From the NCBI GenBank assembly GCA_002730525.1, contig PCAK01000030.1:1-49182 (forward strand): DNA of 49,182 nucleotides, read 5' to 3'. The DNA is from Acidobacteriota bacterium (lineage in GTDB: Bacteria > Acidobacteriota > Vicinamibacteria > Vicinamibacterales > UBA823). Below, piece by piece: positions 1-49,182 of this stretch. The translations under genes and the position numbers were made by a program. The notes below the pieces were generated by a model, which saw nothing but the letters and a program-made list of their open reading frames with translations, had not been told where the DNA came from and ran no database searches. Position 1 is the stretch's first letter. Every line of letters starts with the position of its first letter.

Positions 1-85
1 GAATCTTCTCTTCCGCCGAAAACTGACGCCGGGTCTTTCGACGAATCTCCTGAACGACCTTCTCCGCTGACTTGCCTTGGCTCAT
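1..85 (-). CDS. IS3-family transposase OrfA, N-terminal fragment (runs off left edge)
   Basis: Only the first 28 codons are present. The peptide starts MSQGKSAEKVV and continues RRKTRRQFSAEEKI, the usual beginning of the helix-turn-helix OrfA protein of IS3-family elements, which binds the element ends and is normally fused by frameshifting to the DDE domain of OrfB. The start is well supported by a strong ribosome site (GGAGGAGG on the minus strand) just upstream of the ATG. The gene reads out of the window, so nothing can be said about whether it is intact. The identification rests on the short N-terminal signature, but that signature is characteristic. Confidence 0.8.
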   Translation of the reverse strand, partial: MSQGKSAEKVVQEIRRKTRRQFSAEEKI

Positions 86-148
86 GGGGACCTCCTCCCC
101 TGGTGGCCAAGTCTCTCCTATTTCACCGCCTCACTTGGTCCCCATTCA
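84..148 (-). promoter_or_regulatory. IS leader with inverted repeat over the transposase start
   Basis: On the minus strand the 9-base sequence ATGGGGACC (plus 137-145) is perfectly complementary to GGTCCCCAT (plus 84-92), which covers the transposase start codon and touches its ribosome site. A transcript entering from outside could fold so that the start is hidden, as known for other insertion sequences such as IS10 and IS50. The outer arm lies in TGAATGGGGACC, which begins with TG and may be the element's terminal repeat near 148. The exact element end is a guess. Confidence 0.45.
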
Positions 149-449
149 TTTGACGCCAAACAGAGGGAGCGAGAAACGCCCCCCCTTTTGGCACCGCCCT
201 GTCGCCACGCTGAAGGCAAAACAGATATGCTCTGAGCGGCCGCCTAGCTCGATGTCGACGGACTAGAGCGAACACTGGGTGCACCCTGACCCAGCCGGCG
301 GCCACTACCCTCCGGCCAAGCGCTGGGAGCTTACCGCACCAAGGCTCCAGACCTCGCGGACTGCACCCCTATTGCACCCCCGAGCAGATCGACAGCGTCT
401 TCGACCGGCTGCATTGCGGCAGTAAGTTGTTCTATTTCAACAAGGTGAG
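149..449. other. Intergenic stretch without a recognisable gene
   Basis: About 300 bases between the presumed IS end and the tRNA gene. No convincing coding region is visible. A plus-strand open frame near 370-463 reads PEQIDSVFDRLHCGSKLFYF and stops inside the tRNA gene; it could be the tail of a decayed gene but matches nothing I recognise. No terminator or repeat stands out. Confidence 0.5.
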
Positions 450-524
450 TGGTGGGCGCTAGTGGATTCGAACCACTGACCCCCGCCGTGTGAAGGCGAT
501 GCTCTACCACTGAGCCAAGCGCCC
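450..524 (-). tRNA. tRNA-Val (anticodon CAC)
   Basis: The minus strand folds into a full cloverleaf. The acceptor stem is GGGCGCT/AGCGCCC, the D arm is GCTCAGTGGTAGAGC, the anticodon stem is TCGCC/GGCGG around the loop TTCACAC, and the T arm is AGTGG-TTCGAAT-CCACT. The anticodon lies at 492-490 and reads CAC, so it decodes GTG valine. Discriminator A is followed by an encoded CCA (452-450). Without CCA the gene is 453-524. Confidence 0.96.
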
Positions 525-578
525 ACTCGTCCGACCAGTCTATCGGATTTTTCGCGCGACGGCCAGACGACTCACCCG

Positions 579-1136
579 TCAGGATTCGTTGATGTGCGCG
601 GTCAGGAGCGCGAGGATCGCCGCGAGGTCTTCGTCAGCGGCGGCATAGGCCTCGTCGTACTCGGCTGGCGACATCCGGTGGCTACCCGGGTCTCCGTCGA
701 ACGACAGCACCTGCCCGCCGCGCGTGGCACTGTCGGCGGCTCCGTCGGTCGGAGCGCGCTGCAACCCGTTGGCGCCGAAGTCGTCGATGAAGAGCCGCGT
801 CTCCAGGACAGACGCACTGCTCAGATCGACGTAGACATCGCGATAGTTCCCCGCCGCGATCTTGACATCGAGCAACTGGGGCGCCGCGTACTCGGCAGCC
901 ACGACGAGCATCTGCCGGCCGGAGAAATAGAGGGCCGCCACGTAGCGACCGTCGGTTGCGGAGTCCTTCGCGGCGATCGCCGAGAGGCCCGCGTCGTCCA
1001 TAGCCTGCCCCAAGGTCTCGGCCGCCGAGGCTGACGCCGACTGGGCCCGCGCGGTGCCCGAACCCCATCCCACCGTCACGACCACGATCGCGGCCAGCAG
1101 CGGCACTCGCCCCCACGCCTGTCGGCTTTCCCTCAT
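579..1136 (-). CDS. Secreted protein of unknown function
   Basis: The 185-residue product starts with a clear Sec signal peptide: charged MRESRQAWGR, a hydrophobic stretch LLAAIVVVTVGWG, and a probable cleavage after TARAQ near residue 32. The mature part is small, acidic and rich in alanine, with no cysteine and no motif I recognise. It ends in an acidic helix-like segment (AAADEDLAAILALL). The ATG is preceded by GAGGGGGC at good spacing. It is followed by the tRNA gene on the same strand and preceded by the membrane-anchored protein gene at 1259-1744. Probably periplasmic; no function can be assigned. Confidence 0.75.
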   Translation of the reverse strand: MRESRQAWGRVPLLAAIVVVTVGWGSGTARAQSASASAAETLGQAMDDAGLSAIAAKDSATDGRYVAALYFSGRQMLVVAAEYAAPQLLDVKIAAGNYRDVYVDLSSASVLETRLFIDDFGANGLQRAPTDGAADSATRGGQVLSFDGDPGSHRMSPAEYDEAYAAADEDLAAILALLTAHINES

Positions 1137-1258
1137 GATGCCCCCTCACAGAATCCGAGCCTGCCTAGTGCTCCGGTCGAGTCGGACGCCGACCTGAACC
1201 GAGAGCGCGTGCGCCGCCGCTGGTGAGCACGCCCGTCGTCATGCGGGCGCATCCGGCA

Positions 1259-1744
1259 CTATCCGATGAAGAGCGGGTCGTCTTCTTCGCTGGGAGTCTT
1301 CTCGGGCGTCGGCTGGTCGGGCTGGCTCTGTCGGATCGCGGCCAAGCCGGCTCGCAAGCCGTCCACGAGCGCGAGGCCTTCCTGTGCCGGAGCGATGACG
1401 GCATCCTGCACCAGGCCCATCGTCTGGTCAAACCGCTGCGCGCACTCGTTGAACAGGTGGTCGGCCCGTTCGACCTGGGTCACCACCAAAGAGGTCGCCC
1501 GCGCCGCGTCGCTGCTGATGTCGTTCAGCCGCCCCACCAGGGGCCTGACTTCCTCGTTCAGCTCGGCCATGACGCCATCCATCTTGCGGCTGAGCCGGTG
1601 CATGTGGATGGCCGCGCCAATCTGCAACGCCGCCATCGCCGTCGTCGCCGTCGCGATGATGCCGAGAAACACCAGAACCCAGCCGTCTACACGCCCCCCC
1701 CCTTGATGTCCCGCGCGGGCCTCGACCCGCGCGTCGCATCCCAT
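1259..1744 (-). CDS. Small membrane-anchored protein, DUF948-like
   Basis: One N-terminal transmembrane helix (VLVFLGIIATATTAMAALQI) is followed by a long alpha-helical, probably coiled-coil region (RLSRKMDGVMAELNEEVRPLVGR and onward) and a disordered acidic tail ending EEDDPLFIG. This layout resembles DUF948-type proteins, which are membrane-anchored helical proteins of unknown role. The start is uncertain. The ATG used here gives 161 residues but has no clear ribosome site, and a run of nine G bases (plus 1694-1702) lies between it and the helix. The helix begins VDGWVLV, where homologs might start, but that codon is GTA (1690-1688). Confidence 0.65.
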   Translation of the reverse strand: MGCDARVEARAGHQGGGRVDGWVLVFLGIIATATTAMAALQIGAAIHMHRLSRKMDGVMAELNEEVRPLVGRLNDISSDAARATSLVVTQVERADHLFNECAQRFDQTMGLVQDAVIAPAQEGLALVDGLRAGLAAIRQSQPDQPTPEKTPSEEDDPLFIG

Positions 1745-1809
1745 TGTACAGAAATCGGTCGGGAACGTCGCCGTGGCCCGTGGCCCGTGGCCCACATGGC
1801 GTGTGGCCC

Positions 1810-3822
<2,013 letters not shown>

Positions 3823-3836
3823 ACCCTGCGCAATAC

Positions 3837-3861
3837 GCCAGCCGTCGCGCGCACGGCTGGC
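3837..3861 (-). promoter_or_regulatory. Hairpin just upstream of uvrB
   Basis: GCCAGCCGT and ACGGCTGGC form a perfect 9-bp stem with the loop CGCGCGC, 15 bases before the uvrB start on the minus strand. It has no run of T, so it is not a standard terminator. It may end transcripts from the VWFA gene at 3925-4857 or affect uvrB translation; the sequence does not decide. Confidence 0.4.
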
Positions 3862-3924
3862 CCGGCTGCCCCAACCTCAACCGGGCATCGTAGCACACGG
3901 GCAGAACGGCGGTGGGCGGGCGTT

Positions 3925-4857
3925 CTAAGGTTCGGTGGGCAGGTAGGGACCGAAGTATCCGGTGCGCGCCCGGATCGTGGCGCCGCGCAGCTCGGGACGA
4001 GTGCCGGAGAGCTTCACCTCGACCTCACGCCAGTCGCCGTCGGTCCCCTGATCCGTCGACGCATAGCCAAACGAGTACCGCGCGAGGATCTCGTCGGCGA
4101 TCTCACTGTAGATCTCGTCGAGTGGCTCCGCCGTCAGCGGCAGGAAGACCTTTCCGCCCGTGGTCTCCGCCAGCACCCGAATCCGCCGCATAACGCCGGC
4201 ATTGCCAGGTCGGCTCTTGAGAAAGCCGATGGCGTAGATCGTCACATCTGACGCCTTGACGAGATCGAGCGCGTCGCGATAGCTCAGCTGGCTCCGCGTG
4301 TCACCGCCATCGGTGTACAGCACCAGGATCTTCTGGCCGTCCTGCGCGTAGGCCCCGTCGAGATAGACACCCAGCGCGTCGTACAGCGCGGTCCAGCCCT
4401 TCGGCTGCTGCCCCCGAATCCGCTCGACCAGGCGCGGAAAGTCCGCCTGCCGGTAGCGCGCCACCCGGACCTCGGTGTCGAAGTCGACGAGTGTCATATC
4501 TTCGGCCTGCCGCACCGTATTCAGGAACTTGATGGCTGCCGTACGGGCCAGGCGCAGGTCGACTTGCATGCTCGCGCTGGTGTCGAACAGCAGGCCGAGG
4601 TGCAGCGGCGGCGGCGACGCATCCGGCGTGCTGGCGCCGACGAAGTAGCTGACCATCTGCTTGACGCCTTCCTCGTAGACCTCGAAGTCCTCCCTGACCA
4701 GATCCGTCACGAAGTTACCGTCACGGTCGACGACGGTCACGCCGAAACGCACGAGGTCGACACCGCTCGTGAACGTCGGCTGGGCCCACACGCTGGACGT
4801 GCCGGCCGCGAACAGCGCAGCGGTGAGCAGGAGTGATCGCACGATCGTCGGGTGCAT
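3925..4857 (-). CDS. Secreted VWFA-related protein, Acidobacteria type
   Basis: The 310-residue protein has a signal peptide (cleavage probably after SSVWAQ, residue 26), an N-terminal beta domain (VDLVRFGVTVVDRDGNFV, then LVREDFEVYEEG) and a von Willebrand A domain. The metal-binding MIDAS residues are present: DTSAS (92-96), the threonine in GWTALYDAL and the aspartate in YTDGGD. The C-terminal beta part ends RARTGYFGPYLP. This matches the VWFA-related acidobacterial domain family (TIGR03436-like), which is strongly expanded in Acidobacteriota; the partners of these proteins are unknown. It is a useful taxonomic marker. It is divergent from the DHH phosphoesterase gene across 186 bases. Confidence 0.92.
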   Translation of the reverse strand: MHPTIVRSLLLTAALFAAGTSSVWAQPTFTSGVDLVRFGVTVVDRDGNFVTDLVREDFEVYEEGVKQMVSYFVGASTPDASPPPLHLGLLFDTSASMQVDLRLARTAAIKFLNTVRQAEDMTLVDFDTEVRVARYRQADFPRLVERIRGQQPKGWTALYDALGVYLDGAYAQDGQKILVLYTDGGDTRSQLSYRDALDLVKASDVTIYAIGFLKSRPGNAGVMRRIRVLAETTGGKVFLPLTAEPLDEIYSEIADEILARYSFGYASTDQGTDGDWREVEVKLSGTRPELRGATIRARTGYFGPYLPTEP

Positions 4858-4961
4858 GACTTCGGCGGAGCGCCTCGATCATACTGGAACCGCCCCGGAA
4901 GGCAACGTCGAGCGTCCGGGTAGGAAGGGCCCGGCCGCCGCCGTCCGGTCGAGGTCGGCGC

Positions 4962-4993
4962 TTGCGCCCACCCCCGGTCCAGGTGCGTATAAT
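4962..4993 (+). promoter_or_regulatory. Probable promoter of the DHH phosphoesterase gene
   Basis: A perfect -10 box TATAAT lies at 4988-4993 and would start RNA near 5000, leaving a leader of about 44 bases before the ATG at 5044. The best -35 candidate is TTGCGC (4962-4967), but the 20-base spacing is long. The -10 is convincing in such GC-rich surroundings; the -35 is weak. Confidence 0.5.
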
Positions 4994-5043
4994 GAGGGGT
5001 TGAGCTTCGGGCGGAGTACCCGTGCCGAAGTGCGCAGATCGCC

Positions 5044-6477
5044 ATGAAGTGTCTCGCCGTCTGCCAGGACGAGGCCGTCGCCAGAACACTGCACCAGGCT
5101 CTCGGGCCCACGTTCGAGTTCGTCTGCCTGGTTGACGACCGCTCCCTCGCTCGTCGGCTTCAGGATGAGGGCATCGGCTGCGTGGTCGGTGACCCGCGCC
5201 GCATCGACACCTACGTCCAGGCCGACGTGACGCCGCATACCTGCGTCATCGTTGAGGACCCGGGCAAACGCGGCCTGAAGCGGATCCTATCGGCGGTTCA
5301 GGACGCCGGGGCGACGCTCGTCTATGTGCTCTGCACACCGCATCATGCGCAACGCGGCTGGACCGACGAACTGCGGGCACAGTGTCCGGACATCACGACG
5401 CTCGATCTGGCCGACCTGCTGTCCGGACCGCTGCTGACCGAACTGAGCCGATCGACGACGCGGGCGAAGGTGCAGCAGTACCAGCGCTATTTCGCCGATG
5501 CCGACCGCGTGCTGATCCTGCTGCACAACGATCCGGATCCTGACGCCATGGCCAGTGGCCTGGCGCTCCGCAACGTCCTGCGGCGGACGAAGACGACCGC
5601 CATCATCGGCGCGATCCACGGCGTCACGCGACCGGAAAATCTCCGGATGGCGAACATGCTGGACATCCACGTCGAGCAGATCGCACCCGAAGCGTTCAAG
5701 GACTTCGACCGAGTCGCAACGGTCGACGTGCAGCCGCACTACTTCAGCGGCGCACTGCCCACGGTCGACCTCGTGATCGATCATCACCCGGTGCAGCCCG
5801 GCTACACCTCGGTCTACAAGGACATCCGCGCCGACTACGGGTCCACCTCGACCATCCTGACCGAGCACCTGCGTGCGATCGACGTCACCATCTCTGAACG
5901 GACCGCGACGGCGATGCTCTATGCCATTAAGTCCGACACCCTGTTTTTTGCTCGACAAACGAAGCGGGAGGACCTCGACGCGTTCACGTATCTCTACCCG
6001 CTGGCCGACCCGGCGATGATTCGAAAGATGGAGGGTGCCGAGATCACGCTCGAGCGGATGGAATACGTGCGCCGAGCCATCGAACGCGGCGCGGTGCAGG
6101 ACCAGGTCTTCACGGCCTTTCTGGGCGCGTCGACCCGCGAGGACTTCATCCCCTACGCCGCCGACTTCTTTCTCCAACTGGAAGACGTGAAGTGGACGGT
6201 GATCGCCGGCATTATGGACGGTGCGCTCGTCGTCTCGGTCCGCAATCTCGGCTACTCACGCAACGCCGGCGAGTTCGTCCGGAAGAACTTCGCCGACATC
6301 GGTAGCGCGGGCGGACACCGGTCGATGGCCAAGGCGGTCGTCCCGGTCGCCCGGTTCCGCGAGAAGTTCGGCGACCTCAGCGACGCCGAGACCTCACAGC
6401 GGCTGCAGGCGATGATCGAAGCGTTTCTGAAGGACCCGTCGGGTACCGAACGCCGCAAGGAGCCGCTCAAGGCCTAG
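5044..6477 (+). CDS. DHH/DHHA1 phosphoesterase with N-terminal RCK-like domain
   Basis: The 477-residue protein has three parts. Residues 1-130 look like a Rossmann-type RCK/TrkA-N domain (MKCLAVCQDEAVARTL, then VVGDPRRIDTYVQA). Residues 150-320 form the DHH phosphoesterase domain with HNDPDPDA (161-168), an aspartate in ATVDVQPHY and the signature DHH (246-248), all manganese ligands in this superfamily. The last third is DHHA1 with GGHRSMA (423-429). DHH/DHHA1 proteins cleave small nucleotides such as nanoRNA or cyclic di-AMP, or act as exonucleases; which applies here cannot be told. An RCK-like fusion suggests control by a nucleotide or ion (inference). It converges on the PLP enzyme gene. 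Confidence 0.88.
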   Translation: MKCLAVCQDEAVARTLHQALGPTFEFVCLVDDRSLARRLQDEGIGCVVGDPRRIDTYVQADVTPHTCVIVEDPGKRGLKRILSAVQDAGATLVYVLCTPHHAQRGWTDELRAQCPDITTLDLADLLSGPLLTELSRSTTRAKVQQYQRYFADADRVLILLHNDPDPDAMASGLALRNVLRRTKTTAIIGAIHGVTRPENLRMANMLDIHVEQIAPEAFKDFDRVATVDVQPHYFSGALPTVDLVIDHHPVQPGYTSVYKDIRADYGSTSTILTEHLRAIDVTISERTATAMLYAIKSDTLFFARQTKREDLDAFTYLYPLADPAMIRKMEGAEITLERMEYVRRAIERGAVQDQVFTAFLGASTREDFIPYAADFFLQLEDVKWTVIAGIMDGALVVSVRNLGYSRNAGEFVRKNFADIGSAGGHRSMAKAVVPVARFREKFGDLSDAETSQRLQAMIEAFLKDPSGTERRKEPLKA

Positions 6478-6493
6478 AGACTGAACGCCCGGC

Positions 6494-7654
6494 TCAGCCG
6501 AGCGCGCGATCCAGATCGGCCACAAGATCCTCCGGCGCCTCCAGGCCGACCGACAACCTCGCCATCCCCGCCGACACGCCGGCCCGCGTCAGGGCCTCCG
6601 CCGACAGGCCATGGTGCGACGTAAGCACCGGCAGGCTGCAGAGACTCTCGACGCCACCCAGGCTCGCGGCGCGCGCGAAGAGTTGCAACCGGTCGAAGAA
6701 TGCCGCCGCCCGCGCGAGCCCGCCCTCGAGATCCAGACAGACGATGCCGCCGAATCCGCGCATCTGCCGCGACGCGATCGCGTGATCGGGATGCGACGCG
6801 AGCCCCGGGTAGTAGACACGTCGGACCCGCCGATCCGCCTCCAGAAATTGCGCCACGGCCAACGCGTTGGTATTGTGCCGCGCGATCCGCACCGCGAGCG
6901 TCTTCAGGCCCCGGCCCAACGCGTAGGCGGCGTGCGGATCGAGGACGGTCCCCATGAGCCGTCGGGTCGCGCCCACCGTCGACATCAGATCTGTCCGGCC
7001 GGCGACCGCCCCGCCGGTCACGTCGCTATGACCGTTCAGGTACTTCGTCGCGCTGTGCATCACCAGATCGATGCAACACGCGAGCGGCGCCTGGTTGATC
7101 GGGCTGGCGAACGTGTTGTCGATGACCGACGTCACGCCGCGCGCGCGGCACGCGGCGCCGATCGCTTCGACGTCGAGACACCGCAGCGTCGGATTGATCG
7201 GCGACTCGAACCAGAGGAGGCGCGTCTCATCCCGCAGCACGTCGGCTGGGCGGCCGAATGCCTCGAGGTCGACCAGCCGCACGCAGACGCCGAACTTCGT
7301 GAGCAGATCGGTGAACAGCTTCAGCGTCCCGCCGTAGATCGCCGCGCAGCAGACCACCTCGTCGCCGGCCTTCAGCAGCCCGGCCAGGGTCGTGACCGTC
7401 GCCGCCATACCCGACCCGAACAGTCGTGCCTCTTCGGCTCCCTCCAACTCGGCCACGACGGCTTCAGTCGCTTCGACCGTGGGGTTCTCGTAGCGGGAGT
7501 AGAGGTGGCGCGACGACCGCCCCTCGGCGTGAGCCTCGACCTCGGCGGCGGAATCGAAGACGAAGGTGGTCGTCTCGTAGATCGGCGTCGTCAGCGGCGC
7601 CGCCTCGGCCGGGCGGGCCCGGCCCCGATGGATGACCTTCGTCGCTGGCTTCAT
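6494..7654 (-). CDS. Cys/Met-metabolism PLP enzyme (cystathionine synthase/lyase family)
   Basis: The 386-residue protein belongs to the trans-sulfuration PLP family. Visible landmarks are YSRYENPTVEATE (53-65, phosphate-binding from the neighbouring subunit), GSGMAA (80-85), the aspartate in VIDNTFASP that holds the pyridine nitrogen, and the PLP lysine in HSATKYLNGHSD (K204). The family includes cystathionine gamma-synthase, cystathionine gamma-lyase, methionine gamma-lyase and O-acetylhomoserine sulfhydrylase; sequence alone does not separate these. ATG at 7654 overlaps the stop of the patatin-like gene by one base (TGATG), so the two are probably co-translated; a TTG one codon earlier is also possible. 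Confidence 0.88.
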   Translation of the reverse strand: MKPATKVIHRGRARPAEAAPLTTPIYETTTFVFDSAAEVEAHAEGRSSRHLYSRYENPTVEATEAVVAELEGAEEARLFGSGMAATVTTLAGLLKAGDEVVCCAAIYGGTLKLFTDLLTKFGVCVRLVDLEAFGRPADVLRDETRLLWFESPINPTLRCLDVEAIGAACRARGVTSVIDNTFASPINQAPLACCIDLVMHSATKYLNGHSDVTGGAVAGRTDLMSTVGATRRLMGTVLDPHAAYALGRGLKTLAVRIARHNTNALAVAQFLEADRRVRRVYYPGLASHPDHAIASRQMRGFGGIVCLDLEGGLARAAAFFDRLQLFARAASLGGVESLCSLPVLTSHHGLSAEALTRAGVSAGMARLSVGLEAPEDLVADLDRALG

Positions 7655-9075
7655 CAATTCACCGAACGCAGCCGCTCGCCCGACGCAGCGACCACCGGGT
7701 CGACGAACTGCCGGTAGGCGTCCTGGTGCCCGCGGTCGACCAACTCCGCCACGGTCTGCTTCCGGTCCGAACGCTCGTCGTAGGCGCCGGAGAAATCGAA
7801 TGGCCCTACCGGATTGTGGGTCGGCCGGATGAGGAACAGGCCGCTGAAATGCCCGACCCTCGCCGTCACGGCATCGCGTACCGCCGCCGCTTCCATTGCA
7901 GCCTGGTACTCACCGGCCCGGCCGCGGGCATCACGCCGCCCGGCGCTGAGCGTGTGGGGCGCGGTCAGTTCCGCCGTCGCAGACACGACCACGACTTGCT
8001 CGACGCCGGCGTTGAGGACCTCTTCCAGCAGCCTGGCAATCGCGTCGGCGCGGTCCGCTGCACGGTGGGTCTCCCCCCGCCAGTGACTGTCAGGCGCGAA
8101 CGTGATCAAGTGCGGTTCAGTCACCACCGGCAAGCTGACCGCCGCCGCGAGCGCGTCGAGCGCATGGTCCCGCCCCGAGCCGGCCAGATCCCACGTTTCG
8201 GACGCACGCCGTCCGCTCTCGGGCGTTCGCTGGAAGAAGCGCTCACGGTACGGTGCCGACAGCAGGGCGAAGACCAGGTCGCGTCGGATGTCCACGTCGT
8301 GCGCCGTCACGACCAACTCCCGAAATCCAGGTTGACCGAGGTTCTCTGCGAGAAGCTCCGTGTAGCCTTGACTGGCGTCCCGGCCGGCCGGCCGGCCGGC
8401 CGCCGACGCGCCGCGGATGAGCTGCCACAGTGCCCTGGCGAACCGATCGCGCACATCGGTCGCGGTGAGCGGCACGGCGAGCATCTGCCACCACACCGCC
8501 CCGCGTCCCCGGCGCCGCGACCGCAAGGCCCGGAGCGCGGTCGCACCGAGCAGGACGAGCAACGCCAGCAGCAGGCCGACCGCCGTCCGCGGCACGAGCG
8601 TCGGCAACGCGCCAGGACCGAACATGACGGTCAGCACCTCACCATACCGGTCGGCCAGGGCCGTGCCGGCGCCGCCGCCGACCAGGCGCAGGGCGAACGC
8701 CACGGGGTACACCAGCGCCGCTGCGACCAGGAAGATGAGGGGAAAGAGCACCGTCACGACCGTCGCGCCGAACAGCCCGGTCGCCGCGCGCAGGCTCGCC
8801 CGCCAGTGGTAGAACTTGGGCGGCGGATCCCCGCGCCAGATGCCGCCGTCGCCCCAGAGCGTGGACCCGCCGTCCACCGCGGCGAACATCGCGCTCACGG
8901 CGCCCATGCCCCGCCCCGCCACCAGATCGATCTTGACCCCCGCCTCCTGCAGCGCACGCAGCACACCGGCGTGGTACGCGCCTGCCGTACCCGTGCCGGT
9001 CAGCACGAGCGCGGTCCGCAGGCGTGGCGAGTACGTGGACTTCCTGACGTCGGGGGTGGACTGCGACACAGCCAA
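7654..9075 (-). CDS. Membrane-anchored patatin-like protein, catalytic residues lost
   Basis: The N-terminus has the patatin/RssA fold signature: LVLTGTGTAGAYHAGVLRAL (24-43) matches the oxyanion loop, and DLVAGRGMGAV (50-60) matches the nucleophile elbow, normally GxSxG. Here the serine position is glycine (G56), the oxyanion-loop arginine is alanine, and I find no DGG or DGA motif for the catalytic aspartate. Two hydrophobic segments follow (about 95-130 and 160-185), so the protein sits in the membrane. It is therefore probably a non-enzymatic relative of phospholipases. A CCGG tetranucleotide tract lies inside (8380-8401). The start is TTG; a GTG two codons later is an alternative. It shares a 1-base overlap with the PLP enzyme gene. 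Confidence 0.75.
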   Translation of the reverse strand: MAVSQSTPDVRKSTYSPRLRTALVLTGTGTAGAYHAGVLRALQEAGVKIDLVAGRGMGAVSAMFAAVDGGSTLWGDGGIWRGDPPPKFYHWRASLRAATGLFGATVVTVLFPLIFLVAAALVYPVAFALRLVGGGAGTALADRYGEVLTVMFGPGALPTLVPRTAVGLLLALLVLLGATALRALRSRRRGRGAVWWQMLAVPLTATDVRDRFARALWQLIRGASAAGRPAGRDASQGYTELLAENLGQPGFRELVVTAHDVDIRRDLVFALLSAPYRERFFQRTPESGRRASETWDLAGSGRDHALDALAAAVSLPVVTEPHLITFAPDSHWRGETHRAADRADAIARLLEEVLNAGVEQVVVVSATAELTAPHTLSAGRRDARGRAGEYQAAMEAAAVRDAVTARVGHFSGLFLIRPTHNPVGPFDFSGAYDERSDRKQTVAELVDRGHQDAYRQFVDPVVAASGERLRSVN

Positions 9076-9101
9076 TGCGGCAACCGGACCGATTCCGACG
9101 T

Positions 9102-9569
9102 TCAGACGTCGTGGACGGTCGTCAACTTCACGATCTCGAATGCGCGCGTGCCGCCGGGCGTGGGCACTTCGACCTCGTCGCCCTCTTCCTTGCCCACGAG
9201 GGCGCGGCCGATTGGGGACGCCGTCGAGATCAAGCCCTTGTCCGGCTCGGCATCCTCCGGCATGACAAGATGGTAGGTCTTCTTCTCGCCACCCGCCTCG
9301 CGCAGCTCCAGCTTCGAGCCGAAGGCGGCCCGATCCGTCGGCAGCTTCTCGAGGTTCATCAACGAGATCTCCGAGGCGCGCTGCTGCAACATCGACACCC
9401 GCGCCTGCACGAGCCGTTGCCGCTCCTTGGCGGCCTGGTACTCGGCGTTCTCACGGAGATCACCCAGCTCCCGCGCGCGCTGAATCTCCTTCGGCAACTC
9501 GAGCTTCAACTCGCGTTCGAGTTGCTGGATCTCCTCATTGAACCGCTTGAGCAACCGATCTTTCACCAT
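9102..9569 (-). CDS. greA: Transcription elongation factor GreA/GreB family
   Basis: The 155-residue protein has the Gre layout: an N-terminal coiled coil carrying the acidic tip motif GDLRENAEYQAAKE (about 36-49), whose acidic residues reach into the RNA polymerase secondary channel and stimulate cleavage of backtracked RNA, and a C-terminal FKBP-like domain (ISTASPIGRALVGKEEGDEVEV). The length matches GreA. The ATG lacks a strong ribosome site. It follows the broken response-regulator gene by about 140 bases on the same strand and is 26 bases before the patatin-like gene. Confidence 0.93.
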   Translation of the reverse strand: MVKDRLLKRFNEEIQQLERELKLELPKEIQRARELGDLRENAEYQAAKERQRLVQARVSMLQQRASEISLMNLEKLPTDRAAFGSKLELREAGGEKKTYHLVMPEDAEPDKGLISTASPIGRALVGKEEGDEVEVPTPGGTRAFEIVKLTTVHDV

Positions 9570-9709
9570 TGGATTGAATCGCGGGTCGGACCGTCGGCGC
9601 CGCCCTCCGCAGAAGCATCAAGCGTAGCACAGTCTCTCGCGCCGGTATCCATGGGCATCGACACCCGGCACGCCATGAGCGGAGGAGCAGCCTGCCCGTC
9701 TCTGGTGCG

Positions 9710-10112
9710 TCACCCTCGCGGACCGGCGTGCTCGGTCTGCAGAATCTGACGCACTCTCTCCAGGACAGCCTCTGGGGTGAACGGCCTTCAGGAGGAGCGA
9801 CCAATGCTGCCCCACACGCCGTTCCCGCCAAGAATAGATGACACCGGGGTCCCCGGTGATGTACACGACGGGTGTCTGGGGACGGAGGGTCTCCAAGAGT
9901 TCACCCAGCACGAACCCTCTCGTCTCCGGCATGTTCACGTCGGTCATCACCAGATCAATAGGGCCGGTGTGGCTGCGGCTGACGGCTAGCGCCTCTGCTC
10001 CGTTGGTGGCCTTCAGGACCTGGTAATCCGCAGAAGCCAGGATTCGGCCCAGCAGATTCAGCACAGGTGGCTCATCATCAACAATCAGGATGGTCTGGCG
10101 GAGCTGGCTCAT
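9710..10112 (-). pseudogene. Single-domain response regulator, frameshifted
   Basis: The receiver domain starts MSQLRQTILIVDDEP with AGGGTAGG as a possible ribosome site. The acidic pocket (D12, D13), phosphate-accepting D58 (VMTDVNMP), T86 and K109 are present. Just after K109 an extra base (GG at 9785-9786) breaks the frame. Removing one base restores LLLKPFTPEAVLERVRQIL and a stop at 9712-9710, a normal receiver end, for 133 residues. As read, the frame runs on with nonsense to 9618. The lesion falls after the whole phosphorylation pocket but before the last helix. It may be a true mutation or a sequencing error. It is the third regulator of a minus-strand row. Confidence 0.8.
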
Positions 10113-10119
10113 CGGGCAC

Positions 10120-10575
10120 CTACCCTTCAGTTGATTGCCGGAGCGAACCGAATGCCGACGGTGAGGAACGAGATGCTTCCCCCAGTACACCATGAACCTT
10201 GCGTATGAGTTCTCTGAGGGTGTACGGCTTGGTCAAGAACGGTGTGTCGCTGCTCTGCAGATCCTGGTGGACCGCTGGCGAACGTTCCGCATATCCCGAG
10301 ATCCACAGCTGTTTCATCTCCGGACGTTGCTTTGCTAGCCGCCTACTCAGCGTGAATCCATCTACGCGAGGCATGACCAGATCGGCAATCAAGAGGTTGA
10401 TGGGCTCCGTGTGCGCAAGCGCGAGACGCAATGCCTCTTCGCCACCGCCTGCTTCGATTACCGCGTAGCCGTCGCTCTCCAAGGCGCGTTTCGTGACTCG
10501 ACGGACCGCCGGCTCGTCGTCCACGAGAAGAATCGTGCGCACTCCAGCGGTCCCCACCGTCCCACCGACTGGCAT
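10120..10575 (-). CDS. Single-domain response regulator
   Basis: This 151-residue protein is a lone receiver domain with no output domain. TILLVDDEPAV holds the acidic pocket (D19, D20), D65 in LLIADLVMP takes the phosphate, S93 replaces the usual threonine (WISGY), and K116 is the conserved lysine (FLTKPYT). Such proteins pass signals through a phosphorelay or by binding partners. The stop is 7 bases before the start of the frameshifted regulator, and the receiver-PilZ gene is 55 bases upstream, so the three probably form one transcript. No histidine kinase is next to them, so the input is unknown. The ATG lacks a strong ribosome site; an upstream GTG is possible. Confidence 0.85.
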   Translation of the reverse strand: MPVGGTVGTAGVRTILLVDDEPAVRRVTKRALESDGYAVIEAGGGEEALRLALAHTEPINLLIADLVMPRVDGFTLSRRLAKQRPEMKQLWISGYAERSPAVHQDLQSSDTPFLTKPYTLRELIRKVHGVLGEASRSSPSAFGSLRQSTEG

Positions 10576-10630
10576 CGTCTGACCGGAAGGATTCCCTTTC
10601 ACGTGGACGCACGCTGGGCTCGCTCGGCCT

Positions 10631-11326
10631 CTAGACGTCGAAGGCGGCGAATACCCCCACCGGAAACGAGGAGAATGGTGCAGTCTCGGCGGCTCGCACG
10701 ACGTAGCCGGGGTAGGTGCGCTTCCCGCTGGAACGCGGCTGCCCCGCTGCAGGCGGCGGTGTGACGGCCAGGTCGAGCCGCTGCTCGGGACCGATCGGCT
10801 CGGCCACCTCGAGCAACATCCCACATCGACTGAGGTCCCGCGCCAGCCCCGTCTGCCAGGTCGAGCTGCCGTCCAGCCGGTACCGGACTCTCGTGGCCGT
10901 GGAGCGCCGCCGTGCGCGTCGGTGGTCGACCGACTCCGGCTGATCCGGCACGCTGAGAACACTCCGGACGGCTCGCTGCAACGCCTCCGCCGTGAACGGC
11001 TTGAGCAGAAACGGATACTGCGACAGAGCCAGGCCGCTCAGTACCTCATCCCAGGTTCGGACGTAGCCGGTCAGGAACAGCACCTTGGTCTCCGGGTACT
11101 GAGTCTGAATCCGAGTCGCGAGCTCGAACCCCGACATCCCTGGCATCACCACGTCGGTCACGAGCAGATCGATCGGCGTCGGAATCGCCTGAACCCCCTC
11201 CATCGCCTGCGACGCACCTGACGCCCAGTTCGCGGTGTACCCGTCGGCCCTCAGCAGGCGCCACATCAGCGTCAGGATCGCCGGTTCGTCATCGACGACC
11301 AGCAAGGTTTCCGAGTCATTGACCAT
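10631..11326 (-). CDS. Response regulator with C-terminal PilZ domain
   Basis: Residues 5-120 form a receiver: LLVVDDEPAI (D12, D13), phosphate-accepting D58 (LLVTDVVMP), T86 (FLTGY) and K109 (FLLKPFT). Residues 135-231 look like a PilZ domain, which binds cyclic di-GMP: an arginine-rich start HRRARRRS for the RxxxR motif, and DLSRCGMLLEV (164-174) for the D/NxSxxG motif. The fusion suggests a phosphorylation-controlled protein that also senses cyclic di-GMP, which fits the HD-GYP phosphodiesterase remnant 2.4 kb away. The ATG was chosen because the receiver begins at once; a GTG 15 codons upstream is an alternative. It is divergent from the SpoU methyltransferase gene. Confidence 0.87.
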   Translation of the reverse strand: MVNDSETLLVVDDEPAILTLMWRLLRADGYTANWASGASQAMEGVQAIPTPIDLLVTDVVMPGMSGFELATRIQTQYPETKVLFLTGYVRTWDEVLSGLALSQYPFLLKPFTAEALQRAVRSVLSVPDQPESVDHRRARRRSTATRVRYRLDGSSTWQTGLARDLSRCGMLLEVAEPIGPEQRLDLAVTPPPAAGQPRSSGKRTYPGYVVRAAETAPFSSFPVGVFAAFDV

Positions 11327-11521
11327 CCGTACACCCAAGCCCTTGGCGGAATGACGGCTTGCAAATTTCACACCAGCCGTCCCGGAGGCCTCAAGGCAAT
11401 CCCTGAGCTGTCCTGCGCCATCGAGTCATCCCCACCATCGGTTGCAGGGCGCACACCCGTGCCAATCTGGCACGCGCCCGCGCACGGAAGTGGGCGCTTC
11501 CCGCGTCGCGACGGCGCATTC

Positions 11522-11530
11522 TGCTATCCT
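11522..11530 (+). promoter_or_regulatory. Possible extended -10 promoter of the methyltransferase gene
   Basis: TGC-TATCCT fits an extended -10 element (TGn followed by TATnnT). RNA would start near 11537, 41 bases before the ATG at 11578. No good -35 is seen. The site lies in the divergent gap between two gene starts. Confidence 0.35.
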
Positions 11531-11577
11531 GCTCGGACGCGGAACGTCGGCGCGACGCCCGCCGTCTCTCACCGATC

Positions 11578-12420
11578 ATGCCCGCAGACTTCGAGCAGAT
11601 GTCCAGCCGTCGGAACGCGACCGTCGGCGCGTTTCGCGCCGCCGCCGCGTCCCGCGCGGCTGACGCACCGATGCTGCTCGATGGCTGGCACCTGGTCGAG
11701 GACGCCCGGCGCGCGCACCTCGCCCTCACCCTGGTGGCCGTCGCGTCATCGCGTCTGGAGGCCGACGCAAGCCTGGCCGCGCTGACCTCGGCCATCGCGC
11801 GCCAGGGCGCTCGCGTCCTCAGCGTCACCGACGGCGTGATGGACGCGATCAGTCCGGTGTCGTCACCATCGGGCATCGTCGCCCTCGCCGAGCGTCCGGC
11901 CATCACGCTCGACGATGTCTTGGCCCGACCGCCGCGACTCGTCATCGGTCTGGTGGACCTGCAGGACCCGGGCAACGTCGGCGGGGTCATCCGGACGGCT
12001 GACGCCGCCGGCGCGAGCGGCGTCGTCGCAGCCGGCCAGTGCGCCGACCCGTACGGCTGGAAGGCGCTCCGCGGGGCAATGGGTGGGACATTCAGGGTGC
12101 CGGTGGCGCGAGCGTCCGACCCGGCTGCGGTCGTCACCCACGCACGCGCGGCGGGCCTGACGATCGTGGCGACAGCGGCTGGAGACGGCGCACCGCCCTG
12201 GACGATGAATCTCACCCAGCCCACCCTCGTCCTCATCGGTGGCGAGGGCGGCGGTCTGCCGACGGCGGTGGTGGCTGCCGCGGACGAGACCCTGTCGATC
12301 CCGATGCCGGGCGGTGCGGAATCGCTGAATGCCGCCGCGGCGGCGGCGGTCGTGATCTACGAGTCGGTTCGACAGCGCCGCGGCGATGACACGCCGGCAG
12401 CACCGTGGCCGGTGCGATGA
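11578..12420 (+). CDS. SpoU/TrmH-family RNA methyltransferase
   Basis: The 280-residue protein has a short N-terminal substrate-binding part (LLDGWHLVEDAR) and the SPOUT knot domain. All three motifs are visible: motif 1 LVDLQDPGNVGGVIRTADA (126-144), motif 2 LIGGEGGGLP (219-228) and motif 3 SIPMPGGAESLNAA (240-253). These enzymes move a methyl group from SAM to the 2'-O of a ribose in rRNA or tRNA; the N-terminal domain suggests a 23S rRNA enzyme of the RlmB/TsnR kind, but the site is not predictable. Its stop overlaps the start of rarA as ATGA, so the two are translationally coupled. Confidence 0.92.
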   Translation: MPADFEQMSSRRNATVGAFRAAAASRAADAPMLLDGWHLVEDARRAHLALTLVAVASSRLEADASLAALTSAIARQGARVLSVTDGVMDAISPVSSPSGIVALAERPAITLDDVLARPPRLVIGLVDLQDPGNVGGVIRTADAAGASGVVAAGQCADPYGWKALRGAMGGTFRVPVARASDPAAVVTHARAAGLTIVATAAGDGAPPWTMNLTQPTLVLIGGEGGGLPTAVVAAADETLSIPMPGGAESLNAAAAAAVVIYESVRQRRGDDTPAAPWPVR

Positions 12421-13772
12421 AGACGGGTGAACTCTTCAACGACCCGACGCCGACCGGCTCGGCGACCCCGTCGCCGCTGGCCGAACGGATGCGCCCCCAG
12501 TCGTTCGACGAGTTCGTCGGCCAGCGCGATCTGCTCGCGCCCGGGCGTCCACTGCGCCAGGCGATCGAGCACGACACCCTCCAGTCAATCATCCTCTGGG
12601 GCCCGCCCGGCACCGGCAAGACGACGGTCGCGCGCCTGATCGCGGCGACGACGCAGGCGCACTTCATCGCCTTCAGCGCCGTCCTGGCCGGGATCAAGGA
12701 GATCAAGGCGGTCATGGCCGAAGCCGAAGGGGCACGCCGGCAGTTGGGTCGGCGGACGATCGTCTTCGTCGACGAGATCCACCGCTTCAACAAGGCGCAG
12801 CAGGACGCGTTCCTGCCGCGGGTGGAGGCGGGCGACATCACCCTCGTCGGCGCGACGACGGAGAACCCCTCGTTCGAGGTCAACGCCGCGCTGCTGTCAC
12901 GATCGCGGGTCTTCGTCCTCAAGGCGCTGCAGGAAGAGGACCTGGCCGCCATTCTCGCCCGGACGCTCGACGACGCCGACCGCGGCCTCGGCGGCCGTGG
13001 GCTGGCGGCCACGCCCGAGGCGTTACAGGCGATCGCCCGCCACGCCAGCGGTGACGCGCGTGTCGCGCTGAATCTGCTGGAACTCGCCGCGGCGCTCGCA
13101 CGGGGTGACGCGGCGGCCGACGCCGCGGCGGCGCCGACGACGATCGACGTGCCGCTGCTGGCCGATCTGCTCCAGCGCCGCTCGCTGCTGTACAACAAGG
13201 ATGGCGAGGAGCATTTCAACCTCATCTCCGCGCTCCACAAGTCGTTGCGCAACAGCGACGCCGATGCCGCGGTGTACTGGCTGGCCCGCATGGTCGAGGC
13301 TGGTGAGGACCCCCTCTACATCGCGCGGCGGCTCGTGCGATTTGCATCCGAGGACGTCGGTAACGCGGACCCGCGGGCCTTGACGATTGCGATCGCCACC
13401 AAGGATGCGGTGCATTTCCTTGGTATGCCCGAGGGCAACACGGCGCTCGCGCAAGCTGCGCTCTACCTGGCCACCGCGCCCAAGAGCAACGCCGTCTACA
13501 CGGCGTACAACCGCGCCGCAGCAGATGCGCATGAACGGGCCGCCGAGCCCGTACCGCTGCATCTACGCAACGCGCCGACCAAGCTGATGAAGTCGCTCGA
13601 CTACGGGAAGGACTACCGCTACGCGCACGACGAACCCGACGGTGTGGCCGCGATGGACTGCCTGCCGGACAGCCTCGCCGACCGGCGCTACTACCAGCCG
13701 TCGTCGCACGGCCTCGAGCCGAAGATCGCGGAGCGGCTCGTCGAACTGCGCCGGTTGAAGAAGAAGACCTGA
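12417..13772 (+). CDS. rarA: Replication-associated recombination protein A (MgsA/WRNIP1-like)
   Basis: The 451-residue AAA+ ATPase acts at stalled replication forks, together with single-strand binding protein and RecA. Walker A GPPGTGKT is at 62-69 and Walker B IVFVDEIHRFNKAQQD at 115-130; the sensor GATTENPSFEVN and the arginine-finger region LLSRSRVF follow. The C-terminal half (HKSLRNSDADAAVYWLARM, then FASEDVGNADP) is the typical tetramerisation domain. ATG at 12417 was chosen because it overlaps the previous stop as ATGA; an in-frame GTG lies four codons upstream. It converges on the broken HD-GYP gene with a single base between the stops. Confidence 0.95.
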   Translation: MKTGELFNDPTPTGSATPSPLAERMRPQSFDEFVGQRDLLAPGRPLRQAIEHDTLQSIILWGPPGTGKTTVARLIAATTQAHFIAFSAVLAGIKEIKAVMAEAEGARRQLGRRTIVFVDEIHRFNKAQQDAFLPRVEAGDITLVGATTENPSFEVNAALLSRSRVFVLKALQEEDLAAILARTLDDADRGLGGRGLAATPEALQAIARHASGDARVALNLLELAAALARGDAAADAAAAPTTIDVPLLADLLQRRSLLYNKDGEEHFNLISALHKSLRNSDADAAVYWLARMVEAGEDPLYIARRLVRFASEDVGNADPRALTIAIATKDAVHFLGMPEGNTALAQAALYLATAPKSNAVYTAYNRAAADAHERAAEPVPLHLRNAPTKLMKSLDYGKDYRYAHDEPDGVAAMDCLPDSLADRRYYQPSSHGLEPKIAERLVELRRLKKKT

Positions 13773-13773
13773 G

Positions 13774-14846
13774 CTAGCCGCGGGCAATGTCGCGCAGGTC
13801 CGGAAGCATCGCGAGGAACGCATCGAAGATCCTCGGTTCGAAGTGTCGTCCGCGCTCCGCTTGAAGCATCGCGAGCGCCTCGGTCTCCGGCAGCGCCGGC
13901 CGGTAGATTCGATCGTGGATGAGCGCGTCGTACACGTCGAGAACGGCCACCACCCGCGCCGCCTCCGGGATCGCCGAACCGCGCAGGCCTCGCGGGTAGC
14001 CACCTCCGTCCTATCGTTCGTGATGGCTGAGCACGATCGACTCGGCCATCTGGATGGTGCTCACCCTGGAACCGGTGAGCATCTCGGCACCGATCGTGGT
14101 GTGCCGCTTGACGACGTCGAACTCGGTGGAGGTCAGCGACCCCTGCTTCAGCAGGAACTCGTCCGGAATCGCGATCTTGCCACATCGTGCATCGGCGCCG
14201 CGAGACGGATATCCGCCATCCCCGCAAGATTCCAACCGAGCGCTTCCGCCAAGGTCTCGGCGTAGAGTCCGATCCGCCGCACGTGCGCGCCAGTCGTCTC
14301 GTCGCGATACTCGGTCGCGCCCACAAGGCGCTCGCAGAGTTCCTCCTCGCGCCGGCGGATGTCCGCGGTCCGCGCGCGCACCTGCTCTTCCAGTCGGTGC
14401 TGGAAGGTCGCGCTCTCGATCGTCAGCCGTCGCCGTTCGAGGGCGTTGGCCACGTTGATGAGAATCTCGTTCCGTTCGAGCGGCTTGACCACGTAGCCGT
14501 ACGCTCCGATCTTCAGGCATTCATTCGCGATTTCCGGGTCGTCGACGCCGGTCACCATGATGGCCGCGAGGTCGGGCTTGCTCGTCCGCGCCGTGCGCAG
14601 CAGCTCGCTGCCGGACATGCCCGGCATCAGCATGTCGGTGACCATCAGGTCGCTGTGTTCACCCTCGAGCGCCTCGAGCGCCGCAGCGCCACTGCCGACC
14701 ATCCGACAGGTGTAGCCGTCCTCGGCCAACCACCGGTAGGTCAGACGGCGCACAAGTCGCTCGTCGTCAACGACGAGAATCTTGTGCGCCCGCGGGGCGG
14801 CGGGCCTCTCACTGTCCCAAGACGTCGGCGGTCTCGTTCGATTCAC
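13774..14846 (-). pseudogene. Receiver plus HD-GYP response regulator, broken twice
   Basis: Residues 20-135 form a receiver (HKILVVDDER, D71 in MVTDMLMP, T99, K121), followed by a helix linker and an HD-GYP domain, the class that breaks down cyclic di-GMP. Two lesions interrupt it. Near 14180 one G is missing: APMHDV then goes out of frame, while the next frame continues GKIAIPDEFLLKQ. At 14013-14011 a TAG stop stands where the family has W in HHERWDGGGYP; beyond it the frame continues DGGGYPRGLRGSAIPEAARV to a normal end LPDLRDIARG. Repairing both gives a full-length protein of about 357 residues. The start is GTG. It could be a true pseudogene or contain sequencing errors. Confidence 0.85.
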
Positions 14847-14991
14847 GGACTGATCATTAGAGCACGAAGAGTGCCAGGCCGTGGCAGGGCTAACGTCTTG
14901 ATATGACTGGGGTTCCTATCCAGCCCTGTGCGTTCGCATGTGCGGTCGTGGAACCGGGCGCACGGATGCGGGCGGTTGAGACGAGGCCGTC

Positions 14992-15165
14992 CTAACCCTT
15001 GGCGACGGGCCGGACGAGCAGCCACCCGACGATGAACGCCGCCACGCCGCCCGCGAAGGTTCGCGGACTCGGGCCAAGCGGCCCGGCATCGACGATCGCG
15101 AACAGCAGGATCGACATGCCGAGCAACTGAAGGAAGCGACCGGCGTAGTACGCCGTCCAGCGCAT
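14992..15165 (-). CDS. Small two-helix membrane protein
   Basis: This 57-residue product has two hydrophobic segments: FLQLLGMSILLFAIVDAGPLG and FAGGVAAFIVGWLLVRP. It begins MRWTAYYAGR and ends VAKG. The start lies 13 bases after the mutL stop on the same strand, so it is probably the last gene of that transcript. I do not recognise the family; small proteins of this shape beside housekeeping genes are common and mostly uncharacterised. The 145 bases between it and the HD-GYP gene show nothing. Confidence 0.65.
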   Translation of the reverse strand: MRWTAYYAGRFLQLLGMSILLFAIVDAGPLGPSPRTFAGGVAAFIVGWLLVRPVAKG

Positions 15166-15178
15166 CAGGGCTCCAACC

Positions 15179-16954
15179 TCACGCCCGATCGAAGCTCCGC
15201 TCGATCTCGTGCCGGCCCAGACGGAGCAGGACGGGTCGCCCGTGCGGGCAGACCGTCGAATAGGCCGTCCGGCCCAGCTCGTCGAGAATGTGGCGCATCT
15301 TGTCCGGCGTAAGCGGATCGTTCGCCTTGACCGCCGCGTGGCATGCCGTGGTCGCCGCGATCCGTCGCAGTGCCTCCTCGACGTGCTGCCCCGAGTCGAA
15401 GCTGTCGAGGTCGTCCGCCAGCGCGCGGATGGTCGCCTCGCAGCCAGCCAGATCCAGCAGCGCCGGTACGGCCCGGACGCGCACATCGTCCCCGCCGAAC
15501 TCCTCGACCTCGAAACCTAGCCGGTCCAAGGCCTCGGCGTGCGCCACCAGCGCTTCCCGCTGGCCGGCCGACAGTTCGATCAGCAGCGGCTCGAGCAGTC
15601 GCTGACTCTCCAGGCAGCCAGAGCCGAGGCGCTCCATCACCCGTTCGAAGAGCACACGTTCGTGCGCCACGTGCTGGTCCACCACGACGATTCCCTCATC
15701 GTCGACCGCGATGATGAACGTGTCGCGAAACTGCCCGAGGGCGATCATCGGCTTCACGCCTGTCTCACCTCGGAGAGCCGGTGCCGCCGCCTCAGCCTCG
15801 CCGGAGGCGGTCGCCGCCGACCCGGCAGGCTCACGGACGAATGCCGCGGTCACGGGCGCCCAGCGGCTCGGAATCGATGCCCCGGCCATCACTCCGGGAA
15901 TCGCCCTGGCCTGCGGCTCGGCCGACCGTGGCGCCGCCGCCTGAAACTGCAACTCGGGCGCCGCGCCCTCCCCGAGCGCCTCACCGAGCGCCCGGCGCAA
16001 CACCTCGTGGACCAGCGATTGCTCGAGAAACCGCACCTCGGCCTTCATCGGATGGACGTTCACGTCGACGCGGTCGGCGGGCATCTCGATGAAGAGGTGT
16101 ACCTCCGGGCTGCGCTCCTTGATCGTCGCTCGGCTGTAGGCGGTGATGATCGCGTGCGCGATCGTCCGGTCCTTCACGATCCGGCGGTTGACGAAGAGAT
16201 TCTGCGGCCCGCGGACCGGCCCCGTCGAGCCATGCTCGGCCAGCGCCGCGATGTACCCGCTGACTCGGAGCCCGCCGGCCTCCTTCCGCACTTCGATCAG
16301 GTCCGGACGATCGCCGTAAAGCTGATAGAACCGCTCGGCGAAGTTCTCGGCCGGCGCGCACCGCAGCACCTGCCGGCCGGCACTGGTCAGGTTGAACCCC
16401 ACCTCCGGGTAGCCGAGCGCCAGCTGGGTCACGAGCTTCGAAATGCGCGCCGACTCGGCGGAGTCGGACTTCAGGAACTTCCTCCTCGCGGGCAGGTTGT
16501 AGAAGAGGTCGGCGATCTCGACCAGGGTGCCTTCGGGCGCCCCCGTCTCCCGGACCGATGCCGTGACGCCAGCGTTGACCTGAATCACCGTCCCGGTCGC
16601 GTCCCCCCGCGCGCGCGTCCGCAGGGTCAGGTGACAGACCGACGCGACGCTGGGCAGCGCCTCACCGCGGAATCCCAGTGTGTGGATCGCGCTGAGGTCG
16701 CTCGCACTCGCAAGCTTGCTCGTGGCGTGCCGCTCGAGCGCGAGGACGGCATCGTCGGCCGTCATCCCCTCGCCGTCGTCCTCGACCCGGATGCACCTCT
16801 TGCCACCCAGTTCGGTCGTGATGCCGATGCGCTTGGCGCCGGCATCAAGGGCGTTCTCGACGAGCTCCTTCACCGCCGAGGCCGGCCGCTCGACGACCTC
16901 ACCCGCGGCGATCTGGCTGGCCAGCTCTGTCGACAGGCGGTTGATTTTCGCCAT
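15179..16954 (-). CDS. mutL: DNA mismatch repair protein MutL
   Basis: MutL (591 residues) links MutS mismatch recognition to strand cutting. The N-terminal GHKL ATPase is clear: ELVENALDAGA (motif I), VEDDGEGM (motif II), ATSKL and TLGFRGEAL (motif III). The C-terminal part carries the metal-dependent nuclease motifs: DQHVAHERVLFE (426-437, matching DQHA-x2-E-x4-E with valine for alanine), ACHAAVKAND (537-546) and CPHGRP (569-574). It is therefore probably a nicking MutL, as expected in bacteria without MutH (inference). A proline- and alanine-rich linker separates the halves. mutS is not in the window. Confidence 0.96.
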   Translation of the reverse strand: MAKINRLSTELASQIAAGEVVERPASAVKELVENALDAGAKRIGITTELGGKRCIRVEDDGEGMTADDAVLALERHATSKLASASDLSAIHTLGFRGEALPSVASVCHLTLRTRARGDATGTVIQVNAGVTASVRETGAPEGTLVEIADLFYNLPARRKFLKSDSAESARISKLVTQLALGYPEVGFNLTSAGRQVLRCAPAENFAERFYQLYGDRPDLIEVRKEAGGLRVSGYIAALAEHGSTGPVRGPQNLFVNRRIVKDRTIAHAIITAYSRATIKERSPEVHLFIEMPADRVDVNVHPMKAEVRFLEQSLVHEVLRRALGEALGEGAAPELQFQAAAPRSAEPQARAIPGVMAGASIPSRWAPVTAAFVREPAGSAATASGEAEAAAPALRGETGVKPMIALGQFRDTFIIAVDDEGIVVVDQHVAHERVLFERVMERLGSGCLESQRLLEPLLIELSAGQREALVAHAEALDRLGFEVEEFGGDDVRVRAVPALLDLAGCEATIRALADDLDSFDSGQHVEEALRRIAATTACHAAVKANDPLTPDKMRHILDELGRTAYSTVCPHGRPVLLRLGRHEIERSFDRA

Positions 16955-16999
16955 GGCGAGGTGATGGATGACGGCCGCCGGATCGAAGCGCCCGGCGCG

Positions 17000-19807
17000 T
17001 CACGCCTTCCCGAGCGCGGCCCGGGCGGCGGCCAGCCGCGCGACCGGAATCCGATAGGGCGACGCGCTCACGTAGTCGAGGCCGACCTCCGCGAAGAAGT
17101 GCACCGAGGCGGCGTCGCCGCCGTGCTCCCCGCAGATGCCAATCTTCAGATCCGGACGTGCTCGCCGGCCGCGCTCGACGCCGATCTGCACCAGCTCACC
17201 GATCCCCACCGTGTCGATCGACTGAAACGGATCGCGTTCCATGATCTTGCGGTCCTGATAGATGCGGAGGAAGCGGCCCGCGTCGTCGCGCGAGAAGCCG
17301 TATCCCATCTGGGTCAGATCGTTCGTGCCGAAAGAGAAGAACTCGGCCTCGGCGGCGATCTCGCCGGCGACGAGGGCGCCGCGGGGCACCTCGATCATCG
17401 TGCCGACGAGATAGCGCACGCGCTGGGCCTCCTTGGCCATCGTCTCCTCGGCCACCTGATCCACGATCGCCTTCTGGTCACGAAACTCCCTGGCGTCGCC
17501 GACCAGGGGGATCATGATCTCCGGAATCACCTCATCACCCTCGGAGGCGAGCCGGCACGCGGCCTGGATGATCGCCCGGGTCTGCATCTCGGTGATCTCG
17601 GGATACGTGATGCCAAGGCGGACGCCGCGGTGCCCGAGCATCGGGTTGAACTCGTGGAGTTGCTCGACCCGCCGCAGCACCTTGCGCTTGGCCTCGATCG
17701 CTTTCCCCTCCTCACCCCGCACCTCCGCCACGGCCAGCTCGACCATCAGTTCCTCGCGTTTCGGCAGAAACTCGTGCAGCGGCGGGTCGATCAGGCGGAT
17801 CGTGACCGGCTGGCCCTTCATCGCCTTGAAGACGCCGTAGAAATCCTCGCGCTGGAACGGCAACAGTTCCTTCAGCGCGGCGCGCCGGCTTCGCTCCGTC
17901 TCGGCCATGATCATCCGCTGGACTATCGGAATCCGCCCCTCGCCGAAGAACATATGCTCCGTTCGACAGAGGCCTATGCCCTCCGCGCCGAACGCCAGGG
18001 CGATCTTGGCCTGGTCGGGTTGATCCGCGTTCGCCCTGACCCCCAGAGTTCGATGCGCGTCGGCCCAGCCGAGGAGTTTCTCGAATCGCTGGTAGATATC
18101 GGACCGCTTCGCCTTGAGCTTGCCCGCGAGCACCTGGAGAATCTCGCTCGGCTTCGTCGCGGCCTGGCCAATCTTCACTTCACCGATCAGGCCATCGAAC
18201 GACAGGTAGTCACCCTCACGCACCTCGTGCCGGCCGATCCGAAGACGCCCCTTCGACTCGTCGATCTCCAACTCGCCGGCTCCGACGACCGACGGCTTCC
18301 CCATCTGCCGCCCGACGACGGCCGCGTGAGAAGTCATCCCCCCGGTGGCCGTCAGCACGCCCTGTGCCGCGTACATTCCGTGGATGTCATCTGGCGCCGT
18401 TTCCTTGCGCACCAGAAGCGCCGGCCGGCCCTCGCGGGAGCGGGCGACCGCGTCGTCGGCCGTAAAGACGACCTCCCCCGACGCCGCGCCGGGCGAGGCC
18501 GGCAGGCCGCGCGTGGCGACCGGCAGCGCGGCCCACGCCTTGGGATCGAAGACCGGCGCCAGCAGCTGCGTCAAAGACTCCGGGTCGACGATGCCGATCG
18601 CCTCCTTCGCCGAGATCCGCTTCTCGGCCACCAGATCGGTCGCGATGACGACCGCCGCATGGCCGGTCCGCTTGCCGCTCCGGGTCTGCAGCATGAACAG
18701 CTGCTCGTCCTCGATGGTGAACTCGAAGTCCTGCACATCGCGGTAGTGGCGTTCGAGCCGAGTGGTGATCTCACGAAGTTGCGTGTAGGCACGCGGCAGC
18801 ACCCGTCGAAGCTCGGCGATCGGCTCCGGTGTCCGGATGCCCGCCACGACGTCCTCGCCCTGCGCGTTGATCAGGAACTCGCCGTAGAACTCCTTCTTAC
18901 CGGTCGCCGGATTACGCGTGAACCCGACGCCCGTCGCCGACCGGTTGCCAGTGTTGCCGAAAACCATCTGCTGCACGTTGACGGCCGTGCCGATGTCTTC
19001 AGGAATGTCGTAGATGCGGCGGTACTCGGTCGCCCGCGGGTTGTGCCACGAGCGGAACACCGCGTCGCGGGCCATTCGCAGCTGCTCGTGCGGATCCTGC
19101 GGAAACTCGCGGCCGGTCTTCCGCTTCACGAGCCGCTTGTACCGATCGACGATCGTCCGCAGCGCCTTCTCCGAGAGCGCCGTATCCTGGCGGACACGCT
19201 TCTCCCGTTTGACCCGATCGAACACGGCGTCGAAGGTGTCCTTGGGGATGTCGAGAACGACGTTCCCGAACATCTGGATGAAGCGGCGGTAGCTGTCGGC
19301 GGCGAAGCGGCCGTTCTTCGTCCGGCGCTTCAGACCCTCGACCGCCTCGTCGTTCAATCCTAGGTTCAGAATGGTGTCCATCATGCCGGGCATCGAGAAC
19401 TTCGCTCCGGACCGGACGGACACCAGCAGGGGGCTGTCGCTCGAGCCGAGTTGCGCGCCGGCGACGCGCTCGAGCCGTGCGAGATACTGCATCATCTCGC
19501 GGTCGACGGTCCCCGGGACCTTTTCGCCCCGCGCGTAGTACGCGCCGCAGACGTCGGTCGCGATCGTGAACCCCGGCGGCACTGGCAGGCCGGCATTGGT
19601 CATCTCCGCGAGGCCGGCGCCCTTGCCACCCAGCACGTCCTTCAAGTCGCGATGCCCATCGGCCTTGCCGCCGCCGAAGAAGTAGACGTGCTTCTTCCCT
19701 TGGGGCCCCTTCGCCTTCGTCCGGCGCGTCGCCGGCGCAGCGGCCCGGGTACGTGCCCCCCGGCCTCGGCCCTCTGCCCTCGAACGCTTCCTGGTCGTCT
19801 TCGCCAC
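17000..19807 (-). CDS. ppdK: Pyruvate, phosphate dikinase
   Basis: The 935-residue enzyme interconverts pyruvate, ATP and phosphate with phosphoenolpyruvate, AMP and diphosphate. From about residue 40 it follows the family: the nucleotide-binding domain (VLGGKGAGLAEM, then VRSGAKFSMPGMMDTI), the swivelling phosphohistidine domain (GGMTSHAAVVGR, around residue 500) and the C-terminal PEP/pyruvate barrel (LCRTEHMFF, FGTNDLTQ, GICGEHGGD with C892). Residues 1-39 are an extra basic tail, 15 of 39 being K or R (for example RKRSRAEGRGRGARTR), which typical family members lack. It is 35 bases after glyS and 45 before mutL, probably one transcript. Confidence 0.95.
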   Translation of the reverse strand: MAKTTRKRSRAEGRGRGARTRAAAPATRRTKAKGPQGKKHVYFFGGGKADGHRDLKDVLGGKGAGLAEMTNAGLPVPPGFTIATDVCGAYYARGEKVPGTVDREMMQYLARLERVAGAQLGSSDSPLLVSVRSGAKFSMPGMMDTILNLGLNDEAVEGLKRRTKNGRFAADSYRRFIQMFGNVVLDIPKDTFDAVFDRVKREKRVRQDTALSEKALRTIVDRYKRLVKRKTGREFPQDPHEQLRMARDAVFRSWHNPRATEYRRIYDIPEDIGTAVNVQQMVFGNTGNRSATGVGFTRNPATGKKEFYGEFLINAQGEDVVAGIRTPEPIAELRRVLPRAYTQLREITTRLERHYRDVQDFEFTIEDEQLFMLQTRSGKRTGHAAVVIATDLVAEKRISAKEAIGIVDPESLTQLLAPVFDPKAWAALPVATRGLPASPGAASGEVVFTADDAVARSREGRPALLVRKETAPDDIHGMYAAQGVLTATGGMTSHAAVVGRQMGKPSVVGAGELEIDESKGRLRIGRHEVREGDYLSFDGLIGEVKIGQAATKPSEILQVLAGKLKAKRSDIYQRFEKLLGWADAHRTLGVRANADQPDQAKIALAFGAEGIGLCRTEHMFFGEGRIPIVQRMIMAETERSRRAALKELLPFQREDFYGVFKAMKGQPVTIRLIDPPLHEFLPKREELMVELAVAEVRGEEGKAIEAKRKVLRRVEQLHEFNPMLGHRGVRLGITYPEITEMQTRAIIQAACRLASEGDEVIPEIMIPLVGDAREFRDQKAIVDQVAEETMAKEAQRVRYLVGTMIEVPRGALVAGEIAAEAEFFSFGTNDLTQMGYGFSRDDAGRFLRIYQDRKIMERDPFQSIDTVGIGELVQIGVERGRRARPDLKIGICGEHGGDAASVHFFAEVGLDYVSASPYRIPVARLAAARAALGKA

Positions 19808-19841
19808 TGTCCTGGTCCCTAGGTGTGTCGCGGCCGACGGC

Positions 19842-22091
19842 TCACCCTTCCGGGTCCGCGACGATCTCCGAGATGTCCCCCAACTGCAGAATCAACCGCT
19901 CCAGCCGCTTCATCAGCCTGAGCCGGGCGGTCCGAACGACCGGATCATCCACCATGACGAAGACGTCCGTAAAGAACCGATCGACGGCAGGCCCGAATTT
20001 CGCCGCCTCGGCGAAGCCCAGACGAAAATCCTGGCTGCTCGCCATGACCTCGTCGATGACCGGTTGCCGGGCCTCGATTTCCTTCACCAGCTCGCGCTCG
20101 GCATCCTCCGTCAACACCGTGCCGAGGTCGGGCCCCGCCGCCTCGGCCGCCTCGTGGTCCGCATCCGACAACTCGCACGCGATGTTGCGAACCCGTTTGA
20201 ACGCCACCGCGAGCTGTTTGAAGTCGCTCGACTCGGTGAACTCCGGTAGCACCTCGAGCTTCCACCTGGCCTCGAGCGGCCGCACCGCGGCCCCCGCCGC
20301 ACCGGTCACGGCCCGAATGTTCCGGATGTCGTGGCCACGCTGCTCCAGCACGTACTGGAGCCGTTCGAGCATGAAGGCGACCACGGCCTCGGAAAGCTGG
20401 GCGTCTGTGCGCCACGCCTCGAACGGCCGCGCGGCCGCGTCGAGCAGTTCACTGCACGAGGTCCGTGCCGTGACGCCGGTCAGTTCGGGCAGGTCGATCA
20501 AGATCCTGAACACGCCGTGCGCCTGGCGGCGCAGCCCGAACGGGTCACGTGAGCCGGTCGGCCGCTCGCCCGCGCAGAACAGGCCGACGATCGTGTCGAG
20601 CTTGTCGGCCAGCGCAACCGCGGCCCAGGTCACAGCGCCGGCGCCAAGGTCCGCCTTGGCCGGAGCCGCGGTGGGCTCCGGGCTCACCGGCAGGTAGTGG
20701 TGGTAGATCGCCTGCCAGACCGGCTCGGGCAACTGCTGCTCGCGCGCATAGATCCCGCCCATCACGCCCTGCAGTTCGGCGAATTCCCCGACCATCTCGG
20801 TAGCCAGATCGGCCTTGGCCAGACGCGCCGCCGACCGGGCGTCTGCGCGCGCGTCGTCGCGACCGAGGACGTCGCGCGCGATCCAGCCGGCCAGTTCCTC
20901 CATCCGATCAGACTTTTCGCGATAGCTGCCCAGGCGCTTGTGGAACAGCACCGTCGCCAGGCGCTCGAACCGTAACTCGAGCGGCACCTTGCGATCGGCC
21001 TCCCAGAAGAACCTCGCATCGCGCAGGCGCGCGGCCAGCACGCGCTCGGCGTTTCGCGAGACGCGCTCCGCGTTCTCCGGCGCCGTGTTCGTGACGGCCA
21101 GAAACGACGGCGCCAGGCCGTTCTGGCGGGCCGCCACGGGGAAGAAGTGCTGGTGGTGAATCATTGTCCTGGCCAGGACCTCACCGGGCAGCTCGAGAAA
21201 CGCTTCGTCGAACCCGCCGGCCACAACCATCGGAAATTCGACCAGGTCGGGGACTTCCTCGACGAGCGCTGCCAGCGTCGGTGACGCGAGATCCACGGCG
21301 CCACCGCACTCCTCGGCCCGCGCGACGAGCGCGCTCCGGATCTTCTCGAGACGCGCAGCCCGGTCCAGCACGACGTACCGTTCGGCGAGCGCCGCGCGAT
21401 GGTCCGCAATCGAGTGCACCGTCACCGGCTCGCCCGCGCCGGGCCCGAGGAACCGATGCCCGAAGGTCACGTTGGACGCCTCGACGACCGCCACGTCTGC
21501 GCCCTCCGCCGCGGAGGTCCGCCCGATCGTGAACGGGACGATCCGGCCATCGAGCAGGAACACGAGCCATCGGATCGGTCGACCGAACGGTAGCTCGCCC
21601 TTGCCATCGTCGAGCTGCGCATCCCACTGCATCTGCTTCGGAAACGTGAGGTCGCGCAGAGTGGCGGCCAGCACCGCCGGGAGCACCTCGATCGTCGGCA
21701 GCCCGGCCTCGTGACGCTGGTGTGCGAGGTAGCGCCCCTTCGGCGTGTCGACCTCGACAAGCGCCGCGACCTCGACCCCGTGCTTCCGCGCGAATCCCGC
21801 CGCGGCCTTGGTCGGAGTCCCGTCGGGCTTGTAGCCCGCCGACACGGGCGGCCCGGTGACCAGTTCCTCGAGATCTTCCTGGCCCGCGGCGACGCCCTCC
21901 GCCGTGACGACGAGGCGTCGGGCCGTGCTGCACGCGCTCGGCGCCGAGGCGGCGACACGGGCCTCCGTGAGCCGCTGCTGTAGGTGCCGCGCGAGGTCGC
22001 GCGTCAGCCGAGGCAGCCAGCCCGCGGGCATCTCCTCGCAGCCGATCTCGATCAGCAGCTCCCCGCCGCTCCCCGAATCGCCCCTAGTCAT
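19842..22091 (-). CDS. glyS: Glycyl-tRNA synthetase beta subunit
   Basis: The 749-residue beta subunit of the bacterial alpha2-beta2 glycyl-tRNA synthetase mainly binds tRNA-Gly. The start [17 protein letters not shown] is typical, followed by [48 protein letters not shown] and [16 protein letters not shown], and a C-terminal DALR-type anticodon-binding domain. It is somewhat longer than the usual 690 residues. ATG at 22091 overlaps the end of glyQ by 8 bases, so the two subunits are translated together; this start was chosen over a far upstream one that would run deep into glyQ. Confidence 0.96.
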
Positions 22092-22962
22092 CCGCATCGT
22101 CCTCGGTCGACACCCCGGAGTACGCCCGTGCGATCGCGACGGCGAGCTGGCGCACCCGAAGAATGTAGGCGGTGCGCTCGGTGACGCCGACGCCACTGCT
22201 CGCGTCGAGCACGTTAAAGACATGCGAGCACTTGAGGCAATAGTCCAGCGCGGGCAGCACCAGCCGCGACTCGAGGAGCGTCGTAGCGAACGCGTGATAT
22301 CGATCGAACAGCTCGCGGTGGAAGGTCGCGAACTCGCCGGGAGGCTGGTCGACTTGCCCGAAGACGTACTTCGACTGTTCGACCTCCTCCTGCTGTCGCA
22401 CGGCACCATACTTCACGCCAGGCGCCCACTCGAGATCGAAGACGTTGTCGACGCGCTGCAACTGCATGGCGATCCGTTCGAGGCCGTACGTAATCTCCGT
22501 GGAGATCGGCGAGAGCACCTGCCCACCCGCCTGCTGAAAGTACGTGAATTGCGTAATCTCCTGGCCGTCGAGCATGACCTGCCAGCCGATCCCCCAGGCC
22601 CCCAGCGTCGGCGACTCCCAGTTGTCTTCCTCGAACCGAACGTCGTGGGCGCCGCAGTCGATCCCGCACGCCTCGAGGCTCTCGAGATACAACTGCTGCG
22701 AGCGGTCGGGCGCCGGCTTGAGGATCACCTGGAACTGGTGGTGCTTGAACAGCCGGTTCGGGTTCTCGCCGAAGCGGCCGTCCGCCGGCCGCCGGGAGGG
22801 CTGCACGTAGGCCACCCGCCACGGCGACGGGCCGAGCACCCGCAGAAACGTCTCGGGGTGCATCGTGCCGGCGCCGATCTCGAGGTCGAGCGGTTGATGG
22901 ATCAGGCAGCCGCGGGAAGCCCAGTAGCTGGACAGCGTGGCGATGAGGTCTTGGAGAGTCAC
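22084..22962 (-). CDS. glyQ: Glycyl-tRNA synthetase alpha subunit
   Basis: The 292-residue alpha subunit carries the class II catalytic core that activates glycine. Recognisable stretches are [53 protein letters not shown] (motif 2 region), [19 protein letters not shown] and [14 protein letters not shown] (motif 3). The length is normal. It lies 40 bases after recO and overlaps glyS. The C-terminal tail EDDADD is acidic and shares its codons with the glyS start. Confidence 0.97.
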
Positions 22963-23002
22963 AAATGGCCGTATCGAACGTCGGAGCGCCGCCGCACCGC
23001 CT

Positions 23003-23749
23003 TCAGTGCCGGAGCTCCTTCAGCACGCGCATCGACTTCAGTTCCTTCTCGAGGTGGGTCGTAATCAACACACGGTGGGCGGCCTCGAGTTCACGCCCCA
23101 CCCGAACCGACCACGACAGGTCGCCGAGGCTCGACGGCCGCGCGCGGGCCGCCTCGCGAAGAAACGCGATCGACGCCGGCGACAACGCCGGGCCCTGCGA
23201 CCCGCCCAAGCACCCGGGACAGAGAAACAAGGCGTCACGGGCAGACAGCCGCGCGCCATCGTCCTGGAGGTCCGCCCCGCATCCATGACAGGCGAGCACC
23301 GACGGATACACGCCCTGCAGCCGGAGGAGCCAGTACTCGAAGTACCGCGCCAATCGCTCCGTCGGGGTGCCCACGACCATCGCCTCAATCACCGATGCAC
23401 CCAGCCGGTACAGCCGCTCATTCGGATCTGCTTCGGGCGCCCACTCGTCGATCAGCTCGGCGAAGTACCCGACGTAGGTCAGGGCGTCCGGATCCAGGGC
23501 CGACCACGGCGACCGCAACATCTCGACATCGTTGACGCGCACGAGATCCCGATGTTCCCGTTCGTAGTAGGACACCTGCACGTGCGTCAACGGCTCCAGC
23601 GCACCGACGAAGCGCGACCGCGTCTTCCGGGCACCCTTCGCCACCCCCCGCTTCTTGCCGCGATCGCTCGTCAGGAAGACCACGATTCGGTCGGCCTCCC
23701 CCAACCGGTAGGTGCGCAACACGAGCGCCTCCGAAGTGAACTGCGGCAT
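23003..23749 (-). CDS. recO: DNA repair protein RecO
   Basis: RecO (248 residues, normal) works with RecF and RecR to load RecA on gapped DNA coated with single-strand binding protein. The N-terminal OB fold ([22 protein letters not shown], then [13 protein letters not shown]) and a four-cysteine zinc site (CHGCG and FLCPGC, about 153-184) are visible. It sits between mgtE and glyQ in the row phoH-ybeY-era-mgtE-recO; phoH-ybeY-era-recO order is common in bacteria, which supports the call. Confidence 0.94.
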
Positions 23750-23898
23750 GACCAGTCGCCGAGCGGTCGGCAGGCCTGGTCGACCGACCGCTCCCCAACG
23801 CGCCGTATTCTAGCAGCCGAAAGGGGTTGGCCGCAGCCTGGGACGGCGGCGCTGGCGCCTCGACTCTCGATGCCGTTCGGCGAGTGCACGGCCACCGG

Positions 23899-25263
23899 CT
23901 AGCGGAGGTAGCTCAGGAACACCGTCGCCAGCCCGAGAAACGACAGGAAACCGAACACGTCGGTCAGGGTCGTGATGAAGACCGACGAGGCCAGCGCCGG
24001 ATCGACGTTCAGCGCCCGCAGCACGATCGGAATCAGCGTGCCCGCCATCGCCGCCACGAGCATGTTCAGGACCATGGCCAGGCCGAGAATCATCCCGAGG
24101 AACGGGTCGCCCTGCATCGCCCAGGCGATCCCCGCCGCGAGCAGGCCGAGCACGAGCCCGTTGCCCAGCCCGATGAGCATTTCCTTCACCAGTGCCTTGC
24201 GAGAATTCCCCCAGGTCAACTCGCCCAGCGCGATCCCGCGCACGGTGACCGTCAGGGTCTGCGTGGCCGCGTTGCCACCCATGCCCGCCACGACCGGCAT
24301 GAACACCGCCAGGGCGACGACCTGACTGATCGTCTCCTGGAAGAGCGCCACGACCGCCGCCGCCATGACGGCCGTCGCCAGGTTGACGCCGAGCCAGGGG
24401 AGCCGCTTGCGCAGCGCTTCCTTGGCGGGGGTCGACACGTGCTCGTCGCCCGCCATGCCGGCCAGCCGATAGATGTCCTCGGTCGCCTCGTCCTTGATGA
24501 CGTCGATCACGTCGTCGACAGTGATGATCCCGACGAGCTTGTGCTCCTCGTCGACGACGGGCATCGCGAGCAGGTTGTACGACGCCACGACGCGCGCGAC
24601 TTCCTCTTGGTCGGTGTCGACGCGCGCGCTCATGATGTCAGTCGTCATGATCCGCTTGAGGGGCGTCTCGGTCGAGACGAGCAGCAAGCGACGGAGCGAG
24701 ACCACCCCGACCAGATGCCGGCGCACGTCGACGACATAGACATAGAAGACCATCTCGACGTCGCGAGAGGTCTGCAGCGCGGCGATCGCCTCCCCGACCG
24801 TCAAATCCTCTGACAGCGCGAAGACGTGCGGGTTCATGATGCGGCCGGCGGTCTGCTCGGCGTACTCGAGCAGGTTCTGCACGTCGCCGGCCTCACGCCG
24901 TTCCAGCAGGTCGAGGACCTGCGCCGACACCTCGTCGGGCAGTTGCTCGATCAGCGCCGCGGCGTCATCGCTCGGAAGTTCCTGCAGCAGCGGCGCCACT
25001 TCCTCGGCCGAGCGATCGCCCAGCATGGCGGCGCCGTCTTCCGGCTCCAGTTCGCTGATCGCCTCCATCGCGAGGCGGCCGTAGCGCTCCACCAGCAACG
25101 CGAAGGCGTCGCGGCGGTCGCGCTCCGTCAGTTCACCGAAGATCTGGGCGAGGTCGGCCGGATGCTGCTTTTGAAGGAGGTTGAGGAGGTTAGCGTCCGC
25201 ACCAATCCGCTGCAGTCGCTTGACTGACTCGAGCACCAGGTCGATTCGGCGCTGGGCAGGCAT
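23899..25263 (-). CDS. mgtE: Magnesium transporter MgtE
   Basis: The 454-residue inner-membrane magnesium channel has the full family layout: an N-terminal helical MgtE_N domain (about 10-130, LLNLLQKQHPADLAQIFGEL), two CBS domains (about 135-255, RIMNPHVFALSEDLTVGEA, then ITVDDVIDVIKDEATEDIYRL) that close the channel when magnesium binds, and a C-terminal membrane domain with about five helices carrying PVVAGMGGNAATQTL, which lines the pore. It is placed between era and recO. I see no M-box-like leader in the 93 bases upstream. Confidence 0.95.
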   Translation of the reverse strand: MPAQRRIDLVLESVKRLQRIGADANLLNLLQKQHPADLAQIFGELTERDRRDAFALLVERYGRLAMEAISELEPEDGAAMLGDRSAEEVAPLLQELPSDDAAALIEQLPDEVSAQVLDLLERREAGDVQNLLEYAEQTAGRIMNPHVFALSEDLTVGEAIAALQTSRDVEMVFYVYVVDVRRHLVGVVSLRRLLLVSTETPLKRIMTTDIMSARVDTDQEEVARVVASYNLLAMPVVDEEHKLVGIITVDDVIDVIKDEATEDIYRLAGMAGDEHVSTPAKEALRKRLPWLGVNLATAVMAAAVVALFQETISQVVALAVFMPVVAGMGGNAATQTLTVTVRGIALGELTWGNSRKALVKEMLIGLGNGLVLGLLAAGIAWAMQGDPFLGMILGLAMVLNMLVAAMAGTLIPIVLRALNVDPALASSVFITTLTDVFGFLSFLGLATVFLSYLR

Positions 25264-25356
25264 GGTCCACTCTCGCGGCAGTGGGTCTACGGTCAGATGG
25301 GTAACTGTCGTCGTTCATAGTGCGATCGGCAACAACTAAAGATACCACAGAAGCCA

Positions 25357-26244
25357 TTAGCGTCGACCCATGCCGAGGTCGTCCAGCAGCCGATCATTCT
25401 CGCGCCATTCCGCCCGCACCTTCACGTGCAGGTCGAGATAGACGCGCGCGTCGAAGAACCGCTCCAGATCCTGCCTGGCCCCGGTCCCGATGCGCTTGAT
25501 CATCGACCCGCCACGGCCGATGACGATCGGCTTCTGGGAGGCCTGCTCGACGAGGATCGAGCAGTACAGCCGGATGACGCCTCGTTCGTCCACCTCCTCG
25601 AACCGGTCCACCACGACGGCGCTCGAGAACGGAATCTCCGCATGGGTGTGCTGCAGCAGCTTCTCGCGTACCGTTTCGGCCACGAAGAACCGCTCCGGTT
25701 GATCCGTGAGGTAGTCCTCCGGATAGAGCGGATCGCCGTCCGGCAGCCGGCCCAACAGCAGCGCCTCCAAGTCGTCCACACCGTCCCCGCTCAGGGCGGA
25801 CACCGGCACGAGGGCGGCGAACTCGCGCTGCTCGCGATACCAGTCCATGATCGGCAGCAACTTCGGCTTCGCGATGAGATCGATCTTGTTGAGGACCAGG
25901 ACGACCGGAATCTTCGCGCGCTCCAGCTGCTTCACGACGAAGCGATCCCCGCTGCCGGTCGGTTCGGCCGCGTCGACGACTACGGCCAGCAGATCGACCC
26001 GCCGCATCGAGTCGAGCGCCAGGTCGACCATGCGCACGTTCATCCGGTGCAGCGGGCGATGGATCCCGGGTGTGTCCATGAAGACGGCCTGTCCGGTCGG
26101 ATAGGCCTTGACGCCCAGAATCCGGTTCCGAGTCGTCTGTGGCTTGTCGGAGACGATGGCCAGCTTCGTCCCGATGATCCGGTTCAGGAGGGTGGACTTG
26201 CCGGCGTTGGGACGCCCGACGAACGAGATGAATCCAGACTTCAT
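25357..26244 (-). CDS. era: GTPase Era
   Basis: Era (295 residues) is a GTPase that binds the 3' end of 16S rRNA and helps mature the small ribosomal subunit. The G motifs are GRPNAGKS (10-17, G1), the DKPQTTRN switch (G2), DTPG (G3) and NKID (G4), and the C-terminal KH domain carries the GRGGSMIKRIGTGARQDLE RNA-binding loop. ATG at 26244 was chosen; a GTG nine codons upstream would overlap the ybeY stop. It follows ybeY by 16 bases. Confidence 0.95.
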   Translation of the reverse strand: MKSGFISFVGRPNAGKSTLLNRIIGTKLAIVSDKPQTTRNRILGVKAYPTGQAVFMDTPGIHRPLHRMNVRMVDLALDSMRRVDLLAVVVDAAEPTGSGDRFVVKQLERAKIPVVLVLNKIDLIAKPKLLPIMDWYREQREFAALVPVSALSGDGVDDLEALLLGRLPDGDPLYPEDYLTDQPERFFVAETVREKLLQHTHAEIPFSSAVVVDRFEEVDERGVIRLYCSILVEQASQKPIVIGRGGSMIKRIGTGARQDLERFFDARVYLDLHVKVRAEWRENDRLLDDLGMGRR

Positions 26245-26260
26245 GGCTCGCGGACCCGCG

Positions 26261-26782
26261 TCAGCGGTCACGCGGAGTCCCGCCGGCGCGGGCGATCAGC
26301 CCGGCGGCCAGACCGCCGCGGCGGAGGCACTCTCGCTCCACCCGCGCCATCCGGCCGTCATCGCCGGCGTGGTCGTAGCCCAGCAGGTGCAACAGTCCGT
26401 GGAGGGCGAGAATCTTCAACTCCGTCGCCGGCGCGTGGCCGGCACTGCGTGCCTGGCGGTCAACGCGACCCAGACCGATCACCACGTCTCCCAGGTGTCG
26501 CACCGGGCTTTCAGCCGCCGACGGAGTCTCCGGTCCGTCATCGCGGTTGTCCATCGGGAACGACAGGACGTCGGTGACCCGATCGACGCCGCGAAACCGG
26601 CGATTCAGCGAGCGGATGCGTGCGTCCGAGACCAGCGCCACGGTGACTACGCCGTGCGCGGAGGACGGGGCGGCCAGGCGCAGCCATCGCGTGAGGCCGG
26701 GATGGCGGAGGCCCCGGCCCAGGTCATCGGTCACGGCAACGCGCAGCCCCGCACGCAAATCGGAGCGGTGGCCTGAGGACAT
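26261..26782 (-). CDS. ybeY: Endoribonuclease YbeY
   Basis: YbeY (173 residues) is a zinc-dependent RNase for rRNA maturation and RNA quality control. The conserved arginine region RSLNRRFRGVDRVTDVLSFP and the zinc site LHGLLHLLGYDHAGD (H128, H132, H138) are intact. The ATG at 26782 lies 13 bases after the phoH stop. A second possible frame extends further upstream into phoH but has no support. It is part of the phoH-ybeY-era unit, in which all products act on RNA. Confidence 0.95.
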   Translation of the reverse strand: MSSGHRSDLRAGLRVAVTDDLGRGLRHPGLTRWLRLAAPSSAHGVVTVALVSDARIRSLNRRFRGVDRVTDVLSFPMDNRDDGPETPSAAESPVRHLGDVVIGLGRVDRQARSAGHAPATELKILALHGLLHLLGYDHAGDDGRMARVERECLRRGGLAAGLIARAGGTPRDR

Positions 26783-26795
26783 GGTCGGTGTCTGC

Positions 26796-27821
26796 CTACT
26801 CGTCACGGGCCGGGACCGCGGCGGGCCACCGCGCTTCGACCGGCGCCGCGGGCGACTCGACGACATCGGGGCCGGTGGCGCGAGCCGAAAACAGATCGTA
26901 GGCCTTGACGATCTGCTGTACCAGATTGTGACGAACGACGTCCTGGTCGTCGAAGGTGACGAACGCGATGCCGTCAATCTGGCGCACGACGTTCATCGCC
27001 TCGATCAACCCGGAGACCCGACCGGGCGGCAGATCGATCTGCGTGATGTCGCCGGTGATGACGGCCTTGGACCCGCAGCCGAGCCGGGTCAGGAACATCT
27101 TCATCTGCTCCGACGTCGTGTTCTGGGCCTCGTCGAGGATGACGAACGCGTCGTTCAGCGTACGCCCTCGCATGAACGCGATCGGCGCGATCTCGATGAC
27201 GCCGCGCTCGAGTAGACGCTCGACACGATCGCCGTCGAGCATGTCGTAGAGCGCGTCGTAGAGAGGCCGGAGATATGGATTGACCTTTTCCTGCAGGTCG
27301 CCCGGCAGGAACCCGAGCTTCTCTCCCGCCTCGACGGCGGGACGGGCCAGAATGATGCGACTGACCCGCTTGCTCATCAGGAACGACACCGCCTCGGCCA
27401 TGGCCAGATAGGTCTTGCCCGTCCCGGCCGGCCCGATTCCGAACACGATGTCGTGCCGCTCGATCGCCTCGAGGTAGTGGCGCTGGTTGACGCTCTTCGG
27501 CATCACCCGGCGCTTGCCCGACGGCTTGCCGGCGCCGCGCAGGAAGAAGTCGGCGAGATCGACGGTGGCATCCTGAGCCACCAACTGGGCCGCGCGCTTC
27601 ACGTCGCCCTTGGCGAAGGCATAGCCGCTGTTGACCAGTCCTTCGACTTGTTCGATGACGCGCGCGACCTTGTCGGCATCGGCCTCGGCCCCATCGACCA
27701 GCAGCTCCTGGCCCGCGGTCCGGATCTTGACGTTGAACAGGAGTTCCAGGCTCTTGAGGTTTTCGTCGAACGAGCCGAACAGCGTTTCGACCCCCTCAGC
27801 CGGGATCGGAATCTTCCGCAT
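26796..27821 (-). CDS. PhoH family ATPase
   Basis: The 341-residue protein has an N-terminal KH-like part (about 10-70) and a PhoH ATPase domain with Walker A GPAGTGKT (130-137), [19 protein letters not shown], and Walker [11 protein letters not shown]. PhoH-like proteins are predicted RNA-associated ATPases or helicases, and phoH is often next to ybeY, as here. The exact activity is not settled. The alanine- and proline-rich tail after about 320 looks disordered. Upstream, 27835-27880 is unusually AT-rich and probably holds the promoter; AAAGGAG lies there, about 19 bases from the ATG, too far for a normal ribosome site. Confidence 0.92.
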
Positions 27822-27895
27822 GGAGGGTTGAGTCGCGTATCTCCTTTACTTGCAACTAATTACCTATTCGAGGGTAGCATGGCACCCTCCGGCGG

Positions 27896-29683
27896 TCAAC
27901 CGTCCGACCGCAGCTTCAGCTCCTTGAGCTGCCGTTGGTCGACCCCGGCCGGGGCGCCGGCCATCAGGTCGACCGCCGCCGCGGTCTTCGGGAACGCGAT
28001 CACGTCGCGAATCGACGGCTCGCCGGCCAGCAGCGCGACGATCCGGTCGAGGCCCAGCGCGATGCCGCCATGAGGCGGCGTCCCGTACTCGAGCGCGTCG
28101 AGAAAGAATCCGAACCGCACGCGCGCTTCATCCCGCCCGATGTTGAGCAGGTCGAACATCCGCTGCTGCATCGCCTGATCGTGGATCCGTATGCTGCCGC
28201 CGCCGATCTCACTGCCGTTCAGCACGAGATCGTAGGCCTTCGCCCGCACGGCGCCCGGGTCACTCGACAGCTTCTCGATATCGGCATCAATCGGCGACGT
28301 GAATGGATGGTGCATCGCGGCAAAGCGCTGGTCCGCGTCGTCCCATTCCAGCAAGGGAAAGTCGACGACCCACGCGAACACGAACGTGCGCGGGTCCAAC
28401 CAGCCCGCCTTCTGGGCGATCTCCAGGCGCAACTGGCCCAGCAGCTTCGACGCCGCCGTGCCCTCACCCGCGACGATCAGGATCAGGTCGTCCTTCCCGA
28501 CACCAGCCAGCTCGAGTGCACGGCGCACGGCGGCTTCGCCGGCGACCTTCAGCACCGAACTCTGCACCGCCCCGTCGGACCCGTGGCGCGCCCAGACCAG
28601 ACCGGCAGCACCCAGTTCGCCGGCCCGTGCGACGAAGTCGTCGAGTTCCTTCCTCGACGCGCCGCCGCGCCCGGGTACCGGGAGGGCACGGATCACACCG
28701 CCATCGGCGACGATCTGGCGGAACACCTGAAAGCTCGACTCGGCGAACGCCTCCGACACGTCCTCGATCGCCATCGCGACGCGCAGGTCTGGCTTGTCGC
28801 TGCCATACCGCGCCAACGCCTCGGCGTAGGGTATCCGCAGGAACGGCGCCTCGACGGTGCCCAGCCCGACCGCCTTGGCCAGCTCCTGCATCAACGGCTC
28901 GATGAGCGCGAAGACGAGATCGGGATTCGCGAATGCCATTTCGACGTCGACCTGCGTGAACTCGGGCTGCCGATCCGCCCGCAGGTCTTCGTCACGGAAA
29001 CATCGCGCAATCTGGAAGTACCGATCCATTCCCGCGATCATCAGCAACTGCTTGAAGATCTGCGGCGACTGCGGCAATGCGAAGAACTCGCCCGGGTGCA
29101 CCCGACTGGGCACGAGGTAGTCGCGTGCGCCTTCCGGCGTCGACTTCGTCAGGATGGGCGTCTCGATCTCCAGGAAATCATGCTGATCGAGGAACCGGCG
29201 GATCGCCGCCGTCGCCTGATGGCGCAGCCGGATGTTCTGCTGCATCCGCGGGCGACGCAGGTCCAGGTATCGGTAGCGCAACCTGAGGTCCTCGGACACC
29301 GGGTTCTCTTCGGCGATCTGGAACGGCGGGCGAGCCGATTTATTGAGAACCCGGATCTCCCGCGCGGCCACTTCGACCGTGCCCGTATCGAGCTTCGGGT
29401 TCACGGTCTCTTCCGACCGCATCTCCGCGCGCCCGACGACCGCCACGACAAACTCCGGGCGCAGCCGCTTCGCCGTCGCCAGCAGTCCGTCATCGTCCCT
29501 GGCCACGACCTGCGTCAGACCGTAGCGATCGCGCACGTCGAAGAAGATGAGGGAACCGAGATCACGCACGCGATGCACCCAGCCAAGCAGCACGACGTTG
29601 TCGCCGACATCCGCCTCGCGCAGTGCGCCACAGGTGTGCGTCCGGACAAGATTCCCGAGTGGTTCACCCACAGTCGTCTTCAC
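27896..29683 (-). CDS. aspS: Aspartyl-tRNA synthetase, bacterial type
   Basis: The 595-residue class IIb enzyme loads aspartate onto tRNA-Asp. In order are the OB-fold anticodon domain (VVLLGWVHRVRDLGSLIFFDVRD), the catalytic domain with motif 2 FRDEDLRADRQPEFTQ, a bacterial GAD insertion domain (about 300-410), and motif 3 GGIALGLDRIVALL near the end. The length is typical. Whether it is strict for aspartate or also charges tRNA-Asn cannot be read with certainty. Its start is 7 bases after the hisS stop, a common pairing. Confidence 0.96.
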   Translation of the reverse strand: MKTTVGEPLGNLVRTHTCGALREADVGDNVVLLGWVHRVRDLGSLIFFDVRDRYGLTQVVARDDDGLLATAKRLRPEFVVAVVGRAEMRSEETVNPKLDTGTVEVAAREIRVLNKSARPPFQIAEENPVSEDLRLRYRYLDLRRPRMQQNIRLRHQATAAIRRFLDQHDFLEIETPILTKSTPEGARDYLVPSRVHPGEFFALPQSPQIFKQLLMIAGMDRYFQIARCFRDEDLRADRQPEFTQVDVEMAFANPDLVFALIEPLMQELAKAVGLGTVEAPFLRIPYAEALARYGSDKPDLRVAMAIEDVSEAFAESSFQVFRQIVADGGVIRALPVPGRGGASRKELDDFVARAGELGAAGLVWARHGSDGAVQSSVLKVAGEAAVRRALELAGVGKDDLILIVAGEGTAASKLLGQLRLEIAQKAGWLDPRTFVFAWVVDFPLLEWDDADQRFAAMHHPFTSPIDADIEKLSSDPGAVRAKAYDLVLNGSEIGGGSIRIHDQAMQQRMFDLLNIGRDEARVRFGFFLDALEYGTPPHGGIALGLDRIVALLAGEPSIRDVIAFPKTAAAVDLMAGAPAGVDQRQLKELKLRSDG

Positions 29684-29690
29684 CCCTCAT

Positions 29691-30932
29691 TCACGACGAC
29701 GACAGCGCGGCCACCACACCGTCGCGCGCGATGCTCTGTTGTTCTCCGGTCGCCATCGTCTTCACGGTGACTTCACCACGGGCCAGTTCGTCATCGCCGA
29801 CGATGACGGTGTAGCGCGCGCGCGCCCGATTGGCCCGCTTCAATTGCGCCTTCGCGCTTCGTGGTTCGTAGTCGACCAGTGTCTGCAGTCCGCTGGCCCG
29901 TAGGGCCCGCGCGAGGACGAACGCGGCCTCTCGCGCTCCCTCACCCAGCGCGGCCACGAAGACGTCCGGTGCCACCTCGTCGTCCGTGCCCGGGAGCGCA
30001 AGAACCAGGCGCTCGAGGCCGGCCGCGAAGCCGATACCCGGTCGGTCCGCTCCCCCGAGCTTCTTGACCAGGCCGTCGTATCGTCCCCCACCCAGCAGCG
30101 CATTCTGGGCTCCTAATTGCGACGCCAGGATCTCGAATGTCGTCCGCGTGTAGTAATCGAGGCCGCGTACGAGGCGGTGCGACAGTCGAAACGGTTGCTC
30201 GTACGCGCGCAGATATCGCTGCACCGCCTCGAAGTGCTCGCGGCACCCATCGCAGAGGTAGTCGACCGAGTGCGGCAGTTGATCGATGATCGGCTGATCG
30301 GCCGCTACCTTGCAGTCGAAGATGCGCAGCGGGTTCGTCGCCGCGCGTCGCTGGCAGTCACCGCACAGCTTCGGCAGATCCTCGCCCAGCGCCTTCAGCA
30401 GCGCCTCGCTGAACTCCGGTCGGCACTCCGGACACCCGACCGAATTGATGACCAGTTCGGCGCCCTGAATGGCGAGCGTCTCGACGAACGTGCAGGCCAT
30501 CTCGATGACCTCGGCGTCGAGCGCCGCATCCGCGACGCCGAACACCTCGACGTTCAGTTGGTGAAACTGGCGATAGCGCCCTTTCTGGGGCCGTTCGTAC
30601 CGGAACATCGGCCCGATCGTGAAGAGCTTCGGCACCGGTAGCGACTGTTCGAGCGCATGCTCTACGAAGGCACGGACCATGCCCGGCGTCGCTTCAGGGC
30701 GCAGGGTGACACGCTCGCCGCCCTTATCGGTGAAGGCGTACATCTCCTTCTGCACGATGTCGGTCGAGGCGCCGGTTCCCTTCGCGAAAAGCTCTTCGCG
30801 TTCGATGATCGGTGTCCGAAGCTCGCGGTACCCGTACCGGCCGCAGACGTCTCGCGCCACGGCCTCCACGCGCTGCCAGCGCTCGACGTCGCCGGGCACG
30901 ATGTCGCGCGTGCCTCGCACCCCTGGAATCAT
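29691..30932 (-). CDS. hisS: Histidyl-tRNA synthetase
   Basis: The 413-residue class II enzyme starts IPGVRGTRDIVPGD. Motif 1 (about YRELRTPIIEREELF), motif 2 (FRYERPQKGRYRQFHQLNVE), the histidine loop RGLDYYTRTTFEI, and motif 3 (GIGFAAGLERLVLAL) are visible, with the anticodon-binding domain after about 320. ATG at 30932 matches the usual start of the family; an in-frame start 19 codons upstream would add a tail not seen in relatives. It is divergent from moaA across about 175 bases. Confidence 0.95.
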   Translation of the reverse strand: MIPGVRGTRDIVPGDVERWQRVEAVARDVCGRYGYRELRTPIIEREELFAKGTGASTDIVQKEMYAFTDKGGERVTLRPEATPGMVRAFVEHALEQSLPVPKLFTIGPMFRYERPQKGRYRQFHQLNVEVFGVADAALDAEVIEMACTFVETLAIQGAELVINSVGCPECRPEFSEALLKALGEDLPKLCGDCQRRAATNPLRIFDCKVAADQPIIDQLPHSVDYLCDGCREHFEAVQRYLRAYEQPFRLSHRLVRGLDYYTRTTFEILASQLGAQNALLGGGRYDGLVKKLGGADRPGIGFAAGLERLVLALPGTDDEVAPDVFVAALGEGAREAAFVLARALRASGLQTLVDYEPRSAKAQLKRANRARARYTVIVGDDELARGEVTVKTMATGEQQSIARDGVVAALSSS

Positions 30933-31088
30933 CTCTGTCTTGCCCGCGCGTGGGCCATCGACCGGCCGCGGCGCGAGGGTCCCGGGCACCCACTCGGTGA
31001 CCCAGTTCGTGGCGATCAGTAGTCCGTGAAACGTGAATACGCCGGCAGCAATCCCGATGGCAGGGCAATCACCGAATCCTGTTAATCA

Positions 31089-31097
31089 TGGCATAAT
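31089..31097 (+). promoter_or_regulatory. Extended -10 promoter of moaA, near-leaderless
   Basis: TGG-CATAAT forms an extended -10 element. RNA would begin near 31104, only about 4 bases before the moaA ATG (31108), so there would be almost no leader and no room for a ribosome site. No clear -35 is seen, as is usual for extended -10 promoters. Confidence 0.45.
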
Positions 31098-31107
31098 CAG
31101 GGCTCCC

Positions 31108-32130
31108 ATGCGAGTCGTCGACGCGCTCGAACGCCCGCTGAGCAGCTTGCGGCTGTCCGTGACCGATCGGTGCAACCTGCGCTGCCAGTACTGCATGCCG
31201 GAAGCCGATTACGTCTGGCTGCCGCGCGAAAGCATCCTGACCTTCGAGGAAACCTCACGGCTCGTCGAGGCCTTCACCGGCCTCGGCGTCGACAAGGTGC
31301 GTCTGACCGGCGGCGATCCGCTGCTGCGCCAGGACCTGCCTGTGCTCATCGAACTGCTGGCGGCGAATCAGCTGGTGCAGGATCTGGCCCTCACGACCAA
31401 CGCCATGTTGCTGCGCGAACAGGCCAGGGCCCTACGCGCGGCCGGCCTGCAGCGGATCACCGTGAGCCTCGACAGCATGCATCCCGATCGCTTCGAGAAG
31501 CTCACCCGATTCGACGCGCATCCGGCGGTTCTGGCTGGTATCGACGCCGCTCTCGACGCCGACTTCGACAGTGTGAAGCTCGATTGCGTGGTCATCCGTG
31601 ATGTCAACGGCGACGAACTCCCCGAGCTGCTCGAGTTCGGCCGGCAGCGCGGCATCGAGGTTCGGTTCATCGAGTACATGGACGTCGGCGGCGCCACGCA
31701 GTGGTCGACCGACGCCGTCGTCTCACGCCGCGAGATACTGGAGATTCTCACCGACCGCTACGGGCCGATCGCGCCGGTCGACGAACGCACCTCGGCGCCC
31801 GCGGATCGATTCACCCTGCCAGACGGCACGATCTTCGGGATCATCTCGTCGACGACCGAACCGTTCTGCCAGAGCTGCGACCGCAGCCGCCTGACGGCGG
31901 ACGGCCTCTGGTATCTCTGTCTCTACGGCGAGCACGGCGTCGACCTCAGGCAGCCGCTCAGAGCGGGCGCCTCGGGCGAAGACCTCCGTGAGCAGATCGC
32001 GGCGGTCTGGCGGAGGCGGACCGACCGAGGCGCCGAAGCCCGGCTCGGCGCCGACCGGCGGGTGCCGTTCATCCCGATCCGCCGGCTCAAGGAAGAGCCG
32101 CACCTCGAGATGCATACCCGGGGCGGCTAG
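31108..32130 (+). CDS. moaA: GTP 3',8-cyclase (molybdenum cofactor synthesis)
   Basis: MoaA (340 residues) is a radical SAM enzyme that rearranges GTP into 3',8-cyclo-7,8-dihydro-GTP, the first step of molybdopterin synthesis. The N-terminal cluster is CNLRCQYC (C22, C26, C29) and the second cluster uses C254, C257 and C271 in the segment FCQSCDRSRLTADG onward. The C-terminal double glycine HTRGG is present. One oddity is LTGGDP (67-71), where most MoaA proteins have GGEP. ATG at 31108 is preferred to an upstream in-frame start because the family begins right before SLRLSVTDRCN. No other moa gene is near; the user may be msrP at 35971-36930. Confidence 0.94.
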   Translation: MRVVDALERPLSSLRLSVTDRCNLRCQYCMPEADYVWLPRESILTFEETSRLVEAFTGLGVDKVRLTGGDPLLRQDLPVLIELLAANQLVQDLALTTNAMLLREQARALRAAGLQRITVSLDSMHPDRFEKLTRFDAHPAVLAGIDAALDADFDSVKLDCVVIRDVNGDELPELLEFGRQRGIEVRFIEYMDVGGATQWSTDAVVSRREILEILTDRYGPIAPVDERTSAPADRFTLPDGTIFGIISSTTEPFCQSCDRSRLTADGLWYLCLYGEHGVDLRQPLRAGASGEDLREQIAAVWRRRTDRGAEARLGADRRVPFIPIRRLKEEPHLEMHTRGG

Positions 32131-32150
32131 CACTTTGACCGCCAACAGAA

Positions 32151-32176
32151 AAAGGGCCTCGTTGCCGAGGCCCTTT
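32151..32176. terminator. Bidirectional terminator between convergent genes
   Basis: AAAGGGCCTCG (32151-32161) pairs perfectly with CGAGGCCCTTT (32166-32176) around a TTGC loop, an 11-bp stem with A-rich sequence on the left and T-rich on the right. It sits 20 bases after the moaA stop and 30 bases after the Tes-like gene's stop, and can serve both. Confidence 0.85.
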
Positions 32177-32206
32177 CCACATTCTCCAGATTGACCTCGA
32201 CTCGCT

Positions 32207-34285
32207 CTATGACGTCGCGGCCGGCTCCTTCTCGGTCTTGCTGCCGAGCCCCTGGATCTGGATGACCGGCTCGGGCGGGGTCTCGCCGAGTATGTGCTGC
32301 CGGTACAGGGCCGCCATCCGCTCATCCTCGGGGCTCGGCTGCCGCTGGTCGGCACGTGCCTGCAGCTTCTCTTCGCGCGCCGTCTTCGCGATCCCCTGAT
32401 CGTCCAGGTCGGTCTGACGCCCCGTGGCGACCGCCACGGGGTCGAGCATCAAGCTGTGCGCGGTCGTCGCCAGTGCCACGTCGTTGCCACCCGCGAAGAT
32501 CTCGTGACGCCCCTTCTCCTCGTACCACTTGGTCAACGTGGCGGTCATGTGCATCTTCTCGATAATGTTCCGCCAGCCGATGCCGGTGTTGTAGGCGCAG
32601 AACGAAATCTCGCCTTCCTGCGTCGCGTACGGAATGATGCAGCGCTCGGTGCGGCGGAAATCGTAGTTGAAGAGATCCTGGAACCACATCCCGGCAATGA
32701 ACAGGAAGTTCCAGCGATCCGACCGCCGCTTCGCGATGTCGGCCTGGGTCCGGTCCCCCGTCACCTTGCCGTAGTCGTGACCGCTGGCGCCGAAGGTCTT
32801 GTCGAACTTCCTCATCAAGTCGACCAGCTTGAAGTGCGTCGGCGCCTGGAACGGATCGTAGTTCCGCATCAAGGCCAGCGCCATCCCCACGACCGACAGG
32901 AACCGCCCGCGCGCCGCATCGTTGATCCGCGCGATGTCCTTCGACAGCCGGTCGGCCTTCAGGAACGCAGTCACCGGCACCGATTCCTTCGTCTCCTTGT
33001 CGACCATCACGGCCATGCCGATGCCGCAGTTGGGGTGACACCCGCAGTTGAGCTGCCCCCAGTCGCCCGTCGGCCCATGCACGAGGTCGGCCCAGTCGGT
33101 GAACGTGCCCATGAACGAGATCGGAAACCAGTCACGCACCGGCTCACCGATGTTCGTCTGGCGCTTCACGTCCTGCGCCAGATGCGACAGCGTGTAGCGT
33201 TGGGCGTGGCGCCGCTCGTCGGTGATCTCCTCGTCGCGGCCGGTAAACGAGACGGGCTGGAACGACAGGAAGTTGATCTTCTTCGGATTGTCCAGCGCGA
33301 ACTCGACGACGCGACCGACCTGCTCGTTGTTCACGCCGTTGAGGATCGTGATGACGGGCACGATGTCGACACCGGCCTTGTGCAGGTTTTCGATCGCCTG
33401 CAGCTTCACGTCGAACAGGTTGCCGACTGCACGATGCGAATTGGCCTCGTTGCCGATCCCATCGAACTGCAGATACACATACCGCAGGCCGGCATCGGCG
33501 GCGGCCTGCGCAAACTCGGGTCGCCTGGCGAACTCGATACCGTTGGTCGCCGCCTGGACGCTGTTGAAGCCGACCTTGCGCGCGTAGCGGACCGCGTCGA
33601 GGAAGTTCGGCGACAACGTCGGCTCGCCGCCGGAGAATTGGACCGACATCTGCCGCTTCGGCTTGATCGAGATCGCGTTGTCGAGCAGCGTTTTGATCTC
33701 GTCCCAGTCGAGTTCGTGCACAAAACCGACCTGGTTGGCGTCCGTGAAACACGGATCGCACATCATGTTGCACCGGTTGGTCAGATCGATTGTCAGCACG
33801 GCCCCGCGGCCGTACTTGAGCGTGCTGCTGCCATGGTTGTGCAGCTTCTCGTCGTTGTGCGCGCAGATGTCGCTGCCCGGAAACGTCTCCTCGAGGTGGC
33901 GGAAGAACGCCGGGTCGTTTGACATGACGTCTTCGAAGTGCCCGTGTTCGGGGCAATCCTTGACTATCATGATCTTGCCGTCGCGCTCGAGAATCGTGGC
34001 CTTGATCTCGCCGACCTTCTCGTGCAGCAGGATCTCGTAGTCCTGCTTGCCGTCGACGATCGCCTGTCGGGCTTCGCGGACACAGACCGGGCAGAGCGAA
34101 TCGGTCTCCCGCGGCCAGCCCAACGGCGGCTTCACCTTCTCGTGCGACTTCAGCAGCGGCTTGTCGGACCAGTTCGGCGTGAACGACGGGTTCTGCCTGA
34201 TCTGGTTCAGCGCGTCGAACGCCCCCCAGGCGGCCGAGGCCGCGTAGGTCATCGCCTTCTCGACGTACTTGATCGGCTTGTGCAT
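32207..34285 (-). CDS. Tes-like radical SAM enzyme, candidate membrane-spanning lipid synthase
   Basis: The 692-residue protein has the radical SAM cluster CNMMCDPC (C172, C176, C179) with FSGGEPTL (217-224). Around it is a layout like tetraether lipid synthase (Tes): an N-terminal metal site LCPVC and DCPEHG (C65, C68, C111), a second group NCGCHPNC (C414, C416, C420), and a late pair in TERCIIPYA and ISFCAYNTG (C549, C563). Tes joins two lipid tails by a carbon-carbon bond, and related bacterial enzymes are thought to make membrane-spanning lipids in some Acidobacteriota. The archaeal CPxDCGxC stretch before the radical SAM motif is not seen; only C141 lies there. The substrate is therefore inferred. 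AGGAGAGGGC supports the ATG. Confidence 0.72.
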   Translation of the reverse strand: MHKPIKYVEKAMTYAASAAWGAFDALNQIRQNPSFTPNWSDKPLLKSHEKVKPPLGWPRETDSLCPVCVREARQAIVDGKQDYEILLHEKVGEIKATILERDGKIMIVKDCPEHGHFEDVMSNDPAFFRHLEETFPGSDICAHNDEKLHNHGSSTLKYGRGAVLTIDLTNRCNMMCDPCFTDANQVGFVHELDWDEIKTLLDNAISIKPKRQMSVQFSGGEPTLSPNFLDAVRYARKVGFNSVQAATNGIEFARRPEFAQAAADAGLRYVYLQFDGIGNEANSHRAVGNLFDVKLQAIENLHKAGVDIVPVITILNGVNNEQVGRVVEFALDNPKKINFLSFQPVSFTGRDEEITDERRHAQRYTLSHLAQDVKRQTNIGEPVRDWFPISFMGTFTDWADLVHGPTGDWGQLNCGCHPNCGIGMAVMVDKETKESVPVTAFLKADRLSKDIARINDAARGRFLSVVGMALALMRNYDPFQAPTHFKLVDLMRKFDKTFGASGHDYGKVTGDRTQADIAKRRSDRWNFLFIAGMWFQDLFNYDFRRTERCIIPYATQEGEISFCAYNTGIGWRNIIEKMHMTATLTKWYEEKGRHEIFAGGNDVALATTAHSLMLDPVAVATGRQTDLDDQGIAKTAREEKLQARADQRQPSPEDERMAALYRQHILGETPPEPVIQIQGLGSKTEKEPAATS

Positions 34286-34614
34286 GCCCTCTCCTGATGG
34301 GTGCCGGTGCCCGGTGACCGGCGCGCCGCCGGCCGCAGCATCGTTCGCAAACCTCTGAACCCGGACAGGATAGCCGTTTCGGGGGCCACGGCCTCCCAAC
34401 ATCCGGTCAACGGGCAGTTTCGAGGGTTGACCTGGCAGATTCGGACCCGGTTGGCGGCCCTCCAGGCGTGGCGCAGGCCGAAATCCGACGGTCTCAGGCG
34501 CCGGGAACGTCGTCGGTCGACAGCGCGTACTGCCGGAACGTGAGTCTGATGGGCAGAATGTTTCGGCCCCGTTCGGCGTTATCCTCAACAGGACGACGGC
34601 CGGAACGGAGGCCG
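34286..34614. other. Divergent intergenic region
   Basis: These 329 bases lie between two divergent starts and must hold both promoters. Candidate TTGACC boxes occur on each strand (for example plus 34427-34432), but no well-spaced -10 is convincing. A plus-strand frame is open through most of it without coding signs. No repeat or RNA structure stands out. Confidence 0.5.
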
Positions 34615-35325
34615 ATGCGACGACGATGGACCCTCCTGCTCCTGGCAGCGCTCAGCCTCACCGCCGCACACCCGCCGGCGCAGGCAGGCGCCCAGGCATT
34701 CGACCACCAGTGCCGGACCTACGCCAGCGTCCTCGACGGGTCCCTGGTCGGGTCGCGCGTCGGCTACGGTCGGCTGGCCAGTGACCGCGTCGCGCTGGAT
34801 GCCGCCGTCGACGAACTAGCCGCCGTCTCCCGCGAGGCGTTCGACGCCTGGAGCCGAGCGCACCAGCTCGTCTACTGGATCAACGCCTACAACGTGTTGA
34901 CGTTGCGGGTCATCGTCGACCATTACCCGATTCGCGGCAGCTGGCTGAGCCTCTACCCACGCAGCAGCATCCGCCAGATCGACGGGGTCTGGGACGCGAT
35001 CACCTGGCAGGCCGGCGGGCGTCGGGTGACACTCGACCAGATCGAGCACGACATCCTCCGACCGACTTTTGCCGAGCCCCTCGTGCACTTCGCCATCAAC
35101 TGCGCCGCGCTGAGCTGCCCTCCACTCCGGGGCGAGCCGTTCGTCGCCGAACGGCTCGCGACCCAGCTGGCCGACTCGACGCGCCGGGCACTAGCCCAGG
35201 AAGGCTGGCTGCGGCTCGTGGCCGACTTCGGACCGCCGGCGGCGGCCGCGTTGGCGCGCACCGGCACGGCCCGCATCAGGTTCCTGGACTACGACTGGAC
35301 CTTGAACGACGTAGGCGGCAGCTGA
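34615..35325 (+). CDS. Exported DUF547-family protein
   Basis: The 236-residue protein begins with a signal peptide (MRRRWTLLLLAALSLTAA, cleavage near QAGAQA). The rest matches DUF547: ASVLDGSLVGSRVGYGRL, then YWINAYNVLTLRVIVDHYP, LDQIEHDILRP, VHFAINCAALSCPPL, and the end IRFLDYDWTLND. The NCAALSCPPL stretch, with two cysteines, is the most conserved part of the family; a catalytic role has been suggested but no reaction is established. The ATG has GGAGG eight bases upstream. It converges on msrQ. Confidence 0.87.
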   Translation: MRRRWTLLLLAALSLTAAHPPAQAGAQAFDHQCRTYASVLDGSLVGSRVGYGRLASDRVALDAAVDELAAVSREAFDAWSRAHQLVYWINAYNVLTLRVIVDHYPIRGSWLSLYPRSSIRQIDGVWDAITWQAGGRRVTLDQIEHDILRPTFAEPLVHFAINCAALSCPPLRGEPFVAERLATQLADSTRRALAQEGWLRLVADFGPPAAAALARTGTARIRFLDYDWTLNDVGGS

Positions 35326-35336
35326 GCCACGGTGGT

Positions 35337-35354
35337 GCGGGCCTTTAGGCCCGC
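35337..35354. terminator. Possible terminator hairpin between DUF547 gene and msrQ
   Basis: GCGGGCC and GGCCCGC pair perfectly around TTTA, just after the DUF547 gene and overlapping the last codons of msrQ. There is no T run on either side, so termination strength is uncertain. Confidence 0.4.
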
Positions 35355-35947
35355 GAGTGGGCACTCCGCGCCGGTCCGTATCGCCGCCAGAGCCGGATCG
35401 CCAGCAAGATCGCCAGCACCCCGGCATAGAGACCCGGACGCCGCAGGTCAGCCTTGGCCTGCCAGATGAAGTGCGCGGCGCCCGCCGTGGCGCTCGCGTA
35501 CACCAGGCGATGGAGGAGCTGCCAGCGGCGACGGCCCACACGCCGCACCATCGCCCGCGTCGACGTGACCGCCAGCGGAATCAGCAGGACGAAGGCGGTG
35601 AACCCCGCAGTGATGTAGGGCCGTTCGACCACATCCTCCACGATCGCCTCGACATCGAAGAACCAGTCGAGGACGACGTAGGTCGTGAAGTGCAGGCATC
35701 CATAGAAGAACGCGAACAAGCCGACCATGCGCCGGGCCGGCATGAGCCGGTGCCAGGTCGTCAGGTAGCCGAGCGGCGCGATCGCCAGCGTCGCAAGCAG
35801 CAGCCGTAACGTCCAGATGCCGGTGTCGTGGGTGATCTCCTCGATCGGATTGGCACCGAGAGCGCCCACGAGGCCGCGGCCGACCAGCCACACGGTCGGC
35901 CACGCGCACACGACGAACACGATCCGCTTCAGGGACCCGGTGCTCAC
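35345..35947 (-). CDS. msrQ: MsrQ, heme-binding membrane partner of MsrP
   Basis: MsrQ (200 residues) is an integral membrane b-type cytochrome that passes electrons from the respiratory chain to MsrP. It shows about six hydrophobic segments, including IVFVVCAWPTVWLVGRGLVGALG and LRLLLATLAIAPLGYL. Likely heme ligands are histidines in FYGCLHFTTYVV, WQLLHRLVYAS and AAHFIWQ. It belongs to the ferric-reductase-like transmembrane family. It lies 23 bases after msrP in the same direction, the standard msrPQ order. Confidence 0.93.
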   Translation of the reverse strand: MSTGSLKRIVFVVCAWPTVWLVGRGLVGALGANPIEEITHDTGIWTLRLLLATLAIAPLGYLTTWHRLMPARRMVGLFAFFYGCLHFTTYVVLDWFFDVEAIVEDVVERPYITAGFTAFVLLIPLAVTSTRAMVRRVGRRRWQLLHRLVYASATAGAAHFIWQAKADLRRPGLYAGVLAILLAIRLWRRYGPARSAHSRA

Positions 35948-35970
35948 CAGACGACCTCGTCACGAAGGTG

Positions 35971-36930
35971 CTAGTAGAACCGGCGCAGGTCCATGCCGTC
36001 GTAGAGGGACGCGACCTGGTCGCCGTAGCCGTTGAACATCGAGGTGTCCTGCCGGAAGAACCGCCCGATGCGCCGCTCAGACGCCTGACTCCAGCGCGGA
36101 TGGTTCACCGTCGGGTTGACGTTGGCGTAGAACCCGTACTCCTGCGGAGCCGACTTGTTCCACGCCGTCCGCGGCTGTTCGCGGGTAAACCGCATCCGGA
36201 CGATCGACTTCGCACTCTTGAAGCCGTACTTCCACGGCATCATCAGGCGAATCGGCGCGCCGTTCTGGTTGAGCAGCGTCTTGCCGTAGAGGCCAACGAC
36301 GAGAATCGTCAACGGATGCATCGCCTCGTCCATCCGGAGGCCTTCAACGTAGGGCCAGTCCAGCACCGGGCGCCGCACACCGGGCATCTCAGACGGCCGC
36401 ATGACCGTGGTGAACTCGACGAACCTGGCACCGCCCGTCGGCTCGAACCGGTTGATCAGGGTCGACAGCGGAAACCCGACCCAGGGGACGACCATCGACC
36501 AGGCCTCGACGCAGCGAAGCCGGTACACCCGCTCCTCCAGCGTCACCCCCTCGAGCAGATCCTCGAGGTGATAGCCGGCGGGCTTCGCCACCTCGCCGTC
36601 GACCTTGATCGTCCACGGCTCGGTCGTCAGCGTGTGGGCGTTGCGCGACGGATCGCGCTTGTCGAGGCCGAACTCGTAGTAGTTGTTGTAGCTGGTGACG
36701 TCGTCGAACGAATTCTGTGTCTCGTCGGTGCCGAACGGCCCCGGCGTGACGTTCGGGATCGCGTCCTGGCCCTCGGCGAGTGCCACACCGCCTCCGCCCA
36801 GCGCGAATCCGCCCGTGGCGACGCCCACCGCCGCACCCGCGGCACCTCGGATGAACTGGCGTCGGTTCAGGTAGACCTGCTCATCGGTGATCTCGGACGA
36901 CGCGATCTCCGCCCGACGCCGAATTAGCAT
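35971..36930 (-). CDS. msrP: MsrP, molybdenum-dependent methionine sulfoxide reductase
   Basis: The 319-residue periplasmic enzyme repairs methionine sulfoxide in envelope proteins. A twin-arginine signal, [15 protein letters not shown] (22-36), exports it folded with its cofactor. The molybdenum ligand is C140 in [15 protein letters not shown], and [19 protein letters not shown] is the typical cofactor-binding stretch of the sulfite-oxidase fold. The ATG lies divergent to nothing close; 104 bases separate it from the flavoprotein gene on the same strand. Its need for molybdopterin agrees with moaA nearby. Confidence 0.95.
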
Positions 36931-37034
36931 GTATGGCTCCGTCCCCTTGGATGTCTCGCTTGCCGAGCATCCGGCCGCGCACCATGCTACTACCTACGAC
37001 GTCGGATACGAGCGGAACGCCTCGTCCCGGCAGG

Positions 37035-38549
37035 TCACCACGACCTCGTCCAGGCGAAGTAGCGTGTGAACCACTTCCGCACGGTGGGCGTCAGCAGCGT
37101 TCGACGGTAGGCGTCGCCAGCCTTCTTCAACGCCTCCCCTTGCGTCGGGTACGGGTGAATCGTCGCGGACAGATCGGTCAAGCCGCCGCCCTGCGTGACG
37201 ACGTAGGCGGCCTCGCCGATCATCTCGCCCGCATGTGGCGCCACGATCGTGCATCCCAGCAATCGGCCTCGATCGTGGTGGACCCGGACAAAACCGTCGG
37301 TCTCCTCGTCGAGGATGGCGCGATCGACGTCGGCCAGCTGCACCGTCAGCGTGTCGACCCGACGGCCCCGCTCTCGCGCCTCGCGCTCGTAGAGGCCGAC
37401 GTGCGCAATCTCCGGGTCGGTGTAGGTGCACCACGGAATCACCAGCGCGCTCGCCCGCTTCCGGCCATGGAACAGCGCGTTCTGGATGACGACCCGCGCC
37501 ATCGCATCGGCCGCGTGCGTGAACTTGAACGCAGAGCAGACATCGCCCGCCGCATAGATCCGACGGTTCGACGTCCGCAGACGATCGTCGACCTCGACAC
37601 CCCGCCGCCCGAAAGCGACGCCCGCCGCCCCCAGGTCGAGCGTTTCGACGTTCGGCGCCCGACCCGCCGCCACGAGCAGGCGATCGCCGACGACCTGACC
37701 GGTCTCGCCGCCCCGGTCGAACGTCACGGTCACCCCATCCGGCCCTTCGCGGACCTCCTGCGGTCGCACGTCCAGCTGCAGCGTCACCCCATCCTGCTCG
37801 AGCGCCTGGGAGACGATCGCGGCGGCGTCGCCATCCTCGCGCAGCAGCACCTGGGACGCCATGTCGAGGAGCGTCACCTGGCTACCGAAGCGGGCGAAGG
37901 CCTGCGCCATCTCACAGCCGATCGGTCCGCCGCCGATGATGAGCAGGCGGCGCGGCAGTTCGGTGAGCCAGAACAGCGTCTCGTTCGTCAGGAAAGAGGT
38001 CTCGGCGAGCCCCGGGATGGGCGGCGCAACCGCGCGCGCACCCGTGGCAATGACGGCCCGCTTGAATCGCAGCGTCCGGCCGTCCACGACGATCCCTCGA
38101 GGCCCGGTGAACCGGGCCTCCCCGAAGAAGACGTCGATGCCCAGGTCGGCGAATCGGCGCGCGGAGTCGTTCGGGCTGATGTCGGCGCGGCGGCGGCGCA
38201 TCCGCCGCATCACGCGATCGAAATCGACCTCGGGCGCCGTGACCCGCACCCCCAACGCGTCGCCCTTCCGCGCCTCACCGATCAGGCGGGCCGCCCGGAG
38301 CAGCCCCTTGGACGGCACACACCCGACATTCAGGCAGTCACCGCCCATGAGCGCGCGCTCGACGAGCGCGACGCGCGCGCCCAGGCCCGCCGCGCCGGCG
38401 GCGCTCACGAGCCCGGCCGTGCCGGCGCCGATCACGACCAGGTCGTAGACGCCGGCGCCAGCCGGATTCTTCCAATCCTCGGGCCGCACGTGGGACAGCA
38501 GCTCCCGGTTGGCGTCGTCGAGCGGCTGGACGAGCGATTCAGCTTCCAT
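37035..38549 (-). CDS. Mercuric-reductase-like FAD disulfide oxidoreductase
   Basis: The 504-residue flavoprotein has the class I disulfide oxidoreductase layout: an FAD-binding VVIGAGTAGLVSA (38-50), the redox pair GDCLNVGCVPSK (C72, C77), an NAD(P)-binding LLIIGGGPIGCE, a second FAD site IYAAGDVC, and the dimer end HPYPTQGEAL with the catalytic histidine. It lacks the heavy-metal-binding N-terminal domain and the C-terminal cysteine pair of true MerA, so mercury reduction is unlikely. Proteins like this are common in bacteria with unknown substrate. The glycosyltransferase gene lies 36 bases upstream on the same strand, so they may be co-transcribed. Confidence 0.85.
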   Translation of the reverse strand: MEAESLVQPLDDANRELLSHVRPEDWKNPAGAGVYDLVVIGAGTAGLVSAAGAAGLGARVALVERALMGGDCLNVGCVPSKGLLRAARLIGEARKGDALGVRVTAPEVDFDRVMRRMRRRRADISPNDSARRFADLGIDVFFGEARFTGPRGIVVDGRTLRFKRAVIATGARAVAPPIPGLAETSFLTNETLFWLTELPRRLLIIGGGPIGCEMAQAFARFGSQVTLLDMASQVLLREDGDAAAIVSQALEQDGVTLQLDVRPQEVREGPDGVTVTFDRGGETGQVVGDRLLVAAGRAPNVETLDLGAAGVAFGRRGVEVDDRLRTSNRRIYAAGDVCSAFKFTHAADAMARVVIQNALFHGRKRASALVIPWCTYTDPEIAHVGLYEREARERGRRVDTLTVQLADVDRAILDEETDGFVRVHHDRGRLLGCTIVAPHAGEMIGEAAYVVTQGGGLTDLSATIHPYPTQGEALKKAGDAYRRTLLTPTVRKWFTRYFAWTRSW

Positions 38550-38585
38550 GCGTGCGTCACTCCGGTGGACGGTCTCCGAGGCAGT

Positions 38586-39311
38586 TCAGGTCTGCCGCGA
38601 CGACGGTCGCAGCGCGTCGCGGCCGTAGTACAGACGGGCGAGCCGCGCCGGGGCCACGCCGGCAAGATAGAGCGTGACGAGCCCGATGTTCTTGACGCTC
38701 CGCCGGGCCCATCCGTCACGCCGCCATCGCCGCGCCGAGACCCGGACGGGCATAGAAGAGTGCCAGAGCCGCCCCACCCGCCTGAGCCGGCGGACCAAGT
38801 CGACATCCTCCATCAGCGGCCAATCCCGGTAACCACGGACCGACTCGAAGGCCTCGCGCCGCACGAAGAGCGCCTGGTCGCCGTAGGGCAGGTCGAGCCA
38901 GCGGACCCGCCACCTCACGCCGCGCTCGAGGAGTCGCGCCTGCCAGGCGGGTGTCTCCAGCGCGAACCGGAAACTGCCCCCGACCACGCCGGCCGTCGCA
39001 TCGGCACGGGCGATCTCACCGTCCCAACCCGGGGACAGCCGTGTGTCGGCGTGGACGAAGATCAACCAGCGGCCACGCGCCAGACTGGCCCCGTGATTCA
39101 TCTGCCGGCCGCGGCCTGGCAGCGAAGCGCTCCAGCGAACCTCGGTGAACCGGTCACGGAGCGGGCCGAGCGCCGGGTCGGCACCCCCGTCGACCACGAT
39201 GACCTCGAGCCCCGGCGCGTCGGTCGTCGGCGGCAGCGCGTCGAGCAGCGACTCGAGTTCGGCCGCATCGTCGAGCACCGGCACAACGAGCGAGACGAAC
39301 GGATCGTTCAT
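38586..39311 (-). CDS. Family 2 glycosyltransferase, TIGR04283-like
   Basis: The 241-residue GT-A-fold enzyme starts VSLVVPVLDDAAELESLL; the substrate metal site is in FVHADTRLSPGWD, and LPGRGRQMNHGA and LMEDVDLVRRL are further family marks. These stretches match the rSAM/selenodomain-associated transferase group (TIGR04283), some members of which are linked to arsenosugar synthesis. No arsenic genes are seen here, so this remains a hint. The ATG overlaps the esterase stop as ATGA, so the two are translationally coupled. Confidence 0.83.
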   Translation of the reverse strand: MNDPFVSLVVPVLDDAAELESLLDALPPTTDAPGLEVIVVDGGADPALGPLRDRFTEVRWSASLPGRGRQMNHGASLARGRWLIFVHADTRLSPGWDGEIARADATAGVVGGSFRFALETPAWQARLLERGVRWRVRWLDLPYGDQALFVRREAFESVRGYRDWPLMEDVDLVRRLRRVGRLWHSSMPVRVSARRWRRDGWARRSVKNIGLVTLYLAGVAPARLARLYYGRDALRPSSRQT

Positions 39312-39985
39312 GCACCGGGCTCCAGCTCGAGCAGTTCCACGACGCGGCGCCAGATCAGTTCGAGGCTGTCGTGCAGTTGATGGTCGTCGTCGAGCAGGTG
39401 CAGTTCGACTGCCGCGCGCCCGCGCGAAAACCGCTGGACCATTGCGGGATCGACCGCGTCGTCGCGACGCCCCTGGAAGATGACGGTCGGCGGCGCGTCA
39501 CTGTCCTGGACCGCAAACGAGTCGTAGCCTGCGGCATCCGAATACAGCTCGTAGCCAACGCGCAGCGTCTCTCCGAACGCATGGTGGAAGACGTCCAGGT
39601 ACCCGGCGTCACGCCAACGATCGATGCCGTCGGCGTCGAGATCGCCCATCCGGCGGTTCGCCCCGAAATCCAGCGCCGGGGCCAGCAAGACCAACCGTTC
39701 GATCGGCGTGCGGCGCGCCGCGGCCGCCGACTGTCGCGCTGCGGCGTGCCAGGCCACGAAGCCCCCCAGGCTGGATCCGATCAGTACGACCGGACCGGAT
39801 GGCAGGGCGGCAATGGCATCGTCGACCTGCCCAATCATCCGCGAGGTCGTCAGACCGTGGAAGTCGGGCTGGTTGAAGTCCGGGCAGTGCAGGGATAGAC
39901 CGAACGGCGCGAGGCGCTCGGCCAGCCACGCCGCCTTCGTCGAACCGGCGGACGACGCGAAGCCGTGCAGATAGAACAGGTGCAT
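39308..39985 (-). CDS. YqiA-like alpha/beta-hydrolase esterase
   Basis: The 225-residue protein starts MHLFYLHGFASSAGSTKA, as in YqiA/UPF0227 esterases. The nucleophile is S72 in GSSLGG, the acid is probably D174 or D175 in GRRDDAVDP, and the base is H201 in DDDHQLHDS. These enzymes hydrolyse short acyl esters; the natural substrate is unknown. It is the first gene of a tightly packed row with the glycosyltransferase and the flavoprotein. Confidence 0.85.
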   Translation of the reverse strand: MHLFYLHGFASSAGSTKAAWLAERLAPFGLSLHCPDFNQPDFHGLTTSRMIGQVDDAIAALPSGPVVLIGSSLGGFVAWHAAARQSAAAARRTPIERLVLLAPALDFGANRRMGDLDADGIDRWRDAGYLDVFHHAFGETLRVGYELYSDAAGYDSFAVQDSDAPPTVIFQGRRDDAVDPAMVQRFSRGRAAVELHLLDDDHQLHDSLELIWRRVVELLELEPGA

Positions 39986-40030
39986 CTGAATGGCCCCGAG
40001 GGTCAGGCCGCACCTCGGATGCGACCGGTG

Positions 40031-40471
40031 TCAGAGCTTGCGCGTGCAACCGGGCGAGCACCGGCACGGGATGATCTTGTCCCCGTCGGTTTCGTAGTCG
40101 TAGCTCAGCTCCTCGCCCTTCCGGATATTCCGCGCGGCGCGGATCCAGATCGTGTGGCCCTCGATGTCGACCCAGCAATTGGGCTCGCACTTGTGGTTGA
40201 TGAACCGGGCGACATTGCCCCCGACGCCGGCGTCTCGGACCCACCGGCTGTTCAGGTGGAAGCACCAGATGTGCCCCTTGCTCAGGTACTTGTCCTCGCG
40301 CCGGCGGCTCTCCTTGTGCGGAATCTTCTCCCCGGCGTAGTCGATGATCTTCGTGCTGCGTTTGATGCGCGCCGTGGCAAACACGCCCCACCCGTGAATC
40401 TTGGATTTCCGTCGCTCGATCAATCCCTTGGCGCGTTCCCGGTACTCTTCCAACGTTCGTCGACGACTCAC
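40031..40471 (-). CDS. SET-domain protein (putative protein-lysine methyltransferase)
   Basis: The product of about 146 residues is almost only a SET domain: HGWGVFATARI (SAM-binding start), VARFINHKCEPNC (pseudoknot), EELSYDYETDGDK, and a post-SET zinc motif CRCSPGC. SET enzymes move a methyl group from SAM to lysine side chains; in bacteria the targets are mostly unknown. The motifs are complete and close to eukaryotic ones. GTG at 40471 was chosen because GGAGG lies five bases upstream; a GTG two codons earlier would overlap that ribosome site. It is divergent from the radical SAM gene at 40565-41584. Confidence 0.9.
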   Translation of the reverse strand: MSRRRTLEEYRERAKGLIERRKSKIHGWGVFATARIKRSTKIIDYAGEKIPHKESRRREDKYLSKGHIWCFHLNSRWVRDAGVGGNVARFINHKCEPNCWVDIEGHTIWIRAARNIRKGEELSYDYETDGDKIIPCRCSPGCTRKL

Positions 40472-40544
40472 CGACACCTCCGCTCTGCGTTCGTGTAGGA
40501 GCGCGCCCCACTGCGCGACCGCTACGATTGTATCGCGAGCATCC

Positions 40545-40553
40545 TGTTATAAT
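40545..40553 (+). promoter_or_regulatory. Consensus extended -10 promoter, near-leaderless
   Basis: TGT-TATAAT is a perfect extended -10 element. RNA would start near 40560, five bases before the ATG at 40565, leaving no room for a ribosome site. A TTGTAT at 40528-40533 is only 14 bases away and is a poor -35. Confidence 0.55.
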
Positions 40554-40564
40554 TGCGAAGATCG

Positions 40565-41584
40565 ATGCGCACTCTCAAGAAACTCCACCGGAACGCGCGC
40601 GCCGTGCGCGAGTTCGCGCGGGGGCTCGTCCACACCGCCCACCCGTTGCTCGTCCACATGGTGCCGATGCGCCGCTGCAACATCGACTGCGGCTACTGCA
40701 ACGAGTACGACAAGGTGTCGGAGCCGGTTCCGCTCGACACGATGCTCAGCCGGCTCGACCGGTTGTCCGCGCTGGGCAGCTCCGTCGTCGCCATGAGCGG
40801 CGGCGAGCCGATGATGCACCCCGACCTCGACACGATCCTCGGCGCCGTGCGCGCCCGCGGCATGATGGCTGGGCTCATCACGAACGGGTACTACCTGTCG
40901 CCCAAACGGATCGCGGCGCTGAACGACGCGGGCCTCGACTTTCTCCAGATCAGCATCGACAACATCAAGCCTGATGAGGTGTCAAAGAAGAGTCTCCGCT
41001 TGCTCGACAAGAAGCTCGAGGGACTTCGTGATCACGCCGAGTTCGACGTCAACATCAACTCGGTCGTGGGCGGCGGCGTGAAGAACCCGGAGGACGCCCG
41101 GACCATCACGAGACGGGCGCGCGAACTCGGCTTCTCGACGTCGGTCGGCATCATTCACGACGGATCGGGCCGCCTGAAGCCGCTCGGCCCCACCGAACGA
41201 GCCGTCTTCGACGACGTCTCGGCACGCGTCAGCGGCGCCCGGCAGGTGGCCAAGAACCTCTACTCGGGCATCTCCGGGTTCCAGGACAACCTCGTCGAGG
41301 GCCGCCCGAATGCCTGGCGCTGCCGCGCCGGGGCCCGCTACCTGTATATCTGCGAATTCGGCCTCGTGCACTACTGCTCGCAGCAGCGCGGGGAGCCGGC
41401 GATCCCGCTCGACCAGTACACGGTGGCTGACGTAAGACGGGAGTTCCTGAAGCCGAAGGACTGCGCGCCCTTCTGCACGATCGGCTGTGTGCACCGCGTC
41501 TCGACGATGGATTTCTGGCGAAAACCGCAGATCCCGCCGACCCGGACCCCCACCGTCAAGGGCTCGGTGGAACCGGCCTCGTAG
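40565..41584 (+). CDS. Radical SAM protein with C-terminal cysteine-rich region
   Basis: The 339-residue protein has the radical SAM motif CNIDCGYC (C38, C42, C45) and MSGGEPMMHPD. In the last third are further cysteines (WRCRAGARYLYICEFG, HYCSQQRG, KDCAPFCTIGCVHR) that could hold an extra iron-sulfur cluster as in SPASM or twitch domains. The layout resembles HpnH-like and peptide-modifying radical SAM proteins, but no small precursor peptide is next to it and no substrate can be named. ATG at 40565 is used; a TTG at 40553 lies on the -10 box itself and is unlikely. Confidence 0.83.
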   Translation: MRTLKKLHRNARAVREFARGLVHTAHPLLVHMVPMRRCNIDCGYCNEYDKVSEPVPLDTMLSRLDRLSALGSSVVAMSGGEPMMHPDLDTILGAVRARGMMAGLITNGYYLSPKRIAALNDAGLDFLQISIDNIKPDEVSKKSLRLLDKKLEGLRDHAEFDVNINSVVGGGVKNPEDARTITRRARELGFSTSVGIIHDGSGRLKPLGPTERAVFDDVSARVSGARQVAKNLYSGISGFQDNLVEGRPNAWRCRAGARYLYICEFGLVHYCSQQRGEPAIPLDQYTVADVRREFLKPKDCAPFCTIGCVHRVSTMDFWRKPQIPPTRTPTVKGSVEPAS

Positions 41585-41684
41585 CCCCTGGCGCACGTCG
41601 GCTCCATCGCCGTCCCGGTGAACTTTCCCCCACCGTCCGCCGTCTAACGGCCCAGAATGCCAAATCTGGCCTGGAGGAATCCGC

Positions 41685-42500
41685 ATGCATAGATGGTTCT
41701 CGTCGGTTGGTCTGGCCGTCGCCTTCGCCGCCTTCTCGGGCTGCTCGCTCGAAGCGGGTCACGCGATGATGGACCTCGTGCAGGGCTCGCAGGAATCGGT
41801 GGAACGCTTCGAGTGGAGCGGTGAGATCGCCGAGGGCGACGCCATAGAAATCAAGGGAATCAACGGGCAGGTCGTGGCCACCCGCACGTCGGGCGACGAC
41901 GTCGAGGTGACAGCCACCCGAACGGGCCGGCGTGACGACCCGAACGAGGTGCGGATCGAAGTCGTCGAGCACAACGGCGGCGTGACGATCTGCGCCGTGT
42001 ATCCACGCGAAGGTAACGAGTGTCTGCCCGGTGACCGCGGCCGCCTGAGCGTGCGGAACAACGACGTCAAGGTCGAGTTCGAGGTCCGCGTGCCCGACGG
42101 CGTCGCCTTCGCCGGCCGGAGCGTGAACGGCAGCATTCGAGCGGAAGACCTCGACTCCGACGTGATCGCCACCACGGTGAACGGCGCCATCGACATCTCC
42201 ACGAGCGGCCGCGCGGAAGCGGAGACCGTGAATGGCAGCATCGAGGCCGACATGGGCCGGGCCGACTGGGATCACGACGTAAGTTTCGAGACCGTCAATG
42301 GGAGCATTTCGATAACGCTTCCCGAGGACGTCAACGCCAACGTCCGGGCACGAACCGTCAACGGCCGGATCCGCACCGACCTCCCGCTCACGGTCCGCGA
42401 GGTCGGCCGACGCCGGCTCGACGGGCGGCTGGGTGACGGCGGTCCGGAACTCGAGCTGGAAACAGTCAACGGCAGCATTTCCCTGAACAGCCAGCCGTAG
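41685..42500 (+). CDS. Lipoprotein with DUF4097-like repeats
   Basis: The 271-residue protein has a lipoprotein signal (VAFAAFSGC, lipidated C20). The rest is a repetitive beta structure: VNGSI-type units recur (INGQV, VNGSI, VNGAI, VNGSI, VNGSI, VNGRI, VNGSI), spaced about 20 to 30 residues, as in DUF4097 beta-helix proteins. Such proteins are common in Acidobacteriota and often sit near anti-sigma or stress genes, but the role is unknown. GGAGGA six bases upstream supports the ATG. The DUF523 gene follows after 8 bases and is probably co-transcribed. Confidence 0.87.
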   Translation: MHRWFSSVGLAVAFAAFSGCSLEAGHAMMDLVQGSQESVERFEWSGEIAEGDAIEIKGINGQVVATRTSGDDVEVTATRTGRRDDPNEVRIEVVEHNGGVTICAVYPREGNECLPGDRGRLSVRNNDVKVEFEVRVPDGVAFAGRSVNGSIRAEDLDSDVIATTVNGAIDISTSGRAEAETVNGSIEADMGRADWDHDVSFETVNGSISITLPEDVNANVRARTVNGRIRTDLPLTVREVGRRRLDGRLGDGGPELELETVNGSISLNSQP

Positions 42501-42508
42501 CCGCCGCC

Positions 42509-43027
42509 TTGCCGCTCCGCCTCGGGATCTCGTCCTGCCTCCTCGGGGAGGAGGTCCGGCATGACGGGGGGCACAAGCGTGACGGGTCGCTCATTGACTC
42601 GCTCGGCCCATTGGTCCAATGGATTGCCGTCTGCCCCGAGATGGAAATCGGCCTCGGCACACCGCGTGAGGCGATCCGGCTGGTTCGCCGCGCGGCGGGG
42701 TCGATCGGGATGGAGTCGGTCGAGACCCAAGTCGATCTCACCGAGCGGATGCGCGCCCATGCTCGGCGCCGCGTGAAGGACTTCGCGCAGCTCGACCTGG
42801 ACGGCTATGTCTTCAAGAGCGACTCGCCGAGCTGCGGCGTATTCCGGGTTCGCGTCTGGGCCGATGGCACCAGTCCGGAAGCCACGGGCCGGGGGGTGTT
42901 CGCCGAAGAGGTGATACGGGCGCTCCCGGCCTTACCGGTCGAGGAAGAAGGCCGACTGCACGAGGCCCACCTGCGCGAGAACTTCATCGAACGCCTGTCG
43001 GCCTATCGGGAGACGAAGACGTCCTGA
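42509..43027 (+). CDS. DUF523-family protein
   Basis: The 172-residue protein matches DUF523: GISSCLLGEEVRHDGGHKR near the start, then VCPEMEIGLGTPREAIRLV and SDSPSCGVFRVRV. The three conserved cysteine regions suggest metal or iron-sulfur binding, but the function is unknown. In many bacteria the domain is fused to DUF1722; here it stands alone. The start is TTG, 8 bases after the lipoprotein gene. It converges on dnaE2 with three bases between the stops. Confidence 0.85.
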   Translation: MPLRLGISSCLLGEEVRHDGGHKRDGSLIDSLGPLVQWIAVCPEMEIGLGTPREAIRLVRRAAGSIGMESVETQVDLTERMRAHARRRVKDFAQLDLDGYVFKSDSPSCGVFRVRVWADGTSPEATGRGVFAEEVIRALPALPVEEEGRLHEAHLRENFIERLSAYRETKTS

Positions 43028-43030
43028 CGC

Positions 43031-46000
43031 CTAGTTCCAATCGTGCGAGTCGATCGCCGGACGCTGCCCACCGAGCCCGTGCAGCCACTCGGCCTTCACC
43101 GACGTCACGCCCTCCTGGATCTGCAGCGTCCCCTCGACCATCAGAAACGACTCGTCCGCCACGGCGAGACGCTCGGCAGCGAACAGACCCGGACGCACGA
43201 TGACATTGGCGATCCCGGTCTCGTCTTCGAGGGTCAAGAAGACAAATCCCTTGGCCGTCCCGGGACGCTGGCGCGTGATGACCGCGCCCGCGACCCTCAC
43301 GCGCCGTCCGTTGCGCGCGCGGGACAGATCGACGGCGCGCAGCACCCCGCGCATCGCCAATTCGCTGCGTCTGAGCGCCATCGGATGCGGCCCAAGCGTC
43401 AGCCCCGTGCCAGCGTAATCGGCAATGACCCGCTCGACCGGCGTCATCGAGGCGAGCGGTGACGGCGGCTCCTCGGCCACCCGCAGCCCTTGATCGGAAG
43501 CCACGGCACCTCCCGCAACACCTCCCTCCGTCCTCCGGCCTCCGGCCTTGAACAGCTCCCCCGCCGGCCGGATGGCCTGCTCGATCTGCCACAGCGCGCT
43601 ACGCCGATCGTGCCCGAACGCATTGAGCGCGCCGACCTCGGCCAGCGTCGCCAGTTCGTCCCGGTGGATCCCCGTGCGGGCAATCAAATCTTCAACAGAC
43701 GAAAACCTTTCCGACGTCCGGCCGCCCCCGGCCTCCGGCTGCCTGCGGTCGTGTCCAGTCCACGCATTCGCACAACTACTGCAAAACCGACGTCGGTCTC
43801 CTCCCTGCTCCACCACCTCGATCATCGACAGATCGTCATTGCCACACTTGGGGCACCGCACGGCCTCCACCGCTCGGTCGCCTGCCGCCTCCGACCGCCT
43901 CGCTCCCTCTTCAATCCTCCTCCCGACCTCCTCCCGCAGCCCCGACGCATACCGCAGTCCCAGCCGGATCGCGCCGTCGGCTTCCACCGCACACTCCCAG
44001 CGGGAGCGCTGCACGTCGATCTCCTCGAACCGCACGCCGCGTCGCTGGGCATCCTTGACCAGCGTGGCGGGATGGTAGAACCCCATCGACTGATTGTTCA
44101 GCAGCGCGGTGTAGAACGCCGCCGGGAAGTGCGCCTTGAGATACGCGCTTGCGTAGGCGATCAACGCGAAGCTCGCGGCGTGCGACTCCGGGAACCCGTA
44201 GAGCGCGAACGACGTGATCGACCGCACGATTCCGTCAGCCGCGGCGCCGGTAATCCCCTGCCGCGTCATCCCCTCGCGCAAGCGCGCCTCGATCCGCTCC
44301 ATGCGCTTCACCGAGCGCTTGAACCCAAAGGCGCGCCGCAACTCCTCCGCCTCACCACCGGAGAACCCGGCCGCGACCATCGCGATGCGCAGTAACTGCT
44401 CCTGGAAAAGCGGCACGCCCAGGGTGCGCTTCAAGATCGGCTCGAGCGACGGGTGTGGATAGACGACCGGTTCGCGTCCGGCCCGCCGCTTCAGATAGGG
44501 ATGCACCATCTGGCCGACGATCGGTCCGGGACGGATGAGCGCGACCTCGACGACCAGGTCGTAAAAATGATCAGGCCGGAGCAGGGGCAACGTCGCCATC
44601 TGCGCGCGCGACTCGACCTGGAAGACCCCGATCGTGTCGGCCTCCTGCAGCATCCGATAAACGTCGGGGTCGTCCGGAGGCAGATGCGCCAGGTCCACCC
44701 GCGCCCCGACCGACTCACCATCCGCGTCGCCATCCCCGTTGACGAGCGCGATCGCGTCCTGCAGGACGGCCATCATGCCGAGGCCCAGCAGATCGACCTT
44801 GACGATCCCCATGGCGGCACAGTCGTCCTTGTCCCACTGGATCACGACGCGGCCGGGCATGCTGGCGTTCTCGAGCGGCACCACCTCGTCGAGCCGCCCC
44901 CGACAGATCACCATGCCGCCGGAATGCTGGCCCAGGTGACGCGGCAGGTCCTGCACCCGATGCCAGAGCGCGCCGAATGCCTGGACCCGGGGATCGGCGG
45001 GGTCGCACCCCGCGCCGCTGAGATGCCGGGCCAGCGTGTCTTCGGGATCGGTCCACTCGAACCGGCTCATCAGCTTGGTCAACCGGTCGATCCGATCGGT
45101 GTCGAACCCCAGCGCCTTGCCAACCTCCCGGGTGGCGCTACGGTCGCGATAGGTGATGACGTTCGCGGTCATCGCCGCACCCAGTTGCCCGTAGCGCTCG
45201 TAGACGTACTGGATGACGGACTCGCGCCGGTCGCCACTCGGCAGGTCGAGATCGATGTCGGGCCACTCCCCGCGTTCTTCGGAGAGAAACCGCTCGAACA
45301 GCAGATCCATGCCGACCGGATCGACCGCGGTGATGCCCAGGCTGTAACAGACCGCGCTGTTGGCCGCCGAGCCGCGGCCCTGCACCAGAATCCCTTGCCG
45401 CCGGCAGAAGTTGACGAGGTCCCAGACGATGAGGAAATAGCCGGCCAGGTCGAGCTTCTCGATGAGATCCAGCTCGCGCGCGATCTGGCGCCGAGCCCGC
45501 TCGTGGTACGGCCGATAGCGCTCACGCGCACCGACCTCCGTGATCTTCCTGAGGAACGACGCCACCGTCTCGCCCGATGGCACGGGATAGTCCGGGAAGC
45601 GATAGCCGAGGTCGGCCATCGTGTACTGCAGCCGCTCGGCCAACGCGTCGGAGGCCTGGAGCGCCTCGGGCAGATCGTGGAACAACCGGGCCATCTCACC
45701 GGGCGGCTTCAGATACCGTTCGGCATTGCGCGCCAGCCGCCGGCCCGCGCGATCGACCGTCGTCTTGTGACGCACGCAGGTCAAGACATCGTAGAGCGGG
45801 CGATCCGCCGCCGTGGCGAACCGTACGCCGTTGGTCGCCAGCAGCGGCACGCGATAGGCCGACGCGAGGGCCGCCAGCACCTGCGTGTCGGCTTCCTCGT
45901 CCCGGAGGAGATGCCGCTGCACCTCGACGTAGACGTTGCCCGCACCGAACAGGCCAAGAAGCCGATCGAGCATCCCGCCGACCCCGTACCGCTGGCTATC

Positions 46001-46420
46001 GAGCGCCGGCTGGCCGGCCAGCGCGACGAGTCCGCGCGTCGCGCCATCGAAATCCTCGAGCGTGAGCGCGCCTTCGCCCTTCGGCGCCCGCAGTTTCATC
46101 CGGGTCACGAGGCGGCACAGGTTGCGATACCCTTCCGTCGACTCGACGAGGACCGGCAGCCGCCAGAGACACGCCGCCCCCCACCCGTGTGTGCCGTTCG
46201 CCGTCTCCCGTGCCGCGATCGTCAACTCGCTCCCGATGATCGGCGTGATCCCGGCCGCCGTCGCCGCCTGATGGAACCGCGGCGCGCCGTAGACCCCATC
46301 GCGATCGAGCAGCGCGAGCGCTGGGTAGTCGAGCGCGGCCGCGCGGTCGACGAGCGCTTCGGGCGTCGACGCCCCGTCGAGGAACGAGAACGCCGACGCA
46401 GCATGCAGCTCGATGTACAT
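43031..46420 (-). CDS. dnaE2: Error-prone DNA polymerase DnaE2 (ImuC) with zinc-ribbon insert
   Basis: The 1129-residue class C polymerase is the catalytic part of the ImuABC mutasome for mutagenic lesion bypass. The PHP domain starts MYIELHAASAFSFLDGAS; GEWPDIDLDLPSGDRR carries catalytic aspartates; VDLLGLGMMAVLQD, HhH motifs and an OB fold (VRVAGAVITRQRPGTAKGF) follow. Between RYASGLREEVGRRIEEGA and SVEDLIARTGIHRDEL there is an insert of about 55 residues holding two cysteine pairs, CPKC (856-859) and CSSC (880-883), a zinc ribbon I do not know from typical DnaE2. A second short insert (FKAGGRRTEGG) follows. ATG at 46420 overlaps the imuB stop by one base. Confidence 0.95.
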   Translation of the reverse strand: MYIELHAASAFSFLDGASTPEALVDRAAALDYPALALLDRDGVYGAPRFHQAATAAGITPIIGSELTIAARETANGTHGWGAACLWRLPVLVESTEGYRNLCRLVTRMKLRAPKGEGALTLEDFDGATRGLVALAGQPALDSQRYGVGGMLDRLLGLFGAGNVYVEVQRHLLRDEEADTQVLAALASAYRVPLLATNGVRFATAADRPLYDVLTCVRHKTTVDRAGRRLARNAERYLKPPGEMARLFHDLPEALQASDALAERLQYTMADLGYRFPDYPVPSGETVASFLRKITEVGARERYRPYHERARRQIARELDLIEKLDLAGYFLIVWDLVNFCRRQGILVQGRGSAANSAVCYSLGITAVDPVGMDLLFERFLSEERGEWPDIDLDLPSGDRRESVIQYVYERYGQLGAAMTANVITYRDRSATREVGKALGFDTDRIDRLTKLMSRFEWTDPEDTLARHLSGAGCDPADPRVQAFGALWHRVQDLPRHLGQHSGGMVICRGRLDEVVPLENASMPGRVVIQWDKDDCAAMGIVKVDLLGLGMMAVLQDAIALVNGDGDADGESVGARVDLAHLPPDDPDVYRMLQEADTIGVFQVESRAQMATLPLLRPDHFYDLVVEVALIRPGPIVGQMVHPYLKRRAGREPVVYPHPSLEPILKRTLGVPLFQEQLLRIAMVAAGFSGGEAEELRRAFGFKRSVKRMERIEARLREGMTRQGITGAAADGIVRSITSFALYGFPESHAASFALIAYASAYLKAHFPAAFYTALLNNQSMGFYHPATLVKDAQRRGVRFEEIDVQRSRWECAVEADGAIRLGLRYASGLREEVGRRIEEGARRSEAAGDRAVEAVRCPKCGNDDLSMIEVVEQGGDRRRFCSSCANAWTGHDRRQPEAGGGRTSERFSSVEDLIARTGIHRDELATLAEVGALNAFGHDRRSALWQIEQAIRPAGELFKAGGRRTEGGVAGGAVASDQGLRVAEEPPSPLASMTPVERVIADYAGTGLTLGPHPMALRRSELAMRGVLRAVDLSRARNGRRVRVAGAVITRQRPGTAKGFVFLTLEDETGIANVIVRPGLFAAERLAVADESFLMVEGTLQIQEGVTSVKAEWLHGLGGQRPAIDSHDWN

Positions 46421-47907
46421 CAGTCGAGCACTCCTGCCACGAACCACCCGCCGGCTGCCCGATCGCGATAGATCCGGTAGACACCACCGTCGCTCAGGGC
46501 CACATCCCACTCGTCGTGGCTCCACCGGCCGGCGTGCCGGCGTGTGGCCTCCGGTGTGCCGTGCTCCCACCAGTGCCCCGACGATCGCCACGGGCCGGCG
46601 CACCGTTCGACCGCGCGGCTGCCGACGCCACCGCCCGCCGAGACCCGTACCGGACAGCCACGATCGACCGAGACCCGCGCCGCCAGCGGGTTCCGAAACC
46701 GCCGCAATATGGTGATAACGACACTTCTGGACGCTGACCACTGGTCCACGATGCCGGGTGGCGCGGGGGTTCGGGGCGAAGCCCCGACTTGAAACGGCTG
46801 CATGTCGAAGGCGCCGGGGCGGTGCGTGTCGACCACCACGGGCGCCCCGCAGCGCCCCACCCCCATGAGCGCCGTCAACCGCGCCAGCAACGTCGACAAC
46901 TGCTCCGCCGAGGGCAGGGCCTGCTCGAGCAGCGAAAATTGCACGATTCGCGCCGGCGCGGGGACCAGGGCCACTCCCACGCGGTCGATGCCTGCCGGCG
47001 GCGGATGGGATTCGAGATCGAGCACGAGCAGCGTGCGCAGCACGCGAGGGTCGCGGATCGGCGCGGGCAGTTCCAAGGTCCGCGTGTGCCAGACGCGCGT
47101 GACCAGCCAGAGCCGGACGGTCAGGACCGCAGCCGCGGCGTCCTCTCGCGCGAGCCGCGCCGCGAGCGGTTCGAGCACCCGGCCGAGCACGAACGCGAGC
47201 GGCTCGACCCCTTCGATCGGCCACTCGAGGTCGATCTCCGCCTCGAAGGGACAATCTTCAGGCATGGGCACGAGTGGTCGCGACTCCTCGCCACGCGCGC
47301 ACCGCTGCCAGGCCACGCCGTCCGCACCCAGCCGCGAGAACAACGCGTCGCGCGGCAGCGCCGCCAGATCCCCGAGCGTCGCAAGCCCCCACCGTCGCAG
47401 CACCTGGATCATCCGACCCATGCGCCGCTGCGCCTCCCGGTATCGCTTCGCGGCCGGTGAACGACCGAACCGCGTGCGCACGGGAATCGTGGCCCAGCGA
47501 TCGCCCGCCGTGGCGGGCGGCGCCGCGCCCCGCGTCGACTCGAGCGCCACCACGCGCTCGAGCAAGTCCAGTGGCAGCGCGGCCACGGCCACCGCTTCAT
47601 CACCAGGCTCGATGACCGTGAGTGGGTCGGCACGGCCGTGCACCAGCAGCACCGCCGCGATCCGTGTCGCCGCCAGCGCGACCCGACACCGGAGCCCTCG
47701 CTCGCCGGCCGCCTGGCCTATCGCGTCGCCAATGGCCCGGGCGTCACCCCACATCCCTTGCAGGTCTGTGACATCCAGCACGACGGTGTAGCGATCGATC
47801 ACTTCGAGCCGTGGGCTGAAGTCGCGACCCAGACGGAGGAGATCGTCGTGCGAACTCCCTTCGGACGTCGACGCGTGCACACTCGCGAACATCTCCTCAC
47901 CCGTCAC
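46420..47907 (-). CDS. imuB: ImuB, Y-family polymerase-like protein of the mutasome
   Basis: ImuB bridges DnaE2 and the sliding clamp; it looks like a Y-family polymerase but is inactive. Here RDFSPRLEVIDRYTVVLDVTDL opens the palm, GLRCRVALAATRIAAVLLV follows, then the little-finger region, and the end WFVAGVLD belongs to the short C-terminal domain common in ImuB. The protein (495 residues) begins about 80 residues later than a full Y-family fold would, so the first palm strand is missing (inference). GTG at 47907 overlaps the imuA stop as GTGA; an ATG five codons later is possible. Confidence 0.88.
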   Translation of the reverse strand: MTGEEMFASVHASTSEGSSHDDLLRLGRDFSPRLEVIDRYTVVLDVTDLQGMWGDARAIGDAIGQAAGERGLRCRVALAATRIAAVLLVHGRADPLTVIEPGDEAVAVAALPLDLLERVVALESTRGAAPPATAGDRWATIPVRTRFGRSPAAKRYREAQRRMGRMIQVLRRWGLATLGDLAALPRDALFSRLGADGVAWQRCARGEESRPLVPMPEDCPFEAEIDLEWPIEGVEPLAFVLGRVLEPLAARLAREDAAAAVLTVRLWLVTRVWHTRTLELPAPIRDPRVLRTLLVLDLESHPPPAGIDRVGVALVPAPARIVQFSLLEQALPSAEQLSTLLARLTALMGVGRCGAPVVVDTHRPGAFDMQPFQVGASPRTPAPPGIVDQWSASRSVVITILRRFRNPLAARVSVDRGCPVRVSAGGGVGSRAVERCAGPWRSSGHWWEHGTPEATRRHAGRWSHDEWDVALSDGGVYRIYRDRAAGGWFVAGVLD

Positions 47908-48674
47908 GCGCTGAACAGCGCCGTCCCTGCCTCGCCGGCGGAGATGAACAATGACCGAGGACGCCGACCGTGTGGACGCCGAGCGCCGATCACCCGAACG
48001 GCCACCTCGAGTCCTTGCAGCAATCCGCCATGGCCGTTATGGTCCCGCGCCACAGAACCGGACCAGCGGACGCCCCCCTCGACGGGCTGCAAACGCAACG
48101 TCATCCCGCCGGCACTCCGCGCGATCGGTCGGTCGCCCACCAGCACGCAGGCGGTCGGGCGCCCCTCGATGGCGCGTGGCAATCGGATCCATGTCGTGAA
48201 CGGAATCCGACGGAGGGTGCGCTCGGGCAGATCGCCCAAGTCCAGCGCGACCACGCCGAAACCACCCGCATGGAGCAAGAGCCCCAGCGCCTTGAGTGCG
48301 CGGTTCACGGCACGCCACGCGCCCTCATCACGGCTACCCGGACGCCCCCGGATCCAGAGGAGACGTGACAGATCGATCCCGGCGGCGGCCGCCGACTCCG
48401 GGTCGAACTGGTCGAGCGTGTCGACGAGCGCGGCCAGTTCGCCACGGCTGGTCGCGGCCGCGAGCGCCGCACACAATGTGCCCGTCCGGCCGGACGAGCG
48501 GGCCCCGACGATCTCCGAAAGCTCCCCTCGGGGCAGCCCACCCCCAAGTTCCGCATCCAGCGCGGAGATGCTCGTCGGGGCCAGATCGGAACCACGGTCA
48601 TGAGCTGAACAGAGGGTATTTCCGAGCTTTTTGGCCCGCAGCAGCTCCTCCAGCTCGGATTTCGTTAATTTCAT
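47904..48674 (-). CDS. imuA: ImuA, RecA-like protein of the mutasome
   Basis: The 256-residue RecA/SulA-related protein is the first gene of the imuA-imuB-dnaE2 cassette and is thought to help the mutasome act on RecA-coated DNA. ALDAELGGGLPRGELSEIVG leads to a changed Walker A, GARSSGRT (57-64), with R in place of K, so ATP use is doubtful. Further family stretches are LLWIRG and GFGVVALDLGD. The ATG is preceded by an AT-rich promoter region with a direct repeat that may be a repressor site. Confidence 0.9.
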   Translation of the reverse strand: MKLTKSELEELLRAKKLGNTLCSAHDRGSDLAPTSISALDAELGGGLPRGELSEIVGARSSGRTGTLCAALAAATSRGELAALVDTLDQFDPESAAAAGIDLSRLLWIRGRPGSRDEGAWRAVNRALKALGLLLHAGGFGVVALDLGDLPERTLRRIPFTTWIRLPRAIEGRPTACVLVGDRPIARSAGGMTLRLQPVEGGVRWSGSVARDHNGHGGLLQGLEVAVRVIGARRPHGRRPRSLFISAGEAGTALFSA

Positions 48675-48684
48675 GGATTATGTT

Positions 48685-48699
48685 TTCGTGTTTTCTTCG
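48685..48699 (-). promoter_or_regulatory. Possible SOS operator upstream of imuA
   Basis: TTCG-N7-TTCG (plus 48685-48699; CGAA-N7-CGAA on the coding strand) is a direct repeat with the same 11-base period as the GTTC-N7-GTTC LexA box of alphaproteobacteria. It begins 11 bases upstream of the imuA ATG, in an AT-rich island. A binding role is inferred from its position and from known SOS control of imuA-imuB-dnaE2. Confidence 0.35.
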
Positions 48700-48804
48700 C
48701 CTTTTAGTGAGGATACTGCACGGCCCCGAGGAATTGCAAGATGGCGCTCGGCTCAGCGGTGCCGCATCCAAGACGGCAGCTCGCAGTAAGATCCGAAACG
48801 AACG

Positions 48805-49053
48805 TTGGCGTCTCGGATCGCACCGCTCACCGATGCGTATCTACAGCAACTGGTGCTCGGCGTCCGGCAATCCGGCGCGGAGATCGTGCTGATGGCCGTT
48901 CCCGCGAAGGAGCGCACGCAGTTCCCCGAGCTGCGCGACGATTCCCCCGTGTTCAACGACAAGGTCCGCGACTGGGCCGACACGCACGATGTGCGATTCC
49001 GTGAGGCCTGTCCGAAGCTCTTCGCGACCCAACTGGGCCGTACGGAGTGCTAA
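48805..49053 (+). pseudogene. Possible SGNH-hydrolase-like C-terminal remnant
   Basis: An 82-residue frame (TTG start, upstream stop close by) reads AYLQQLVLGVRQSGAEIVLM and PVFNDKVRDWADTHDVRF, which resembles the C-terminal half of SGNH/GDSL-type proteins. The N-terminal catalytic part is absent, so it is either a fragment or a chance likeness. It stands alone between imuA, which is divergent, and an insertion sequence. Confidence 0.3.
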
Positions 49054-49148
49054 CCGCATCGACTTTTCATCTTTTGCCTTGTTTGCCCGTGCCCCCTCAA
49101 ACCGGTCCAAAACTAGGGAGAGGATTTTGGGTCGAAAGGGAGCTGGAA

Positions 49149-49182
49149 GTGCCGAGACAACGCTACACGCCGGAGCCAATCA
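49149..49182 (+). CDS. IS3-family transposase OrfA, N-terminal fragment (runs off right edge)
   Basis: Only 11 codons are present: GTG then PRQRYTPEPI, which matches the start of one large group of IS3 OrfA proteins (MPRxRYTPEQII). GGGAG lies about ten bases upstream. The preceding sequence CCGGTCCAAAACTAGGGAGAGG is of the kind seen at the ends of such elements, so the element probably begins near 49085. It differs from the transposase at the left edge. Confidence 0.6.
   Translation, partial: MPRQRYTPEPI

Follow-up and report, generated by a model that had tools for sequence, protein, structure and literature searches.

Here, we describe a gene from the window (the whole 49,182-nucleotide stretch of acidobacterial DNA that was analyzed) whose product is probably the iso-diabolic acid synthase of Acidobacteriota, an enzyme that joins two iso-C15 acyl tails in membrane glycerolipids. 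In many Acidobacteriota, iso-diabolic acid reaches 20-40% of total fatty acids, and brGDGTs are built from it; these soil lipids serve as proxies for the temperature and pH of the past. To our knowledge, no acidobacterial tail-coupling enzyme has been demonstrated so far. The protein belongs to a distinct, widespread acidobacterial subfamily of the Tes type in which one of three iron-sulfur clusters is lost, and we give a slightly better than even chance to the wider statement that this subfamily is the iso-diabolic acid synthase and performs an early step toward brGDGTs. If the synthase reading is true, a single, near-universal and highly conserved gene would serve as a genomic marker for iso-diabolic acid producers, and an early step toward the soil brGDGTs of palaeothermometry would be in hand.

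The gene lies on the minus strand, reads from an ATG at position 34285 to a stop at 32207 and encodes 692 amino acids. The top NCBIfam model for the protein is the tetraether synthase Tes, NF045702 (324 bits, E 1e-96), at a score below the curated equivalog cut-off of 450 bits; complete genes of the window type reach about 290-350 bits. A phmmer search aligned the protein over its full length with MJ0619 (7TOL/7TOM; E 1e-64, 31% identity), the sole solved structure with a full-length relationship to it. Two domains are recognized, the HMPTM zinc ribbon PF23545 (54.2 bits, cut-off 27) and the radical SAM domain PF04055 (78.7 bits). The name of PF23545 (HMPTM, pterin dimethyltransferase) stems from an activity that the authors of the Tes structure later could not corroborate (PMC9433317). 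Judged from the sequence, the resemblance to Tes is far beyond chance, and the protein is a Tes-derived radical SAM enzyme whose mode of action is most likely that of Tes. We would not classify it as Tes itself, since the defining N-terminal cluster is missing and the score stays below the family cut-off. The window genome (3.3 Mb, 99% complete), which belongs to Vicinamibacterales, the order of Luteitalea and subdivision 6 of the Acidobacteriota, carries a single Tes-type gene, and the protein has 580 relatives in the genome collection. The positions of its features are given in Table 1.

Table 1. Features of the gene and its product, with window coordinates; residue numbers are those of the 692-residue protein unless MJ0619 is named.
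Feature	Coordinates	Strand	Basis
Tes-derived radical SAM protein, 692 aa, candidate iso-diabolic acid synthase	32207..34285	-	ORF, NF045702, PDB 7TOL
N-terminal extension, residues 3-27, predicted amphipathic helix, not in archaeal Tes	34205..34279	-	AlphaFold2, pLDDT about 90
Rubredoxin-like/zinc-ribbon site C65, C68, C111, H114 (= MJ0619 C9, C12, C33, H36)	33944..34093	-	PF23545 and MJ0619 mapping
Site of the lost N-terminal [4Fe4S], residues 139-161: H143-x5-H149-x-H151-G-x-S154 ... G159-R160-G161	33803..33871	-	
Radical SAM motif C172-x3-C176-x2-C179 (NRCNMMCDPC) = MJ0619 C98, C102, C105	33749..33772	-	PF04055
C414-x-C416-H-P-N-C420; C420 = MJ0619 C338, catalytic-cluster ligand	33026..33046	-	MJ0619 mapping
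Helical cap, residues 443-524, matches the second-lipid-pocket region of Tes	32714..32959	-	position by homology
GMWFQDL, clade signature; M533 = MJ0619 Met439, labile ligand	32672..32692	-	Met 100/100
C549 and C563 (= MJ0619 C455, C470), other catalytic [4Fe4S] ligands, with Y553 (= Tyr459)	32597..32641	-	
C-terminal tail, residues 601-692, variable, mostly low-confidence	32210..32485	-	pLDDT mostly < 65 from residue 621

The MJ0619 chain was reconstructed from its PDB alignment, and all residue numbers of PMC9433317 that were checked matched the expected letter; the list of SAM-site and catalytic-cluster residues used for the comparison was taken from the same paper. The cysteine layout of Tes that the first-pass annotation had claimed is indeed present, as C65xxC68 ... 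C111PEH114G, C172xxxC176xxC179, C414xC416HPNC420 and a late F562CAYN. MJ0619 holds a rubredoxin-like site with C9, C12, C33 and H36 (PMC9433317), and among 100 homologs from the phylum the corresponding C65, C68 and C111 are invariant and H114 is found in 99. The three cysteines of the radical SAM motif, C172, C176 and C179, are likewise invariant, and nine SAM-site residues of MJ0619 (Y195, D199, V236, T238, Q268, S271, T273, R275, G145) are identical in the window protein. In MJ0619 the C-terminal [4Fe4S] cluster has a labile ligand, Met439, and the substrate carbon is held on a cluster sulfide (PMC9433317). The residues of this catalytic cluster that were checked, C338, C455, C470 and M439, together with Y459, all recur unchanged in the window protein, where C414, C416, C420, M533, C549, Y553 and C563 are invariant in 100/100 homologs. 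C414 and C416, which are invariant within the clade, are additional compared to MJ0619.

The N-terminal [4Fe4S] cluster of MJ0619 is coordinated by C73, C77, C80 and a histidine (PMC9433317). In the window protein, the three cysteines align with a gap or K, with H151 and with S154, and the region of the histidine aligns with K157, the Tes stretch CPxxCGxC being exchanged for H-x-x-x-x-x-H-x-H-G-x-S. The three cysteines and the histidine ligand are missing throughout the clade (100 homologs), while H149, H151, S154 and R160 are invariant in all 100 and H143 is found in 96. The alignment thus indicates that the N-terminal cluster is gone and that a new invariant HxHGxS motif occupies its place. 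The earlier suggestion of a different cluster set in this clade is therefore real. It was also correctly noted that CPxDCGxC is replaced and that C141 is the only cysteine left in the stretch. C141 was considered as a remnant ligand and ruled out: it aligns with no Tes ligand and is private to the window protein (1/100 homologs; 84 have an arginine there), and since the cluster ligands are lost across the whole clade, the idea of a retained ligand falls. The HxHGxS motif is perhaps another metal site, for which it is a candidate, and the loss of the cluster is perhaps an adaptation to aerobic life. If the synthase reading is true, Tes may be able to do without its N-terminal cluster, a point of relevance to the debated functions of the auxiliary clusters.

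An AlphaFold2 model built with 57 homologs reached a mean pLDDT of 72 and a pTM of 0.78. The predicted fold matched 7TOM in Foldseek (E 4e-23) and in VIA-align (Z 22.1, 437 residues); the next VIA-align rows, belonging to MoaA (Z 14.6), covered the radical SAM core alone. The 437-residue match takes in the helical cap that in Tes bears the second lipid pocket, but the cluster loops have pLDDT values below 50, and therefore the cluster geometry cannot be read from the model. An active site lacking the long lipid channel, the other result that the first-pass annotation would have taken as a refutation, is addressed in part by this match of the cap. Within the core, conservation is lowest in the cap, with a mean top-residue frequency of 0.73 compared to 0.90-0.95 in the catalytic parts. 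The N-terminal helix has a hydrophobic moment of 0.42, a value not matched in 2000 shuffles (clade median 0.47), and this helix possibly associates with the membrane. At the other end of the protein, none of the 92 residues of the C-terminal tail is invariant.

A maximum-likelihood tree was calculated from 53 proteins, using the columns common to MJ0619 and rooted with other zinc-ribbon radical SAM proteins from the same genomes. All window-type sequences fall on one branch (support 100/100, stem of 1.22 changes per site), and this branch lies inside the Tes clade together with the full Tes proteins of the acidobacterial families f18 and f59 (100/100). A grouping outside Tes, against which the first-pass annotation had asked to be checked, was not seen. 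Since the clade sits inside bacterial Tes, the loss of the N-terminal cluster is derived. The nearest relatives in the tree, the full Tes proteins of some Acidobacteriota, have kept this cluster; they are probably the type found in 'Koribacter' and 'Solibacter', with 40-42% identity to the Tes of M. acetivorans. Two sister full-Tes types (L136 and L037) already have C414, and L136 also has C416 (FCSCHTNCG), so that the additional cysteines appear older than the loss of the cluster. L136 (G154, family f59) combines an intact N-terminal cluster with three traits of the window type, C414, C416 and FQD, and may by its sequence be a possible intermediate between full Tes and the window type. Within the window-type clade, the branching order tracks the organism groups, with Vicinamibacterales together and Terriglobia together, which points to vertical inheritance of the gene.

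The gene is near-universal, with 60-90% identity, in Vicinamibacterales (SD6), Terriglobia (SD1/3) and apparently Blastocatellia (SD4). Among 60 relatives of the window genome, it was found at E 1e-20 in 43 of the 50 genomes of good quality, mostly at 76-89% identity and full length. A draw of 247 acidobacterial genomes contained 141 with a Tes-family gene at E 1e-40; full Tes above the NF045702 cut-off was found in 28 of the 247, and well over 100 had a Tes-family gene under the cut-off, mostly of the window type. Within this draw, the Tes-family gene was present in every genome of the families f23 (25/25; proteins with 90% identity to the one from Edaphobacter modestus), f35 (16/16) and f44 (5/5). 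A Tes-family gene was found in 0 of 21 genomes of Holophagaceae (family f37, assigned via the Holo_1154 FISH probe site, 13 genomes; probe from PMC8100337) and in 0 of 11 genomes of family f55, marked as Thermoanaerobaculaceae via the Acido-1162 probe site in two members, a site seen one more time, on a short contig from a different family (probe from PMC8100337). In the family of the window genome itself, the gene is absent from all five genomes of a small-genome genus (g4, G004-G008, 1.5-2.5 Mb), one of which is 97% complete, and we predict that these organisms are without iso-diabolic acid. In a survey of 46 strains from seven subdivisions, iso-diabolic acid was found in subdivisions 1, 3, 4 and 6 only (cited in PMC13274423). 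The distribution of the gene fits this published occurrence, and therefore the window-type gene is a good candidate for the iso-diabolic acid enzyme of Acidobacteriota; the match is at the level of classes and the gene is vertically inherited, so that it may reflect few independent events. Some further observations concern the collection itself. Many genomes of family f35 have second, diverged window-type copies with about 50% identity (for example L033/L034 in G245). The record CALQCC020000001.1 (L048), titled as a Bordetella parapertussis bin, contains the same acidobacterial gene as G230, without any difference, and hence the title is probably wrong. Plasmid records yielded only distant relatives, haloarchaeal and other, with 25-31% identity.

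Evidence at the level of strains comes from eight named records with the gene, whose whole genomes were searched. Each has one Tes-family gene, and full Tes was found in 0 of these 8 genomes. In Edaphobacter modestus DSM 18101, where iso-diabolic acid amounts to 30.4% (PMC11354219), the sole Tes-family gene is of the window type. E. aggregans, with 26.4% iso-diabolic acid, reportedly has one Tes homolog, which shares 32% identity with the archaeal protein (PMC8941075), close to the 31% between the window protein and MJ0619. Zeng et al. 2022 proposed a role of the acidobacterial Tes homolog in brGDGT synthesis, and it was argued that the iso terminus of the fatty acid and the terminus of the archaeal tail coupled by Tes are chemically identical (PMC8941075). 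The idea of an acidobacterial Tes homolog is thus already published; new are the loss of the cluster, the extent of the clade and the fit to iso-diabolic acid. The link to iso-diabolic acid that the first reading of the window had drawn gains strength from the phyletic distribution and from E. modestus, the function itself being what we infer.

The window protein has in common with archaeal Tes/GDGT-MAS (MJ0619, 7TOL, 7TOM; Zeng 2022, Lloyd 2022) the zinc ribbon/rubredoxin site, the radical SAM core, the C-terminal catalytic cluster with its labile methionine, an alignment over the full length and the fold. It differs from archaeal Tes in the lost ligands of the N-terminal cluster, the extra C414 and C416, the H149-x-H151 pair, the added N-terminal amphipathic helix and C-terminal tail, and presumably in its substrate, which would be bacterial fatty-acid lipids. 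We infer substrate, reaction and membrane contact as follows. A membrane-associated radical SAM enzyme would link two iso-C15 acyl chains through their terminal carbons. As in the homologous MJ0619, a hydrophobic channel would take up one acyl tail and end at the 5'-deoxyadenosyl radical, which would be generated at the CX3CX2C cluster. After release of Met533, the C-terminal [4Fe4S] cluster (C420, C549, C563) would capture the resulting carbon radical as a C-S bond, and the C-C bond would be completed once a second hydrogen has been abstracted, this time from the other tail. The product would be ester-bound iso-diabolic acid. No fused ether-forming PlsA/Ger protein was found in the window genome, where the only two PF01869 matches belong, as separate subunits, to a benzoyl-CoA-reductase-like operon, and therefore an ester-bound product is the simplest prediction.

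Other radical SAM enzymes also act on membrane-spanning lipids. The GMGT synthase Gms and the ring synthase GrsA belong to other subfamilies, Gms with a SPASM domain and GrsA without an auxiliary cluster (PMC11186832). Mss of Thermotoga and Thermoanaerobacter (Sahonero-Canavesi 2022) shares with the window type the presumed product class, (iso-)diabolic acid. Thermotoga maritima, from which a validated Mss comes, gave no match to the Tes family at E 1e-40, and Mss therefore appears to be another family, a point against the synthase reading. It may be an Mss-type enzyme that makes the iso-diabolic acid of Acidobacteriota, with the 692-residue protein acting on lipids in a different way, for example by a cross-link within a membrane-spanning lipid that is already formed or by a side-chain modification. 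Mss is, according to later papers that cite the work on it, the sole bacterial enzyme with demonstrated coupling activity, and the three genomes in which a full Tes adjoins the window-type gene or lies within about 6 kb of it would suit two lipid steps. However, of 97 acidobacterial MAGs from the Black Sea, 11 were reported to contain homologs of Mss (PMC11868695), a much lower frequency than that of iso-diabolic acid, which is near-universal in subdivisions 1, 3, 4 and 6, whereas the window-type gene is near-universal in these subdivisions and its product retains all catalytic coupling residues. We therefore regard an Mss-type enzyme as the source of this acid as unlikely.

Quite improbable, in our view, is a Tes paralog that couples other chains, for example ether-linked dialkyl glycerols directly to brGDGTs or the sn-1 and sn-2 chains into a macrocycle, with iso-diabolic acid only a part of its products. 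MJ0619 itself yields both a macrocycle and a tetraether (PMC9433317), S. usitatus has two Tes homologs and brGDGTs without free iso-diabolic acid (PMC10087280), and the weak conservation of the lipid-holding cap would fit other chains, but the window genome is without a fused PlsA/Ger and most iso-diabolic acid producers have no or little brGDGT (PMC13274423). The protein might also have left lipid chemistry for another substrate, as may be the case for other zinc-ribbon radical SAM proteins (TrsS, or the pterin role once ascribed to MJ0619). The score below the Tes cut-off (324 vs 450 bits), the long stem branch and the lost cluster speak for such a departure. Against it stand the retained methionine ligand, three cluster cysteines and tyrosine, the added amphipathic N-terminus and a nearest fold that is Tes by far; the pterin role was itself not corroborated (PMC9433317). 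A function outside lipid chemistry is thus very improbable, and the synthesis of iso-diabolic acid remains the reading that we prefer.

The surroundings of the gene were considered as a clue to its function and dropped. No conserved neighborhood of lipid genes was found around it in the window or in the flanked loci, which speaks against the synthase reading; the neighbors in the window encode MoaA, a DUF547 protein and MsrPQ. Among about 100 loci with flanks of 5 kb, mostly from Terriglobia, the only recurrent neighbor, present in 22, is a divergent gene for a putative epoxyqueuosine reductase. Where window-type and full Tes genes are paired, it looks as if two coupling enzymes were working together. 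On contig 84 of G346 (L144, 55862-59532) the window-type gene stands directly before full Tes on the same strand, with about 0.6 kb between the matched parts, and in G128 and G172 (L028, L029) the distance is about 4-6 kb. The window holds another radical SAM protein on the plus strand (40553-41584, 343 aa), which scores above the cut-off of no curated family, and a plus-strand open frame of 815 aa (36933-39380) without a Pfam or NCBIfam match that is overlapped by a frame of 504 aa on the opposite strand. Elsewhere in the window genome, the benzoyl-CoA-reductase-like operon comprises four genes (two HGD-D, two BcrAD_BadFG; L151, G000 contig 15, 1061-5613) beside a subunit of the Rnf/Nqr type, and its sequence suggests anaerobic aromatic metabolism.
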